The position numbers and the translations under genes were made by a program. DNA of 64,000 nt, from the NCBI GenBank assembly GCA_018818065.1, contig JAHISV010000011.1, forward strand, positions 124,001 through 188,000. The letters are read 5' to 3'. Shown one piece after another: positions 1-64,000 of this stretch. The notes below the pieces were generated by a model. That model worked only from the letters and a program-made list of their open reading frames with translations, was not told the DNA's origin and did not search any database. How positions within the stretch are numbered: the stretch's first letter is position 1; the number at the start of each line of letters is the position of its first letter. The DNA is from Bacteroidota bacterium (lineage in GTDB: Bacteria; Bacteroidota; Ignavibacteria; Ignavibacteriales; Melioribacteraceae).

Positions 1-870
1 GTAATTCAAAACTATTGTCATCCAATGATTAAAATAACGATGGTTAAGCATAACGTAAAAACCGGAATGATGGATATTGAAGATCTAAAACAAAAAATGA
101 CTAAAAATGTAGCAGGCATTTATTTTGAAAATCCATCTTACCTTGGATTTATTGAAACAGAGGGCAAAGAGATTTCTAAAATAGTTCATAAGAATGGTGG
201 CAAAGTAATTGTGTACGCAGACCCGATTTCATTAGGAGTTTTAACTCCTCCATCAAATTATGGTGCTGATATTACATGTGGTGAAATTCAACCGCTCGGT
301 CTTCACATCAATTACGGTGGCGCTACGGGCGGCTATATTGGTGTTAATGACGATCCCAAACTAGTACAGGAATATCCCTGGAGATTATTTGGTATTGATA
401 AAACAGAAGTAGAAGGCGAATGGGGTTTTGGTGATGTACTTTATGATGACAGAACTTCTTTTGGTAACCGTGAAACAGGTAAAGATTATGTCGGCACAGC
501 CTCTGCTTTATGGGGTATTACCGCTGGTGTCTATCTCGCTTTAATGGGACCTGAAGGAATGAAAGAAGTTGGGACTGTTATCATGCAAAGATCTCAATAC
601 GCAGCAAAAAAAATAAGTGGAATTAAGGGGATTAAAGCTCCGGCAATTGATTCACCTTTTTTCAAAGAATTTATTGTCGACTTCAATAAAACTGGAAAAA
701 CAGTCAGTCAAATTAATAAGGCACTTGAAAAGAAAGGAATATTTGGTGGGAAAGACCTTTCAAAAGAGTTCAAGGAACTTGGTCAAAGCGCTCTTTTTTG
801 TATTACTGAAGAAAACACGAAAGAAGATATTGACAGACTGGTTAGTGAATTAAAAAACATTATTAAGTAA
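1..870 (+). CDS. gcvPA: Glycine dehydrogenase (decarboxylating) subunit 1-like, 5' end outside window
   Basis: C-terminal ~290 residues of the subunit-1 half of a two-gene P-protein, a PLP-fold enzyme that decarboxylates glycine in the glycine cleavage system. The frame is open from base 1, so the start and roughly the first third of the usual ~450 residues lie upstream. The family is recognisable from SLGVLTPPSNYGADI, the following GEIQPLGLH with a glycine-rich INYGGATGGYIG, and VYLALMGPEGMKEVG. It is divergent: the stretch that normally reads like REKATSNICT is here RETGKDYVGTAS, and FGIDKTEVEGEWGFGDV stands where a conserved RIVGET-type segment is usual. The gene sits 32 bp before the subunit-2 gene (17 bp if an in-frame TTG is the start of that gene), so they are probably co-transcribed. 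The assignment to the family is firm; glycine as the substrate is an inference. Confidence 0.8.
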   Translation, partial: VIQNYCHPMIKITMVKHNVKTGMMDIEDLKQKMTKNVAGIYFENPSYLGFIETEGKEISKIVHKNGGKVIVYADPISLGVLTPPSNYGADITCGEIQPLGLHINYGGATGGYIGVNDDPKLVQEYPWRLFGIDKTEVEGEWGFGDVLYDDRTSFGNRETGKDYVGTASALWGITAGVYLALMGPEGMKEVGTVIMQRSQYAAKKISGIKGIKAPAIDSPFFKEFIVDFNKTGKTVSQINKALEKKGIFGGKDLSKEFKELGQSALFCITEENTKEDIDRLVSELKNIIK

Positions 871-902
871 TTATCCAAAAAATTTTATTGAGGAAATTGA
901 CA

Positions 903-2468
903 ATGAGTGCAGATATAAAATCAAAATTAAGAAAATTCCATCAGGCTAAATGGGATGAGCAATTAATCTTTGAACTTGATACTCCGGGCGAGAGAGGCAT
1001 TATTGTCGGTGGTGTTGAAGATGAAATTGAAAAGCAGATCGGTAATGGATTTGCAAATCTTCCCACAGGCATGAAAAGAAAAAAATCACCTGCTTTGCCT
1101 GAAGTTGGACAAATGAGAGTCCTAAAGCATTACCTGCGTTTATCGCAACATACACTAGGCGCTGATCTTAACGTTGATATCGGGCAGGGAACATGTACTG
1201 TTAAGTATAGTCCAAAAATTAACGAGACAATTGCGCGCAATCATAAAGCTACAAAACTTCATCCGTGGCAGGATGAATCGCAAGTGCAGGGTGCACTGGA
1301 GATACTTTATAAATTGAATGAATATTTAAGTGAACTTTCCGGTTTGGATCACTTTACGATTCAACCGCCGTCCGGATCAGCCGCTATTTTTACTATGGCT
1401 TCTATTGTTCAGAAGTATCATGAGGTGAGAGGGGAGGCTGATCAAAGAGATGAAATTATTACAACAATATTTTCTCATCCTTCTGATTATTCTGCCGTAG
1501 CATTAAAAGGTTATAAAGTTACCATGCTATATCATGATCCAAAAACAGGTGTTCCTTCTGCAGAGGCTTTAAGAGCTGCCATATCAGAAAGAACTGCAGC
1601 TATCTTTATTACCAATCCTGAAGATACAGGCATTTATAATCCTGAGATTCCTGAATTTACTAAAATTGCACACGAGGCTGGTGCTCTGTGTTGTTACGAT
1701 CAGGCAAACGCAAACGGGTTGTTAGGAATTACAAGAGCAAAAGAAGCTGGATTTGATATGTGTTTCTTTAATCTGCATAAAACATTTTCAACTCCTCATG
1801 GATGCGGCGGACCTGCCACGGGTGCCATGGGTGTAACTAAGGCATTGAAAGAATTTTTGCCAGCACCTTATGTTGAAAAGAAAAAAGGCACTTATACTCT
1901 TAACTACAACTTGAAGCATTCTATTGGTAAGGTAAGAAGTTTTTACGGTGTATTTCCTGTAGCACTTAAAGCTTATTCATGGCTTAGAAGCCTTGGTGCT
2001 GAAGGCATAAGAGAAGCCTCAGAAGTAGCGGTATTGAATAATAATTATCTGTTAACACACATTAAAAAAATAAAAGGTGCTGAAGCTCCATACGCAAAGG
2101 GTAAACATCGTATTGAGCAGGTCAGGTATAGCTGGGAAAAACTATTCAAAGAAACTGGTGTTAATACCGAGGACGTTACCCTCAGAATGTGTGACTTTGG
2201 ATTCCATTTATGGTCAAGTCATCATCCGTTTATTATTCCTCAGCCATTTACTATTGAACCAACAGAATCCTATTCCAAAGCTGAGCTTGACGAGTATTTG
2301 AATGCGTTGAGGCATATTGCTAAAGAAGCCTATGATAAACCAGACTTCGTTAAAAAAGCCCCATACAATAGTGTTGTTCACAGGATTAATCATGACTCGT
2401 TTGACGATCCGAAGAAGTGGGCTATTACCTGGAGGCTCTACAAGAAAAAGCACTTGAACCAGAATTAG
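903..2468 (+). CDS. gcvPB: Glycine dehydrogenase (decarboxylating) subunit 2-like
   Basis: PLP-binding subunit of the split P-protein, ~521 residues, close to the family length. The PLP lysine is K293 (from the ATG at 903) in NLHKTFSTPHGCGGPATG. The usual motif is HKTF..PHGGGGPG, so the glycine-rich part is altered. SIGKVRSFYGVFPVALKAY and the C-terminal TIEPTESYSK are conserved family landmarks. The segment between them (SSHHPFIIPQP) differs from the common YFPLIVPE. An in-frame TTG at 888 could extend the protein by 5 residues, but GAGG at 890-893 is well placed for the ATG at 903. It follows subunit 1 directly and is closed by a strong terminator at 2499-2542. No gcvT or gcvH is visible downstream. 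It could be a P-protein paralogue acting on something other than glycine. Confidence 0.82.
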   Translation: MSADIKSKLRKFHQAKWDEQLIFELDTPGERGIIVGGVEDEIEKQIGNGFANLPTGMKRKKSPALPEVGQMRVLKHYLRLSQHTLGADLNVDIGQGTCTVKYSPKINETIARNHKATKLHPWQDESQVQGALEILYKLNEYLSELSGLDHFTIQPPSGSAAIFTMASIVQKYHEVRGEADQRDEIITTIFSHPSDYSAVALKGYKVTMLYHDPKTGVPSAEALRAAISERTAAIFITNPEDTGIYNPEIPEFTKIAHEAGALCCYDQANANGLLGITRAKEAGFDMCFFNLHKTFSTPHGCGGPATGAMGVTKALKEFLPAPYVEKKKGTYTLNYNLKHSIGKVRSFYGVFPVALKAYSWLRSLGAEGIREASEVAVLNNNYLLTHIKKIKGAEAPYAKGKHRIEQVRYSWEKLFKETGVNTEDVTLRMCDFGFHLWSSHHPFIIPQPFTIEPTESYSKAELDEYLNALRHIAKEAYDKPDFVKKAPYNSVVHRINHDSFDDPKKWAITWRLYKKKHLNQN

Positions 2469-2498
2469 GCAACATATATTTTACAATTATTTATAAAG

Positions 2499-2542
2499 AG
2501 AATTCCTTCTGATGTTATTGTCCAGAAGGAATTCTTTATTTT
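2499..2542 (+). terminator. Rho-independent terminator after gcvPB
   Basis: A perfect 13-bp inverted repeat (AGAATTCCTTCTG at 2499-2511 and its complement at 2523-2535) with an 11-nt loop is followed by the T-rich tail TTTATTTT. It lies 30 bp after the gcvPB stop codon and would end that transcript before the kinase-like gene. Confidence 0.85.
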
Positions 2543-2557
2543 ACTCATCAATATCAG

Positions 2558-3679
2558 GTGTTACGTAAAGTGAAAGTTGGATTAATCATAAATCCCATAG
2601 CGGGCATGGGCGGGAGTGTCGGCTTAAAGGGTACGGATGGCGAAGAAATACTTAAAAGAGCCAGAGAACTGGGAGCTGAAGAGAGTGCTAATTACCGAAC
2701 TCTTGAGACACTAAGGGAACTGAAAAAAGTCGACTCTGAATTTACTCTCTGTACACCTTCAGGCAAAATGGGTGAGACTGCTGCAATTCAATGTGGGTAC
2801 AACCCGAATGTTGTTTATAGAATTAACAAAACTTCTTCCTGTAAAGATACTATGGAAGCAGCAAAAACCCTGATTCAAAAAGGGGTTGATATTCTCCTCT
2901 TTGCCGGGGGCGATGGAACGGCTCGTGATATTTATTCTGCCATTGGTGATACATGCGTTGTTCTCGGTATTCCATGCGGGGTAAAGATGCACTCGGGTGT
3001 TTATGCCTCTCATCCAATCACTGCGGCTGAGATTGTAACTTCATATCTAAAAAGTGAATCCAAACAAATAGTGGAAGCAGAAGTAATTGATCTTGACGAA
3101 GAGGCATATCGAAGTGATCAGATCGCAACAAAGCTGTACGGGTATTTGAAGATCCCACTAGCGCCAAGATTGACTCAGGGAGTGAAAAGCCGATCACAAG
3201 CTAGTGATACCAATATTCAAAGGGCTATTGCAAAGCATGTTATTAAATATATGGAAGAGGACTGTTTCTACCTGATAGGACCGGGGTCTACAACTCGTAC
3301 GGTTATGAATGAATTGAAACTTCCTAATACTCTGTTAGGTGTAGATTTAATAAAAAACAGGAAGTTGATTGGCTTAGATTTATCCGAAGAGGGAATTATT
3401 AATCTTATTGGAAACTCCAAAACCAAGGTTGTTGTGACTCCGATTGGAGGTCAGGGATTTATCTTTGGGAGAGGGAATCAACAGATTAGTCCAACAATAC
3501 TAAGGCAAATTGGCAAGGGCAATATCATTATCGTAGCAACTCAGTCTAAGCTGTATTCATTGGGTGGTATCCCGCTTCGTGTTGATACCGGGGATATAGG
3601 TATTGATAACCTACTCTCAGGGTATTACAAAATTATAACGGGACTTAACGAAACCGTAGTCTATAATGCTGGTGTATAG
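2558..3679 (+). CDS. ATP-NAD kinase / AcoX-like family protein (COG3199 type)
   Basis: Predicted soluble nucleotide-binding protein of 373 residues, GTG start. The N-terminus VGLIINPIAGMGGSVGLKG and the internal LLFAGGDGTARD (GGDGT near residues 117-121) are the hallmarks of the ATP-NAD/AcoX kinase superfamily, in which GGDGT binds ATP. The C-terminal half (GPGSTTRTVM, then VVTPIGGQGFIFGRGNQQISP) also fits COG3199 proteins. Members are found in acetoin operons and beside P-protein-like genes, and their physiological substrate is mostly unproven. A GTG at 2570 is an alternative start. The gene begins only 15 bp after the terminator of gcvPB, so transcription is either read-through or from a promoter within that region. 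I would not call it a true NAD kinase (NadK) without assay data. Confidence 0.75.
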   Translation: MLRKVKVGLIINPIAGMGGSVGLKGTDGEEILKRARELGAEESANYRTLETLRELKKVDSEFTLCTPSGKMGETAAIQCGYNPNVVYRINKTSSCKDTMEAAKTLIQKGVDILLFAGGDGTARDIYSAIGDTCVVLGIPCGVKMHSGVYASHPITAAEIVTSYLKSESKQIVEAEVIDLDEEAYRSDQIATKLYGYLKIPLAPRLTQGVKSRSQASDTNIQRAIAKHVIKYMEEDCFYLIGPGSTTRTVMNELKLPNTLLGVDLIKNRKLIGLDLSEEGIINLIGNSKTKVVVTPIGGQGFIFGRGNQQISPTILRQIGKGNIIIVATQSKLYSLGGIPLRVDTGDIGIDNLLSGYYKIITGLNETVVYNAGV

Positions 3680-3793
3680 CTATTACAGAATATTAACAGT
3701 TTGTACCTTCTTAACAACATAGCTATTTTAAAATGATTGAATAATGACTCAACAAATAATAACATCTTGAAATAACATGAGGAACGGGGGCGC

Positions 3794-6667
3794 ATGAAAA
3801 CCTTATTAGTATTACTAATCTCCTTAACAATTAGCTTAAAAGCACAGGTTGACCCACAACCGACTCCATCAAAAGTCAGAGTGGAATCATTGCAAAAAAG
3901 TGAAACTGCAAATAAAACTAACCTTATTCAAAATATTCAATTCAGGAATGTAGGACCTATCATTATGAGTGGGCGTGTAACCGATCTTGAAGTTAATCCT
4001 GATGACCCCACAAACTTTTATGTAAGCTATGCTACCAGTGGATTGTGGGTAACTAAGAATAACGGACTTTCTTTCGATCCTATTTTTGATAATGAAATTA
4101 CTATGTCCATTGGGGCAATATCTGTCGATTGGAAAACCGGTACTATCTGGGTCGGTTCCGGTGAGGCGAATGCTTTTACATGGGCAGGACTTGGAGTTTT
4201 TAAGAGTAGTGACTGGGGAAAGAGTTGGGCTCATGTCGGGCTGGAAGAGACTCAGCATATAAATCAGATAGTTATCCATCCTGATAATCCTGAAATTGTC
4301 TGGGTAGCGGGAATGGGAAGACTATACAGTACAAACCCTGAGCGTGGTGTTTTCAAAACTGTTGACGGTGGTAAGTCATGGAGTAAAACTCTTTTTGTAA
4401 GTGATTCAACCGGTATTACTGATTTAATTATAGATCCAAATAATTCTGATATTCTTTACGCTGCTTCGTGGGAGCGATGGAGAAAATCATGGATGCGGCA
4501 TAAGGGCGGGGCAGAATCCGGAATTTTCAAGAGTATTGACGGCGGCGAAACATGGGAACGCCTCAACGTGTCAGGCAGCGGTCTGCCGACACATGACGGA
4601 GTTGGAAGAATTGGTTTATCAATTTGCGCTTCCGATTCCAAAATACTCTACGCCACGGTTGATAGTCAGGAAAAGTATGACAAAGAAAAAGATGATGATG
4701 ATTCAGACAAGTTGAAGAAAGATATTTTCAAGACGATGAGTGTTAAAGACTTCCTGAATCTGGATGATGAAAGATTGGGTGAATTTCTAAAGGAAAATGA
4801 TTTCCCTGAGAAATACACCGTTGATAAAGTTAAGAAGATGATTAAAGATGGTGAAGTAAAACCGATTGCCTTATACGAATATCTGGTTGATCCTACCGAT
4901 CCTCCGGAAGATGATAGACCAATTTACGGTGCTGAACTTTACAGGAGTAGCGACTCTGGCAAAACCTGGTTTAGGACACACGAAAAACCTTTAGATGGAC
5001 TTTTCTACAGTTATGGCTATGTGTTTGATATTATTAGAGTCTCACCAAGCAACGCAGATAAGATTTATATTGCCGGTGTTCCAATACTTGTTTCTGAAGA
5101 TGGCGGCAAAACGTTTACAAGTATCTGGGAAGATAATGTTCACGCAGACCATCATGCCTTATGGATTAATCCGGTAAATGACAAATACATTATTAACGGA
5201 AATGATGGTGGTGTTAACATTTCATATGACAGCGGTAAACACTGGTACAAGGCAAACACTGAGGCCGTATCGCAATGCTACACTGTTGAGTATGATATGG
5301 CTGAGCCATATAATGTTTACACAGGGATGCAGGATAACGGAACATGGAAAGGTCCAAGTACTTATGAACAGAATGTAGGTTATCAGCAGGACGGGGACTA
5401 TCCTTATAAAGCTTTAATGGGTGGAGATGGTTTTCAGATAGAAGTTGACCACCGTGACAATGATGTTGTTTATGTCGGCTGGCAGTATGGCAATTACTAT
5501 CGTGTGAAAATGTCAACTGACGATAATAAGTATCTGGAAATTAAGCATGAGTTGGGAGAGCGTCCTTTAAGATGGAACTGGGAAACACCAATCCTATTGT
5601 CACGGCATAACGAAGATATTTTATATATAGGTAGTAACAGGCTATTTCGCTCGATGGATAAGGGCGAAACTTTCAAACCAATTTCTCCTGATCTTACAAA
5701 AGGAGGCCGAGTTGGTGGCGTTAAGTATGGCACCATCACAACTATCAGCGAATCCAAATTTAAGTTTGGGTTAATTTATGTCGGCACTGATGATGGGAAC
5801 ATTCAGCTAACAAAGGATGGTGGAACTTCATGGGAATTAATCTCCGGAAGCCTTCCACAGAATTATTGGGTAAGTCGAGTTGAAGCTTCATCTCACAAAG
5901 AGGGCACAGTATATGCCTCTTTGTATGCCTATAAATGGGATAACTATGAAGCGCATGTTTATGCTTCCGATGATTATGGAAAAACATGGCGAAGAATCGG
6001 GACTGATCTTCCTGTAGAATTAGTGAATGTAGTCAGGGAAGATCCTGAAAATGAAAATATAATTTATGTCGGGAATCAGATAGGAGCATACGTTTCGCTA
6101 AATAAGGGTGAATCATTTATGAAATTCCATAGCGTACCCAATGTTGCGGTATTCGATATGAAGATTCATCCGCGCGATAAGGACTTGATTCTTGGTACCC
6201 ACGGTCGCTCAATTTACATTGCTGACGTTCAACATCTTCAGGAACTTCCTGATATTATGAATAAAGATTTACACTTGTTCAAAATTGAAGATGCGAAATA
6301 CAACTCAGGTTGGGGAGAGAAATTCAGTCCATGGGATAAACCGGAAGAACCGAAAGTATCTATTCCATACTATTCTAATAAAGCTGGTAAAGCTCTTCTC
6401 ACAATAGAAGCAGGCGAAGTGACATTAGCAAGCTTTATTGAAGAGGCTGAGGCAGGACTAAATTATTTTGAATATGATTTGAGCTTTCTTGAATCTGCTA
6501 AAGATGATTATCAGGATTACCTGAATGATCTGAAAGAAGAAGATGACAAAGAAGTGAAGTTAAAAAAAGCTGATAATGATAAACTGTACTTGCAGAAAGG
6601 GAAATATCTGGTTACAGTTGAAGTGAATGGGAAGAATGTGAGTACGACGTTGGAAGTGATTGAGTAG
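3794..6667 (+). CDS. Secreted BNR/VPS10-like repeat protein
   Basis: Large exported protein of 957 residues. The signal peptide is MKTLLVLLISLTISLKAQ, with cleavage probably after KA or AQ. The body consists of repeated Asp-box/BNR units (for example SDWGKSW, VDGGKSW, IDGGETW, SDSGKTW, YDSGKHW, KDGGTSW, DDYGKTW), predicting one or two beta-propellers of the sortilin/GH74-like type. Between repeats, around residues 295-360, is a charged helical insert starting KEKDDDDSDK. The last ~120 residues are acidic and beta-rich and lack a type IX sorting tail, so the protein is more likely periplasmic than surface-anchored. Such proteins are often auto-annotated as glycosyl hydrolases. I see no proof of catalysis, so function is unknown. 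A purine-rich GGGG site precedes the ATG. The gene stands alone, convergent with susD. Confidence 0.8.
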   Translation: MKTLLVLLISLTISLKAQVDPQPTPSKVRVESLQKSETANKTNLIQNIQFRNVGPIIMSGRVTDLEVNPDDPTNFYVSYATSGLWVTKNNGLSFDPIFDNEITMSIGAISVDWKTGTIWVGSGEANAFTWAGLGVFKSSDWGKSWAHVGLEETQHINQIVIHPDNPEIVWVAGMGRLYSTNPERGVFKTVDGGKSWSKTLFVSDSTGITDLIIDPNNSDILYAASWERWRKSWMRHKGGAESGIFKSIDGGETWERLNVSGSGLPTHDGVGRIGLSICASDSKILYATVDSQEKYDKEKDDDDSDKLKKDIFKTMSVKDFLNLDDERLGEFLKENDFPEKYTVDKVKKMIKDGEVKPIALYEYLVDPTDPPEDDRPIYGAELYRSSDSGKTWFRTHEKPLDGLFYSYGYVFDIIRVSPSNADKIYIAGVPILVSEDGGKTFTSIWEDNVHADHHALWINPVNDKYIINGNDGGVNISYDSGKHWYKANTEAVSQCYTVEYDMAEPYNVYTGMQDNGTWKGPSTYEQNVGYQQDGDYPYKALMGGDGFQIEVDHRDNDVVYVGWQYGNYYRVKMSTDDNKYLEIKHELGERPLRWNWETPILLSRHNEDILYIGSNRLFRSMDKGETFKPISPDLTKGGRVGGVKYGTITTISESKFKFGLIYVGTDDGNIQLTKDGGTSWELISGSLPQNYWVSRVEASSHKEGTVYASLYAYKWDNYEAHVYASDDYGKTWRRIGTDLPVELVNVVREDPENENIIYVGNQIGAYVSLNKGESFMKFHSVPNVAVFDMKIHPRDKDLILGTHGRSIYIADVQHLQELPDIMNKDLHLFKIEDAKYNSGWGEKFSPWDKPEEPKVSIPYYSNKAGKALLTIEAGEVTLASFIEEAEAGLNYFEYDLSFLESAKDDYQDYLNDLKEEDDKEVKLKKADNDKLYLQKGKYLVTVEVNGKNVSTTLEVIE

Positions 6668-6762
6668 AGTCAATTGTCAATCGTGAATAATAATCATGCC
6701 TGACGGCCTGTGGTAGGATCTTGATCATACTATTGATACTGATCAGTTTTTATAATGTGATA

Positions 6763-6796
6763 GGGCGAGCAGTCTTTGATTGATCGTCCTTTTTTA
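6763..6796 (+). terminator. Probable terminator of the BNR-repeat gene
   Basis: GGGCGA at 6763-6768 can pair with TCGTCC at 6784-6789 (one G-U pair), directly followed by a run of six T. The stem is short, so this is a moderate-strength candidate for the plus-strand transcript. Confidence 0.5.
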
Positions 6797-6825
6797 TACC
6801 TGAATGTGGACTTGTTTGCAGTTAT

Positions 6826-6865
6826 AAAAAAACTCCCGGGGAGCAGAAATCTTCTCCGGGAGTTT
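6826..6865 (-). terminator. Terminator of the susCD transcript
   Basis: AAACTCCCGG (6830-6839) pairs with CCGGGAGTTT (6856-6865). On the minus strand the stem is followed by the T-run formed by the A-tract at 6826-6832, placing a good intrinsic terminator 31 bp past the susD stop codon. Confidence 0.8.
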
Positions 6866-6896
6866 ATTACATGACCAATGTACAGGATAGGAAATT

Positions 6897-8393
6897 CTAG
6901 AATCCAGGATTTTGTACAAGATTAGGATTGTTATTCAAATCAATTGATGGTATTGGTAAATATTCATCAACCCCCACATCAAAATTATCAACATATGGAT
7001 TATTGTGTGTACGAAGTGTCGGCTCAACAACACCCCATCTAACTAAGTCCGCCCAACGCTTTCCTTCAAAAGCCAGCTCCGCAGGTCGCTCGTAATTTCT
7101 GATGTGATTTCTTAATTCAGACTGTGATAAGGTTCCAATAGGTGTCACGCCTGAACGGGCACGAACCAGATTAATAATATCAATCGCTTGCGTAGTTTGT
7201 CCTTGCTCATTCAAACACTCAGCCTGCATTAAGAGTACATCTGCAAAGCGCATTTCAACCGTGTTAACTCCACTCCGATCCCATGAAGGCTCGTTAGCTG
7301 TTTCAACCTCTGACTTATAAACCCACTTTTTCCATAATTTACGGTCGCCTTCAGTGCTTCCCCAAGTATCGCCTTCTTCAAACCAGAAAGCAGTTGTATT
7401 TGGATCATCAAAAAAGAATGTACCATAAACACGGTCGCTATAAGAACCATCTGCTTTTTTGTCATTCATCATCATATCGAAGTACCAGTCAGATGGACCA
7501 CCCTGACCCCATGCACCAAACTGTGCTGGTAATGTCTGTGATTCACTCACATTATTAGGCCGGTTTACGGTAAATTGTAATTCGAATACTGATTCAGGTC
7601 CGTTTTCACTCATACCGTTAAAGTTATCCCAGAATTCCGGCAAGAGATCGTATTGACCAGAATTAATAACAGAACCAAATGCTGACGATGCCGCACTCCA
7701 ATCAGGATTGGTTTTGTAAATGTGTGTTAAACCCAAATAGGCGTTTGCCGCACCCTTTGTTGCACGCCCTTTGTATCTCGACTCCCATTGTGTTGGGAGG
7801 GCATTGGCTGCATCTGTAAAGTCCTGAATACACTGAGTATAAACCGCATCAGGAGTTGCCTGAGTTGGATAAAAATCCTCAGCAACTGTTGGAACTGCCA
7901 GTATCAATGGAATATTCTTGAAATAAGTTACAAGTTTAAGATGGTAAAAAGCACGTAGGAATTTAGCTTCGCCAACCATTTGCGCTTTCATAGTATTATC
8001 CATCTCAACCCGATCTATGTTTTCAAGGAATATGTTTGTCTGATAAATTCCCTGATAGTAATAGTACCAGTAATAGTCTTTTGTGTAGTTTTCTTCTGAC
8101 ATTCTGAAGGAGTACATTTCTACCCATTCATCGTAGTCAGGCATAAAATAACCTAAATCTGTTCTGTAATTTTCGACTAATATTTTGCATTCATAATGTC
8201 CCCAACGACCCCACAAAGGAATTGTTAGCTGAGCATACGCAGCAGTAAGTGCTTTAAATGCATCATCTTCTGTTTGCCAGAATTGGTCCTCCGTAACCCT
8301 GTTAGGATCGGTTACATCGAGGAAGTTTTCCTCGCAGCCCGTAAAAACAAATAGGGCAAGGAGAAGAACGGTAATTACTTTATTTATTTTCAT
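6897..8393 (-). CDS. SusD/RagB-family outer-membrane glycan-binding lipoprotein
   Basis: Surface lipoprotein that captures oligosaccharides and caps its SusC partner. It has 498 residues. The lipoprotein signal is MKINKVITVLLLALFVFTGC, with Cys20 as the predicted lipidation site, followed by the typical EENFLDVTDPNRVTEDQFW start of SusD proteins. The central helical region (FLRAFYHLKLVTYFKNIPLI, AYLGLTHIYK) matches the SusD TPR core. The C-terminus YLPIPSIDLNNNPNLVQNPGF is the standard SusD ending. It lies 21 bp downstream of susC and ends at a good terminator. The neighbourhood of galactosidases and galactose genes suggests a galactose-containing oligosaccharide as ligand; that is inference. 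Confidence 0.95.
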   Translation of the reverse strand: MKINKVITVLLLALFVFTGCEENFLDVTDPNRVTEDQFWQTEDDAFKALTAAYAQLTIPLWGRWGHYECKILVENYRTDLGYFMPDYDEWVEMYSFRMSEENYTKDYYWYYYYQGIYQTNIFLENIDRVEMDNTMKAQMVGEAKFLRAFYHLKLVTYFKNIPLILAVPTVAEDFYPTQATPDAVYTQCIQDFTDAANALPTQWESRYKGRATKGAANAYLGLTHIYKTNPDWSAASSAFGSVINSGQYDLLPEFWDNFNGMSENGPESVFELQFTVNRPNNVSESQTLPAQFGAWGQGGPSDWYFDMMMNDKKADGSYSDRVYGTFFFDDPNTTAFWFEEGDTWGSTEGDRKLWKKWVYKSEVETANEPSWDRSGVNTVEMRFADVLLMQAECLNEQGQTTQAIDIINLVRARSGVTPIGTLSQSELRNHIRNYERPAELAFEGKRWADLVRWGVVEPTLRTHNNPYVDNFDVGVDEYLPIPSIDLNNNPNLVQNPGF

Positions 8394-8414
8394 TTTCCTT
8401 CCTCACTATCTTGT

Positions 8415-11400
8415 TTATAATGAAAGATCAATACCAAATAAGAATGTTCTTGCAAATGGATATAAGGCTCTGTCAACACCACGATCGAATGTATCATTTA
8501 CGTTACCTCCGCCAACTGCTGGATCGTAGCCACTGTAACCTGTAAATGTTAACAAGTTTTCAGCACTGATGAATATTCTCATTCTCTCAAATCCAGTTAA
8601 GTTAAGTGCCTCTTTTGGCAATGTATAACCGATCTCAATATTTTTAAGTCTCAGGTAGTCTGCATTTTCCAGGAATCTGTCTGAAGGTCTTGAGTTCTGA
8701 TTTGGATCTGCGAATATTGCTCTTGGGATATCTGTATTTGGATTTTCCGGAGTCCATGAGTTTGCCACGTCAGCTGACTGGTTTTCCCACTCAGACATTC
8801 TTTCCATCTGCCAGCGTGCACCGTTGAATAGTTTTCTACCGATTGAGGTAAAGATAAACGCGTTAAAATCAAAGGCTCCCCAACTAGCATTAAAATTAAA
8901 TCCTAATTCCATATCAGGTATAGAACTGCCCATAAAAGCACGATCATCATCATTAAGGATACCGTCATTATTTGTATCAACAAATTTAACGTCACCACCT
9001 TTTGCTCCATCCTGCAATCCATAAGCAGCTGCTTCAGCATCGCTCTGGAATAAACCGGCAGTCTGCCATAGCCAGAAGGAAGCGATTGGCTGACCCACAG
9101 TAGTTTTTGTTACAGGATTTGTATCGCCATATTCAAGCGCGCCGCCTAGGTAAGCATCTCCTTGTATTCCGCTTAAAGCAACTACTTTATTAGAGTATGT
9201 AGTCAGGTTAAGATCAAAACTATATTTGAAACTGCTTTTATAGTTTCTGTATGAAGCACTGAATTCAAATCCCTTATTTTCCATTTCGCCCACATTAGCA
9301 ACCGGCCCTTCCCATACACCTGCTGACCAGGGAAGAGGAATATTAAGGAGCATGTCCTCAGTATTTTTAACGTAATATTCTGCGCTTATACCAATCATAT
9401 CATTAAACATGGCTAAATCGAATCCGATATTTAATGTTTTGGTGGTTTCCCACTTTATGGCGTCGGCGGCCAATTTTGGTATTGCCGCACCTGTATAAAC
9501 AGTCTGATCATCGCCAAAGACATATGAAAATTCACTTGACCCAGGATTTACATATAGGCTGGCAATGTATGCGTATCTGTCTATCTGATTGTTACCAAGA
9601 ACACCATAACTGGCTCTTAGCTTCAAGTCGTTTACTTCTGGTATATTGAAGAAAGATTCCTTACTAACTCTCCAGCCAACCGAAGCTGAAGGGAATACAC
9701 CATATCTTTCGTCTTCATTAAATCTGGATGAACCATCCCGACGAATATTAACTGTTAGCAGATAAGTATCGTCGTAGTCGTAAATAATTCTACCAAATTG
9801 AGATAGAAGTTTGTCTTCCCACGATGAACCATTTACATATGGATTGTTGGTCCCAAGATCGATAACATTTGTAGCGTCATCAGGTAATCTGTACACACCA
9901 CCGGAAATATTTCTGTATTCATCTTTTTCCTGAGAATAACCAGCAAGAGCTACGATGTTATGTTTATCGAAGCTGAGATCATAAGTAAGAGTATTTTCGA
10001 TTATTGTATGATCTTTTCTTGATCTTCTTTCAAATAGACTATTATCAGGAACGTTCCCGGGAACACCAAAAGGATGATAGAAATAATAGTCATGATAATG
10101 TCTTGCATTCTTACTCATTTGCAGCTTGTATTTTAAGCCTTTTACAATTTCATACTCGGCATAAACTGATGCCATAATATGATCGTAAGTTTCTTCTTCT
10201 TCACCCATTTCCTGAACTGCAAGTGGATTTGGCATAAGAGGGAAGCCAGGGTACAGTGAAGGATCAGGCATACCATAACCACCAACCATAGCATTATCGT
10301 AAACAGGCACAAACTGAGGCACTGTTAGAACACGGTATCCGCCTTCCCAGCCTTGATGCTGTTGTGGCGATTCAATTATTCTTGATATTGCTAAGGATTG
10401 ACCAAATTTGAATTTACCTTTTGTAAAATCAGAATTTATTCTCAACCCTGTTTTTTCCTGTTTTGTACCAATTACAATACCTCTTTTGTTACCGTAAGTA
10501 CCGGCTACATTAAAGTTCATCCAATCGTTACCACCGGAAACTGATAGTTCGTACTTAACTGACTCAGCATCTTTGTAGTAAACATCCTGCCAATCTGTTG
10601 CAGGGTATGCGCCCGGGTTGGCTTTCATCGCCGATAGCCAGTCTGGGACTGTTTCACCAGCCGCTGTCAGCATGTCATACATATAATTTGAGTATTGTCC
10701 GGTGTTCATTACATCATATGTTTTAGCTAATGATTGAATACCACCATAGGTTTTGAATTTTACTTGTAATGGTGAATTTTTACTTCCTCTTTTTGTGGTA
10801 ATCATAATAACACCATTAGCAGCACGAGAACCATAAATGGCTGCGGAGGAAGCATCCTTTAGGATATCGATTGATTCGATTTCACCCGGATCTACATAGT
10901 TAATTTCACTGGGAACTCCATCAATTACGTAGAGAGGCTGGTTATCATTAATGGTACCAATACCTCGTATCTGCACAGATGCGTTGCCGGAAGGCGAGCC
11001 GTCATATGATCCAATATTAACGCCCGTTGCCTGACCCTGCAAAGCACTAAGGGTGTTCTGCGAAGGAATTTTGTTGAATGATTTCATGCTGACAGATGTT
11101 ACGGCGCCGGTTAATTCGCGCTTCTTTTGAACACCGTAGCCGACAACAACTACTTCTTCACTTAGAAGTAAGTCGAGATTGAGCTGGATATCCAAAGAAG
11201 TAGTTGCTCCAGCCCGAACAATAACTTCTTCGATTGTTTCAGTTTTGTACCCGATATACTGAGCACGAACAGTGTAGGTGCCTGCTGGTAATACAATTTC
11301 ATAATTACCATCAAGATCAGTTGCCGCGCCAAAACTTGTTTGTAAAACAATAATGTTTGCCGCAATCATTGGGGCACCTTCTTCGTCAACAAGTTTCCCG

Positions 11401-11477
11401 GCTATCTTTCCAGTTGACTGGGCAGAAGTCAATATTGGGAAAATCACTAACATAAGAATAGTGAGTAATTTTTTCAT
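8415..11477 (-). CDS. SusC/RagA-family TonB-linked outer-membrane transporter
   Basis: TonB-dependent importer of oligosaccharides, 1020 residues. It has a signal peptide (MKKLLTILMLVIFPILTSAQ), an N-terminal carboxypeptidase-regulatory-like domain (GKIAGKLVDEEGAPMIAANI, about residues 23-105), the SusC signature EEVVVVGYGVQKKRELTGAV as the TonB box and plug start, a plug domain with VRGIGTI-type and DASSAAIYGSRAANGVI motifs, then a beta-barrel ending in the aromatic FARTFLFGIDLSL. TAGGAGGG at the expected distance supports the ATG. It forms an operon with susD. The LacI-type regulator gene lies 125 bp upstream on the same strand, so susCD is probably transcribed from its own promoter or with the regulator. 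Ligand is inferred from the galactosidase neighbours. Confidence 0.95.
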   Translation of the reverse strand: MKKLLTILMLVIFPILTSAQSTGKIAGKLVDEEGAPMIAANIIVLQTSFGAATDLDGNYEIVLPAGTYTVRAQYIGYKTETIEEVIVRAGATTSLDIQLNLDLLLSEEVVVVGYGVQKKRELTGAVTSVSMKSFNKIPSQNTLSALQGQATGVNIGSYDGSPSGNASVQIRGIGTINDNQPLYVIDGVPSEINYVDPGEIESIDILKDASSAAIYGSRAANGVIMITTKRGSKNSPLQVKFKTYGGIQSLAKTYDVMNTGQYSNYMYDMLTAAGETVPDWLSAMKANPGAYPATDWQDVYYKDAESVKYELSVSGGNDWMNFNVAGTYGNKRGIVIGTKQEKTGLRINSDFTKGKFKFGQSLAISRIIESPQQHQGWEGGYRVLTVPQFVPVYDNAMVGGYGMPDPSLYPGFPLMPNPLAVQEMGEEEETYDHIMASVYAEYEIVKGLKYKLQMSKNARHYHDYYFYHPFGVPGNVPDNSLFERRSRKDHTIIENTLTYDLSFDKHNIVALAGYSQEKDEYRNISGGVYRLPDDATNVIDLGTNNPYVNGSSWEDKLLSQFGRIIYDYDDTYLLTVNIRRDGSSRFNEDERYGVFPSASVGWRVSKESFFNIPEVNDLKLRASYGVLGNNQIDRYAYIASLYVNPGSSEFSYVFGDDQTVYTGAAIPKLAADAIKWETTKTLNIGFDLAMFNDMIGISAEYYVKNTEDMLLNIPLPWSAGVWEGPVANVGEMENKGFEFSASYRNYKSSFKYSFDLNLTTYSNKVVALSGIQGDAYLGGALEYGDTNPVTKTTVGQPIASFWLWQTAGLFQSDAEAAAYGLQDGAKGGDVKFVDTNNDGILNDDDRAFMGSSIPDMELGFNFNASWGAFDFNAFIFTSIGRKLFNGARWQMERMSEWENQSADVANSWTPENPNTDIPRAIFADPNQNSRPSDRFLENADYLRLKNIEIGYTLPKEALNLTGFERMRIFISAENLLTFTGYSGYDPAVGGGNVNDTFDRGVDRALYPFARTFLFGIDLSL

Positions 11478-11602
11478 TGTGTTCCCTCCTAAGAGTTAAT
11501 GAAAATATGAGTTAATAAATACTACAATTGGTTAAAAAATTATTATTCTTGCTTTGCAAGGCGAAAAAATGTTGTAAAATAATTAGTGCCAGGTACCTCC
11601 TT
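11478..11602 (-). promoter_or_regulatory. susC upstream region with a small inverted repeat
   Basis: This 125-bp gap separates lacI-1 from susC on the minus strand. It contains the perfect inverted repeat CTTGC-TTT-GCAAG at 11548-11560, followed on the minus strand within a few bases by an A/T-rich tract that includes six T. It could be a weak terminator of lacI-1 or an operator half-site pair. I find no copy of the CAAACG-type operator here and no clear TAnnTTTG promoter. Confidence 0.3.
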
Positions 11603-12616
11603 TCATGAAGATTGTCTAATTATGAGTTTGGTTTTTAAAATTTGAATTTTTGGTTCAAAAAAATCTTCTTTATGATTTATCTCTTCCAAGAGCAGGTTAG
11701 CAGCTGCCGCACCCATTTCATAAGCCGGCTGCCCAACAGTAGAGAGCGGGGGATCGACGAGGGAGGATATAGGATCGTCACTAAATCCAATTATCCCAAT
11801 CTCTTCAGGTATTTTGTACCCCTCTCCTTTTATTTGCATAAAAGCACCAAATTGTACAGGACCATTTACCGCAAAAATTGCGTCGGGTCTTTTCTCCAGG
11901 GTTAGTAATCTTTTAACGCCGGTTCTGCCATCAATTCTGTGTAAGCCGCCATGAATAATAAGTTCGTCTCTTAAGGGCAGATTATGTTTATTAAGTGCTG
12001 TTAGATATCCATTTAGTCTGCTCTGAGATATGGAAAGATGTTTTGGTCCGGCAAGGTGAGCAATTCTTTTATATCCTCTTTCTATCAAATGATTAACAGC
12101 AGAAAAAGCTCCTTCGAAATCATCGACAAGTACTTTACTGGAATCTATTTCGTTGCAGGCTCTGTCAAAAAACACGATTGGAATATTTTGATTGATTAGA
12201 CTCTTAAAATGATCAAAATTTTGGGTGTCTTGGGAAATGGAAACAATAAGACCAGCAATTCTATTTGAGGCAAGTGCTCTTGTATTTAAAACCTCACGAC
12301 CATAGCTCTCGTTGGATTTACAGACAATGATTGTATATCCGGCTTTGTAAGTAACATCCTCAATTCCATCCAGGGCAGTAGGGAAGAAGTCATGTTTAAT
12401 TTCAGGTACTATGACTCCAATAGTATTGGTGCGCATGTTCTTTAAGCTTTGTGCAATGCCATTGGGCTGGTAGTTAAATTCCGATGCAATACACAGCACT
12501 TGTTTTTTTGTCTTTATGGATATATCAGGATGGTTGCGAAGAGCTCTGGAAACAGTAGATGATGAAACACTTAGTCTCCTGGCAATATCCTTAATTGTAA
12601 TTTGACTGCGCCGCAT
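11603..12616 (-). CDS. LacI-family transcriptional regulator (copy 1)
   Basis: DNA-binding repressor or activator of 337 residues. The N-terminal helix-turn-helix reads TIKDIARRLSVSSSTVSRALRN (residues 7-28), with hinge helix GIAQSLKNMRTNTIGVIVPE near 55-75. The periplasmic-binding-protein-like effector domain follows (LIVSISQ, PIVFFDRA, AVNHLIERGYKRIAHLAGP, IGIIGFSDDPISSLVDPPLSTVGQPAYEMG). It is divergent from the first beta-galactosidase gene and upstream of susC, and is strongly similar along its whole length to the regulator at 20374-21390, so the two are paralogues. The nearby operators (12697-12712 and 12948-12961) are of the classic LacI/GalR type, and autoregulation is likely. The effector is probably galactose or a derivative (inference). 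Confidence 0.93.
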   Translation of the reverse strand: MRRSQITIKDIARRLSVSSSTVSRALRNHPDISIKTKKQVLCIASEFNYQPNGIAQSLKNMRTNTIGVIVPEIKHDFFPTALDGIEDVTYKAGYTIIVCKSNESYGREVLNTRALASNRIAGLIVSISQDTQNFDHFKSLINQNIPIVFFDRACNEIDSSKVLVDDFEGAFSAVNHLIERGYKRIAHLAGPKHLSISQSRLNGYLTALNKHNLPLRDELIIHGGLHRIDGRTGVKRLLTLEKRPDAIFAVNGPVQFGAFMQIKGEGYKIPEEIGIIGFSDDPISSLVDPPLSTVGQPAYEMGAAAANLLLEEINHKEDFFEPKIQILKTKLIIRQSS

Positions 12617-12696
12617 AATAACCGGTAATTTTTATAAAGAAAAATGTATCAACAAACTAAAGAGAATAATTTTTGACAACGTGCCCGAATTCGATA

Positions 12697-12712
12697 CCGC
12701 AAACGATTGCAT
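12697..12712. promoter_or_regulatory. LacI-type operator between lacI-1 and lacZ-1
   Basis: CCGCAAACGATTGCAT is a near-palindrome centred on CG at 12704-12705, with GCAA/TTGC arms. LacI/GalR proteins bind this kind of CG-centred site. It lies 81 bp upstream of lacI-1 and ~200 bp upstream of lacZ-1, in the divergent promoter region, and shares CAAACGATTGC exactly with the site at 20308-20323. Confidence 0.75.
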
Positions 12713-12828
12713 AAATTAATATTATTTGTGCACCCTGTCAAGAAAAAAATGAGTTTGTCCGGATTTGAGTAAAATATAATTATTTGGAATGAGTTATTTT
12801 TTTTACTACTTTTATTCAAAAAGATTGA

Positions 12829-16080
<3,252 letters not shown>

Positions 16081-16170
16081 TTTATGATATTTTCATTGTG
16101 TGAATGAGCTCGGCAGAATTTGTAAAGTTGAATCCTGGCTGAAATTACTTAAAACGAGGTATTCCCAAAT

Positions 16171-18051
16171 ATGAGTAGAACGATTTTTCTAAATTTAGTA
16201 GTGCTTTTAGCTAACCTGCAAATCTTAACTGCATATCAAGTTATTGATGCATCAGTTAAGGTAAAGAAAGTACTGATCACAGATTTTGGAGCCAATCCAA
16301 ATTCAGGAGAGAATTGTGTGCCTGCAATTTTGGAAGCATTGGAAGACTGTAAGAAACAAGGGAGTGTTGTTTTAATATTCCCAAGTGGAAGGTACGATTT
16401 CTATCCAGAGAATTCACCGCGAGTAGATTACTATGAGTTAAATACTACAGATATTAATCCAAAAACCTGTCCGATCCTTATTAAAGAGATGAGTAATGTT
16501 GTAATTGATGGATTAGGAAGTACGTTTATTTTTCACGGTGCTATGCAACCGTTCACGATTGATAATAGTAGTAATATCACCATAAGAAATGTCTCCATAG
16601 ATTGGGATTTTCCTTTCGGTGCGGAATCGGAAATTGTTGAAGTTGATGACTCCTATTTCGACTTAAGAATTGACAAAACAAAGTACCCGTATCTAATTGA
16701 AAAAAATAAATTGGTTTTTCTTAGCGATGACTGGAAGGAATTATGGGGTGGAGTAAAGTGGAATGACCCCATGCAGTTTGATAGGGAAACTCTGCGGGTT
16801 ACCTATGGTACCGACGATGATTTACTGGGTGAAAATTGGGATATTACCTATACCGCAAAAGAACTGGGGAAAGACCTTGTTCGTATATTTCATAATAATA
16901 ACGAGCTTTTGAAAAAAGGGAATTACCTCGTTCTTCGCTTTGGGATTAGAGACCATGCCGGAATATTCATGGCAGATAGTAAGGACATTCTCCTGGAAAA
17001 TATTAATATGCACAGCAATAAGGGGATGAGTTTTCTGGCTCAGTATACTGAAAACATTACCTATAGAAATGTTAATTGCATACCTAATACGGAAAAGAGG
17101 AAAATTATTTCCGGGCATGATGACGGCTTTCATCACTCCAATTGTAAGGGACAAATTACTGTTGAGAATTGTAGCTTCAAGGGATTGATGGACGACAGTT
17201 TCAATGCTCACGGAACATGTGTTAAAATTGTCGAAAAGATCAGCAGTGATAAGTTATTATGTAAGTTTATGCATCATCAAAGTAAAGGGGTGGTCTGGGC
17301 CAGACCCGGCGAGATGGTTGGATTAATTGATTGCAGAAACATGAAAACCGTGGATACGGGTTTAGTTAAATCTTTTCTATCCAGAGATTCCATATTCTTC
17401 GAAATAACTTTTAAAGCACCCATTCCTGAAGAAATTTCTGAAGATGATGCACTTGAGAATTTAACGTGGACACCGAATGTAACTATTAGAAATTGTTATT
17501 TCGGCAGCCATCGGGCCAGAGGTATGCTTATTTCTACACCTGGCAAAGTCGTAATTGATAATAACATTTTCGAATCAAGTGGCTCTGCAATTGTAATTCC
17601 GGGAGATGCAAACGGATGGTATGAAACCGGAGCTGTTAGAGATATAACGATTAGTAATAATTTATTTAAAGCATCCTGCTTAACATCATACTACCAGTTC
17701 TCGGATGCAATTATTAGTGTGCACCCTGAAATACCTGATTTAGATCTTTCTGTTACTCCGTTTCACAGAAATGTAAGAGTAATGAATAATACCTTTGAGG
17801 TGTTCGATTATCCTGTTTTCTATGCCTTAAATACTGAGGGGGTATCATTTAATACTAATACAATAAAACGTAGTTTCAGCTATCTACCTCGTCATAGTTC
17901 CAAATATACACTTACTTTCGATGCCTGTAGAAATGTTGAAGTACGTGGGAATAAATTTGAAGATGACGTACTTGGCAGGAACATTAAATTAATAAGGACA
18001 GATGAAAGCGAAATTGAGCTTGAGTCTGAGCAGAGATTTATCCTAAATTGA
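16171..18051 (+). CDS. GH110-type exo-alpha-galactosidase (right-handed beta-helix)
   Basis: Predicted exported alpha-1,3-galactosidase, 626 residues, with N-terminal hydrophobic signal MSRTIFLNLVVLLANLQILTA. The chain is a series of short beta-strand rungs (NITIRNVSIDWDFPFG, ILLENINMHSNKGMSFLAQ, ENITYRNVNCIPN, VTIRNCYFGSHRARGMLIST, VVIDNNIFESSGSAIVIPGD), that is, a parallel beta-helix. The acidic cluster D317-D318 (HDDGFHHS) and D341-D342 (MDDSFNAHG) reproduces the spacing that I recall for the three catalytic aspartates of GH110 enzymes (321, 344, 345): here 318, 341, 342. GH110 enzymes invert and remove terminal alpha-1,3-galactose from B-antigen-like or linear glycans. It follows lacZ-1 by 90 bp and precedes the GH89 gene by 37 bp. 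A plain polygalacturonase-like helix is the alternative. Confidence 0.8.
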   Translation: MSRTIFLNLVVLLANLQILTAYQVIDASVKVKKVLITDFGANPNSGENCVPAILEALEDCKKQGSVVLIFPSGRYDFYPENSPRVDYYELNTTDINPKTCPILIKEMSNVVIDGLGSTFIFHGAMQPFTIDNSSNITIRNVSIDWDFPFGAESEIVEVDDSYFDLRIDKTKYPYLIEKNKLVFLSDDWKELWGGVKWNDPMQFDRETLRVTYGTDDDLLGENWDITYTAKELGKDLVRIFHNNNELLKKGNYLVLRFGIRDHAGIFMADSKDILLENINMHSNKGMSFLAQYTENITYRNVNCIPNTEKRKIISGHDDGFHHSNCKGQITVENCSFKGLMDDSFNAHGTCVKIVEKISSDKLLCKFMHHQSKGVVWARPGEMVGLIDCRNMKTVDTGLVKSFLSRDSIFFEITFKAPIPEEISEDDALENLTWTPNVTIRNCYFGSHRARGMLISTPGKVVIDNNIFESSGSAIVIPGDANGWYETGAVRDITISNNLFKASCLTSYYQFSDAIISVHPEIPDLDLSVTPFHRNVRVMNNTFEVFDYPVFYALNTEGVSFNTNTIKRSFSYLPRHSSKYTLTFDACRNVEVRGNKFEDDVLGRNIKLIRTDESEIELESEQRFILN

Positions 18052-18088
18052 CATTCTTCGGTTTTTCTATTCAACGAATTGAGATCTT

Positions 18089-20233
18089 ATGAAAAATTTA
18101 TTTTTGATTCTATTTGTATTGATACAATGCAATTGTATCGCTGAAGAATCAAGCGCATTGAAGAAATTGCTTTCCCGCATTGCACCAGAGCTGGAGAACA
18201 AAATTGACTTTATCCTTTTTGAAAAAGAAAATGACGATGACACATTTTCTATTGAAAACAAATCAGGTGGAATTACAATATCCGGCACCAGCAATTCCTC
18301 TTTAGCTTATGGACTTAACTATTATTTACAACACTACCTTAAGAAATACTATAGCCGAATTGGATATTCAATTGAAGAGTGCAAAGAGATTGTTTCACTT
18401 GATAGTAGTGTTACCAAAACTACAAGTCTTGCGTTAAGATACTCTTTGAACTACTGCACCTTCAATTATAGCATGTCATTTTGGGGTTGGGAGAAATGGG
18501 ATAAGGAACTTGACTGGATGGCTTTACATGGAGTTAATCTTTCCCTCGCGGTTGTTGGTACCGAAGCAGTCTGGCAAAACACCTTAAGAAGATTCGGATT
18601 TATAGAAGAGGAAATTATTGATTTCATTCCGGGTCCTGCTTTCACTGCTTGGTGGTTAATGAATAATCTCGAAGGGTGGGGAGGACCGGTTTCTCAGGGG
18701 TGGATTAACAGCCGTGTTGAACTTCAAAAGAAAATATTAGCAAGAATGAAAGAGCTGGGTATTGAACCAGTTCTTCAAGGTTTTTATGGAATGGTTCCTT
18801 TCAAAATGATAGAAGAATTTCCTGATGCGAATATTGTCGATACCGGCAAGTGGGTAGAGTTCCAGAGATCTGCTTTTATTCTACCAGAAGACCCTATGTT
18901 TAAACAAATTGCTACGGTTTATTATCAGGAAATGGAAAAGTTATACGGTAAACAAAAGTATTATGGAGGTGACCCGTTTCATGAAGATGAGCATGATAGC
19001 TTTCAAAATGTTGATCTGAGAAAATCGGGGAAACTTATTCAGGAGTGTATGATAAAAGATAACCCGGATGCGACCTGGGTTCTGCAAGGTTGGTGGAAGA
19101 ACCCGACGGATGAAATGCTTTCAGGTCTGAAGAAAGAAAACACTCTTATTCTTGATTTATGGAGCGATTACAGTCCGGCATGGGAAAAGCGAAATGGATT
19201 TGGAGAATTACCCTGGGTGTGGAATTGTCTTCAGAATTTTGGCGATAAAGTTGGAATGTTCGGTCGGCTTAAACATTATGCAAGTGAATTCAACCGAGCC
19301 CGTAAAAGTGATTTTGGCAATTCATTGGTTGGTATTGGTACTGTGATGGAAGGTTTTAGCAGTAACCAGGTAACCTACGATCTACTCTTTGATCTCGCCT
19401 GGCAATCGGGCAAGCTGGATGTAGAAGAATGGTTATCAAAACATGTTGAGTACAGATACGGATTACGAGATTCAAGTGCGATTAATGCCTGGCGGATATT
19501 GCTAAACACGGTATATGCGACTCCCCTTGATCAGGAACAAGGTAACGAATCGATATTTTGTGCAAGACCCTCCCTTGATGGAAGTAAGGTAAATATGTGG
19601 GGAAGTACCGGATATAATTATAATAACGAAGAGTTGCTCAGAGCTTTGTCTGCTCTGCTCGGTGCAAGTCCGAAAATTAAACTAAATGATATTTATCGTT
19701 ATGACCTGGTTAATATTATGTGTCAGTACCTTGCAAATCTGGGACTGGAATATCATGGCAAAATGATCTCAGATTACGAAAAAGGTGATATAGCTGCATT
19801 TGACCTTTCGAGTAAAAAATTCCTCAACCTGATTCTGGATCAGAATCAATTGCTTGGGACAAGAAATGAATTCAGGCTAAGTGAGTGGATATATGATGCC
19901 CGGAAATCAGCTGCGAATCAGACGGAGGAGGATTTATTTGAATGGAATGCCAGAACTCTTGTTACATTGTGGGGGAAGAAAGAACCGTCAATGGAACTGC
20001 ACGAATATTCTCATCGCGAATGGTCTGGTCTGCTAAGTGATTTTTATTACCCTAGATGGGAAATGTTTGTTGAACATTTATCCGGCAAATTATTGGGTGA
20101 ACAACTAGAGGATATTGACTGGTACAAGGTGGAATACGAATGGACCCAAAAAACCAATTTCATAGAAGATATAATAGAGGTAAATGAGGAAGCAATTATT
20201 AATAAACACATTAAAAAATATGGTGTATTATAA
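18089..20233 (+). CDS. GH89 alpha-N-acetylglucosaminidase
   Basis: Exported NAGLU-type enzyme of 714 residues that cleaves terminal alpha-linked GlcNAc. The signal peptide MKNLFLILFVLIQCNCIAEE is followed by a small alpha/beta domain (to ~100) with SLAYGLNYYLQHYLKK. The catalytic barrel carries the family hallmark MSFWGWEKWDKELDWMALHG, then GVNLSLAVVGTEAVW and PAFTAWWLMNNLEGWGGP. Likely catalytic glutamates are E299 (GGDPFHEDEH) and E421 (GTVMEGFSSNQVTY). Their separation of 122 residues resembles the known GH89 pairs. The C-terminal helical domain runs to the stop. Known family substrates are heparan sulfate in animals and GlcNAc-alpha-1,4-Gal caps on mucin O-glycans in bacteria. Next to galactosidases, a GlcNAc-alpha-Gal cap is the natural guess. 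No N-acetylglucosamine catabolic gene is nearby. Confidence 0.93.
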   Translation: MKNLFLILFVLIQCNCIAEESSALKKLLSRIAPELENKIDFILFEKENDDDTFSIENKSGGITISGTSNSSLAYGLNYYLQHYLKKYYSRIGYSIEECKEIVSLDSSVTKTTSLALRYSLNYCTFNYSMSFWGWEKWDKELDWMALHGVNLSLAVVGTEAVWQNTLRRFGFIEEEIIDFIPGPAFTAWWLMNNLEGWGGPVSQGWINSRVELQKKILARMKELGIEPVLQGFYGMVPFKMIEEFPDANIVDTGKWVEFQRSAFILPEDPMFKQIATVYYQEMEKLYGKQKYYGGDPFHEDEHDSFQNVDLRKSGKLIQECMIKDNPDATWVLQGWWKNPTDEMLSGLKKENTLILDLWSDYSPAWEKRNGFGELPWVWNCLQNFGDKVGMFGRLKHYASEFNRARKSDFGNSLVGIGTVMEGFSSNQVTYDLLFDLAWQSGKLDVEEWLSKHVEYRYGLRDSSAINAWRILLNTVYATPLDQEQGNESIFCARPSLDGSKVNMWGSTGYNYNNEELLRALSALLGASPKIKLNDIYRYDLVNIMCQYLANLGLEYHGKMISDYEKGDIAAFDLSSKKFLNLILDQNQLLGTRNEFRLSEWIYDARKSAANQTEEDLFEWNARTLVTLWGKKEPSMELHEYSHREWSGLLSDFYYPRWEMFVEHLSGKLLGEQLEDIDWYKVEYEWTQKTNFIEDIIEVNEEAIINKHIKKYGVL

Positions 20234-20307
20234 TTTTTTTGAACAGTGCAAGTGAGATGATTCTGCATAAGAATAATAGTGCGAAGTTGCGGGATTTTTA
20301 TTATTTT

Positions 20308-20323
20308 CCACAAACGATTGCGG
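20308..20323. promoter_or_regulatory. LacI-type operator upstream of lacI-2
   Basis: CCACAAACGATTGCGG is centred on CG at 20315-20316, about 50 bp before the lacI-2 start codon. It shares CAAACGATTGC with the site at 12697-12712. A GCGG/CCGC inverted repeat (20320-20323 and 20331-20334) follows. This position suits autoregulation of lacI-2 and control of the second half of the locus. Confidence 0.72.
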
Positions 20324-20373
20324 TAGAACGCCGCAATTTGTACCAGTCTTTATAAATTAACTTTTGGATAGAC

Positions 20374-21390
20374 ATGATTAACAAGGGCAGAGTTACCATA
20401 AAAGATATCGCACGAGACTTAAATTTGTCCACTTCAACCGTCTCAAGAGCTTTACGAAATCATCCTGATATAAGTGATGCAACAAAGAAACTTGTGGTGC
20501 AATATGCAAATGAAAATGATTATCATCCTGATGCGATTGCCCAGAGTTTAAAAAATATGCGTACAAACACTATTGGAGTGATGGTTCCTGAAATAAAACA
20601 TGATTTCTTTTCTGCGGCACTTAATGGTATTGAGGATGTTACATATGCTGCCGGCTTTACAATTATGGTTTGCAAATCCAATGAAAGTTACGAGCGGGAA
20701 GTGTTGAATACGAGGGCTCTTTTATCAAATCGTGTTGCCGGTTTTATTGTCTCAATTGCGCAAAACTCTATAACCCATGACCATTTTCAGAGTTTGAAGG
20801 ATAAAGGTATTCCGCTTGTATTTTTTGACCGCATTGCAGAAGATATAGAAGCAAGCAAAGTAATGATAGATGATTATGAGGCCGCTTTTAAAGCCACAGA
20901 GTATCTAATAAATAAAGGCTATAAGAAAATTGCTCATTTCGCAGGACCGGACAATATGATTATTAGTCGTGAAAGACATAACGGGTATAAAGACGCATTT
21001 GAAAAAAACAATATAAAGTATGACAAAAATTATGTTATCAGGGGTGGACTAAACGAAGAAGACGGGATGATTGCCTTTCAAAAACTTCAGGAATTACCAA
21101 AGATGCCTGACGCAATCCTTGCAGTAACAGATCCTGTTGCAATTGGCGCTTTCGTTCAAATTAATCAGAGCAAGCTGAAAATACCAGATGATATTGCTCT
21201 GATGGGGTTTAGTAATAATGCTATTACATCTCTTGTTTCCCCCTCAATTACTACTGTAGCGCAACCTGCCTACGAAATGGGGTCTACTGCAGCTAAAATG
21301 TTGTTGGAAGAAATTCATTATAAGGGATCATATTTTCAACACAGAACAGAGGTTCTCTCAACACAGCTCATTGAGCGTGAGAGTACATAA
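20374..21390 (+). CDS. LacI-family transcriptional regulator (copy 2)
   Basis: Paralogue of the regulator at 11603-12616, 338 residues. The DNA-binding domain is TIKDIARDLNLSTSTVSRALRN, followed by IAQSLKNMRTNTIGVMVPEIKHDFF and the ligand-binding domain (PLVFFDRIAED, KKIAHFAGPDN, DIALMGFSNNAITSLVSPSITTVAQPAYEMGS). The HTH recognition helices of the two copies are nearly the same, so they probably bind the same CG-centred operators. The effector domains differ more, allowing response to different sugars. The gene starts 140 bp after GH89 and is followed by the second beta-galactosidase, mirroring the lacI-1/lacZ-1 association. Its own operator lies just upstream. Confidence 0.93.
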   Translation: MINKGRVTIKDIARDLNLSTSTVSRALRNHPDISDATKKLVVQYANENDYHPDAIAQSLKNMRTNTIGVMVPEIKHDFFSAALNGIEDVTYAAGFTIMVCKSNESYEREVLNTRALLSNRVAGFIVSIAQNSITHDHFQSLKDKGIPLVFFDRIAEDIEASKVMIDDYEAAFKATEYLINKGYKKIAHFAGPDNMIISRERHNGYKDAFEKNNIKYDKNYVIRGGLNEEDGMIAFQKLQELPKMPDAILAVTDPVAIGAFVQINQSKLKIPDDIALMGFSNNAITSLVSPSITTVAQPAYEMGSTAAKMLLEEIHYKGSYFQHRTEVLSTQLIEREST

Positions 21391-21473
21391 TTTTGTTTTT
21401 TAATCAGTCAATTATTGGTAATATCATTTAAAGATGAGATACTTAGTGAATAGGTACATTTTTGTTGTCATGA

Positions 21474-24659
<3,186 letters not shown>

Positions 24660-24660
24660 T

Positions 24661-26103
24661 ATGAAATTAAAAATACCTACAGAAATTCTAGCGGCGTACA
24701 ATCCTGAAAAATTCAAAGAGGATGCCACGAAAGTAATCGAAATGCTTCATCATTACCTGGTTGAAACTTCCAATGGAGATTTCAAAACAGTGTTACCAAA
24801 AGCCTCGCCTGAAGAGGTCTTGAGTAAGTGGAGTGAAATTAAAGAAACCCAGGATGGTTTTGAAATGATTGATAATCTGATTAAGGAATCCCAGCATATT
24901 CATAATGCAAGGTATGTCGGGCATCAGGTTACAGCGCCATTACCCTTTAGTGCTGTTAACGGGATCGTTTCATCCCTCCTCAATAATTCAACCGCTGTCT
25001 TTGAAATGAGTCCGGTTGACACAATTATGCAAAAGAGAGTAGTTGAGTGGATGTGCGAAAAAATTGGTTATGGCAGTAATAGTGACGGAGTTTTAACCTC
25101 TGGAGGTACTATTGGCAACCTGACGGCTTTGTTGGCTGCGAGGCAGGTAAAGGGAAGTAATGTTTGGAAAGAAGGAATTGGCAATAAAAAACTTGCCGTG
25201 TTAGTATCCGAACTTTCCCATTACAGTATTGAGAGGGCTGTGGCTATTATGGGGATGGGAACTGACTCAGTTTTCAAACTTCCGGTAAAGCCGGACTCAA
25301 AAATTGATACTGCTCAGATAGAGAGTGTTTTTAATTCAGCAGTTAAGAAGGGATACACACCAATTGCCTTAGTAGCCAATGCTGCCAGTACAGCGACCGG
25401 TTGTTATGATGAATTTATCCACCTGGCAGATTTTTGCGAGGGAAACAACTTGTGGTTTCATGTTGATGGCGCACATGGTGCCTCGGCCGCGGTTTCAAAA
25501 AAATATTTTCCTTTACTGAATGGCATTGAAAGGGCGGATTCTATTGTATGGGATATGCATAAAATGATGTTGATGCCTGCACTGGTTACAGGTGTGTTGT
25601 TCAAGGAAGGGGATGATACATATAATACATTTCTTCAGGAGGCGTCATATCTTTTTAATAACGATCCCCGCAGTGAGTGGTTCAATTACGCGCATCGCAC
25701 ACTTGAATGCACAAAAGATATGATGGGAATGAGACCATATATTTCGCTTAAAACTTATGGTGAAGATTTCTTCGAAAAGTACATAGACTATTCTTTCGAT
25801 CTTACTAAATACTTTTCCGAGGCTATAAATAACTCATCCGACTTCGAACTTGCAGTTCCAACGGAGAGCAATATAATTTGTTTCAGATATAACGATGGCG
25901 TTAATAATTCAGATGATCTTCAAAAGGAAGTGAGAAAGAGAATCCTGGCTTCAGAGAAGTTTTATCTTGTTCAGACAAATCTGTTTGGTAAAACCTATAT
26001 GCGCTGCACTATCATTAATCCATTAACAGAGTTCGATCATTTACTTGAATTACTGGATTTGATTCGCATGGAAGTTAAAAATATTGTTGGTGGAAATAAG
26101 TAA
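24661..26103 (+). CDS. PLP-dependent amino-acid decarboxylase (group II)
   Basis: Fold-type I decarboxylase of 481 residues, related to glutamate, tyrosine/aromatic and 2,4-diaminobutyrate decarboxylases. The PLP lysine is K301 in WDMHKMM, preceded by WFHVDGAHGASA, whose Asp contacts the PLP nitrogen. GGTIGNLTALLAARQ is the cofactor phosphate region. The N-terminus HIHNARYVGHQVTAPLP is typical of the group. The substrate cannot be read from sequence. The ATG at 24661 follows the lacZ-2 stop codon with a single base between, so it must be translated from the same message. A TTG at 24649 inside lacZ-2 is an alternative start. A decarboxylase is not part of any galactose pathway, so its place between a galactosidase and a sugar transporter is odd. 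It might supply a polyamine-like or amine product, or be a passenger. Confidence 0.85.
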   Translation: MKLKIPTEILAAYNPEKFKEDATKVIEMLHHYLVETSNGDFKTVLPKASPEEVLSKWSEIKETQDGFEMIDNLIKESQHIHNARYVGHQVTAPLPFSAVNGIVSSLLNNSTAVFEMSPVDTIMQKRVVEWMCEKIGYGSNSDGVLTSGGTIGNLTALLAARQVKGSNVWKEGIGNKKLAVLVSELSHYSIERAVAIMGMGTDSVFKLPVKPDSKIDTAQIESVFNSAVKKGYTPIALVANAASTATGCYDEFIHLADFCEGNNLWFHVDGAHGASAAVSKKYFPLLNGIERADSIVWDMHKMMLMPALVTGVLFKEGDDTYNTFLQEASYLFNNDPRSEWFNYAHRTLECTKDMMGMRPYISLKTYGEDFFEKYIDYSFDLTKYFSEAINNSSDFELAVPTESNIICFRYNDGVNNSDDLQKEVRKRILASEKFYLVQTNLFGKTYMRCTIINPLTEFDHLLELLDLIRMEVKNIVGGNK

Positions 26104-26135
26104 TTTTTCAATAATAAATTAAGGTGCTAAGTTTT

Positions 26136-27770
26136 ATGAATTTTACAACTGTTGATTACTTGGTATTCTTTGGCTACATAGTCACTATCATATCGATTGG
26201 GATATTTGTTTCCAGAGAGAAGAAAGGGCACGAAAAAAACACGCAAGATTATTTTCTTGCCAGCAAAGCCTTACCCTGGTGGGCTGTGGGCGCCTCCATT
26301 ATTGCAGCAAACATTTCTGCAGAGCAGGTTATTGGAATGTCAGGTTCCGGATTTGCAATTGGTCTGGCTATTGCTTCTTACGAATGGATGGCGGCCCTGA
26401 CTTTAATTATCGTTGCAAAATACTTCCTGCCAATTTTTCTTGAAAAAGGCATCTTTACAATGCCTCAGTTTTTAGAAATCCGGTATGACAGTAGAGTTAG
26501 AACAATTCTCGCCATCTTCTGGCTGATAGTTTACATATTCGTAAATCTAACTTCTGTTCTTTATCTGGGATCGTTGGCATTGCAGGAAATTATGGGAATT
26601 GATGCTATTTGGGCTGTTTTGGGATTAGCAATATTCTCAGCGCTTTACACAATCTATGGTGGTTTAAAAGCAGTTGCCTGGACAGATGTTGTGCAGGTAA
26701 TTATATTGGTCTTTGGAGGATTGCTAACCACTTATATGGCAGTTAGCTGGATTGGTGGTGATGGCGGATTCTTCAGTGGTCTCAGTATGATGTTTGCAGA
26801 ACTGCCTGACAAATTTGATATGATACTCGATAAAGGTCAGATAATGATAACTAATGGTGATGGATCGCTTAAAGATGCATTCACGGATTTGCCGGGTATT
26901 TCCGTTTTGATTGGCGGCATGTGGATTGCCAACTTATTTTATTGGGGATGCAACCAATATATTACACAAAGAGCTCTTGCGGCAAAGAGTATAAGAGAAG
27001 CACAACGTGGTTTGGCGTTTGCCGGGTATCTCAAGCTTCTAATGCCTCTAATTGTGGTGGTTCCTGGTATTGCAGCATATTACATTGTTAACTTGCACCC
27101 CGAGCTGATACCACAGGGTGTTGTTGGAATAATTGAAAAGAATGACAAAGCATACCCCTGGCTGCTAAATACATTTGTGCCTGTTGGTTTTAAGGGACTA
27201 GCATTTGCAGCATTAATAGCAGCTATTGTTTCTTCACTTAGCTCAATGGTAAATAGTACAGCCACAATCTGGGCTATGGATATTTATAAGCCAATTATCA
27301 AAAAAGATGCTTCAGAAAAACAGTTGGTTACATCAGGAAGAATTGTTAGTACTCTTGCCTTGATAATTGCAATTCTTGTCGCTCCTCAACTTAAAACGCT
27401 CGATCAGGCATTTCAATATATACAGGAATTCACGGGATTTGTCAGCCCAGGAATACTTTTAATTTTTATGGCTGGTTTATTTTGGAAGAGATCTACAGCG
27501 GATGGGGCTTTATGGGCGGCCGGTCTCTCAGTAGTTTTTTCGGCTTTCTTCTATTTCTTCCTGCCGGAATTTCCTTTTATGGATAGAATGGGAGTTGTAT
27601 TCATTATGTCAGGTCTTGTGATGGCGGTTGTTTCATATAAGAAAAAACAGGATAAAGATCCAAAAGCAATATTCATAAATAGAGAGCTGTTCAAAACTGA
27701 TAGAATATTTAATATAGCTTCTATTGGAATAATTGCAATTCTAATCCTGCTATATGCCGTTTTCTGGTAA
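26136..27770 (+). CDS. Sodium/galactose symporter of the SSS family (vSGLT-like)
   Basis: Inner-membrane Na+-driven sugar importer, about 544 residues and ~14 membrane helices with the LeuT fold. Strong resemblance to vSGLT of Vibrio is seen in AANISAEQVIGMSGSGFAIG, ASYEWMAALTLIIVAKYFLP, ANLFYWGCNQYITQRALAAK (which holds the sugar-contacting Asn and gating Tyr) and SSLSSMVNSTATIWAMDIYK (Na2-site serines). These conserved sugar-site residues and the following galT, galM and galK make galactose the likely cargo. AAGG at 26121-26124 is spaced for the ATG at 26136, and the in-frame GTG at 26124 overlaps that ribosome site. It sits in the operon 32 bp after the decarboxylase and 11 bp before galT. 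Confidence 0.92.
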   Translation: MNFTTVDYLVFFGYIVTIISIGIFVSREKKGHEKNTQDYFLASKALPWWAVGASIIAANISAEQVIGMSGSGFAIGLAIASYEWMAALTLIIVAKYFLPIFLEKGIFTMPQFLEIRYDSRVRTILAIFWLIVYIFVNLTSVLYLGSLALQEIMGIDAIWAVLGLAIFSALYTIYGGLKAVAWTDVVQVIILVFGGLLTTYMAVSWIGGDGGFFSGLSMMFAELPDKFDMILDKGQIMITNGDGSLKDAFTDLPGISVLIGGMWIANLFYWGCNQYITQRALAAKSIREAQRGLAFAGYLKLLMPLIVVVPGIAAYYIVNLHPELIPQGVVGIIEKNDKAYPWLLNTFVPVGFKGLAFAALIAAIVSSLSSMVNSTATIWAMDIYKPIIKKDASEKQLVTSGRIVSTLALIIAILVAPQLKTLDQAFQYIQEFTGFVSPGILLIFMAGLFWKRSTADGALWAAGLSVVFSAFFYFFLPEFPFMDRMGVVFIMSGLVMAVVSYKKKQDKDPKAIFINRELFKTDRIFNIASIGIIAILILLYAVFW

Positions 27771-27776
27771 AGGAGG
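27771..27776 (+). promoter_or_regulatory. Perfect Shine-Dalgarno that fixes a TTG start for galT
   Basis: AGGAGG ends five bases before the TTG at 27782, starting in the first base after the symporter stop codon. No ATG with comparable spacing exists, and the N-terminus fits GalT proteins. Confidence 0.8.
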
Positions 27777-27781
27777 AATAA

Positions 27782-28825
27782 TTGCAGAATAAAATATTTA
27801 GTGAAACTTCTCATAGAAGGTTTAATCCCTTAACAGGCGAATGGGTTTTAGTGTCACCTCACAGAACCAAACGTCCATGGCAGGGCAAGGTTGAAGCTAG
27901 TCATGACTTCAGTAGACCAGCCTACGATGCCGGCTGTTATTTATGCCCTGGCAACGAACGGGCTGGGGGAAACATTAATCCTGACTACGAGAAAACGTTT
28001 GTCTTTAGAAATGATTTTTCGGCATTGATGGATATCCGGGAAACAAGAGATACAGAGTTAAATCCGTTTATTAAATATGGCAGTGTCTCGGGGGAATGCA
28101 GAGTAATCTGCTTTTCCCCACGGCACGATCTCACTATTGCAGAAATGAGTGTCGTGGAAATCACAAATGTGATTGATGCATGGATGGAGCAGTCTGAGGA
28201 GTTAGGACGAAAATATAAATGGGTGCAAATATTTGAAAATAAAGGCGAAGTTATGGGCTGTTCAAATCCGCATCCCCATGGTCAGATATGGGCCAGTTCT
28301 TTTCTTCCCAATGAACCAGCTAAGGAAAATAAAAATCAATTAGATTACCTTGTTAAAAATGATTCTGTTTTATTGAAAGATTATTTGGATTATGATATTA
28401 AAGAACAATCAAGAATAGTTGTGGAGAACCAAAATTGGATTGTTCTGGTGCCGTTTTGGGCTACTTGGCCTTTTGAGACTATTTTACTCCCCCGGAAACA
28501 TATTGCAAGAATAACTGAGATGGATGAAACAGACAAATCATCACTGGCAGAAATTTTGCAAAAAATAACCTGCAAGTATGATAATCTTTTTAATGTCTCA
28601 TTCCCTTACACAATGGGATGGCATGGTGCTCCTTATAACGGTGAGCAGATGAAACATTGGCAGCTTCATGCGCATTTTTATCCACCACTCTTGCGATCAG
28701 CAACAATTAAAAAATTTATGGTGGGGTACGAAATGCTATCAGAAGCACAAAGAGATATTACACCAGAGCAGGCGGCAATGCGCCTAAGAGAATTACCTAC
28801 AGTTCATTACTCAAATAAATCATAA
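27782..28825 (+). CDS. galT: Galactose-1-phosphate uridylyltransferase
   Basis: Leloir-pathway enzyme of 347 residues that swaps UMP between UDP-glucose and galactose-1-phosphate. The active-site triad HPH is at H164-P-H166 (GCSNPHPHGQIWA), the same numbering as in E. coli GalT, with H166 the uridylylated nucleophile. N-terminal RRFNPLTGEWVLVSPHRTKRPWQG and the zinc pair in CYLCPGN are class I features. C-terminal WQLHAHFYPPLLRS provides further metal-site histidines. The start is a TTG, supported by a perfect AGGAGG five bases upstream. It is translationally close to the symporter (11 bp) and galM (10 bp). Requires UDP-glucose regeneration by GalE, which is not in this window. Confidence 0.96.
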   Translation: MQNKIFSETSHRRFNPLTGEWVLVSPHRTKRPWQGKVEASHDFSRPAYDAGCYLCPGNERAGGNINPDYEKTFVFRNDFSALMDIRETRDTELNPFIKYGSVSGECRVICFSPRHDLTIAEMSVVEITNVIDAWMEQSEELGRKYKWVQIFENKGEVMGCSNPHPHGQIWASSFLPNEPAKENKNQLDYLVKNDSVLLKDYLDYDIKEQSRIVVENQNWIVLVPFWATWPFETILLPRKHIARITEMDETDKSSLAEILQKITCKYDNLFNVSFPYTMGWHGAPYNGEQMKHWQLHAHFYPPLLRSATIKKFMVGYEMLSEAQRDITPEQAAMRLRELPTVHYSNKS

Positions 28826-28835
28826 GCGGAAATTA

Positions 28836-29783
28836 ATGTATAATATTGAAACAACAACGGAAAGTGGGTTAACCAGAATAATTATTAAGAATTCTCAAAC
28901 AGATGAGTATTTAAGTATTGTTCCAAGATATGGAGGCAATATTAATGATATGGTATTACAAAAAAATGGAAAATTATACCCCATCATCGCTGGCTATAAA
29001 ACTGTTGATGAATTTGAGAAACATGAATACTATAGAAATTCCAAATTGCTACCTTTCACCAACCGTCTTAAAAACGGAAATTACAGTTTTGAAGGAAAAA
29101 ACTATCAGCTGCCGATAAATGAAGAAGATCTGAACAACACTCTTCACGGTTTTTTTTATAAGAGAGAATTTGAAATTGCCGAAAGGGAAGTATGTGAAGA
29201 ATACGGGAAGTTGATTCTAAAAACTCTTTACAATTCGGAATTGGAAGGGTATCCCTTTAAGTTTAGTGCAGAACTCAGTTATGAATTCAGTTCGGAAAAT
29301 GGTCTTATTCTGACTACCAAAATTGTAAATAAATGTGAAGAATTAATACCCATTGGTGATGGCTGGCACCCTTATTTTACCTTTGGAGGCAAAGTTGATG
29401 ATCTCTTCCTGAAGGTTCCTAAAGGCGTTGTAAATCTTCTTGATAGTCAGAATATACCCACTGGTAATCAGATGCCTTGTGAAAGATTTATTAAATCAGA
29501 AAAAATTGAAGACTATTTATTAGATACCGGGCTTTCTTTAGAAACAGACAATGATGCGTTAACAGAAATTTATAATCCTGAAGAAAATGTTACTATCATC
29601 CTTTGGCAGAAAACTGGGCACAGACTCTATAACTATCTTCAGGTATTTATTCCGCCAGACAGGATGAGTATTGCGGTTGAACCCATGACATGCAACGCGA
29701 ATGCACTAAATAATAAAGACGGTTTGATAATATTATCCCCTGGAGAAAAAATCACAACAGTTTGCGGTATTCAACTGAAGTAG
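28836..29783 (+). CDS. galM: Galactose mutarotase (aldose 1-epimerase)
   Basis: Cytoplasmic enzyme of 315 residues that interconverts beta- and alpha-galactose so that GalK receives the alpha anomer. The beta-sandwich family residues are present: H104 in NTLHGFFY, the catalytic acid H178 in GDGWHPYF and the base E282 in IAVEPMTCNANALNN. KLLPFTNRLKNG is the sugar-binding arginine segment. There is no signal peptide, in keeping with a cytoplasmic Leloir role rather than an extracellular one. It lies between galT (10 bp) and galK (31 bp). Confidence 0.93.
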   Translation: MYNIETTTESGLTRIIIKNSQTDEYLSIVPRYGGNINDMVLQKNGKLYPIIAGYKTVDEFEKHEYYRNSKLLPFTNRLKNGNYSFEGKNYQLPINEEDLNNTLHGFFYKREFEIAEREVCEEYGKLILKTLYNSELEGYPFKFSAELSYEFSSENGLILTTKIVNKCEELIPIGDGWHPYFTFGGKVDDLFLKVPKGVVNLLDSQNIPTGNQMPCERFIKSEKIEDYLLDTGLSLETDNDALTEIYNPEENVTIILWQKTGHRLYNYLQVFIPPDRMSIAVEPMTCNANALNNKDGLIILSPGEKITTVCGIQLK

Positions 29784-29814
29784 AAAAATTTATTCTATCT
29801 TATTGGAAATAGTT

Positions 29815-31110
29815 ATGAAAAATATTAATGAATTAAAAGAATATCTAAAGAAAGATGATTTTAGAAAGACAGTAGAGCCACTCTATGGTTCCGAGTGTAA
29901 TTCTATGGATCATATTATCGAGCGATTTGAAATGTTGCTATCTCGCTTTAAAGAGAAGTTTAATGGTACTGAAGTTGAATTGTTCAGTACCCCGGGAAGG
30001 ACAGAGATATGCGGTAACCACACTGATCATAATCATGGTAAAGTATTAGCCGCAAGTGTAAATCTTGATTCTGTTGCCTGCGCAGAAAAAAATGAAAATG
30101 GATTTATTACCATTTATTCAAGTGGATTTAAGGATGCCTTTATAGTTAACATTAGTGAGCTTCAACCTAAACAAGAGGAGGCGGGTAAGACTGAGGCGCT
30201 TATTAGAGGAGTTACTGCCAGGATTAAAGAGCTTGGTTTTAAGGTTGGCGGGTTTAATGCATACATTGATTCCAATGTACTTATTGGATCCGGGTTAAGC
30301 TCTTCGGCTTCCATTGAGGTCTTAATAGGTACTATCCTAAACCATCTTTATAATGATGAGAAGATAGGAAAGGTATATCTGGCGCAAATTGCTCAGTTTG
30401 CAGAAAATAAATATTTTGGCAAACCTTGTGGCTTAATGGATCAAATTGCCTGCTCTGTGGGAGGTATAGTTGCAATAGACTTTGAAGATCCAAACTCCCC
30501 TAAAGTTGAGCAGATTGAATTTGATTTCAAAAGCACAGGCTACTCTTTAATCGTTGTCAATACAGGTGAAAGTCATGCTGACCTTACAGATGAATATGCC
30601 GCCATTCCGGCCGAGATGAAAAAAATTGCACAGTTTTTTTCTAAGGAAGTCTGCAGAGAAATTGAAGTAATTCAGATTATCGAGAATATTAGCATTCTCA
30701 GAGAAACAATTGGTGACAGAGCGGTAATGCGGGCACTTCATTTTATTTGGGAGAATGACAGAGTAGATTTTCAACTTGAAGCTCTCAAACAAAATCAGTT
30801 TGATCAATTTCTTAAACATGTAAGAGCTTCAGGAAACTCTTCTTTTAAATATTTGCAAAATTGCTTTGATTGCAAAAACATTAAGGAGCAGGGGATTAGT
30901 CTTGCCTTGGCACTTACAGAAGATTATCTCTTCAGAATTGGTGAAGGGTCATGCAGAGTTCATGGCGGGGGATTTGCCGGAACTATACAAGTGTTTTTAC
31001 CTGACGAAAGGGTAGATGACTACTTAAAAATGGTTAATAAGATTTTTGGAGTTAATTCTGGTTTGAGGCTTTCAATAAGAAATGTTGGAACAACGAAAAT
31101 TTCGATTTAA
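29815..31110 (+). CDS. galK: Galactokinase
   Basis: GHMP kinase that phosphorylates alpha-galactose at C1, 431 residues from the ATG at 29815 (a TTG at 29803 is possible but less likely). The galactokinase signature is TPGRTEICGNHTDHNHGKVL, where Cys replaces the more common Leu-Ile and Asn-His stands for Glu-His, as in many anaerobes and Bacteroidota. The ATP loop is VLIGSGLSSSASIEVLIG. The third GHMP motif is GSCRVHGGGFAGTIQVFLP. The protein is longer at the N-terminus than E. coli GalK by about 40 residues. Last gene of the galactose run, ended by a strong hairpin. Confidence 0.95.
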   Translation: MKNINELKEYLKKDDFRKTVEPLYGSECNSMDHIIERFEMLLSRFKEKFNGTEVELFSTPGRTEICGNHTDHNHGKVLAASVNLDSVACAEKNENGFITIYSSGFKDAFIVNISELQPKQEEAGKTEALIRGVTARIKELGFKVGGFNAYIDSNVLIGSGLSSSASIEVLIGTILNHLYNDEKIGKVYLAQIAQFAENKYFGKPCGLMDQIACSVGGIVAIDFEDPNSPKVEQIEFDFKSTGYSLIVVNTGESHADLTDEYAAIPAEMKKIAQFFSKEVCREIEVIQIIENISILRETIGDRAVMRALHFIWENDRVDFQLEALKQNQFDQFLKHVRASGNSSFKYLQNCFDCKNIKEQGISLALALTEDYLFRIGEGSCRVHGGGFAGTIQVFLPDERVDDYLKMVNKIFGVNSGLRLSIRNVGTTKISI

Positions 31111-31145
31111 TTGAGGAGAGGTAGTAATACCTCTCCTCTAATTAA
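31106..31145. terminator. Bidirectional hairpin between galK and the chemoreceptor gene
   Basis: GAGGAGAGGT (31113-31122) pairs perfectly with ACCTCTCCTC (31129-31138) around a 6-nt loop. A/T-rich outer arms (TTAATT and AATTAA) extend the stem on both sides with one bulge. It lies between two convergent stop codons and can end both transcripts. Confidence 0.85.
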
Positions 31146-31148
31146 TAT

Positions 31149-33245
31149 TTAGTTGCTAAGATATCTGCCTTTTGAACCATCACCCAAATTATTACTTGAT
31201 CTTGAATTCACCTTAAATTTCGAAATTACCTCTTGAAGATTATGTGTAAGGTTTCTTAATTCTTCGGTTGTTTGAGCAACATTTTCAATACCGGTAGCAG
31301 ATTCCTGAGTTACCGTGCTGATTGATTCAATGTTTCGGGAAATCAATTCTGCGGCTGAAGATTGTTCTTCAGATGATGTAGCAAGCTGTACAATTACATC
31401 ACCAACTTTTTGGGCAGCCATAATAATCTCTTTTAGAGAGGTCCCTGCCTTTGAAGCTAATTCCTTGCCCTTTGTTACTTCCTTATTACCTTCCTGCATT
31501 GAAGCAACAGCTGCAGATGTCTCACTTTGAATGCCCTTAATCTTAATGGCTATTTCATTTGTTGCTTTGGAAGTTCTTTCGGCTAATTTTCTAACCTCAT
31601 CGGCAACAACTGCAAATCCTCGTCCTTGTTCGCCTGCTCTTGCAGCTTCAATTGCGGCATTCAATGCTAAAAGATTTGTCTGATCAGCAATATCATTAAT
31701 TACCTGAACGATTTCACCAATCTGAGTACTACTCTTACCTAATTCTTCAACGGTATGGGAAGTTTTATCAGAGGCATCAGTAATTCTATTCATACCTTCA
31801 ATTGTTTCTTTAACAACGTTTCCACCTTCTTGCGCTATTTGTCCAGCCTCATTTGAATATTCAGAAGCCAGTGTTGCACTTTTGCTAGCCTCAAGAATAG
31901 TTGAAGTCATTTCTTCAATTGCACTTGCTACATCAGTAATTTGCATCGATAGTTCTCTAACGCCAGTAGCCATCTCTTCACTGCTGGAAGAAATTACGTT
32001 TGCCGAGTTTGCGGTAGTTGCAATCACTTCAGTAACTTCTATTAGAATGTCTGAGAGAGAATCACCAAGTCTGTTAATACTGTTTTTCATCATCTGGTGA
32101 TCGCCTTTATACTCATTCATAACTCTTGCCGTTAAATCACCAGTTGACATAACTTCGAGTACTCTGGTACTTTCCTGCATAGGATCAATTACTGCGTCAA
32201 GTGAATCATTAATTGCCTGAATAACGTTTTTATATCCACCATTGAATTTGCTTGCATCACCACGCAGTGAGAGATTTCCGTTAACATATGCATTGTGGAG
32301 AATTTTTATTTCATCTTCCAAGCCCTTAAATGAAGCAATAGTTCTTGCAAGGGCAGGAGTAATTTCATCTTTTTCGTCCTTCGAGATGGCTGTAGAGGAG
32401 AAATCTCCATCTGCTATTTTTTGCATTATAGCTACAACCCCGGATTGTAACTCTTCCACAAACTGATCAAGGCTTTGAGCAATTTCGCCAATCTCATCTG
32501 TACTATCCATATTTAATCTTTGAGAAAGATGTCCCTTCGAAATTTCCAAAATCATTTGCTTTATTTTGTCAATTGGTTTTGTAAGCATTGGAGCCAGATA
32601 GAATATTGCGGAAAAGAATATAATCAAGAGAATAACAGTTCCGACAATCATCCAGAAGAGGGCATTGGAAAAGCTTTGTGAACTTTCGTTGTTTAGCTGT
32701 TCACCTTTTTTGCCAAGCACATCAAGGACTTCGTTGAATTTATTTGTTAATTCTTGTCCCACTTCTGTACCGGATGTTGTGGCAATAATGCCTGCGAATT
32801 CATAATTCTGCATGGCAGCCGCACTCACAATTCCATCAGCAACGATATTTTTATAGTTATCCCAAATTTGAACTATATCCTTAAGGGATTGCTCGTAATC
32901 ACTGTTTTGGCCAACTTCCAGTAATGATTTAAGCGATGTTTCAACCTCCACTCGGAGAGCCTCATATTCAGCATTATTTTTATCGAAATCTTCAGCGAAC
33001 TCAGCAATTGAAAATTTAAGCATAATAAACTGAATGCGTTCATAGTTCTTAAAAACACCATCGGCCAGTTCTCTGGGTTGAACAAAATCCACAAATATTG
33101 AGTTTTTAACATTTTCCATATTATCCATACGGAAAAAGTTATTTATCAGTATAATCAAGGCGATTAGACCAATCAGCACAAAACTGAATTGTAACTTTTT
33201 TGCAAATTTTAGATTTTTAAAATCCAAAAGAGATTTTAGATTCAT
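31149..33245 (-). CDS. Methyl-accepting chemotaxis protein with several HAMP units
   Basis: Membrane chemoreceptor of 698 residues. TM1 is at about 17-37 ([17 protein letters not shown]). It has a periplasmic four-helix-type sensor to ~190 and TM2 at about 195-220 ([21 protein letters not shown]). A classical HAMP ([20 protein letters not shown]) is followed by more HAMP-like repeats ([27 protein letters not shown]), then the methyl-accepting coiled coil with the CheA/CheW tip [32 protein letters not shown] (split here only in prose; tip near residue 545). It lies 34 bp after the small TonB-domain gene, with which it is probably co-transcribed. No che genes are nearby. Its ligand is unknown, though convergent placement next to the galactose locus makes a sugar conceivable. 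Confidence 0.93.
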
Positions 33246-33279
33246 TCTAATTCCTCATAAATTAGTTGAGCAACAGACT

Positions 33280-33681
33280 TTATGAAAGTCGAAAGTCAAT
33301 GGCGAATGCAAATTTCACTTTTACATTTTCTCCATTGTTTACGCCTGGTTTAAACTTCAATTTTTTCACCGCTTGAATAGCCGCTTCGTCACATCCCATC
33401 CCGATTCCTTTTACAACTTTTACGTCATCAACAGATCCGGATTCATTAATAAATACTAGAACGAAAACTTTTCCCTGAACGTTCGCTTGTTGGGCAGGTT
33501 GCGGGTACTCTAAATATTTATTCAAACTCCCCATTCCGCCAACCATTTCAGGCATTTGGTCTACTCTTGCAAGATATTCATTTGAATTACCAATGCATAC
33601 AGATGATAATAAAACAATTACTAATACTACTATCGGAAATAATTGATAAATCTTTACGATCTTTTTCTTTATATTTTGCAT
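33280..33681 (-). CDS. Small TonB C-terminal-domain protein
   Basis: A 133-residue protein with an N-terminal membrane anchor (IVVLVIVLLSSVCIGNS, residues ~18-34) followed almost directly by a TonB/energy-transducer C-terminal domain (YPQPAQQANVQGKVFVLVFI, then GSVDDVKVVKG, DEAAIQAVKKLKFKPG). It lacks the long proline-rich periplasmic spacer and the ExbD-type partner genes, so it is too short to span the periplasm as an ordinary TonB. Standalone TonB-CTD proteins of this size in Bacteroidota are common and mostly uncharacterised. It precedes the chemoreceptor gene by 34 bp on the same strand. Confidence 0.85.
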   Translation of the reverse strand: MQNIKKKIVKIYQLFPIVVLVIVLLSSVCIGNSNEYLARVDQMPEMVGGMGSLNKYLEYPQPAQQANVQGKVFVLVFINESGSVDDVKVVKGIGMGCDEAAIQAVKKLKFKPGVNNGENVKVKFAFAIDFRLS

Positions 33682-34219
33682 AATTTCTCCGTCTGAAATA
33701 ATTGTGATTAAAACTATTATTATTGAAAATCAGGTGCGTCTGGGAAGTTTTATCGTCTTCTTTCATTTTAAGTTTGTCAGACACACCTCTTCCACAATTA
33801 TTATCGCTAAGGCAGTCTTTAAAATTAACATTAAGTAAATAAGTGAAACAATAACCTAATGAGTGCGACAAAAGTTCATATTAGCGAGCAATAACCGAAA
33901 GAGTATAAGCAAATGAAAAGGGAGAAAAATTTATCACCTAAGATAATAAGAGTGTTTTTAAACCTGTTAAAAGTATGATTGAATTAAGAGATGGAGATTT
34001 AAATTGGTATATAGTTTTACTCTTGCTCACCGAAACAATTTATTGTAAATTTACAAACCCCCAAAAAATAAATGCCGATTGCTATTTTTCATTCATTGGC
34101 ACAATTTCATTATTTTTGTTTTACTTATTCCGATTATATACTAATTGAATAATTTGTATATAATGCTATTGAGAATCGTTAAATTTATAGTTTTGTCAAT
34201 AACAAACTAAAGTGACCCT
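33682..34219. other. Intergenic region, 538 bp, no supported gene
   Basis: AT-rich divergent spacer between the TonB-domain gene and the propeller kinase. The only structure is an imperfect inverted repeat GGTGCGTCTG (33733-33742) with CAGACACACC (33778-33787), one mismatch, about 50-105 bp upstream of the TonB-domain start on the minus strand. A 94-codon minus-strand open frame overlapping the TonB-domain gene has no recognisable composition and is not called. Confidence 0.6.
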
Positions 34220-37084
34220 ATGAAATCTTTTAAGAAAGTCATTCCGATATTTTTATTCCTATTCTGTGTATCTTTTTCATTAGGACAAATTAAGATTCAC
34301 AGAAATCTTCGTGTTGAGGATGGTTTAGCCCAGTCGACAGTTAAATCAACTTTACAGGACAGCCGTGGATATTTGTGGTTTGGAACTGATAGCGGGATCA
34401 GTAGATGGGACGGAATTGATTTTGTGAATTATCAGTTAAGTGAGGGACTAATCCAGCAATATGTGGTCAATATACTTGAGCTGCCCGATAGTTCAATTCT
34501 TGCGGTTTCTTTTGATGGCGTAAGCAGGCTTAAGGATAATGAATTTCATAATACATCTATTGGAAAAGAAAGTCTCTACATTGAGAGTGCCACAATTGTA
34601 AATGGGCAGGTTTGGTTAGCGACAACTAATGGTATTTACAAATATGAGAATGATAAAATAACCAGGTTACAGATTAACGAAAAGGTAGACACTGCTGTTA
34701 TTACCTCAATTTTTCAATCAAAAAATCAGGATGTTTATATACCTACAAGAGAGGGTAATATATACTTGCTGAGAAACAATGAGCTGTTGACTCCTGATTT
34801 TAATAATGAATTACCTAAATGTACTATAAAAGATATTGTGGAAGGGAGAGACGGAAAACTATACTTTGCCTCATTCAGTGGTGTGTTTATTGTTGATGGC
34901 AAATTTGTTAGTGTATTGAATAAAAAGAATGGTTTGCCGAGTGACGATATATCCGCTTTGGCAGAGGGGAATGATGGAACCATTTATATTGGTACTCATG
35001 GAAATGGATTAATACTATATAACAAGGGAATTCTGGAATCTATCAATTCTGAAAATGGACTTCTTGATAACTACGTGATTTCTCTGGATATAGGAAATGA
35101 CGGCACCGTTTATATTGGCACTCGCGCCGCGGGAGTTTTTCTATACCGGAACAGACAATTCATCACTTACGATAAAACCGTTGGTCTTGCAGATAATTTT
35201 ATAATGTCTATCTCTGAAGACAAATATGGCAACATGTATTTTGGAAGCATGAACGCGGGTGTAAGTATTCTCACTAATAACGGCTTCAGGTATTTAAATA
35301 ATAAAAACGGACTTCAGACCAATGACGTTTCGTTTATGAGTAAAACACAGGATGGAAAAGTATTAATTCAAAATAAACATGCCGTAATTGTTTATGATGC
35401 TAATGGAAATCAAAAGATAGAATCATACGTTTATGGCGAAGAATTACCCTACATGCCCCGTTGTATGATGCAGAGTAAATCCGGCGATATTTGGATTGGA
35501 ACGAATCAGGGTTTACTGCTACTAAAGGATGGCAAGGTTGATGACCTGAAAAATGATCCAAGGTATATTAGCGAAAATATTGTTTCCATTACTGAAACAC
35601 CAGATGGAGAACTGAATATTGCTTCCTCCTACATGGGGCTTGCTCTTTTCCGGGATGGCAAATATAAAAGAATTACTACCGATAATGGTTTGGTAAACAA
35701 CCGTGTTATTACCACCATGATGGGAAGGAATGGAGATCTGTTTGTTGGTACTGTTCAGGGTCTGTCCATTGTTCGTGGTGACACAGTGCTTAATTACGAT
35801 ATCCGGGACGGGCTATCAGACAATACAATTTATGGTATTATTGAAGATGATGAGGGTAAACTTTATCTGACAACAAACAGGGGAATAAACGTTCTTAATT
35901 TTGAAGGGGGAAAACCCAAAATCAGAGTTATCAGGGCTGTTGATGGACTGGCCAGTGACGAGTTGAACGGACAAGCATGTTATAAAGACAAATTTGGAAG
36001 ACTATGGTTTGGCACCGTTAAAGGAGTTACTTGCTACGATCCTTCGAAAGATATTCCTCATTCTATTCCTCCTAAAATGCACCTAACACGCGCTCGACTT
36101 CTGGATAACGATATTGATGTTTTTGGATCCTCTTCAAAAACATTTAAATACGATGAAAATTATCTTAGGTTTGATTTCATTGGCATTAATATTTCTTCGC
36201 CCAAAAATGTTATTTACCAATATCATATGGAAGGGTTGAATGATGATTGGCTGGAAACAAAGCTGAGCTCTATTCAATACACAAATCTTAATGATGGTGA
36301 TTATAAATTTGAAGTCAGGGCAATGAATGAGTGGGGTTATTGGAGTGAACCGGCTTCATTCGAGTTTACTATTAATCCGCCTTTATGGGAGACATGGCCT
36401 TTTATTATTCTGGCAACACTTATGGTTCTTGGAATTGTTGCCTTTCTTGTAACCTACAGATTCAGGCAGCTGCTTGCCGTGGAACGATTAAGGACAAAAA
36501 TTGCAGCAGATCTGCACGATAACATTGGTGCCAGTTTAACGGAAATATCAATTTTGGGAGAAGTAATAAGCAAGAATATTGAGCATAAAAATCCAAGTGT
36601 GCTTTTAGGGCTGGAAAAAATTTCCGAGACTTCGAGAAACCTTGTTGATAAGATGAGCGATATTGTCTGGCTGGTTAACCCCAAAAGAGATTCGCTTTAT
36701 GATTTGATCCTGAGACTAAAAGATTCTTATTCAGAATTACTTTCTTACAGAGGTATATCATTCAAAGCTCATAACCTGAAATCTCTCGAGAAAATTTCTC
36801 TCAATATGGAACATCGACAAAACCTCTACCTCATTTTCAAGGAAGGCATTAATAATAGTATAAAGCACAGTTCCTGTGATGAAATAAATATTGAAGCAAA
36901 TGTTAGAGGCAAAAGCCTGGAGATGATTCTGCAGGATAATGGGATAGGATTTAGTGAGAATCTTAGCCATGGCAATGGGCTTGGTAACATGTTGGAAAGA
37001 GCAAAATTTATAGGTGGAGAATTGAAGGTTGAATCAAATAAAGGGACCGGAACTAAAATACAGTTCGTCGGTAACATTACTTAA
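34220..37084 (+). CDS. Two-component propeller sensor histidine kinase (HisKA_3 class)
   Basis: Transmembrane sensor kinase of 954 residues. Signal peptide MKSFKKVIPIFLFLFCVSFSLGQ. About 14 two-component-regulator propeller repeats cover residues ~25-620 (recurring WFGT, YIGT, IYIGTHGNGL-like units). A Y_Y_Y domain (about 655-720; GLNDDWLETKLSSIQYTNL) is followed by one membrane helix near 725-748. The dimerisation/phosphoacceptor helix has H766 in AADLHDNIGASL, and the HATPase has EGINNSIKHS and DNGIGFSENLSHGNGLGNM. This class pairs with NarL/LuxR-type regulators, and one is encoded 41 bp downstream. Related hybrid sensors detect oligosaccharides in the periplasm; the signal here is unknown. 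Confidence 0.93.
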   Translation: MKSFKKVIPIFLFLFCVSFSLGQIKIHRNLRVEDGLAQSTVKSTLQDSRGYLWFGTDSGISRWDGIDFVNYQLSEGLIQQYVVNILELPDSSILAVSFDGVSRLKDNEFHNTSIGKESLYIESATIVNGQVWLATTNGIYKYENDKITRLQINEKVDTAVITSIFQSKNQDVYIPTREGNIYLLRNNELLTPDFNNELPKCTIKDIVEGRDGKLYFASFSGVFIVDGKFVSVLNKKNGLPSDDISALAEGNDGTIYIGTHGNGLILYNKGILESINSENGLLDNYVISLDIGNDGTVYIGTRAAGVFLYRNRQFITYDKTVGLADNFIMSISEDKYGNMYFGSMNAGVSILTNNGFRYLNNKNGLQTNDVSFMSKTQDGKVLIQNKHAVIVYDANGNQKIESYVYGEELPYMPRCMMQSKSGDIWIGTNQGLLLLKDGKVDDLKNDPRYISENIVSITETPDGELNIASSYMGLALFRDGKYKRITTDNGLVNNRVITTMMGRNGDLFVGTVQGLSIVRGDTVLNYDIRDGLSDNTIYGIIEDDEGKLYLTTNRGINVLNFEGGKPKIRVIRAVDGLASDELNGQACYKDKFGRLWFGTVKGVTCYDPSKDIPHSIPPKMHLTRARLLDNDIDVFGSSSKTFKYDENYLRFDFIGINISSPKNVIYQYHMEGLNDDWLETKLSSIQYTNLNDGDYKFEVRAMNEWGYWSEPASFEFTINPPLWETWPFIILATLMVLGIVAFLVTYRFRQLLAVERLRTKIAADLHDNIGASLTEISILGEVISKNIEHKNPSVLLGLEKISETSRNLVDKMSDIVWLVNPKRDSLYDLILRLKDSYSELLSYRGISFKAHNLKSLEKISLNMEHRQNLYLIFKEGINNSIKHSSCDEINIEANVRGKSLEMILQDNGIGFSENLSHGNGLGNMLERAKFIGGELKVESNKGTGTKIQFVGNIT

Positions 37085-37131
37085 TAATTTTCGTAGATTT
37101 GGGAATCAACTAACTAACAGCAGTTTTGAAT

Positions 37132-37770
37132 ATGATTAATGTTGTAATTGTAGAAGATAGCGAAACGATAAGAGAAGGGCTCAATCTGTTGGTTGACGGC
37201 ACGGATGGATATAGCTGTATTGGTGCCTTTGAAGATTGCGAATCGATGCTTAAAAAAATTGAAAAGCTATCCCCCGATGTTATTCTTATGGATATTGGAT
37301 TACCGGGAATCTCCGGTATTGAAGGTATAAAGGAAGTAAAAAAAATTCTGCCGGATACTACAATTCTTGTATTAACAGTGTATGATGAAAATGAACTTGT
37401 TTTTCAGGCCCTTTGCGCTGGTGCCTGCGGATACCTGGTAAAGAAAACTTCTCCGGCTAACCTTTTAGAAGCAATAAAAGAAGCAAGCGAGGGAGGGGCA
37501 CCGATGACTTCCCATATAGCAAGGAAGGTTGTTAATTTCTTCCGGAATAAAGGTGTCTTCGCGCCATCGGAATCGAAAAATGTTCTTACTCCCAGAGAAA
37601 AAGAAGTTCTTGCGGGTCTTATTGATGGCAATAGTTACAAGGCTATCGCGGACTCACTATTTATCAGTGTCGACACTGTAAGATTTCACTTCAGAAACAT
37701 CTACAAAAAACTGCATGTACACTCCCAGAGTGAAGCCGTTGCAAAAGCTCTAAAAGAAGGTCTTATTTAA
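37132..37770 (+). CDS. NarL/FixJ-type response regulator
   Basis: Cognate regulator of the preceding propeller kinase, ~212 residues from the ATG at 37132 (TTG at 37126 is an alternative). The receiver domain has acidic residues ED near 9-10, phosphoacceptor D54 in VILMDIGLPGISG, T/S and K in LTVYDEN and YLVKKTSP. A linker leads to the LuxR-type HTH (LTPREKEVLAGLIDGNSYKAIADSL, then VDTVRFHFRNIYKKLHVHS). It probably dimerises on a palindromic site. A 16-bp perfect palindrome lies 16 bp after its stop codon (37786-37801) and half of it recurs at 37844-37852. Confidence 0.95.
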   Translation: MINVVIVEDSETIREGLNLLVDGTDGYSCIGAFEDCESMLKKIEKLSPDVILMDIGLPGISGIEGIKEVKKILPDTTILVLTVYDENELVFQALCAGACGYLVKKTSPANLLEAIKEASEGGAPMTSHIARKVVNFFRNKGVFAPSESKNVLTPREKEVLAGLIDGNSYKAIADSLFISVDTVRFHFRNIYKKLHVHSQSEAVAKALKEGLI

Positions 37771-37785
37771 CAATCGTTTTCAAAC

Positions 37786-37801
37786 CTACCCAATTGGGTA
37801 G
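37786..37801. promoter_or_regulatory. Perfect 16-bp palindrome, candidate regulator binding site
   Basis: CTACCCAATTGGGTAG is fully symmetrical, and CAATTGGGT recurs 43 bp later. Its symmetry and size suit a NarL-type dimer such as the one encoded immediately upstream. No experimental link is visible. Confidence 0.45.
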
Positions 37802-37942
37802 TAAAAACTCCTAATTCCAATACATTTACTCAAAAAAACCGTTCAATTGGGTGATTTTTTCTTGACATGTATTTGGTTAAGTTATCATTGGAAATTAAAA
37901 GTAATTAGTTCTTATAAAGATTGTTTTAGCAGAATAAATTTT

Positions 37943-38044
37943 ATCTGCGCCTCAGATTCGGGGGTAGAATTATTATAATAGCTCTCCTTCAAAATATTTT
38001 TTTAAAGGATTTAATAATTCTCGCTGAGGCGCAGATTTTTTTTT
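37943..38044 (+). ncRNA. Long three-helix hairpin with T-tract: terminator or structured small RNA
   Basis: The outer stem pairs ATCTGCGCCTCAG (37943-37955) perfectly with its complement at 38024-38036. Inside it GAATTATTA pairs with TAATAATTC and TCCTT with AAGGA, forming stacked helices around an A/T loop. The 3' arm runs directly into nine T (38036-38044). The outer helix is GC-rich in an otherwise AT-rich spacer, and the whole unit is ~100 nt, longer than ordinary terminators. It lies 106 bp upstream of the CPBP gene and could be a small RNA with its own terminator, or a leader. Confidence 0.5.
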
Positions 38045-38149
38045 GCAATCTATTATGAACTAAATCGGGGTGAAATATATTAAAAGAGCAATACTTTAGT
38101 AAAGTGTTCATCTCTTATATTTATGTAATCGCTATCTTCGAGGAAAAAA

Positions 38150-38863
38150 TTGTACCGGAACCTGGCAAGTGAAAATTATCTGAATAAGGAAGCTGTTTTT
38201 GTCGTTTCTTATTTCTTCATTTATATTTTACTCATTGCCATTTTTCCGGGTCTGGAATCAGCTAACTGGATATCACTGGTATTCTTACCTCTATTATTGA
38301 TTTATGTTCACCAAAAGAAAAACTCCACTCAAAATTCTTTCATCTTAAGTTTAGCCTCCTTTGGAATAAAAAAATATAATTTAGGCAGGGGGATACTGCT
38401 CTCATTATTTTTGGGCATCATCTCTGCTTTTCTGATAATGCTTTTTGCCATCACTAATGGCAAAATATATTTTCATGAAATTAATCCGGGTCTTTTGCTC
38501 TATCTTCCTATTGCTCTTCTTTTTATTCTATTAACTACAGCAATCCTCGAAGAATTTTTCTTTCGTGCAATTCTCCAATCCCGTATTGAAAGATTATTAA
38601 AAAGAAAATATGCCGCCATATTTATAAGTTCAGTTCTGTTTGGTTTATACTACCTTGCATTTTACTATGTTAATCAAAATTTAGTGCAATATAACTACAC
38701 TCATATTTCATTAATCACAGCATATGGGCATGGAATGTTTGTTGGACTTATTAGCGGTTATCTCTATACTAAAACTGAAGAAAACCTTATCGCATCAATT
38801 TTATATAATTCCCTGTGTAGTTCTATTGTTACAACAGTATATTTCCAGCAGTATTTTTTCTAG
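38150..38863 (+). CDS. CPBP-family intramembrane protein (Abi/CAAX-protease-like)
   Basis: Polytopic membrane protein of 237 residues with about seven hydrophobic helices. The CPBP motif 1 glutamates and arginine are present in ILEEFFFRAILQSRIE (EExxxR). Motif 2, normally FxxxH, reads LFGLYYLAF, so the expected metal-binding His is Tyr. A conserved-looking HGMFVGLISGYLY follows as motif 3. This may be an inactive or re-purposed member of the glutamic-type intramembrane protease family. The TTG start is supported by GAGGA ending five bases upstream. Next gene is 31 bp downstream. Confidence 0.75.
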   Translation: MYRNLASENYLNKEAVFVVSYFFIYILLIAIFPGLESANWISLVFLPLLLIYVHQKKNSTQNSFILSLASFGIKKYNLGRGILLSLFLGIISAFLIMLFAITNGKIYFHEINPGLLLYLPIALLFILLTTAILEEFFFRAILQSRIERLLKRKYAAIFISSVLFGLYYLAFYYVNQNLVQYNYTHISLITAYGHGMFVGLISGYLYTKTEENLIASILYNSLCSSIVTTVYFQQYFF

Positions 38864-38894
38864 GACTATACAATAAACTTAGACTGGAATCCCC

Positions 38895-39749
38895 ATGAAA
38901 ACTGAAGTTTTTTCTCTAATTTTTTCAATATTAATTCTTTCAGGGTGTAATAAGATGAAAGTTGATAAAACAGTAGATCTTGAAGAGATAATAAAAAGTG
39001 AAATTGCTTTTGCGAAACTATCTGAAACAACGGGACGTAAAACGGCATTTCTGAGTAATCTTCTTGATTCGGCGACCGTACTGGTTCCAATGCCAGCAAA
39101 GAGTATTGATGTTTATTCAACTGTAGAGGATTTACCGGGGCAATTATTGTGGCATCCGGAATATGCTGAAATATCTGATGATGGGAACATCGGTTTTACT
39201 ACTGGTCCCTGGATATTTACCGTTAATAGTGATGAACCAAAAAAATATTACGGACATTATCTTTCAATCTGGCAAAGGATACCTGAAAGGGGTTGGAAAA
39301 TAATATTTGATGCGGGTATCGGCTACCAGTCTGAAGTTGATCTTAATATTGAGACAAAAAAGTTTCCGGAAATTATGGCACCGGAAACTGAATCAACGCG
39401 TGAACTCTCTCAGGCCATTTCTTCTTTCAATGATATGGTATTGTTGGAAGGGGAGAAAGGGGCATACAATTCATACCTTAACGAGTATTGCCGGGTTTAC
39501 AGAGAGGGAATTGCACCTGAAATATCCAGACAAGTGCAACTTAATCAACTAATAGATTCTCCATTTGAGTATAAGTACACAAATTACACTTCGGGCGTAA
39601 GCGAATCAGAAGATTTTGGTTATGAATTTGGTTCATTGGAAGTTAATGATATACATTCCTCGCTCATAACGAACTACAGCTTTTGCAGAATTTGGAAATT
39701 AGTTGGTAGTGAGTGGAAAATACTGATTGATTTAAGACTCCGGATTTAG
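38895..39749 (+). CDS. Lipoprotein with SnoaL/DUF4440-like domains
   Basis: Exported lipoprotein of 284 residues. The signal is MKTEVFSLIFSILILSGC with Cys18 as lipidation site (LSGC lipobox). Two NTF2-like halves can be seen. The first (~30-140) includes ETTGRKTAFLSNLLDSATVL and YYGHYLSIWQRIPERGWKII. The second (~165-280) includes ISSFNDMVLLEGEKGAYNSY and NYSFCRIWKLVGSEWKILID. DUF4440/SnoaL-like folds bind small ligands or support enzymes; no catalytic residues are apparent. The next gene, convergent, is a kinase that also starts with a SnoaL-like domain, which may be coincidence. Function unknown. Confidence 0.7.
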   Translation: MKTEVFSLIFSILILSGCNKMKVDKTVDLEEIIKSEIAFAKLSETTGRKTAFLSNLLDSATVLVPMPAKSIDVYSTVEDLPGQLLWHPEYAEISDDGNIGFTTGPWIFTVNSDEPKKYYGHYLSIWQRIPERGWKIIFDAGIGYQSEVDLNIETKKFPEIMAPETESTRELSQAISSFNDMVLLEGEKGAYNSYLNEYCRVYREGIAPEISRQVQLNQLIDSPFEYKYTNYTSGVSESEDFGYEFGSLEVNDIHSSLITNYSFCRIWKLVGSEWKILIDLRLRI

Positions 39750-39853
39750 TGGATTAGAACCTCCGCGGAGTTTAATTGACCCTTCCTTTAAAAGACTATT
39801 GAAATTCTAATGGCTTCTTTACCATTGGCTGGATATCGGAAATCTGTTAGAAC

Positions 39854-42403
39854 TTAGTGATTTGTTTTGTGTAAAGTGAAGCTGAATGTTGACCCTTTAC
39901 CTTCCTCACTTTCAACCCAAATTTTACCACCGTTTCTTTCTATGAACTCTTTGCAAAGGGATAATCCAAGTCCGGTTCCTTTCTCTCCGGCAGTTCCGTG
40001 AGTAGAATAGAGTGTACTGAAATTGAATAGTTCAGAAGATTTTTCTGGTTCAATTCCAATCCCATAATCCTGGACAGAGACTACCTCAGAACCATCTTTC
40101 TCCAGGGACGAAATTATGATTTGACCATTAACAGGTGAAAATTTTATGGCATTTGTTATTAGATTCTGAATGACTGAGCGAAGCATATCGACATCAGCAT
40201 AAACATTGGTTGCAACTTCTATGTTGTTGACCAGGGAAATGTTCTTTTTCTCAGCGCTTTGATTTAATATTTCGAGTATTTTATTTACCAAATCATGCAG
40301 GTCAATATTTACAGGCTTATACTCCAGCATGTTTCTTTGCATCATCGACCACTGGAGCAGGTTTTCCAGAAGATCATGAAGATTTTTCAATTTGCTATTT
40401 AACCCTTTGCTAAACTCTGCTATTTCTTCCTGAGGTAAATTTTCTATTTCGGTGGCTAGTATTTCCGATGAACTTAGCAATGATTGAAAAGGACTCCTTA
40501 AATCATGAGCAATGATTGAGAAGAATTTGTCTTTGGTTGAGTTGAGTTCCTTTAATTGATTGTACTGTTCCTGAATAATAGATTCATTACGTTTCCTTTG
40601 GCTAATATCTCGTTCCACAAATAGTATACTTTCGGGATTGCCATTTGCATTGAGTAAAACAGTAGAATTCATATCAATGTAAAATCGGCTATTATCTTTT
40701 TTTATTGCCAGATATTCTGTTAGTTTGCTTTCTTTTTTACCTGTTAGTAATTTTTCAATGTTCTCTTTCAACTTTCCGTGATTCGAGGGATCTATGAAAT
40801 CGAAGGCTGACTTGCCGATAATTTCATCCTTATCTTCAATCGAATAACCGTACATTTCCGTTAGTTTATCAGACATCAATTGAATCTTGCCATCAAACGA
40901 TACCATTCCAATTCCGTCTGGTGAGGCTGAAATGATTGCCTCCAGTTTTTTATTACTTTGCCGCAGAGCCTCTTCAGCAATTTTCCGTTCAGTAATATCA
41001 CGCTGAACATAAAGAATACTTTCGGGCTCTCCGTTAGAATCCCGCAAAATGCTGGCATTAATATCAATGTAAAACCTGCTGTTGTCTTTTCTAAGTGCTA
41101 TGTATTCTGTTAATTTACCATCGTTGGTACCCGTTAGTAATTTGCGGGTATTTTCAAATAACAATTTATGATATGAGGGGTCAATATAATCAAAGACTGA
41201 TTTTCCTAATATTTCACTTTTTTCTTCAAGGTGATAACCGTGCATTTTCACTAATTTATCTGAGATAAGTTGAATTTTTCCCGTTAATGATATCATCCCA
41301 ATTCCATCTGGTGAGACTGATATAATAGCCTCCCATTTTTGGCTGCTTTGCTGTAAAGCTTCTTCTGCAATTTTGAGGTCAGTAATATCAGTAAGGAAGT
41401 TAAGTGTGGCAGGTGCGCCTTCCCAATCTATCAATACTCCATTCATATAAACCCAGCGAGTGCTTCCATCCTTGCTAAGTAACCGGAACATATAATAGCC
41501 GGGAACATCCTCACCTTTTAATCTTCTCTGATAACTGTTGATTACCATATCCCGATCTTCAGGGTGAATAAACATCTGGAAGGGGATTGTTCCAATTTCT
41601 TCTGCGGAGTAACCTGTCATCGTTAAGGTCATGGGGTTTGTCAATTTAAGCAAGCCCCCTTGTACTACAACAATAGCCTCGTGAGCTTTGTCCACAAGCA
41701 AATGGTACTTTTGTTCGCTCTTCTGCAGCGCCTCTTGAGCTAGTTTGTGTTCAATTATCTGTCTGGCCAGTTCTTCATTTGTCTTTTGAAGATTATCATT
41801 TAGCTTAGAAAGTTCATTAGTCCGCTCTGCAACTTGTGATTCCAGGAATTGATTGCGGTCAACCAGTTCCTGCATCGGATACACTTCACCTTCGCGAACA
41901 AGATGATAGGGAATTGAAATACTGCTATGTGTTATTTTCCAGTCATCCGATTCTTTGCGGAAAATGAGTACCAGGCGTGCAGTCTCGCGCGATAGTATAT
42001 GATCTTTGATGGGGAGGTGGATAGTGAAAAATCCCGTTGTAACAGCAATGGTTTCCGACAGCGACTGAATTGATACATCTTTTATCTCTATATGGATGGG
42101 ATCTTTTACCTGGGCAAAGTCCTGGCGGGTAATAGCTACCCATTCTGCCTTCTCTTTAACCAGAAAATCTCCGCCTCCGGTAAAACCAGAAAAATTTTCA
42201 CTAAAATGTGTTGTAAGCAAATCATCGCGGGAAGAGTACATCTTAATGTAGTTATCAAACAATTGACAGATGGATTGTTCATCCTGTTCTGTTAATCTAT
42301 CGACTGAGCATTTTTCATATCCCGCTTTAAGAGTGGCATTCTCTTGTTTTAGTTCATTTAATTCATGTAATAGTTCGGCTTTGGTTTTACTTCTCATTCT
42401 CAT
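39854..42403 (-). CDS. Cytosolic sensor histidine kinase: SnoaL-like domain, three PAS domains, HisKA
   Basis: Soluble kinase of 849 residues without membrane segments. It begins with a short coiled coil (TKAELLHELNELKQENATL), then a SnoaL/NTF2-like domain (~40-180; FDNYIKMYSSRDDLLTTHFS, LVLIFRKESDDWKITHSS). A coiled coil (~185-225) is followed by PAS1 (~225-345), PAS2 (~350-475) and PAS3 (~480-605). PAS2 and PAS3 are very alike (SPDGIGM, KLTEY, DNSRFYID, ESIL), showing an internal duplication. HisKA carries H633 in IIAHDLRSPFQSLL and HATPase_c ends near the stop with GTGLGLSLCKEFIERNGG. No response regulator is adjacent, so it is an orphan here. The signal is unknown. Confidence 0.93.
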   Translation of the reverse strand: MRMRSKTKAELLHELNELKQENATLKAGYEKCSVDRLTEQDEQSICQLFDNYIKMYSSRDDLLTTHFSENFSGFTGGGDFLVKEKAEWVAITRQDFAQVKDPIHIEIKDVSIQSLSETIAVTTGFFTIHLPIKDHILSRETARLVLIFRKESDDWKITHSSISIPYHLVREGEVYPMQELVDRNQFLESQVAERTNELSKLNDNLQKTNEELARQIIEHKLAQEALQKSEQKYHLLVDKAHEAIVVVQGGLLKLTNPMTLTMTGYSAEEIGTIPFQMFIHPEDRDMVINSYQRRLKGEDVPGYYMFRLLSKDGSTRWVYMNGVLIDWEGAPATLNFLTDITDLKIAEEALQQSSQKWEAIISVSPDGIGMISLTGKIQLISDKLVKMHGYHLEEKSEILGKSVFDYIDPSYHKLLFENTRKLLTGTNDGKLTEYIALRKDNSRFYIDINASILRDSNGEPESILYVQRDITERKIAEEALRQSNKKLEAIISASPDGIGMVSFDGKIQLMSDKLTEMYGYSIEDKDEIIGKSAFDFIDPSNHGKLKENIEKLLTGKKESKLTEYLAIKKDNSRFYIDMNSTVLLNANGNPESILFVERDISQRKRNESIIQEQYNQLKELNSTKDKFFSIIAHDLRSPFQSLLSSSEILATEIENLPQEEIAEFSKGLNSKLKNLHDLLENLLQWSMMQRNMLEYKPVNIDLHDLVNKILEILNQSAEKKNISLVNNIEVATNVYADVDMLRSVIQNLITNAIKFSPVNGQIIISSLEKDGSEVVSVQDYGIGIEPEKSSELFNFSTLYSTHGTAGEKGTGLGLSLCKEFIERNGGKIWVESEEGKGSTFSFTLHKTNH

Positions 42404-42518
42404 ACAATTTTTTTATTACAAAGATACCTTTAGTTATTTTTTGAAAAATTAAAATCTTTCGTTCTCACAGAATTACCATTTGTAAACCTATTCATGAATT
42501 TTACTACTTTCAATAAGT

Positions 42519-42544
42519 AATTTACCGCCGGTTCTTTGGCGGTA
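42519..42544. repeat. Small hairpin related to the TTTACCCGCC elements
   Basis: AATTTACCGCC with TACCGCC (42523-42529) pairing to GGCGGTA (42538-42544). It resembles the intergenic element near 48607-48630 (AATTTACCCGCC...GGGCGG). It follows the UPF0158 gene on the minus strand and may act as its transcript end, although no T-run follows. Confidence 0.45.
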
Positions 42545-42581
42545 CTATCTTCTTACATAGGAGGACAATCACAAAATTTGA

Positions 42582-43010
42582 TTAATGCACAATATACTCT
42601 ATTTGCTCTTTGACATACTCAATGTACTTCTCATTCTTAAATTGAAACCACTTCTCACGATATTCAGTCTCTGAATCAATGATGTCTTTAAAATTTCTAA
42701 AGGGCTTTGAAAGATCTAATCCCAGCTCCAATTTCTTTTTCAACTCTATATCTTCAATACTTTCCACAAAATATTCCATAACTCTAAACGACTCACTTGA
42801 ATCCATTTTCTCGAATTCAAAATACTGATCAAAATTCTCTTCAATTTCTTTTAGATCCTCATAAAGGAACTCATCATCAGCATAAAACAAATCATTTGTA
42901 TTTATTATACTCTTGATTTTATTTGTTACTTTGTTGATATAAACTTTCATCCCGCAGTCAAGATCTTCTGCGATTGATTTGATTTCATCATCTGTAAGAT
43001 TCATTTCCAT
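42582..43010 (-). CDS. UPF0158-like acidic protein
   Basis: Small, highly acidic soluble protein of about 142 residues. The opening MNLTDDEIKSIAEDLDCGMKV, the following strand VYINKVTNKIKSI, and the aromatic YREKWFQFKNEKYIEYV near the end match the general pattern of UPF0158 proteins, whose function is unknown. An AAGGA lies just upstream of two in-frame ATGs (43010 and 43004), so translation starts at one of these, and not at the TTG at 43022. The gene lies alone in the accessory region, with a hairpin after it. Some related proteins occur with mobile or cassette-like neighbours. Confidence 0.65.
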   Translation of the reverse strand: MEMNLTDDEIKSIAEDLDCGMKVYINKVTNKIKSIINTNDLFYADDEFLYEDLKEIEENFDQYFEFEKMDSSESFRVMEYFVESIEDIELKKKLELGLDLSKPFRNFKDIIDSETEYREKWFQFKNEKYIEYVKEQIEYIVH

Positions 43011-43134
43011 ATCATCCTTCAAATGTGTGTTAATAAATTAAATGTTCGCGAGTGATTTGTTTTGACTATCTCATCTCGCTCAGCTCCTATGCCAAAAAAG
43101 TAGTCTTTCTTATAACCCGCAGTTTACAAATTAT

Positions 43135-43333
43135 CTAACGCTCTCCGGTATCCTGCCAAATCAGTTTTTTATTTTTTCGTTCTGCAAAAAAATCTGAACC
43201 CCTTCCGTCACCTTGTCCGGTAATACCGCCATCAGGTGCGCAGATAATGTTACCATCCTTGTCGTAAAGAGTGCTGAACTGGTCACAGCATTGCGGCGGA
43301 ACATAATAAACCACTTCGCCCTGGAAAGTATAT
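43135..43333 (-). pseudogene. 3' fragment of a DUF6970-like lipoprotein gene
   Basis: Translating the minus strand gives the last ~65 residues of the lipoprotein encoded intact at 47749-48099: GEVVYYVPPQCCDQFSTLYD, then CAPDGGITGQGDGRGSDFF and KLIWQDTGER before a TAG at 43135-43137. The signal peptide and first half are missing. The frame is not open to any start upstream, because it runs straight into the stop codon of the cytochrome gene in another frame. By eye about four-fifths of the bases match the intact copy, so the two diverged some time ago. It lies at the downstream end of the cytochrome/BNR gene pair, and the intact copy lies at the upstream end. Confidence 0.85.
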
Positions 43334-43334
43334 A

Positions 43335-45023
43335 CTAATTCATTTCAATGGTTTCTTTAACCATAACAATATCGGGTTCGTTCCAGTTTTTCCAGTCCAT
43401 TAACTGCTTGTAGGCTCTTCTGTAAAGAAGGGAAACGCACAGAGTAATATTACCGGAATATTCATCACTAAAAGTAAAAGAAGTTCTGTCCGTTTCAAAA
43501 GCAGCAAGTCTGGTATCACTTATAATACGTGTGCGGTTCCAGTATGCTGCTGTTGGTATATAACCAGACCAGGAATCTTCCAGAATCTTTGCATAAACCT
43601 TACCAGGCAATTTCGCATAATAACCTTCGTTAGGGTCACCAATTCCACACCAGTCTGGCAGCACAGAACCAGATTTTTGTTCAAGTCGATTGCCATTCTC
43701 ATTTACCGCTTCAACCAGCAGTATTAAATGCCGCAAGGGTGAATCGGTCGGAACATGATGTCCTGTTTTATTATTTGTGATTTCGACTGTCGCCGATACT
43801 TCATTATCATTCCTACTGGCGTTAACCGACATGGTAACCGAGTTACGCAACAAATTCTCATCACGTGCGCCGGGCATAAGATGACTGTATATCTTTGACG
43901 ACTCTCGTACGTTACCGCCAGCAAGCACTGTTGCAAATCTGTTCGTCATTCCAGGAGGCATATGACAATCCTGACAGGTTTGTCCTGCTGAAGTATTACT
44001 GTACGGACTCGCCAGCCATTCCCCATAGGAAGTATAAATCTCCACATCCCAAAATTTAGCGTAATGACAGGGTGCACAATAAGCGCTTTCATTCTGAATT
44101 TCCCTATATGTATCCTCGCCCGGAGCTACGTCATCAAAAGGACCAGCAAAAAACTGATGTCCATCTTCAGGTCTTCTAAAATCGTAGGACAAAACTCCAG
44201 GCATGTTATCATTCGGTAAACCGGTAACTTCGTTTAACTTTACATCCCAGATCTTATGACAAAAGTCGCAGTTGATGCCTTCCTTTGCAACACCATCCAA
44301 TATTGAAGGATCAATCCCGTAAGGATTATTAACAGCTAAAAGAGGTGCATGACAGGCAGCGCAATTTCCCTGAGTGCTGGGAAAGTCCAGTTTATAACCA
44401 GGACCGAACCAGGTATCATCAAATTTTGGTGGTAAGGGATAGTATCCATAATCCCTGTTGTATCCGAAACGCGTGGGGGGACTCTGATTACCATAAACGT
44501 CCGATCCTAAATACATTGAAAGAAATCTTGAGTTGCTTGCCGACTTGGAATGCGCATCTAATATCCACTCATCAAAGGGGAGAGAACCTCCCGATTCCGA
44601 ATGACAGTTTTCACAGTTACCAGCTTTTCCTTCTGTCTGGTATGAACTAAGCCATTCATAATCAGGATTGTCCCCGACAGGAATCTTAATCAAATGAAGG
44701 AGAATTGTATCCACACCAGACGGATACTCAGCTCCACCTGCAATGTAATATCCCTCTGCCCACGCTGTAAGTTTCACAAGTATATTAGTATTCAGTCCTT
44801 CAAAAATGAATTTACCTGAAGAATCGGTTTGGGTAAATCTGTCAGTACATTGAATTCTGACAATCGCTCCGTTTACGGTGCCATAATCATCAACTACAGA
44901 ACCAGAAATCGATAATTCACTTGTTAATAAGGGATCATCTTCAGGATCGCCTGAATAACAGCACATTAGGACAAAACCCAACAGAATTAAAATGAGAATG
45001 ATATTTATTCTTCCGGAAAACAT
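43335..45023 (-). CDS. Exported pentaheme c-type cytochrome with N-terminal Ig-like domain
   Basis: Predicted multiheme electron-transfer protein of 562 residues. The N-terminal membrane/export segment IILILILLGFVLMCCYSG resembles a lipoprotein signal but lacks a small residue before Cys. A carboxypeptidase-regulatory-like domain (~33-110; SISGSVVDDYGTVNGAIVRI) precedes five CxxCH heme sites whose histidines are H141 (CENCH), H225 (CAACH), H256 (CDFCH), H320 (CAPCH) and H354 (CQDCH). The C-terminal beta domain has the TGHHVPTDSPLRHL stretch seen in cytochrome c554-like extracellular proteins. It starts one base after the stop of the BNR/T9SS gene, so the two form an operon. It may take part in extracellular electron transfer or in oxidation of a small substrate; the latter is speculative. 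Confidence 0.88.
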   Translation of the reverse strand: MFSGRINIILILILLGFVLMCCYSGDPEDDPLLTSELSISGSVVDDYGTVNGAIVRIQCTDRFTQTDSSGKFIFEGLNTNILVKLTAWAEGYYIAGGAEYPSGVDTILLHLIKIPVGDNPDYEWLSSYQTEGKAGNCENCHSESGGSLPFDEWILDAHSKSASNSRFLSMYLGSDVYGNQSPPTRFGYNRDYGYYPLPPKFDDTWFGPGYKLDFPSTQGNCAACHAPLLAVNNPYGIDPSILDGVAKEGINCDFCHKIWDVKLNEVTGLPNDNMPGVLSYDFRRPEDGHQFFAGPFDDVAPGEDTYREIQNESAYCAPCHYAKFWDVEIYTSYGEWLASPYSNTSAGQTCQDCHMPPGMTNRFATVLAGGNVRESSKIYSHLMPGARDENLLRNSVTMSVNASRNDNEVSATVEITNNKTGHHVPTDSPLRHLILLVEAVNENGNRLEQKSGSVLPDWCGIGDPNEGYYAKLPGKVYAKILEDSWSGYIPTAAYWNRTRIISDTRLAAFETDRTSFTFSDEYSGNITLCVSLLYRRAYKQLMDWKNWNEPDIVMVKETIEMN

Positions 45024-45024
45024 C

Positions 45025-47496
45025 TTACTTTTGAAGAACTACTTTGATACATTTTACATTCTCTGCCTGTTTAACTCTTATCAGATAAACACCGCTGGCA
45101 AAGTTATTTGCATTCCATTTAGTTGAATGAAAACCAGCATCTTTTTCACCCGACTCGATATTTGCAGCGTATTCACCAAGATTATTATAAACATCAATTC
45201 TTACTTGACCAGAAGATCTAAGCCAATAAAATATATTTGTTTCTGAGTTAAATGGATTTGGGTAATTGCTGAGCATTAAAAAATCAGATGGTATTTCATT
45301 TATTCCATTCTCAATAGAGACAGGATCAAGATTACCGAGTCTGAAAATGCCAGCGCCAGAAGTACCCGCGTATAAAACTGAACCATCGTCAGAGATTGCA
45401 ATGACCGTAATATCCCGGTTGCTCAAATTGTCGTTTTTGGTCTGCCATGTTGTACCCGCATTTGTTGAGTAGTACAATCCAACTCCGAATCCACCAGCAT
45501 ATACAATCTGGGAATTTGTCGGATCAACAACGATGCTTTTTATTTTGGTATTCGGATCCATGCCCACGCTTGTAGAAACCCATGTGCTTCCGCCATCTAT
45601 ACTTTTATAAACACCGGTGCCCTGATCACTATCCTGATTAAAACCAGCGTAGAGCACATCAGGATCCAGTTTATCTATTGCGAGGGCAACCATTCTGAAT
45701 GGAGGAGCTGGTAATCCTACGCCAAGTGCTGTCCAGTTTGTACCGCCATCAGTTGTTTTAACAAATGTACCATTTGGTTTGGAAGCAAATAACGTTTCAT
45801 TATTATTGGGATGTATAACCATGGCGGGGAAAGTGTTATCATCTGTTAATGGATGTGATTTTTTCACCCAGTTTTCTCCGCCATCATTTGAAGTATAAAA
45901 TCCCTTTCTAAAACTTGCGTAGACAATGGAGGGATTTGAAGGATTAAAGATTATTGGTGATTCAGTGCCTTCAATCATTGTGCCTGAGTTCCAGGTATAA
46001 CCGCCATTGTAACTATATAAAATTTGTGGATAATCACCAGCAATACATAAAACGTGGTCAGAATTTGAAGGATCGACAGCAAGCGCAACAATCTCATTAA
46101 ATTTCGCAAACATTTCGGGCGGAGCATAAACGAGACCTTCCCAGAGATCACCTCCGTTGTTGGATCTGAAAATGCCAGACCGCGTTCCGCAATAGACTTT
46201 ATGGGAGGCTCCCGGCATAACAACAATTCTGCTTATTCTTGCTCCTGAGTAGCCATTGCTTGAAGTAACCCAGGACTCACCTCCATCGAGAGAAAGGAAA
46301 TTGCCTCCTAGATAACTGTTAACAAAAAGCCGGTATGGATCCCGTGGATCGCATTGAATATCAATAGGGAATCCGATTACGAATCCAGCAGGACCCCATG
46401 AACCATCAGGTCTGTTGAAACGAATCCAATTGTGCCCCCCATCCTCACTGCGATAAAAGGCATTTGGGCTGGCAGAATAAGCAATATTAGGATCAGCTTC
46501 GCTGAATTCAACAGCCCCAAATCTTTCATCCTGATCAACTACCTTGATCCAGGTATCACCGCTGTTTTCTGTCAGATAAATTCCTTCATTTAATCCTCCC
46601 CATAGATCGGAGCCCGCACAGGCGAGCATTATGTCTGGATTGACAGGGTGCATGTATAAACTCCCGAGGAATAGATTGTCCAATCCGTTTGTCTCATTTT
46701 GAATGGTCCAGGATGTACCTCCATCGGTGGACTTAAGAATACCAACACCACCGGGGAAATTTGCAGCTGAGTCAGCATTTGCAGCATGGCGGTCAAAAAT
46801 ACCTGTGGAGACGAATATTGTTTCCGGATCATCAGGACGTATCCAACAGTAGCGTGTCAGGTTATCTCCACGCCACATTTCAGTCCAGTTCTCACCGCCG
46901 TCTATGGTTTTGTAAACGACTCCCATAGTCATATCAAATCCACCAATACTGCCTTTTGTTGGTCCCACATTCCAGGCACTACTTCCGACTTCACCCATAG
47001 CATAGACAATATCGGAAGAGCGGGGATCTACAGTAAAACCCCTGAAACTGAGTTCTGTAAGATCAGGTAAAACACCATTTCTTTTTTCAACCCAGGAATT
47101 ACCAGCATCAGTTGATTTGTAAATTTTTCCCGTGAATTGAGTTCCCATCCATATTATATCAGAATCAATGGGATCAACAGTAGTACAGAATGCCGAAATT
47201 GACCATGTGTTATGAAGATTGGTGATTCCATCATTACTGGCATGCCAGGTTAAACCATTGTCAGTACTTACATGCATACCTGAAAAACCATCGGTTACAT
47301 ACCAGATATCCGGGTTCTCAAAATTGTACCGAATGTCATAACCAATACCACCAATGGGTCCGCCATTTCTCACCCATTCATTAGTCATGTATGCCGGATT
47401 ACTTTGAGGAAAAATCAGATTGTAATTAAATAAAACTGTCATAAGAGAGAGTAAAATTAATACCGCACGATGTTTCAATACCAAATATAGCATCAT
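45025..47496 (-). CDS. Secreted BNR-repeat protein with type IX sorting domain
   Basis: Exported protein of 823 residues. N-terminal signal LKHRAVLILLSLMTVLFNY is followed by ~15 Asp-box/BNR repeats (STDNGLTW, STDAGNSW, TIDGGENW, STDGGTSW, SEDGGHNW, SIDGGSTW, STNAGTTW) forming one or two beta-propellers of the sortilin/GH74 type. The last ~80 residues are a type IX secretion sorting domain: LSNYPNPFNSETNIFYWL, VRIDVYNNLGEYAANI, FASGVYLIRVKQAENVKCIK. The protein is therefore exported across the outer membrane. It is the first gene of the pair with the pentaheme cytochrome. Together they suggest a surface complex. No catalytic proof is visible. Confidence 0.9.
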   Translation of the reverse strand: MMLYLVLKHRAVLILLSLMTVLFNYNLIFPQSNPAYMTNEWVRNGGPIGGIGYDIRYNFENPDIWYVTDGFSGMHVSTDNGLTWHASNDGITNLHNTWSISAFCTTVDPIDSDIIWMGTQFTGKIYKSTDAGNSWVEKRNGVLPDLTELSFRGFTVDPRSSDIVYAMGEVGSSAWNVGPTKGSIGGFDMTMGVVYKTIDGGENWTEMWRGDNLTRYCWIRPDDPETIFVSTGIFDRHAANADSAANFPGGVGILKSTDGGTSWTIQNETNGLDNLFLGSLYMHPVNPDIMLACAGSDLWGGLNEGIYLTENSGDTWIKVVDQDERFGAVEFSEADPNIAYSASPNAFYRSEDGGHNWIRFNRPDGSWGPAGFVIGFPIDIQCDPRDPYRLFVNSYLGGNFLSLDGGESWVTSSNGYSGARISRIVVMPGASHKVYCGTRSGIFRSNNGGDLWEGLVYAPPEMFAKFNEIVALAVDPSNSDHVLCIAGDYPQILYSYNGGYTWNSGTMIEGTESPIIFNPSNPSIVYASFRKGFYTSNDGGENWVKKSHPLTDDNTFPAMVIHPNNNETLFASKPNGTFVKTTDGGTNWTALGVGLPAPPFRMVALAIDKLDPDVLYAGFNQDSDQGTGVYKSIDGGSTWVSTSVGMDPNTKIKSIVVDPTNSQIVYAGGFGVGLYYSTNAGTTWQTKNDNLSNRDITVIAISDDGSVLYAGTSGAGIFRLGNLDPVSIENGINEIPSDFLMLSNYPNPFNSETNIFYWLRSSGQVRIDVYNNLGEYAANIESGEKDAGFHSTKWNANNFASGVYLIRVKQAENVKCIKVVLQK

Positions 47497-47748
47497 ATCC
47501 TCCTTCTAATGTTTCATGTCAGAGTCAGTATGTTCAAGAGAGTATCGTAAAATCGCAAAGATCAGCAATAGTCAAGCTGATAGAATTGTATGATATATGT
47601 ATAAATATGTGAAGACAAGTCCCCGTCTTCAGGAAAATCGCCTGAGCAAAAGGAAAATACAAATTTTTAAACAAAGAAAAAAATATTGAAGTTGCCTTCT
47701 TAATAGTTTGGGTTAAAACTACTCTTACAAGAAAATATATATTATTCT
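47497..47748. other. Intergenic region, 252 bp, no supported gene
   Basis: This stretch lies between the start of the BNR gene (AAGGAGG close to its start) and the stop of the small lipoprotein gene. It is AT-rich and contains no repeat that I could match to the other intergenic elements. It presumably holds the promoter of the BNR/cytochrome pair. Confidence 0.5.
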
Positions 47749-48099
47749 CTATCGCTCTCTGTTGTCCTGCCAAATCAACTTTTCATTTTCACGTACTTCA
47801 AAAAAATCGCTGCATCTTCCATCGCCACTTCCGGTAATACCGCCATCAGGAGCGCAGATAACATTACCGTCCTTGTCGTAAAGTGTGCTGAATTGGTCGC
47901 AGCATTGCGGTGGAACATAATAAACTACTTCTCCCATGTAAGTATATTGCCAAATGCTTTGAGGAGGATTGCCGACCGGCTGAGTTTGAAATTCACTTAT
48001 CATGTCATTAATCCACTCCGGGTTTTCCGGCGTATTTACTTGTGAGCAACCACCAAATAGAATAATCAAACTTAACAGATATACTGCTATGTTTTTCAT
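47749..48099 (-). CDS. DUF6970-like small lipoprotein
   Basis: Exported lipoprotein of ~116 residues. The start is the ATG at 48099 (MKNIAVYLLSLIILFGGC), which gives an ideal lipobox with FGGC. An in-frame ATG 9 bp and another 39 bp upstream are less suitable, since AGGA lies 11 bases before this one. The C-terminal domain GEVVYYVPPQCCDQFSTLYD, then CAPDGGITGSGDGRCSDFF is a small Cys-containing domain of the DUF6970 type as I remember it, function unknown. A truncated copy lies at 43135-43333. Its stop codon is 252 bp from the BNR gene start. Confidence 0.8.
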   Translation of the reverse strand: MKNIAVYLLSLIILFGGCSQVNTPENPEWINDMISEFQTQPVGNPPQSIWQYTYMGEVVYYVPPQCCDQFSTLYDKDGNVICAPDGGITGSGDGRCSDFFEVRENEKLIWQDNRER

Positions 48100-48156
48100 T
48101 TCGCACATCTTCCTATACAAACTTATATTTATGGACAAAAGAATTCATGTAGTTTG

Positions 48157-48546
48157 TTATTTAATTATCTCCGCAATTCCAATTACATGCTGATCCAAAT
48201 CCAGAATGTACGCGACTTTATGTCCCCAATCTCTTTCCTGAGGTAAACTTAATACTTGTACATTTAAATCTACTGCTCGTTCCATGTATTTATTTACTTC
48301 GTCAACTACAATATATAATTCCGTTTTTGCTTTGACCTGCGCCGAAATTATAACTTCGATTTTATTCTCCAACAACTTTTCTATTCCACTACCAGGCATT
48401 AAACCCAAGATTGAATTTTCACATAATTGAAATTCTGTCATTCCGGGCGTATTTAATGTCGGCTTCTTATTCAGCAGATTAGAATAAAATTCTGTGCTTA
48501 ATTGTTGGTCTTTTACATATAAAATAAAATGCGCTTTGTTTATCAT
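48157..48546 (-). CDS. VOC/glyoxalase-superfamily protein
   Basis: Small cytoplasmic protein of 129 residues with two beta-alpha-beta-beta-beta modules. The N-terminus HFILYVKDQQLSTEFYSNLL and the C-terminal module ELYIVVDEVNKYMERAVDLN, then DWGHKVAYILDLDQHVIGIA fit the vicinal-oxygen-chelate fold (glyoxalase, bleomycin-resistance and dioxygenase relatives). The C-terminal His of GHKVAY is where such proteins often bind metal. The substrate is unknown. Its gene lies 18 bp from the DUF6970-like gene's ORF start and follows an attC-like element on its 5' side, so it could be the first gene of a cassette. Confidence 0.85.
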   Translation of the reverse strand: MINKAHFILYVKDQQLSTEFYSNLLNKKPTLNTPGMTEFQLCENSILGLMPGSGIEKLLENKIEVIISAQVKAKTELYIVVDEVNKYMERAVDLNVQVLSLPQERDWGHKVAYILDLDQHVIGIAEIIK

Positions 48547-48564
48547 TCAATAACCATAAAATTT

Positions 48565-48630
48565 CGTTAACAAGATGATGACAGGGTTTTTCGTAAATAC
48601 AGGCAGAATTTACCCGCCTTCTTGTTGGGC
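48565..48630 (-). repeat. attC-like element between the lipoprotein and VOC genes
   Basis: On the minus strand this reads GCCCAACAAGA ... TCTTGTTAACG. The left end GCCCAAC matches the RYYYAAC R'' box of integron attC sites, and AACAAGA/TCTTGTT form a 7-bp inverted repeat. The block AATTTACCCGCC (48607-48618, plus strand) also occurs at 50460-50471. It lies after one minus-strand gene and 19 bases before the next, as expected for a cassette boundary. The R' box is degenerate. Confidence 0.45.
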
Positions 48631-48675
48631 GGATCGGCCTGGCTCAGACTAATCCGCCTCAAATTTACTTCAGTA

Positions 48676-49119
48676 TTACTGCACTTTAACCATCTTAGTT
48701 ATATGTCCTATTGCACTAGGACTCGTACTGTCGATTATCCTTCCCCGACAGACGCTGCTGCTCAGTTCTAGTATCTCAATCTTATCCATTGTCCCCGGTC
48801 CGTTGGTGCCTGTCATGGTAAACTCTGTTCTTTCAGCGTTTATTGACCACTGTAGATTATCCGTAATCCAGTCCGAATTTGCTGTCGCTCTAATCTGCCA
48901 TGTCCCGTCTGCCAGATATTTTAATTGTGCCCCAACCTCTCCAACTTCCGTATCTGATGCTATTTGCCAGATACCCGTTGTAAGTAATTCTATTACTTCA
49001 TTAGTAGGATCATTGTTGTTGTCATTGTTGTTGTCATCGATGTTAGCATCGCTATTAACCTCACAGCCCCACGAGGCAAATAATATTACTATCAGTACTA
49101 AAAACCCTGCACGTTTCAT
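48676..49119 (-). CDS. Lipoprotein with Asp/Asn-rich linker and lipocalin-like domain
   Basis: Exported lipoprotein of 147 residues. The signal MKRAGFLVLIVILFASWGC has Cys19 as lipidation site. A low-complexity linker of Asp and Asn (DANIDDNNNDNNNDP) follows, coded by a short tandem repeat in the DNA. The C-terminal ~100 residues (GIWQIASDTEVGEVGAQLKY, ADGTWQIRATANSDWITDNL, GTMDKIEILELSSSVCRGRI) have the strand pattern of small lipocalin-like domains that are common in Bacteroidota lipoproteins. Function unknown. The gene has GGAGAGG upstream of the ATG and is flanked on its 3' side by the attC-like element at 48565-48630. Confidence 0.8.
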   Translation of the reverse strand: MKRAGFLVLIVILFASWGCEVNSDANIDDNNNDNNNDPTNEVIELLTTGIWQIASDTEVGEVGAQLKYLADGTWQIRATANSDWITDNLQWSINAERTEFTMTGTNGPGTMDKIEILELSSSVCRGRIIDSTSPSAIGHITKMVKVQ

Positions 49120-49375
49120 TTCCTCTCCTGCTATAATTGTGGAATTGTATTGTAATTTTATTAAGCCCCTGTTTACCCGCCATTGGTGTAGACATTTTGC
49201 AATTCAAACAGAGATTATGGTTGTTCTAAAATATAATAGTAAAAAATTAAATAACAGAGCAAATAAATTTTTGTAAGGACTACTTTCGTTATATTGTTTA
49301 CTCGGCTATGTTCCTGACGCACTTGTACGCCGTTATTTTTGGCAGGTTAAAGATGTTATCCAAAACATTTAAAAA
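49120..49375. other. Intergenic region, 256 bp, with degenerate cassette-like element
   Basis: The block GTTTACCCGCC at 49171-49181 repeats the core of the elements at 48607 and 50460. A pair CGGC/GCCG lies near 49300-49330, and AAATAAC/GTTATTT form a long-range inverted repeat (49250-49256 and 49331-49337). None gives a complete attC. No gene is supported, although the opposite strand of the lipoprotein gene has a 157-codon open frame that I regard as spurious. Confidence 0.4.
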
Positions 49376-49807
49376 TTATCTGCCAAATTGGTTTAGATGA
49401 TGATTCAAATGATGAACGACTAATCTTTCCCACCTGATTTTATCAATTTCACCTAAGTATGGATGAAATGAGAATATATAATTTTCATCGGTTTCTAAGA
49501 ATCTATTCAGGTGTTCAATTAATGTTTCTTTATCCTTCCCAACTTCAGTAGGTTTAGTTCCGCCACCGGCAATTTGATCTAATCCCTCAACAGTTGGAAC
49601 CGTTTCGTTTCTTCCTAACATCTCTTGTAATTTTACTAAATCAACATTTTGTCTTTTCAATCCTTCTATTTCACCAAACATCATTCTAAACTGATCACTG
49701 CAATGGCAAACCATTTGAGAAATATTCATTTGACCAAACTTAGCTTTATCATCTGCTCTAACTGCTAAAATACGATTTACGAATTCATCTCTTTGTTCAA
49801 TTGTCAT
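49376..49807 (-). CDS. DUF1569 (DinB-like) family protein
   Basis: Soluble protein of 143 residues with the DUF1569 pattern: FGQMNISQMVCHCSDQFRMM (metal-site His in the first helix) and the terminal WERLVVHHLNHHLNQFGR with a histidine cluster. HPYLGEIDKIRW is the conserved middle segment. DinB-like four-helix bundles bind a metal through three histidines; the biochemical role of this branch is unknown. The gene starts 10 bp after the stop of the membrane-protein gene upstream, so the two are probably co-transcribed. The gene stops just before a cassette-like intergenic region. Confidence 0.88.
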   Translation of the reverse strand: MTIEQRDEFVNRILAVRADDKAKFGQMNISQMVCHCSDQFRMMFGEIEGLKRQNVDLVKLQEMLGRNETVPTVEGLDQIAGGGTKPTEVGKDKETLIEHLNRFLETDENYIFSFHPYLGEIDKIRWERLVVHHLNHHLNQFGR

Positions 49808-49817
49808 ATAAACTCCT

Positions 49818-50378
49818 CTAAACTGCTGATAAAAATACTTCAGCTAATGCTTCAACAAAAAATAAAACGACGAATATTGAATGAAGACGATAATTCTTCC
49901 AAATCGAAAGAGAAATAAACATAAGAACTAATACTGTTGTGGGTAATAGGTTTAATAGGTCTATTGCATTGCTACTCATCGTTCCTACAAATATTTTTGT
50001 GAAAATTGAACTTATAAATACTCCACTCATCAATGCCCAGAAGTAACGATGCTTATTAAAATAAAATACTTTTAAGTCAATACCTTCTTCCGGAATAACA
50101 GACGGAAATACAGAAGAAACCAACAAATAGATTAAAACAAAAATATGTCCATAAAGAAAGAATGATAAGAAATTATTAAACTTAGTTGTGTCGTTTGCTA
50201 TCACCCACCAGTTATTAATTAACATAATAAAAATATACCAAGCTGTAAGTATCGGCAGCCAATGCCATTTTACTCTTTTTCTGGATCTTAAAAGTCTGTT
50301 AAAACCTGAAAATAAATCAGTAAACATTAGACCATAAATAATCGCAATAAGCGTTACTGCAACTTCATTCTGAGACAT
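49818..50378 (-). CDS. Integral membrane protein, unknown function
   Basis: Polytopic protein of 186 residues with five or six hydrophobic helices (near 7-25, 42-60, 72-92, 112-130, 138-155 and 163-183). The loop SGFNRLLRSRKRVKWHWLP and YFNKHRYFWALMSGVF are positively charged. I recognise no family motif. It has no signal peptide and no catalytic signature. It directly follows the attC-like element at 50411-50490 on its 5' side, with a 32-base leader, and is followed by the DUF1569 gene after 10 bp. Together these two could be one two-gene cassette. Confidence 0.7.
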   Translation of the reverse strand: MSQNEVAVTLIAIIYGLMFTDLFSGFNRLLRSRKRVKWHWLPILTAWYIFIMLINNWWVIANDTTKFNNFLSFFLYGHIFVLIYLLVSSVFPSVIPEEGIDLKVFYFNKHRYFWALMSGVFISSIFTKIFVGTMSSNAIDLLNLLPTTVLVLMFISLSIWKNYRLHSIFVVLFFVEALAEVFLSAV

Positions 50379-50410
50379 TAAATCACCTTAAAATTATAAT
50401 ATATACTAAG

Positions 50411-50490
50411 TACTATAACGGCGATGCAGTAAAACCGCTGGCACAGTGTTAGCATGCCAAATTTACCCGCCGTTTTGTTAGTAGGGCGTT
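50411..50490 (-). repeat. attC-like element upstream of the membrane-protein gene
   Basis: On the minus strand the unit starts with TACTAAC, followed by AAAACGGCG, and ends CGCCGTTATAGTA, so AACGGCG (50417-50423 on plus) and CGCCGTT (50468-50474 on plus) are inverted repeats, flanked by the TAAC/GTTA cores expected of attC R boxes. The middle holds a GGCA/TGCC stem. The length (~80 nt), position between two minus-strand genes and the short leader to the next ATG fit an integron cassette boundary. Confidence 0.5.
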
Positions 50491-50492
50491 GC

Positions 50493-50527
50493 AAAAAAAA
50501 ACTGTCACTCTGAGCTTGACTCAGAGT
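50493..50527 (-). terminator. Hairpin with T-run after the DUF4180-like fragment
   Basis: ACTCTGAG (50507-50514) and CTCAGAGT (50520-50527) form a perfect stem with a 5-nt loop. On the minus strand the T-run of nine (50493-50501) follows five bases after it. The core TGTCACTCTGAGCTTGA also resembles dispersed repeats seen in many genomes of this phylum. Confidence 0.55.
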
Positions 50528-50593
50528 CTAGAAAAAATAATCAAATCATATACTGAAACGAGTCTGCTACTGTAGTGGCAACAACTACATAAT

Positions 50594-50791
50594 TCAGCTA
50601 TTCATCAACATCTCTTTTGCTTTTGCTGCATCTGCCACAAAAAAGAATTGATTACCTCTGTTGCTCTCAATTATCAATGCCTGCAAACTTTTACTTTTAT
50701 ATTTTTCAAAATCTCCAACTATGGCAATTTTTAGTCTGTAGTTTATACACTTCTGTAATATCTCACCGGCTAATCCACTCTGAGTTTCCAT
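50594..50791 (-). CDS. DUF4180-like protein, N-terminally truncated
   Basis: Short open frame of 65 residues matching the C-terminal half of DUF4180: GLAGEILQKCINYRLKIAIVGDF, then SKSLQALIIESNRGNQFFFVAD. Full-length relatives have ~110-120 residues, with the N-terminal strand-helix part and an FFDL-like segment just before the TGLAGE equivalent; here that segment and everything before it are missing. The ATG at 50791 lies at the point where homology begins, and the 73 bp to the nuclease-helicase gene encode nothing similar. It may be a broken gene or a translated remnant. The family function is unknown. Confidence 0.7.
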   Translation of the reverse strand: METQSGLAGEILQKCINYRLKIAIVGDFEKYKSKSLQALIIESNRGNQFFFVADAAKAKEMLMNS

Positions 50792-50864
50792 CGTATTTAT
50801 TTGAATACATCCACATCATTTTTGATTTCCGTTTCCCTTCGTGTGACTAAGCTCTAAACCTTTG

Positions 50865-52847
50865 TTATGTACTATGAAGTACTGGAATTCCACATGATGT
50901 AAGGTAGTAAAAGATTGGGTCATAGAATTCTGGCAACCGTGTTTCATCCGAAGGGTCTCCTTCAGGTACGAAAATGACCATTCCCTGCCTAGCCCTCGTT
51001 AACAATACACGATATGCATTTAATAAATATCTTTTTCGTACATCATCATTTATATTTTGCCAAACTGTTCCACGGAAAGCCTTATAATCCCAAGAGTGTC
51101 CATTGAATCTTAAATTCGCATCCCATGCTACGCAGGTCCAATCGAGTTCTAACCCTTGAATATCAAACTCAGTTGCAACTTCCTCTAAAAAACCCGAAGA
51201 TCGTATATCATCCCGTCCATTCAAGAACCATGTTTTGGGTTCAATTTCAGATTTGATATGAATACCATATGGTTTCAACCTATAGGCACCTGACGACGCC
51301 GTTACTCCAATCCCTTCACTTCCTCTTGCCTTTTGCTTAAGCCATCGTTTTGCATCTTTTAGGTTACGACTAACATAAATGGGGTATGAATTTTTTAATT
51401 CAGAGAACAGTAAACGAGAGCTATCAATATCATTATCTAGCACAGATTTCACAAAACCAGATACTTTTTCCGATCTAAAAGATCTTATCGATACCGCTAA
51501 ATGTAATTCACTTTTTACCGTTAATTGCTGAGTTGGGAGCATGGAGTAGATGTCATCGCCGATTGAATACTCGCTGTCGGTCAGTTTGTCCGAAATGTAA
51601 ACATCCCAGTTTCTGTAATTATTCCGTAAAGCGTAAAACCACTCAAGTAAACCAGCTTCCCCAGTGTTAATCTCTTGTCCACCACCTATCAAACACACAA
51701 TGATTGACCAATCCTTGTGTCTATCTAAAACACTAATTAGGAACTCTGGTTCGGACATATTGAATCCTGCCAGACCTTTCTTCCTGGACATGAATGCTCT
51801 AGTTTGATTTAATGTCCAAGCCCTCTGCGCCTCGTCAAAAACAGCAACCTTCTCAATAGGTGGTAATTCGGATTGTATTGCATCATCTCGGAAGTGATGA
51901 ATATTTTGGATGAATGATTTTGTTTTTGTTAACGCTTGTGCTTTTGTAATCTGTTCATCCGTCCCTTTTTTTTCATCCACTTCGTTTCGTGCAAGAGCTT
52001 CCTGGAGTACTTGTACTAACGGTCCATTACCCGAAAGGAATACAGCATGCTCATCTGCATCTATATTGTGTCTTTCATTTGCAATATTCAGCCCAGCAAG
52101 TGTTTTTCCAGCTCCTGGCACTCCGGTTACAAAGCAGATTGATTTTCTGCCCATTCTTTTTGAATTTTCTATGATATTTGAGATGGCTTCTGATGTAGCT
52201 CCGAGATTAATAGCGCCTGAGTCTGAACGAGATATTTCTCTAACACTATGCCCTTTATATAATGCTTGTGCGGCTTCAATAATTGTTGGCGTGGGTTTAT
52301 ATATTGAATCAAACCAAGGGACCGGATCAATTTGCTCCTGTTTCTGAATCTCTGAAGTTGCTTCTGATATGACTTCATTGATGTTGTTCTTGTTGGCAAA
52401 AAGTGGCTTATAAATATGATCAGGAAAGTTCACATGGATGTTACTTAACGGTTCAGCTTCAGTTGCGATTACAATTGGGATGATGACTCTATTATGACTT
52501 TGTTCATGAAAATTTTTCAGGTCGATGGAATAGTCCAAGACTTGGTCAACAGCATGCTTTGAGTACTTTGATTCACCAACTTTAAACTCAAGGACAAAAA
52601 TTATCCCCGCATGCAAAAGGATTACATCAACTCTTTTTCCCATCCGGGGTATAGAGTATTCGAATGCAATTGATGCATTATGAAATTGTTCCAGAGAATC
52701 CTTTAAGATACAGATTTGAGATTGCCATGAATTACGCTGCAAATCTTCAAGAGCAAATTCATGATTTCTTGATAGCTCACCTAAAATGAAACTGTTATCA
52801 TCTTTCAAAAATTTTTGAACATCCGCAGAATAGTAAGATCGATTCAT
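50865..52847 (-). CDS. Nuclease-helicase protein: PD-(D/E)XK-like plus DUF2075/Schlafen-3-like helicase domain
   Basis: Soluble protein of 660 residues. The N-terminal ~150 residues have a restriction-endonuclease-like core with D74 (KRVDVILL), then E87-x-K89 (FVLEFKVGE), the PD-(D/E)XK arrangement. The helicase domain follows: Walker A with K248 in VTGVPGAGKTLAGLNIA, Walker B D338-E339 in VAVFDEAQRAW, motif III-like IVCLIGGGQEINTGEAGL, and the C-terminal motif VLLTRARQGMVIFVPEGD (UvrD/Schlafen-like motif VI). Proteins with DUF2075 are frequent in defence islands, alone or with nucleases. This one stands alone, between a truncated small gene and the his operon. A cruciform-type repeat lies just upstream. 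Target is unknown. Confidence 0.88.
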   Translation of the reverse strand: MNRSYYSADVQKFLKDDNSFILGELSRNHEFALEDLQRNSWQSQICILKDSLEQFHNASIAFEYSIPRMGKRVDVILLHAGIIFVLEFKVGESKYSKHAVDQVLDYSIDLKNFHEQSHNRVIIPIVIATEAEPLSNIHVNFPDHIYKPLFANKNNINEVISEATSEIQKQEQIDPVPWFDSIYKPTPTIIEAAQALYKGHSVREISRSDSGAINLGATSEAISNIIENSKRMGRKSICFVTGVPGAGKTLAGLNIANERHNIDADEHAVFLSGNGPLVQVLQEALARNEVDEKKGTDEQITKAQALTKTKSFIQNIHHFRDDAIQSELPPIEKVAVFDEAQRAWTLNQTRAFMSRKKGLAGFNMSEPEFLISVLDRHKDWSIIVCLIGGGQEINTGEAGLLEWFYALRNNYRNWDVYISDKLTDSEYSIGDDIYSMLPTQQLTVKSELHLAVSIRSFRSEKVSGFVKSVLDNDIDSSRLLFSELKNSYPIYVSRNLKDAKRWLKQKARGSEGIGVTASSGAYRLKPYGIHIKSEIEPKTWFLNGRDDIRSSGFLEEVATEFDIQGLELDWTCVAWDANLRFNGHSWDYKAFRGTVWQNINDDVRKRYLLNAYRVLLTRARQGMVIFVPEGDPSDETRLPEFYDPIFYYLTSCGIPVLHST

Positions 52848-52873
52848 TAGTTACCAGATTTTAGAATGTACAT

Positions 52874-52919
52874 AACAGATAGTTATACAGACCAAGTCTA
52901 TATGTCAATTTTATCTGTT
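52874..52919. promoter_or_regulatory. Nested inverted repeat upstream of the nuclease-helicase gene
   Basis: The outer arms AACAGATA (52874-52881) and TATCTGTT (52912-52919) are perfect complements, and the inner arms TATACAGAC (52884-52892) and GTCTATATG (52896-52904) pair with one or two mismatches around CAA. The unit lies 27-72 bp upstream of the start codon and may be an operator or a hairpin in the leader. Confidence 0.4.
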
Positions 52920-53024
52920 ACTAAAAATCAGTTCTTCGCTTCACTCAACAACCATTATTTAACATCCGAGAAAAAAGAAAGAACAATTTTAAGTTAACAA
53001 TTATACAGAGTTGAAGCAATCTTT

Positions 53025-53057
53025 TATTGCATAAGAAATATTTTACACATATCTTTG
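53025..53057 (+). promoter_or_regulatory. Bacteroidota-type promoter of the his operon
   Basis: TATCTTTG at 53050-53057 matches the TAnnTTTG -7 element exactly, and TATTG (53025-53029) stands 20 bases upstream in place of the -33 TTTG element. Transcription would begin near 53063, a few bases before the leader peptide, which fits the attenuator layout. Confidence 0.7.
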
Positions 53058-53082
53058 CCTCTAAATTTACAGAAGACAGGCA

Positions 53083-53151
53083 ATGAACTTAAATTCTTAT
53101 TTGGCATATCATTTACATCATCATTATACCACGATAAATGGAGCCGGATAG
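53083..53151 (+). CDS. hisL: Histidine-operon leader peptide
   Basis: A 22-codon open frame with ATG at 53083 and TAG at 53149-53151. Codons 10-14 (53110-53124) read His-Leu-His-His-His (CAT TTA CAT CAT CAT), four histidines in five codons, in the message just ahead of hisG. The peptide has no other recognisable role. It is the control peptide of an attenuator: when charged histidyl-tRNA is scarce, the ribosome stalls on these codons. A longer frame (53055-53267) overlaps it in another reading frame, but has no His-rich segment and is not supported. Confidence 0.85.
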   Translation: MNLNSYLAYHLHHHYTTINGAG

Positions 53152-53208
53152 GTACAAGTAAAAAAATAGATATTTTTATAAAACCCCGGCATACGTCGGG
53201 GTTTTTTT
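53103..53208 (+). promoter_or_regulatory. his attenuator with competing RNA structures
   Basis: Four segments can be placed. Segment 1, inside the His codons (GGC 53103-53105 and CATTTA 53110-53115), pairs with segment 2 (TAAATG 53135-53140 and GCC 53143-53145). Segment 2 also contains GCCGG (53143-53147), which pairs exactly with CCGGC (53186-53190) as an antiterminator. Segment 3 CCCCG (53184-53188) pairs with segment 4 CGGGG (53197-53201) as the terminator, whose stem extends with A-T pairs and runs into seven T (53202-53208). A ribosome stalled at the His codons frees segment 2, so the antiterminator forms; a ribosome reaching the stop codon covers it, and the terminator forms. Confidence 0.78.
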
Positions 53209-53232
53209 GTTTTAAACATAAGGGGTGTTACT

Positions 53233-54099
53233 GTGAACGGAAATTTGAAATTAGCAATACAACGTAAAGGGCGGTTATCTGATAAGTCGCTGGAACTATT
53301 AAAAGCCTGCGGGCTGGAAATTGATACCTATTCCAACAAGCTGCTTCTCTCGGCTAAAAACTTTAAGCTGGATATTCTTCTCCTTAGGGATGACGACATA
53401 CCGGAATATGTTCAGGATGGCGTTGCGGACATTGGCATTGTAGGTCAGGATGTAATAGCAGAAGACCGCGCCGAGGTAACAGAGATTAAGAAACTCGGGT
53501 TCGGCAAATGCAAATTGATGATCGGCATACCGGAAAGGGAGGAGCTTGCCTCAATTAAGGACCTGGAGGGGAAAACAATAGCCACTTCTTTCCCGAATAT
53601 TCTGGGTGATTACCTTACTGAAAACGAGGTGAAGGCAAAGATAATAGAGCTTAGCGGCTCTGTGGAAATTGCGCCTTCGCTTGGTGTGGCAAATTACATT
53701 TGCGATCTCGTTTCCACGGGTACAACACTAAAGCTTAATCAGCTAAAAAAATCCTTCACGGTTTTTGAATCGCAGGCGGCATTGATAAGCAGGAACAATA
53801 TCAATGGAGATGAAGCAAAGCAAAAACTGCTTACTAATTTATTAAGCAGAATCGATTCAGTTTTATCGGCAAAGAAATCAAACTACTTAATGATGAATGT
53901 TCCCAGCGCAAAACTTGAGAAGGTTGTTGAAATTATTCCTTCACTTAAAAGTCCCACCGTTTTACCTCTTGCTGAAGAGGGAATGGTAGCCGTTCACGCC
54001 GTTATACCAAACGAGACCTTCTGGAACATTGTAGATGACTTAAAGCTTGCCGGAGCTTCCGGAATACTTTTACTACCAATTGAGAATATGATAGCATGA
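53233..54099 (+). CDS. hisG: ATP phosphoribosyltransferase, long form
   Basis: First committed step of histidine synthesis: ATP plus PRPP to phosphoribosyl-ATP. The 288 residues are the length of the long (HisG_L) form, with two periplasmic-binding-like catalytic domains (LAIQRKGRLSDKSLELLKAC, GVADIGIVGQDVI, GKTIATSFPNIL, EIAPSLGVANYICDLVSTG) and a C-terminal ACT-like regulatory domain (~215-288; NYLMMNVPSAKLEKVVEIIP, VHAVIPNETFWNIVDDLKLAG) that binds histidine for feedback inhibition. The GTG start is supported by AGGGG eight bases upstream. No hisZ is needed for this form. Stop codon overlaps the hisD start by ATGA. Confidence 0.97.
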   Translation: MNGNLKLAIQRKGRLSDKSLELLKACGLEIDTYSNKLLLSAKNFKLDILLLRDDDIPEYVQDGVADIGIVGQDVIAEDRAEVTEIKKLGFGKCKLMIGIPEREELASIKDLEGKTIATSFPNILGDYLTENEVKAKIIELSGSVEIAPSLGVANYICDLVSTGTTLKLNQLKKSFTVFESQAALISRNNINGDEAKQKLLTNLLSRIDSVLSAKKSNYLMMNVPSAKLEKVVEIIPSLKSPTVLPLAEEGMVAVHAVIPNETFWNIVDDLKLAGASGILLLPIENMIA

Positions 54100-55379
54100 A
54101 AAAATTATCCTTAAAATCCCTTGAGGGGGCAGAGTATAATAATCTGCTCAAGCGTCCCTCAATTGACAGTGAGAATTCATTCAGCATTGTTAAGCCTATT
54201 CTGCGGAGTATAAAAAACAATGGAATGGCAGCAGTTCTTCAATATTGTGAACAGTTCGATAATCTTTCAGGCAGGGACTTACTTGTCTCAAAAGAGGAGA
54301 TGGAATCTGCAGCAGCTGAATTGCCCTCGAAGGTAAAAGAAGCAATTGATACAGCAGTCAGGAATATTACAACCTTTCACGAGCAGCAGATACCAAAGGG
54401 TTACTCCCTTGAAACTATGCCCGGTGTTGAGTGCTCGCGGGAGTACAGAGCTATTGAGAGTGTTGGTCTTTACATTCCAGGTGGGACGGCGGTGCTTCCT
54501 TCAACCATGATGATGCTCGCCATACCTGCTAGACTTGCCGGGTGTAAAAGAATCGTGGCATGTTCACCCGCCAAAAACGGGGCTGTTAACAGTGCTGTTC
54601 TTTACGCGGCAGGTGTTTGCGGGGTTGATGAGATATACCTTGCAGGAGGCGCCCAGGCTATTGGAATGATGGCTTACGGCACGGAAATAACGGCAAAGGT
54701 TGATAAAATATTCGGACCCGGTAATCAGTATGTTACTGCCGCTAAATCGCTTGTAAGCATCGATACGGAAGGCTGCGCAATAGATATGCCCGCAGGACCG
54801 AGTGAGGTACTTATCATAGCTGATGAATCCGCCGATCCTTCCTTTGTTGCTGCTGACTTATTATCGCAGGCTGAGCATGGGGTGGATTCGCAGTCAATTC
54901 TTCTTACCACTTCAGAGAGTCTTGCTGATAAAGTAATAGCTGAGGTGGATTCACAATTGAAAGAATTGGAGAGAGTGGACATTGCAGCGGAGTCGCTAAA
55001 ATCTTCTTTCATTCTCATAACCAACTCGCTGGATGAGTGTTATGCATTCAGTAATAAATACGCGCCTGAACATTTAATTATCAACACGGCTAATCCTGAA
55101 GTGGTAAATGAGAAAATCATAAACGCTGGTTCTGTATTCCTTGGCGCTTACTCTCCTGAAAGTGTGGGTGATTATGCTTCTGGCACAAACCATTCTTTGC
55201 CGACCTATGGTTATGCCAAATCGTTCAGCGGAGTGAATGTGCTCGACTTTATGAAAAGCATCACCTTTCAGAAATTGACGGAAAAAGGGTTGCAGGAGAT
55301 TGCGGGAACTGTAATTACACTTGCGGAAACTGAAAAACTGCAGGGACATGCAAACGCTGTTAGAGTGAGGTTGAAATGA
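54096..55379 (+). CDS. hisD: Histidinol dehydrogenase
   Basis: Zinc-dependent, NAD-linked enzyme for the last two oxidations to histidine, 427 residues. The signature [16 protein letters not shown] and [20 protein letters not shown] is intact. [18 protein letters not shown] holds the zinc-ligand Gln and His, and the C-terminal [11 protein letters not shown] and [18 protein letters not shown] supply further active-site histidines. ATGA overlap with hisG at 54096 and with hisC at its end (55376) indicates translational coupling across the operon. Confidence 0.97.
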
Positions 55380-56419
55380 ATATAGAAAATCTTGTTCGTG
55401 AGAATATCAAAAAGTTAAAACCATATTCATCCGCTCGTGATAGTTTTCTTGAGGGGACTTTGCTTGACGCTAATGAAAACGGAATAGGGAGTGTGTGGGA
55501 TGAGTACGCCGTACTTAACAGGTATCCTGATCCCAACCACAGAAAATTGCGGCAGGCGGCATCCGCCTATCTGGGTGTAAACGCTGACCAGCTGTTTTTT
55601 GGAGTCGGCTCTGATGAGGTGATTGATCTACTCATAAGAATATTCTGTAAGCCGGAAACGGATTCAATTATGATCACTGATCCTTCTTATGGAATGTACG
55701 AAGTAGCGGCAGATGTAAATGATGTAAAAGTTATCAAAACAGTACTGGATGAGAATTTTCAGCTTGACCTGAATGACATCCGTGAGAAAGTTGAAGCGGA
55801 GACGAAGATTGTCTTTTTGTGTTCACCAAACAATCCCACAGGAAATCTACTGAAGAAGGAAGATATACTTGAATTGGTGAATGACTTAAACTGTCTCGTG
55901 GTTATTGATGAAGCGTATATGGACTTTGCTGAAAGCAATAGTCTTAAAAAAGAAGTGAGGAACTTCGAAAATCTAATTGTGCTGCGCACCTATTCAAAGG
56001 CATGGGGAATGGCCGGAATAAGATGCGGCTTTTCAGTTGCTTCGCCCTACATAACAGAACTATTATACAAGGTGAAGGCGCCTTACAATCTTAATATGAT
56101 GACCCAGAAGGGAATACTGAAAGCTATTGAAAACAAGTCGACAAAAGATAGTTTCGTAAGCACCATTATCAGCGAACGTGAAAAGGTATATAGCGAACTG
56201 GCAAAAATGAGCGGTGTAAAAAAGGTCTATCCATCCGAGGCAAACTTTCTTATTTTTGAGGTCGAAAATCCTGACGAAGTATACCAGACCCTTGTTAAGA
56301 AAGAAGTGATTATCAGAAACAGAAGCAGAATGACCAGACTTTCAGGTTGTTTGAGAGTGAGTATTGGGAATTCTGAGGAGAATGAATTGTTTATTAATGA
56401 ACTGAGAAGGATATTATGA
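55376..56419 (+). CDS. hisC: Histidinol-phosphate aminotransferase
   Basis: PLP-dependent class I/II aminotransferase, 347 residues, converting imidazole-acetol phosphate to histidinol phosphate. The PLP lysine is K208 in RTYSKAWGMAGIRCGF. The N-terminal DANENGIGSVW, and RYPDPNHRKLRQAASAYLGV, FFGVGSDEVIDLLIRIFC, CSPNNPTGNLL and VVIDEAYMDFA are standard HisC landmarks. The C-terminal RNRSRMTRLSGCLRVSIGN carries the phosphate-binding arginines. Both ends overlap the neighbouring genes by ATGA. Confidence 0.97.
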   Translation: MNIENLVRENIKKLKPYSSARDSFLEGTLLDANENGIGSVWDEYAVLNRYPDPNHRKLRQAASAYLGVNADQLFFGVGSDEVIDLLIRIFCKPETDSIMITDPSYGMYEVAADVNDVKVIKTVLDENFQLDLNDIREKVEAETKIVFLCSPNNPTGNLLKKEDILELVNDLNCLVVIDEAYMDFAESNSLKKEVRNFENLIVLRTYSKAWGMAGIRCGFSVASPYITELLYKVKAPYNLNMMTQKGILKAIENKSTKDSFVSTIISEREKVYSELAKMSGVKKVYPSEANFLIFEVENPDEVYQTLVKKEVIIRNRSRMTRLSGCLRVSIGNSEENELFINELRRIL

Positions 56420-57303
56420 ATAAATTAGTCTTAAGCAAGGATGTACTGGAATTGACTTCGGAACGATCTAAAGGATTGATAACCGGACTGAAAAAATTAG
56501 CTGAGTTCAATTTTTCTTTCGAGTACAGTTTTAAGGATGAACCGGTGCTGAAACAAATCTGCATAAATGAGGGGATTGTATTCACTTCTGAGTCTTCAGT
56601 TAAATCTGAAACGGTTTACATTATGAATGGAAGTGAAGTCGCAATTTATATAAAAGATGAGATGGTGAGTTCATTCCCGTATCAAACCTTTACTGATGTT
56701 GCTGATTACATTCAAAAAACTCTGCGCTCATCAAAAAAGGAACGTGTAACGAAGGAAACGAAAATCAGTCTTGCGCTTATGCTTGATGGCTCAGGCAATT
56801 CCACACTTAATACCGGCATTGGTTTTTTTGATCATATGCTTGATCAGATTGCCCGCCATGCGAACCTTGATCTGGAATTATCTGTTGAAGGTGATTTAGA
56901 GGTCGATGAACACCATACTGTGGAAGATGTAGGGATTGCACTTGGCGAGGCTGTGAGAGAGGCGCTGGGGGATAAAAAGGGTATTCAGAGGTATGGTTTC
57001 AAGGTCCCCATGGATGATTGTGTAGCAGAATGTGCCATCGATCTGGGAGGGAGAGGACGACTATTATTTGAAGCCGATTTCCAGCGTGAAAAGGTTGGTG
57101 AGTTCCCGACTGAGCTGGTTGAAGAGTTTTTTAACGGAATATCAGCAGGATTAAAAGCCAACATCTACATCGCGGCAGAAGGAAAAAATGAACATCATAA
57201 AATAGAATCAATTTTCAAATCATTCGCCAAGGCGCTGAATGAAGCGTGCAGATATGACGAAAGAAATAATGGAAGAATACCATCAACAAAAGGTACACTA
57301 TGA
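56416..57303 (+). CDS. hisB: Imidazoleglycerol-phosphate dehydratase with an extra N-terminal domain
   Basis: Mn-dependent dehydratase, 295 residues. The catalytic IGPD part spans about 103-295: GIGFFDHMLDQIARHANLDL, DEHHTVEDVGIALGEA, and NEHHKIESIFKSFAKAL, with all the metal-binding His and Glu motifs. The first ~100 residues (LELTSERSKGLITGLKKLAE, FEYSFKDEPVLKQICINEG, VYIMNGSEVAIYIKDEMV) are not the usual HAD phosphatase, since neither DxDGT nor the following HAD motifs are present. Known bifunctional HisB proteins carry a ~165-residue HAD histidinol phosphatase here. This shorter extension may be a relic or a different domain. The ATGA overlap with hisC is present. Confidence 0.95.
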   Translation: MNKLVLSKDVLELTSERSKGLITGLKKLAEFNFSFEYSFKDEPVLKQICINEGIVFTSESSVKSETVYIMNGSEVAIYIKDEMVSSFPYQTFTDVADYIQKTLRSSKKERVTKETKISLALMLDGSGNSTLNTGIGFFDHMLDQIARHANLDLELSVEGDLEVDEHHTVEDVGIALGEAVREALGDKKGIQRYGFKVPMDDCVAECAIDLGGRGRLLFEADFQREKVGEFPTELVEEFFNGISAGLKANIYIAAEGKNEHHKIESIFKSFAKALNEACRYDERNNGRIPSTKGTL

Positions 57304-57887
57304 TTGCTTTAATTGAATATGGTGCCGGCAACACGGCCTCAGTCTCCAACGCTTTAAACTCGCTGGGGTACGATCACCTGATAACAAACAGGGAAGATGA
57401 AATCATTAAGGCGGATAAAATAATATTCCCCGGCGTGGGTGAGGCTTCATCAGCCATGCGCAGACTTCATATGAATAATCTTTTTAATCTGCTTCGGATA
57501 GTTAAAAAGCCGCTCCTGGGTATTTGCCTGGGTATGCAGCTTCTATGCGAAAGATCGCTGGAAGGAGATGTTGCCTGTCTTGGAATCTTCCCAACGGAAT
57601 CTGAAAAATTTGACAGCACTAAAACAAAAGTGCCTCACATGGGGTGGAATGAAATTGAGATTAAAAAGGAGTCACTCCTTTTCAGTGGAATTGAAAATGG
57701 AGAGTATTTCTATTTTGCTCACTCATTCTATTTACCAATAAATAATTACACCACTTCATCAGCCGTTCAAGATGTTGAATTTACTGCCTCAATGCAAAAG
57801 GATAACTTTTACGGTGTGCAGTTTCATCCTGAAAAATCCGGTGAAGTTGGAATGCGTTTACTCAAAAACTTTGTGGAATTATGCTAA
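57300..57887 (+). CDS. hisH: Imidazole glycerol phosphate synthase, glutaminase subunit
   Basis: Class I glutamine amidotransferase of 195 residues that feeds ammonia to HisF. The triad is C76 in LGICLGMQLLCERS, and the His and Glu of VQFHPEKSG near the C-terminus. EYGAGNTASVSNAL at the N-terminus is the typical start. The ATGA overlap with hisB at 57300 and a 7-bp overlap with hisA show coupling. Confidence 0.97.
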   Translation: MIALIEYGAGNTASVSNALNSLGYDHLITNREDEIIKADKIIFPGVGEASSAMRRLHMNNLFNLLRIVKKPLLGICLGMQLLCERSLEGDVACLGIFPTESEKFDSTKTKVPHMGWNEIEIKKESLLFSGIENGEYFYFAHSFYLPINNYTTSSAVQDVEFTASMQKDNFYGVQFHPEKSGEVGMRLLKNFVELC

Positions 57888-58600
57888 TTATACCATCAAT
57901 CGATATTTTACGGGGCAAGGTTGTTCGCCTTGCTCAGGGTGACTTTAAGAAGGTCACAAATTATGAAGTGGAGCCAATTGAACAAGCAAAACTATTTGAA
58001 TCTTATGGTTACAAACACCTCCATATAGTTGATTTGCTCGGTTCAAAATGTGGTGAAATAACCACCTTAAAAATTATTGATGAGATTAAGAAAAGAACCA
58101 AATTGTCCTTGCAGTTTGGCGGTGGAATAAGATCGTATCAGAATGTGAAAATTCTCATGGAACATAAAATTAATAAAGTAGTTATCGGCTCACTCTCGAT
58201 TAATCAAAAGAATGAGTTTGAAAAAGTCATTAAGGATTTTGGCGCCGATAAAATAACAATAGCGGCAGACGCGCTTAATGGAAAAATTATGGTAAAAGGC
58301 TGGACGGTGGACAGCGGTATTTCCTTATTTGATCATATTGAATACTGCTCCGGTCTGGGAGTTAAAAACTTTCTCTGCACCGATATAAGTCAGGATGGAA
58401 TGCTTGACGGACCAAGTGTTGGACTATACGAAAAAATAATGAAACAATTCCCAAACATAAATCTAACTGCCTCGGGTGGTGTAAGCAGCATGGCTAATGT
58501 TAATAGTCTGATTGCCATTAATATGCACTCCGCCATTATCGGCCGTGCATTTTACGAGAACAAATTAAATCCAAAGGAGCTGGTAAAAATTGGTAAGTAA
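57881..58600 (+). CDS. hisA: ProFAR isomerase
   Basis: TIM-barrel isomerase of 239 residues. The catalytic Asp of strand 1 is in IPSIDILRGKVVRLAQGDF (D8), and the second is in VKNFLCTDISQDGMLDGPS. FGGGIRSYQNVKIL and IGRAFYENKL provide the two phosphate sites. It overlaps hisH by 7 bp and hisF by 11 bp. Confidence 0.96.
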   Translation: MLIIPSIDILRGKVVRLAQGDFKKVTNYEVEPIEQAKLFESYGYKHLHIVDLLGSKCGEITTLKIIDEIKKRTKLSLQFGGGIRSYQNVKILMEHKINKVVIGSLSINQKNEFEKVIKDFGADKITIAADALNGKIMVKGWTVDSGISLFDHIEYCSGLGVKNFLCTDISQDGMLDGPSVGLYEKIMKQFPNINLTASGGVSSMANVNSLIAINMHSAIIGRAFYENKLNPKELVKIGK

Positions 58601-59345
58601 AAGAATAGTACCTTGTTTGGACGTTAAGGATGGCAGAGTTGTAAAAGGTACAAACTTTGTCAATCTGCGTGACGCGGGTTCAGCCGTGGAGTTATCAGAA
58701 CGCTACTATAAAGAGGGTGCCGATGAATTGGTATTCCTTGACATTACTGCCTCCGAGGAAAAGCGGAAGACTCTTCTCGATTTAGTTGTTGAGGTTGCTA
58801 AAGTAATCAGGATCCCTTTTACTGTGGGTGGTGGAATATCGGAGCTGGATGATATTGAAGCTCTTCTGAGAGCTGGTGCTGATAAAGTTTCGCTCAATAC
58901 TTCTATTGTTTATAACCCTGAACTAATTACCGATGCGGCTAATCAATTCGGCAGTCAGGCGGTTGTTGCAGCTATTGATATCAAAAAACTTGATAGTGGT
59001 TACGGTGTTTTTGTGAAAGGTGGCAAGGAAAAAACTGACCTGGATGGTCTTGAATGGTGTAAACGAGTTGTTGAACTTGGTGCTGGCGAAATACTGCTTA
59101 CCTCAATGGACAGAGACGGCACTAAGGAAGGGTATGATGTTGAGTTTCTAAAAGAACTCACCAGTCAGGTTTCTATTCCTGTTATAGCCTCAGGTGGTGC
59201 GGGAACAAAAGAACACTTTCTTGAGGCCTTTGCTCAGGCGGATGTTGATGCCTGCCTTGCGGCAAGTCTGTTCCACTATCAGGAACTGGAAATTGTAAAA
59301 CTGAAAGAGTACCTCTCTGAAAATAACATCAAGGTAAGACTATGA
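58590..59345 (+). CDS. hisF: Imidazole glycerol phosphate synthase, cyclase subunit
   Basis: TIM-barrel cyclase of 251 residues and partner of HisH. The catalytic aspartates are D11 ([13 protein letters not shown]) and the one in VVAAIDIKK near 130. [40 protein letters not shown] and [14 protein letters not shown] are typical. The start is TTG at 58590 inside hisA, with AAGGAG at 58574-58579; it gives the canonical [12 protein letters not shown]-terminus, and no ATG would. Confidence 0.96.
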
Positions 59346-59953
59346 TAAATATTGACGAATTGAATTTCTCAAAACTGAACGATTTACTGCCGGCCATAAT
59401 TGTTGATAAAGATTCGAAACAGGTTTTGATGCTAGGATTTATGAATAGAGAGGCACTTGAAAAAACACTGGAGAGTGGTAAAGTTACCTTTTACAGTCGA
59501 ACCAAAAGTAGATTATGGACTAAGGGTGAAACCTCAGGGAATTTTCTGAATCTGGTTGATATTGCTGCTGACTGTGATAAAGACACACTCCTCATCACGG
59601 TTGACCCGGTTGGATCCGTATGCCATACAGGATCAGATAACTGTTTTAATATTGAGCAGGTTCGAACAAAAGAGAATTTTCTTGAGTATCTGTTCAAATA
59701 TTTGACCAGCAGAAAAGAAGAGCAGCCCGAGGGTTCCTACACCACAAAGCTCTTTCAATCGGGTGAAAACAGGATTATACAAAAAGTGGGTGAAGAGGCT
59801 ATCGAAACTGTTATCGCTGCCAAGAATAATGATAAAGAAGAACTGATAAACGAAATATCGGATCTTATCTATCACCTGTTTGTATTGATGATTGAAAAAG
59901 GAGTCTCTTTAGAGGAGATTACCAAAAATTTATCCAGCCGTCACGGTAAATGA
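59342..59953 (+). CDS. hisIE: Bifunctional phosphoribosyl-AMP cyclohydrolase / phosphoribosyl-ATP pyrophosphatase
   Basis: Fusion protein of 203 residues catalysing steps 2 and 3 of the pathway. The HisI half (1-~108) has FYSRTKSRLWTKGETSGN, ADCDKDTLLITVDPVGSVCH and the zinc cysteines of CHTGSDNCFN. The HisE half (~115-203) has the MazG-like QKVGEEAIETVIAAKN and ELINEISDLIYHLFVLM with acidic metal ligands. ATGA overlap with hisF. It is the last gene of the operon. A loose hairpin AAAACTTA/TAAGTTTT (59993-60027) follows, without a T-run. Confidence 0.97.
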   Translation: MINIDELNFSKLNDLLPAIIVDKDSKQVLMLGFMNREALEKTLESGKVTFYSRTKSRLWTKGETSGNFLNLVDIAADCDKDTLLITVDPVGSVCHTGSDNCFNIEQVRTKENFLEYLFKYLTSRKEEQPEGSYTTKLFQSGENRIIQKVGEEAIETVIAAKNNDKEELINEISDLIYHLFVLMIEKGVSLEEITKNLSSRHGK

Positions 59954-60140
59954 TCTATCATTTAATTTCCTTAAAGAAGAGAATAATACCTCAAAACTTA
60001 TACTACAATAATCTATTCTTAAGTTTTAAGAGAATTTTTCGATAGTTTTATAACAAAACGGTTTTGACTTTCGAGCTGATTGCTTTTAAAAATTTCAAAT
60101 GGTTTTTTTATTTGGTGACTTTTGATTAATATAATGGCAT

Positions 60141-63100
60141 ATGACTAAATTCTATCACATTATTGCTTCTCTTTGTCTGTTATTCTTCGCCAGTGATATC
60201 GTTTCTCAGGACGAACAGTTGAAGTTCAGGCATCTTACTTTCAAGGATGGTTTATCGGTGAATACGGTTTATTCCGTTTTCCAGGATCACCGCGGATTCA
60301 TTTGGATGGCTACCGAAGATGGTCTGGAATTGTATAATGGTTATGAGTTTAAGCATTTCAAAAACGACCCGAATGACAGCACTTCAATAAGCGATAACTT
60401 TACCCGTGATATATGTGAATATCCTGAGGGTAAACTGTGGATTGCTACAGATGGGGGGGGATTAAATCTTCTCGATCTGGCGACAGAAAAATTTACACGG
60501 TTCACCTATGATCCAGGTAATAGTAATTCAATCAGCAGTAATGAAATCAGATCATTGTTCCTGGATAATGATAAAACCATATGGATTGGAACGGACGGAG
60601 GGGGATTAAACAGGCTCAATCCTAAAACCGGTACTTTTGAAAAATTCCTTTTTTATAATGCGGACTCTTCAGAAATTATTAACTCCAGAATCTGGGATGT
60701 GTATGCCGATACCTCCGGGGCTTTGGATGGTTATGAAGATGTTTTATGGATGGCAACTAACAGAGCCGGTATATGTCTATTCGATAAAAAGAGGAATAAA
60801 TTTTCACACTTTACGACAGAAAATGATTTGTCAAGTAATAATGTCAGAAAGTTTTTTTCTAATCCTGTCCGTCCAAATGTAATTTTTGTTGCCACAGAGG
60901 GGGGCGGGTTAAATAAGGTAGGAACTGATTATTTTGATTCAGGATCAAACCGTACCTACAAATTGAAGTTCAACAGTAATCTTATAAAGCATCCATCTTT
61001 GCCTCCTAATATCTCAAATTCCATTTGGGGCTTGGGTTATGTAAATAGGGGCGGTAGCAATTATTTATTGATTGGTACTCTAGGCGATGGATTAATATTT
61101 TACAATTTATTGAATGACAAAGTTGAGTATACATTTGAGCCGACCAGCGGTGAAGAGTCAATCAGCGATGATTCAATAATAGAAATATTTAAGGATAACA
61201 GAGGTGATTTATGGTTCGGAACAGACGGGGGAGGAGTAAGTTACTACGGTAATCATTCAAAGCAGTTTGATCATATTAAATATAATCCGAATAATTCCTG
61301 GGGTCTGAACAATAATTTGATATGGTCCATAATTGAAGATGTAAATGGAGATATCTGGATAGCAACGGACGGTGGTGGGATCAATATTATAAACAAGGTG
61401 ACAGGTAATGTTGTTTATCTTACAAGTGAAAACAGCGAATTGCCTGATAATAGAATTTCCGAAGTTTATGAAGATCCAACCCAAAAAGGACGAATTTATT
61501 GGATTGGCACATGGAACAATGGACTCTGCAGGTACGATAAAAAACTAAATACTTTTAAAATTTATTCCAATGACAGGAATAATGAAAATTCACTCTCGTA
61601 CAATTTAATAAAGGATATTATTAAGGATAATCTTAATCCCGATGATCACATCTATTGGATATCCACAGGCTCCGGGCTAAATAAGTTTAATGCTAAAACC
61701 GAAGAATTTACTCGTTATTCATATTCAAAAGAAGATCCTGCTTCAATTGGTCATAACTTTATTTGGCAACTATACATTGATAGGGATGGTGATTATTGGT
61801 GTGCTACAAAAGGCGGGCTAAACCAATTCTTTCCTGAATCGGGTAAGTTTTTGCGTTATCAAAATATACCGGGCGACACGACCAGTATAACTCACAACTA
61901 TGTCTTTAATATTTATGAAGATAGCAGAGGTCACCTTTGGTTAGGAACCTTTGGTGGTGGACTTAATAGATTTGATAGAAAAACAAAAAAGTTTACCTCT
62001 TTTAGAGAGAAGGATGGTTTAGCTAATGATGTAGTTTACGGTATATTGGAGGATGATAACGGTGATTTATGGGTTAGTACAAACCTGGGAATAACCAAGG
62101 TTTTACTAAATCCCTCAACCCCTCATCCTGATGATATTCTTTACAGTTTAAAATCCTATGGATCTGTCAAGCCCATAATCCGATTTAGGAATTATGATGT
62201 TGAGGCAGGACTGCAAAGTAATGAATTTAATTCCGGAGCATTTTTTAAGAGTAGGAATGGTGAACTTTATTTTGGTGGTATTAACGGTGTTACTAAATTT
62301 AATCCGGATAATATCATTGAAAGCCCTTTCAGCCCAAGTATTTTCATTACTGGTTTTAATAAGTTTAATAAGGAAGTTAAGCTCGATTCTTCAATTACTT
62401 CCATCCAAACGCTTCATTTGGACTATACTGATTACCTCTTGAATTTTAAATTTGCCGCGCTGGATTATAGTAATCCGCAAAAGACCAAATATGCATACAC
62501 AATTGAAGGCTTTAATGATCAATGGATTGACCTGGGCGCAAAACGTGAGTTTGACCTTACGAATCTCGACCCGGGGAAATACGTTTTGAAAATTATTGGC
62601 ACAAATAGCGAAGGAATCTGGAATACTGAGGGTACCAAATTAAATATCATTATCAGTCCGCCATTTTGGGGCACAACCTGGTTTAGAATTCTTTTTGTCT
62701 TTATTCTTAGCCTGATTATTTGGTTTGTATATTCATGGCGCACAAAGATTATCAGAACCAGAAACCGCATTTTAAGAGAAGTTAATTCTAAACTAAATGA
62801 TGAAATACGCAGCAGAAAAAGTGCAGAGGAAGCTCTAATAATAAGTGAAGAAAGATTCCGGAGTTTGTTCGAAAATTCGGCTTTTGGAATTTATCGATCG
62901 AATATTAACGGTGAGCTATTGATGGCAAATCCATCCCTTTTGCAGATGCTTGAATATCCTAATCCTCAATACTTTAATAAAATTAGTATCGAAAGAGATC
63001 TTTATCTTTATCCTGTGATGAGACAGAAGTTTTTTCATCAGCTGAAGAAAAACGGTGTCGTTAATGGATATGAGGCATTCTGGAAAAAAAATAATGGTGA

Positions 63101-63944
63101 AGTTATTGCAGTTCGCGAATATGCCCGGTTAATTAAGCATGAAGAAACCGGTGAGCAATATATCGAAGGAGCTATCGAAAACATCACAGAACAAAAAAAT
63201 GCACAAAAAGCCACTCTTGAAGCAAAGGATAAAGCCGAGCGTTCTGACCAGCTAAAATCAGAATTCCTTGCTCAGATGTCACATGAAATAAGAACACCAA
63301 TAAATACCATTCTTAGTTTCTCAGCCCTGGTGCAGGATGAACTCAGGGATACAATTCCTGATTATCTTCAGGATAGTTTTTCAAGTATAAATTATGCCGG
63401 CAGAAGAATAATCAGAACGATTGACATGCTATTAAACATGTCTGAAGTTCAAACCGGTACCTACGAGATTAAATTACGGGAGCTCGATTTGATGAATATG
63501 GTTCTGGAACCTGTAGTCCAGGAACTTTCAATTCTTGCTACAGATAAAGACCTTCAGTTAAATTTATCCCGCCATGAATCATGCAAAAATTGTATCCTGA
63601 ATGTTGATGAATACACAACCACACAAATATTTACCAATTTAATACATAACGCGATAAAGTATACTGATGAAGGTCAAATTGATATTATCCTTTATGCCGA
63701 TGATAATAACCAAATAGCCGTCGATATAAAAGATACAGGTATAGGTATTTCTGATGAATATAAGGAAATAATATTTAGTCCTTTTACACAGGAAGAACAA
63801 GGCTATACACGACGTTTTGAGGGCACCGGGCTTGGTTTGGCGTTAGTCAAGCAGTATTGTAAATTGAACAAAGCCGAAATTAACCTGATAAGTGAAAAGA
63901 ACAAGGGAAGTGTGTTCACAGTAGCTTTTACAGAACAAGCTTAA
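60141..63944 (+). CDS. Two-component propeller / PAS sensor histidine kinase
   Basis: Transmembrane sensor of 1267 residues. Signal peptide MTKFYHIIASLCLLFFASDIV. Fourteen or so propeller repeats with the recurrent WIGTDGGGLNRL pattern (~30-700), a Y_Y_Y domain (~765-825; GFNDQWIDLGAKREFDLTNL), and one membrane helix near 840-860 (ILFVFILSLIIWFVYSW) are followed by a short coiled coil, a PAS domain (~905-1025; FRSLFENSAFGIYRSNINGE), HisKA with H1048 (LAQMSHEIRTPINTILSFSA) and HATPase_c (FTNLIHNAIKY, GTGLGLALVKQYCKLN). Unlike classical hybrid sensors it has no receiver or AraC domain at the C-terminus, and no response regulator follows in the window. It resembles the carbohydrate-sensing hybrid systems only in its periplasmic part. 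Confidence 0.92.
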   Translation: MTKFYHIIASLCLLFFASDIVSQDEQLKFRHLTFKDGLSVNTVYSVFQDHRGFIWMATEDGLELYNGYEFKHFKNDPNDSTSISDNFTRDICEYPEGKLWIATDGGGLNLLDLATEKFTRFTYDPGNSNSISSNEIRSLFLDNDKTIWIGTDGGGLNRLNPKTGTFEKFLFYNADSSEIINSRIWDVYADTSGALDGYEDVLWMATNRAGICLFDKKRNKFSHFTTENDLSSNNVRKFFSNPVRPNVIFVATEGGGLNKVGTDYFDSGSNRTYKLKFNSNLIKHPSLPPNISNSIWGLGYVNRGGSNYLLIGTLGDGLIFYNLLNDKVEYTFEPTSGEESISDDSIIEIFKDNRGDLWFGTDGGGVSYYGNHSKQFDHIKYNPNNSWGLNNNLIWSIIEDVNGDIWIATDGGGINIINKVTGNVVYLTSENSELPDNRISEVYEDPTQKGRIYWIGTWNNGLCRYDKKLNTFKIYSNDRNNENSLSYNLIKDIIKDNLNPDDHIYWISTGSGLNKFNAKTEEFTRYSYSKEDPASIGHNFIWQLYIDRDGDYWCATKGGLNQFFPESGKFLRYQNIPGDTTSITHNYVFNIYEDSRGHLWLGTFGGGLNRFDRKTKKFTSFREKDGLANDVVYGILEDDNGDLWVSTNLGITKVLLNPSTPHPDDILYSLKSYGSVKPIIRFRNYDVEAGLQSNEFNSGAFFKSRNGELYFGGINGVTKFNPDNIIESPFSPSIFITGFNKFNKEVKLDSSITSIQTLHLDYTDYLLNFKFAALDYSNPQKTKYAYTIEGFNDQWIDLGAKREFDLTNLDPGKYVLKIIGTNSEGIWNTEGTKLNIIISPPFWGTTWFRILFVFILSLIIWFVYSWRTKIIRTRNRILREVNSKLNDEIRSRKSAEEALIISEERFRSLFENSAFGIYRSNINGELLMANPSLLQMLEYPNPQYFNKISIERDLYLYPVMRQKFFHQLKKNGVVNGYEAFWKKNNGEVIAVREYARLIKHEETGEQYIEGAIENITEQKNAQKATLEAKDKAERSDQLKSEFLAQMSHEIRTPINTILSFSALVQDELRDTIPDYLQDSFSSINYAGRRIIRTIDMLLNMSEVQTGTYEIKLRELDLMNMVLEPVVQELSILATDKDLQLNLSRHESCKNCILNVDEYTTTQIFTNLIHNAIKYTDEGQIDIILYADDNNQIAVDIKDTGIGISDEYKEIIFSPFTQEEQGYTRRFEGTGLGLALVKQYCKLNKAEINLISEKNKGSVFTVAFTEQA

Positions 63945-64000
63945 TTTTACTTCAACCATAATTATATTATAATTGTCATGCTACAATTCTGTTTGAACAA

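Follow-up and report, generated by a model that had tools for sequence, protein, structure and literature searches.

A solitary, decayed attC site beside a truncated DUF4180 gene as the probable remnant of one gene cassette in an Ignavibacteria genome

A working attC site folds as a single-strand hairpin; cleavage by the integron integrase IntI at G^TT allows circular cassettes to be inserted or released. Loot et al. (2024, Nat Microbiol) have reportedly described attG sites as off-target destinations of cassette insertion, which would leave solitary cassettes dispersed along a chromosome. Complete integrons are mentioned for Chlorobi and Ignavibacteriae in passages of the paper on IntegronFinder 2.0, in which the default is to call a CALIN from two attC sites on and single sites are said to be sometimes true (PMC9024848). 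The single-attC case is named SALIN in a portion of a further paper (PMC12690207), and off-target insertion, loss of intI and rearrangement are given as routes to CALINs in part of another (PMC8618304). For Treponema, an excerpt of the original description places the cassettes on the 3′ side of intI and in the same orientation (PMC3607928). A literature search for Melioribacter together with integron found no paper. The stretch of DNA analysed in this study, referred to as the window, is 64 kb long and corresponds to C4:124001-188000 of a 3.95 Mb assembly of 16 contigs (G000), whose host probably belongs to Melioribacteraceae, class Ignavibacteria. Our preferred reading, to which we assign a probability of about three in four, is that the window holds the SALIN-like remnant of one gene cassette, made up of a truncated DUF4180 gene and a decayed solitary attC. 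There is exactly one attC in the window, outside any array and with intI not nearby, as in the SALINs of the passages cited above (PMC12690207, PMC9024848). The window site differs from those SALINs in that the attC itself is degenerate, lacking its 5′ half, and the cassette gene is truncated, and its class is assigned by a profile of the clade's 3′ halves. The locus is not a CALIN, because a CALIN needs two attCs and only one is found here.

The original prediction had proposed that the genome be searched for intI, and an integron integrase gene was indeed found, at C5:128274-129146 (TIGR02249, 325 bits against a cut-off of 265), on a different contig from the window. The gene is split by a GIY-YIG element, and the C-terminal remainder of IntI resumes beyond this insert. 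The element is small, has terminal inverted repeats and is also present inside the intI genes of one relative. Among the 58 genomes searched, our own included, 25 contain an IntI match at E 1e-40 or better. The genome resembles its relatives in carrying a TIGR02249 IntI and attC arrays, as expected of Ignavibacteria chromosomal integrons, but the window lies on a separate contig and away from intI. A complete integron at the window was rejected, as this would require intI and attI next to an array and the integrase search gave no match on C4.

In several of the intI-bearing genomes, repeats of the form GGGCGGCGGGTTAGCGGCAACGCCGTTAGGC lie 3′ of intI, on the same strand and directly before ORF starts, so that the cassettes of this clade are placed and oriented as in the Treponema integrons of the excerpt mentioned above (PMC3607928). 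Upstream there is a second conserved half, GCCTAACCAGCCGCTCAACCCGACCGC, whose start precedes the 3′ half by a median of 163 nt. The halves complement each other and co-vary: in the 65 pairs with a recognised 5′ half, to which the test applies, matched pairs have a mean of 12.6 and mismatched pairs one of 9.5, and the best among 5000 random pairings averages 10.3. The matched 3′ half is the best or tied-best partner in only 21 of the 65 pairs, which is expected because many of the sites are alike. These repeats with paired halves are attC sites having long loops. The clean 3′-half profile used throughout was built from 50 unique sequences of 12 loci in 10 genomes, all of them relatives with our own genome excluded, which had scored above 23 bits in a first, noisier profile and had GTT at the right place; 48 of the 50 sequences went into the 5′-half profile. 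When one locus at a time was left out, all 50 sites still scored at least 14 bits (lowest 16.4); in order-2 random sequence totalling 60 Mb, no position attained 14 bits. In real DNA (2.38 million positions, from loci that are partly redundant), scores of 16 or more all fall at sites read as attCs and the highest score not taken for an attC is 7.9, the status of the high-scoring sites being assigned by context. Loci fetched later added two sites akin to the window site but lower in score, in L165 (15.7 bits) and L168 (9.5 bits), which are read as attCs by their likeness. Two weak matches in L160 (12.8 and 9.4 bits) were left out of the attC count.

A classical covariance model built from 16 plasmid-integron attCs (R2) recovers attCs of the classical kind, two L129 sites outside its training set among them, and has no match in the window. 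In nine clade loci, at E values of up to 1, it spans none of the known Ignavibacteria attCs; two weak matches in L097 (E 0.4 and 0.8) start in attC 5′ halves and end before the 3′ halves, and no 3′ half coincides with the one match in L083 (E 0.02). Since the classical model misses the attCs of this clade, its silence says nothing about the window. A simple scan of 42-51.5 kb for YAAC..GTTR palindromes was too noisy to be of use, with coding DNA scoring level with both of the elements proposed in the original prediction.

With the clean profile, positions 50413-50445 of the minus strand score 17.4 bits, the runner-up in the window being at -2.9, and we take this segment to be an attC 3′ half composed of an L′ arm, a spacer and an intact R′ box GTTATAG, within which the predicted crossover G^TT would fall at 50417-50419 (minus strand). 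No second attC was detected by the profile in the 64-kb window or in C4:104001-124000 and C4:188001-208000. The top blastn match among all the loci fetched is the attC of L165 in G017 (80% over 51 bp, E 4e-6), followed by the attC at C13:935249 of our own genome (75% over 52 bp). The spacing between genes and site also resembles that of the other attCs of the genome. On the same strand, 148 nt separate the stop codon of the DUF4180 gene from the 3′ half that follows, and the next ORF starts 35 nt after the site; for the other attCs of the genome the distance from the preceding stop is 114-264 nt in 23 of 25, and an ORF starts 10-125 nt past the 3′ half in 15 of 25. In the genome-wide search, the window site was absent among the 150 of 909 first-look candidates that were scored.

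Of the searches of the kind suggested in the original prediction, the classical model was silent, and a local, sequence-only cmsearch run with the same 50 clade sequences placed 50413-50445 second of eight matches in the window, at 8.6 bits and E 0.26, which is the level of chance. The full-length profile gave 17.4 bits. We weighted the full-length score above the local cmsearch because local scoring gives a full-length match no credit. This weighting is a judgement, and another reader may weigh the full-length result less. A further point against the site is that its DNA folding was not significantly better than that of shuffles (z -1.4). The local E value of 0.26 is what would be seen if the element were an ordinary terminator or repeat that happens to look like an attC 3′ half, and there are two terminator-like hairpins at the locus, one followed by a T run at 50507-50527 on the minus strand, which spans the expected position of an attC 5′ half, and a second at 50438-50460. 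A chance likeness is nonetheless highly improbable, as the full-length score lies far beyond the tails of both random and real DNA and the element has 51 bp of homology to the attC of L165.

The fate of the 5′ half is a separate question. Between 50446 and 50493 on the minus strand there is a degenerate 5′ part with an imperfect inverted partner and a weak CGCC..GGCG palindrome, and with no canonical R″/L″ half. The best score of the 5′-half profile within 500 nt upstream of the window site is -13.9, and nowhere in the window does this profile rise above chance (best 5.8); a 5′ half scoring 16 or more accompanies 17 of the 25 other attCs of the genome. We read the window attC as a decayed site that would have kept its 3′ half and lost its 5′ half. 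It could be argued that 50413-50493 is instead an intact short attC of about 80 nt which is still working and has its R″ box at TTTGCAAC or CTACTAAC. This proposal draws on the undamaged R′ box and on the inverted partner within 120 nt of the 3′ half, whose score of 13.4 was equalled by only 3 of 400 random stretches. The 5′ halves of the clade, however, lie a median of 163 nt upstream, and the scores of the two candidates for the partner are 11.0 and 9.0, where matched pairs average 12.6 and mismatched pairs 9.5. The silence of the classical model also counts against an intact site, although this is a weak point, given that the known attCs of the clade are missed too. We consider an intact short attC to be very unlikely, and retain the decayed site as the preferred reading.

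The gene preceding the site (50594-50791, minus strand) is truncated at its 5′ end: its match to PF13788 (E 3.7e-23) is confined to the latter half of the profile (52-112 of 112 positions), in agreement with the suggestion in the original prediction that it is a DUF4180 remnant. The gene is likely to have been the cassette gene of the window attC. Homologues of DUF4180 were found in 12 of 295 genomes, our own included, and none of the 11 loci in relatives has an attC near the homologue. The membrane protein gene at 49818-50378 (minus strand), which starts 35 nt past the attC, is a rare accessory gene with homologues in 14 of 395 genomes, again with our own included. None of 18 loci has an attC beside it, with the reservation that the profile may miss other types of attC in distant families, and a tblastn search against plasmids returned one weak Salinibacter match only. 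No match to the VOC protein, the lipoprotein, DUF1569 or DUF6970 was found in the loci of relatives fetched to that point. With hisG as the synteny anchor, the search gave no same-genus relative. The UPF0158 gene at 42582-43022 (minus strand) lies outside the region of the original prediction. It has homologues in 15 of 116 genomes, our own included. Of 17 loci outside our genome, 5 have an attC no more than 360 nt upstream of the homologue, one of these attCs scoring only 13.4, and in two there is an attC on either side. In the window the gene no longer has an attC next to it, and it is possibly an old cassette gene whose site has since been lost.

The original prediction went further and saw in 48139-50800 a possible cassette array or CALIN cluster with two attC-like elements, a block shared between them, and five unrelated genes. 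Much of what it described is present: the blocks AATTTACCCGCC (48607 and 50460), GTTTACCCGCC (49171) and AATTTACCGCC (42519) all occur on the plus strand, and the five named genes are small, lie on the minus strand and are mutually unrelated by Pfam, in which the VOC/glyoxalase, DUF1569 and DUF4180 genes have matches and the lipoprotein and membrane protein have no family. These features would also be expected of a real CALIN array of several cassettes at 48.1-50.8 kb in which the attCs after the DUF1569 and lipoprotein genes had become too degenerate for the profile. Such an array could moreover account for the three copies of TTTACCCGCC in the window, all in intergenic gaps, where 0.10 are expected (three were reached by 1 of 100 shuffles), and would be in keeping with the genome's other real attCs, of which there are at least 25, and with the nearby UPF0158 gene, which is a cassette gene in relatives. 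Against it, only the first of the two proposed attC elements could be upheld, at 50413-50445. The second, at 48565-48630, was rejected on a best profile score of -16.5 in 48400-49300 of the minus strand and a folding z-score of -1.0, and it coincides with a dispersed palindrome, CCGCCCAACAAGAAGGCGGG (CCGCC-(9 nt)-GGCGGG), at 48613-48632 on the minus strand. The absence from the window of any 5′ half above chance (best 5.8) and the finding that homologues of the flanking membrane protein and DUF4180 genes are not cassettes in relatives also speak against several cassettes. We conclude that there is no cassette array at 48139-50800; an array with sites eroded beyond recognition is very unlikely as an alternative to a single cassette with a decayed attC.

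The repeated block does not mark an attC family either, since it belongs to the dispersed palindrome: AATTTACCCGCC is either one of the palindrome's arms or a chance copy. The genome contains four copies of the palindrome in a close family of up to 3 mismatches and nine by a looser pattern. Of the nine, five precede an attC 3′ half on its strand, and the palindrome is thus often located in attC loops. The other four are the copy in the window, one upstream of intI, one behind a gene on C13 and one next to a CRISPR array on C14, which weakens the case for the palindrome as attC-specific. A second CCGCC..GGCGG palindrome, at 42525-42542 just past the UPF0158 gene, corresponds to the block at 42519; there are two such palindromes in the window where 0.04 are expected. 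The block at 49171 has neither a palindrome nor an attC score. As an attC marker, GGCGGGTAAA was rejected: the genome has 6 copies of it and 3 of the reversed control; three of the 6 are in the window, and the fourth copy on C4 (116158) is outside any attC context.

For the remnant of a single cassette, the most likely course of events would be that the cassette entered through the chromosomal integron of the lineage or by off-target insertion. The site would later have decayed through point changes and the gain of the terminator and palindromic repeats, and its function would have been lost. The remaining small genes would then be ordinary accessory genes, and the AATTTACCCGCC block belongs to a dispersed palindrome. 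Taken alone, the window site is a minor fossil, but it pointed to a chromosome with a split integrase and with long, atypical attCs that are missed by the classical-attC model, and so opens the study of chromosomal-integron decay and off-array cassette spread in the little-studied phylum Ignavibacteriota.

Besides the window site, the genome has at least 25 attC 3′ halves of 16 bits or more in nine places, these being regions around the matches of the genome-wide search, and the resulting total of at least 26 sites in about ten places is a lower bound. It is conceivable, though rather unlikely, that IntI acting off-array seeded cassettes at about ten places, three of them with a single attC and the solitary attC of the window being one of the ten, and that this scatter was frozen once the GIY-YIG element broke the integrase. 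The further 3′ halves are distributed as five at C2/C3 (contigs that overlap by 141 bases), two beside intI on C5, one at 629 kb of C5, one on C6, groups of four, three and three on C13, and groups of two and four on C15.

In relatives of this Melioribacteraceae genome, the cassette array lies 3' of the integron integrase gene intI (family TIGR02249) and shares its orientation, as seen at the loci L080, L081, L082, L088, L097 and others. The cassette recombination sites (attC) of the clade are long, with a median of 163 nt from the 5' half to the 3' half and a maximum of 389 nt, and many of the intI genes have a contig end within about 600 bp on the array (3') side.

The genome's own intI, on contig C5, is interrupted by a 288-bp element (C5:129115-129402; 2306-2593 of the fetched locus L008) that carries a single GIY-YIG open reading frame of 86 aa and is bounded by 11-bp inverted repeats, CCCGTGAGATA and TATCTCACGGG. 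A related GIY-YIG element is present in two intI copies of one relative (genome G039, loci L054 and L056); its proteins are 74-77% identical to that of our element, its end sequences are the same, and its point of insertion within intI is a different one. From these copies, all of them compared from intI genes, the GIY-YIG element looks like a tiny mobile element that recurs in intI.

Downstream of an attC, we also observed a 255-aa cassette gene that runs from the end of contig C3 (L024:19534-20000) on into the start of contig C2 (L161:142-442). Its product has the N-terminal SAM-like domain of integron integrases and, after it, a TIR-like domain, whose match, on the part read, is slightly below the Pfam cut-off.

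Within the window, a 204-bp repeat occurs in two copies of 82% identity (43130-43333 and 47744-47947), one being the 3' part of a DUF6970 gene and the other a partial copy adjoining the UPF0158 gene (42582-43022, minus strand). A copy of the genome's dispersed CCGCC..GGCGGGCAGG palindrome, at about 1500-1900 of locus L186 (C14:4792), directly adjoins an apparent CRISPR repeat array.

What the first reader, a model, noticed from the sequence alone, without database searches (positions are those of the whole stretch)
53025..53232. Complete histidine attenuator with leader peptide in a Bacteroidota-type bacterium
Seen directly: a promoter-like TATCTTTG, a 22-codon leader with four His codons in five, a segment 1:2 pairing that overlaps those codons, a GCCGG/CCGGC antiterminator, and a CCCCG/CGGGG terminator with seven T immediately before the hisG ribosome site. 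The mutually exclusive pairings use the same segments as in the enterobacterial his leader, but the peptide and spacing are different. I know of no named Rfam model for such leaders outside Gammaproteobacteria, so this could be an undescribed leader family.
Basis: partly seen in the sequence, partly recalled or inferred. Interest (0 to 1): 0.78.

Follow-up and report, generated by a model that had tools for sequence, protein, structure and literature searches.

The report
Histidine attenuator before the hisG operon
This is a real, evolutionarily conserved RNA switch that lets the cell make its histidine-synthesis enzymes only when a ribosome stalls on histidine codons in a tiny upstream peptide; the principle is textbook, but this version belongs to an RNA group that has no database model, and similar switches turn out to sit in front of most hisG genes sampled across its phylum.

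Summary
The genome is an Ignavibacteria-type member of Bacteroidota. About 60 relatives' hisG genes carry the same layout. The antiterminator covaries (47 doubly changed cells against 24 in shuffles, 0/500). The leader stop codon always lies within 15 nt of the end of segment 2, so a terminating ribosome covers it. Best explanation: classical ribosome-mediated transcription attenuation by His-tRNA supply. One correction: the 1:2 'protector' stem is strong in the window but not conserved with its own partner, so only the 2:3 / 3:4 switch plus the ribosome is supported as the core. No Rfam family matches. A survey of 80 hisG genes across the phylum found His-rich leaders in 65 (control 1/80), with sequence-unrelated but similarly built switches in other families. 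Leader-peptide attenuation in flavobacteria, with an unassigned hisG 5' element, is already published, so this is a new member of a known kind. No expression data exist here.

The parts
53027..53057 (+). Bacteroidota-type promoter: TTG (53027-53029) and -7 box TATCTTTG (53050-53057)
   Evidence: Sequence; TAnnTTTG enriched at this place in relatives, 38/59 against 4.8 expected. Start site itself not measured.
53083..53151 (+). Leader peptide ORF, ATG..TAG, MNLNSYLAYHLHHHYTTINGAG, His codons at 53110-53112 and 53116-53124
   Evidence: equivalent His-rich ORF before hisG in the Ignavibacteria relatives L001-L052.
53096..53115 (+). Segment 1: CUUAUUUGGC (53096-53105) and UCAUUUA (53109-53115); can pair with segment 2 and 53135-53141 when no ribosome covers it
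   Evidence: Folding (z -2.25); not conserved with its own partner in relatives.
53143..53153 (+). Segment 2 (GCCGGAUAGGU): 5' arm of antiterminator; overlaps the last codons and the stop codon
   Evidence: conserved and covarying with segment 3; stop codon within -15..+13 nt of its end in 59 of 59 sequences.
53183..53190 (+). Segment 3 (ACCCCGGC): 3' arm of antiterminator (CCGGC 53186-53190, plus ACC 53183-53185 with GGU 53151-53153) and 5' arm of terminator
53180..53208 (+). Intrinsic terminator: AAAACCCCGGC-AUAC-GUCGGGGUUUU and U tract 53202-53208
   Evidence: (1 found, 0.2 expected); conserved in relatives.
53220..53225 (+). Ribosome site AAGGGG of hisG
   Evidence: Sequence.
53233..54099 (+). 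hisG (ATP phosphoribosyltransferase, long form), first gene of the regulated operon
   Evidence: TIGR00070 and TIGR03455 over cut-off.
54096..59953 (+). Rest of the his operon, overlapping ORFs read as hisD, hisC, hisB, hisH, hisA, hisF, hisIE (names from the translations, not profile-tested except hisG)
   Evidence: ORF list.

Best explanation
A cis-acting, ribosome-mediated transcription attenuator that senses charged His-tRNA. Transcription starts just after TATCTTTG and the leader ORF is translated as it emerges. When His-tRNA is short the ribosome stalls on the His codons (53110-53124). Its front edge stops several nucleotides before segment 2, so segment 2 (GCCGG) pairs co-transcriptionally with segment 3 (CCGGC) before segment 4 is made, the terminator cannot form and RNA polymerase enters hisG. 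When His-tRNA is ample the ribosome runs to the UAG at 53149, where it physically covers segment 2; segment 3 then pairs with segment 4 and transcription stops at the U tract. If the leader is not translated, a 1:2 stem may hide segment 2 and also favour termination. Shown here: the anatomy, conservation, covariation of 2:3, stop-codon geometry. Inferred: transcription start, stalling, termination and response to histidine.
For: His-run ORF unique in 64 kb and absent from 320 kb of control sequence but present before hisG throughout the Ignavibacteria relatives. Antiterminator complementarity higher with the own partner than with partners from other species (1026 against 895 +/- 18, maximum 950 of 300 permutations; shuffled 617); 47 doubly changed pair cells against 23.8 in shuffles (0/500), and slid registers all much lower. 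Region 2..3 folds below its shuffles in all 56 sequences, mean z -3.0. Stop codon always within -15..+13 nt of the segment 2 end; last His codon mostly 18-24 nt before segment 2. Constraint folding: stalled ribosome gives P(2:3)=1.0 before segment 4 emerges; ribosome at stop gives P(2:3)=0 and the terminator. The same genome has a Trp-codon leader with a terminator before trpE.
Against: At equilibrium the terminator wins in every state, stalled ribosome included, so antitermination must be kinetic, as assumed for known attenuators; not tested. The window's antiterminator is among the shorter ones (5 contiguous GC pairs plus 3 after a bulge). The 1:2 stem is not conserved. No expression, term-seq or ribosome data.
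Confidence: 0.92

Rival explanations
1. Three-part attenuator only: segments 2, 3 and 4 plus the ribosome; no functional 1:2 protector stem. In the absence of leader translation the operon would then be read through. (A variant of the best explanation, not exclusive of its main claim.)
For: 1:2 complementarity is no better with own than with permuted partners; its place varies; many relatives lack a strong stem.
Against: In the window the stem is strong (z -2.25) and mean z over relatives is about -1, P(segment 2 paired upstream) > 0.5 in 49 of 56, so a loose protector role is possible.
Confidence: 0.5
2. Translational attenuation or leader-coupled reinitiation: the hairpin mainly controls hisG translation, not transcription.
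For: Leader and hisG are close (81 nt); reinitiation at leader genes has been proposed for Bacteroidetes (PMC4833913).
Against: The hairpin is followed by T7 and lies before, not over, the AAGGGG site; the distance is far from the 11-14 nt at which reinitiation was proposed; canonical terminator conserved.
Confidence: 0.05
3. Chance or non-functional remnant: a His-rich spurious ORF next to a terminator of an upstream unit.
For: None beyond the shortness of the ORF.
Against: Conserved across about 60 species with covariation; the upstream gene (50865-52847) is on the other strand, so no upstream unit needs this terminator.
Confidence: 0.01

Closest known systems
Enterobacterial his attenuator (Rfam RF00514 His_leader)
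   Same: Logic: His-codon leader peptide, mutually exclusive antiterminator and terminator, placed before hisG.
   Different: No match of the Rfam model (none at E <= 1 over 50000-64000); 4 His codons in 5 rather than 7 consecutive (E. coli number from general knowledge); shorter switch, no conserved 1:2 stem, unrelated sequence.
Flavobacterial 5' elements incl. hisG (Flavobacterium psychrophilum, PMC9723704)
   Same: Same phylum; leader-peptide attenuation proposed at amino-acid operons; conserved hisG element without Rfam hit. Sampled family f24 (probably Flavobacteriaceae, my guess) has the same layout.
   Different: f24 elements use CUCARGCG : CGUYUGAG as 2:3 helix and another terminator; the passages read do not mention Ignavibacteria.
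His attenuators of Firmicutes (B. cereus group, Peptostreptococcaceae, Erysipelotrichales; PMC9413887)
   Same: 3-5 His codons in a row, terminator and antiterminator hairpins, no RF00514 match.
   Different: Different phylum; reported in only 17 genomes there, whereas here it is the commonest arrangement in the sample of the phylum.
Rfam RF01692 Bacteroid-trp
   Same: Amino-acid operon leader in Bacteroidetes listed in Rfam (PMC2864571).
   Different: Tryptophan, not histidine; does not match here.

Membership tests
Ribosome-mediated transcription attenuator (kind) | Short translated ORF rich in codons of the operon's product | tested here: met
   (ORF and conservation; translation itself not shown).
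Ribosome-mediated transcription attenuator (kind) | Intrinsic terminator between leader and first gene | tested here: met
Ribosome-mediated transcription attenuator (kind) | Antiterminator exclusive with terminator, supported by covariation | tested here: met
Ribosome-mediated transcription attenuator (kind) | Geometry: stalled ribosome leaves segment 2 free, ribosome at stop covers it | tested here: met
   (assuming a footprint of about 13 nt downstream).
Ribosome-mediated transcription attenuator (kind) | Read-through responds to His-tRNA supply | not testable with these tools
   Needs experiment.
Rfam RF00514 His_leader | Covariance-model match | tested here: not met
   No match at gathering score nor at E <= 1.
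Rfam RF00514 His_leader | Conserved 1:2 stem at the His codons | tested here: inconclusive
   Present in the window, not conserved with the own partner, weak average tendency.
Rfam RF01692 Bacteroid-trp | Covariance-model match | tested here: not met
   the trp leader of the same genome (L175) also has no Rfam match.

The most novel reading that the evidence does not exclude
Leader-peptide attenuation is the ancestral or default control of hisG in Bacteroidota. The His-codon leader is kept while the output module has been replaced repeatedly: unrelated terminator/antiterminator sequences in different families, a possible Rho-type or other terminator-less output in two families (f26, f16), and replacement by a TrpR-family (YerC/HisR-like) regulator gene in another family of the same class (f3).
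Probability: 0.45. Interest if true: 0.6.

Novelty: new member of a known kind. Interest (0 to 1): 0.4.

Why it matters
It adds a well-supported, unmodelled his leader family in Ignavibacteria, and shows that leaders of this kind precede hisG in most sampled Bacteroidota (65 of 80) although Rfam has no family for them. It therefore predicts histidine control for many uncultured lineages and gives a comparative set in which one sensor (His codons) is combined with different output structures.

Tried and rejected
Rfam search at gathering and permissive thresholds: only chance-level matches (rnk_pseudo and BSnc120 mainly fit the terminator hairpin). Conserved 1:2 stem: tested and not supported. 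Conserved hairpin inside the 2-3 spacer: mean z -0.2, not supported. Other GCCGG-N-CCCCGGC sites in the genome: five besides this one, not pursued. Thr leader: no leader in the roughly 70 nt before the aspartokinase/homoserine dehydrogenase gene. leuA-like genes: no leader seen. First scan of own-genome loci was on the wrong strand for the minus-strand genes and is superseded. Vitreschak 2004 (PMID 15135544) not held; from memory its abstract mentions candidate attenuators in some Bacteroidetes/Chlorobi.

Full report
WHAT IS THERE. The region 53025-53232 holds, in order, a Bacteroidota-type promoter element (TATCTTTG 53050-53057, with TTG 53027-53029), an ORF 53083-53151 encoding MNLNSYLAYHLHHHYTTINGAG, a GCCGG at 53143-53147 overlapping its last codons, an intrinsic terminator 53180-53208, an AAGGGG ribosome site and the GTG start of hisG at 53233. 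hisG is confirmed by TIGR00070 and TIGR03455 and is followed by overlapping or closely spaced ORFs up to 59953 that read as the rest of the his pathway. The gene upstream (50865-52847) runs the other way, so the terminator belongs to no upstream unit. The ORF is the only short one in 64 kb with at least 4 His in 5 codons, and 320 kb of related loci outside the leader contain none with 4 in 7. The terminator is the only one in its region (expected 0.2).

RELATIVES. hisG relatives are about 60-68% identical in Ignavibacteriales, Melioribacteraceae and similar genomes, so the window is an Ignavibacteria-type Bacteroidota. Nearly every one of the close loci (L001-L052) has a His-rich ORF of mostly 15-30 codons ending about 65-117 nt before hisG, then a hairpin of the type CCCCGGC..GYCGGGG with a T run. 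The peptide C-termini (GAG, AGL, CRR and so on) read the same RNA element GCCGG in different frames, which suggests that the RNA, not the peptide end, is what is kept.

COVARIATION. With 60 sequences, the best helix between segment 2 and segment 3 scores 1026 in total against 895 +/- 18 when segment 3 is taken from another species and 617 with shuffled segment 2 regions. On an ungapped alignment of the nine antiterminator pairs (50 distinct rows; the spacer left out), 81.8% of cells pair, 47 cells have both sides changed (shuffles 23.8 +/- 3.9, 0/500) and all slid registers are far lower. Examples: UUGUACCGG:CCGGUACAA (L047), GGUGUCGG:CCGACACU (L032), AAGCGCCGG:CCGGCGCUU (L046). Caveats: the register was chosen by complementarity, which inflates the share paired but not the comparison with permuted partners under the same choice; six poorly matching or unlike rows were left out of that alignment; relatedness is not modelled.

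GEOMETRY AND FOLDING. The stop codon lies between -15 and +13 nt of the segment 2 end in 59 of 59 sequences, and the last His codon is 12-27 nt (mostly 18-24) before it. That is what the ribosome-occlusion model needs. In constrained folding of the window, a ribosome on the His codons leaves the antiterminator fully formed in a transcript that has not yet made segment 4; a ribosome at the stop codon abolishes it and the terminator forms. In complete transcripts the terminator is always the more stable, so the switch must act during transcription.

In the window a long 1:2 stem does form (53096-53115 with 53135-53152). Across relatives the complementarity of segment 2 to the upstream leader is no better than with permuted partners (628 against 614 +/- 13), and the leader folds only slightly below its shuffles on average (mean z -0.99). 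I therefore regard 2:3 / 3:4 plus the ribosome as the supported core and the 1:2 stem as optional.

KNOWN OR NEW. No Rfam family matches. The mechanism is the classical one. Leader-peptide attenuation at amino-acid operons and a conserved Rfam-less hisG element were reported in Flavobacterium psychrophilum (PMC9723704). Rfam lists RF01692 Bacteroid-trp (PMC2864571). His attenuators without RF00514 similarity were described in a few Firmicutes (PMC9413887). I found no paper in the held library on Ignavibacteria his leaders. From memory, Vitreschak et al. 2004 mention candidates in Bacteroidetes/Chlorobi; that paper is not held. Hence: new member of a known kind.

PHYLUM SURVEY. Of 80 hisG upstream regions chosen over two dozen families of the phylum, 65 have a His-rich short ORF within 260 nt, against 1 of 80 on the reverse strand. 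The choice leaned towards families whose hisG matched well, so it is not an unbiased sample. In f1 and f2 (19 of 19) it is followed by a terminator. f24 (12 of 12), f19, f21, f28 and f42 have the same layout with unrelated sequences. f26 (8 of 8) and f16 (4 of 4) have the His leader but no intrinsic terminator by the same scan. f3, in the window's class, has no leader but a YerC/TrpR-family gene ending just before hisG (TIGR02531, PF01371); the HisR repressor of Firmicutes belongs to the TrpR family (PMC9413887). Family labels are anonymous in the tool; any taxon name for them is my guess.

SAME GENOME. trpE of this genome is preceded by a leader ORF with AWFWW and a terminator CCCTTCTTAGT-N-ACTGAGAAGGG-T7, so his is not the only operon with this type of control. 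No such leader was seen at the thr and leuA-like genes.

Noticed in passing
L130-L135, L165, L166 (phylum family f26): hisG leaders with 4-11 His codons, start codon mostly 5-8 nt after a TAnnTTTG box (nearly leaderless), no intrinsic terminator, then about 100-125 nt that is mostly unstructured, C-rich (21-30%) and G-poor (5-11%) against 17 +/- 3.5% and 16.8 +/- 3.6% in 24 control intergenic regions of the same family: a candidate Rho-dependent his attenuator. Speculative.
   Followed up: partly
L111-L114, L064, L071, L072, L074, L077 (f16; Sphingobacteriales such as Pedobacter, Olivibacter): His-rich leader followed by a GGCGAT that mirrors the ATCGCC in the leader and a GTTTCTACGTGAAAC-like hairpin but no intrinsic terminator; output mechanism unknown.
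   Followed up: partly
L056 2664-2948; L107 70-354 (minus); also seen in L053, L058, L066, L076, L106, L108: In another family of the same class the His leader is missing and a YerC/TrpR-family gene (TIGR02531, PF01371) ends just before hisG: possible swap of attenuator for a HisR-like repressor.
   Followed up: partly
G000 contig C4 near 206.4 kb (L167, L175): Trp leader MKNTKVTYHTYSTQAWFWWLMDNTRDDSVE with terminator and T7 before trpE of the same genome, no Rfam match.
   Followed up: partly
window 50865-52847 (minus): 660-aa protein with Schlafen group 3 helicase domain (PF09848), divergent from the his operon.
   Followed up: no
window 60141-63944: Sensor protein with Reg_prop propeller, Y_Y_Y, PAS and histidine kinase domains, directly after the his operon.
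   Followed up: no
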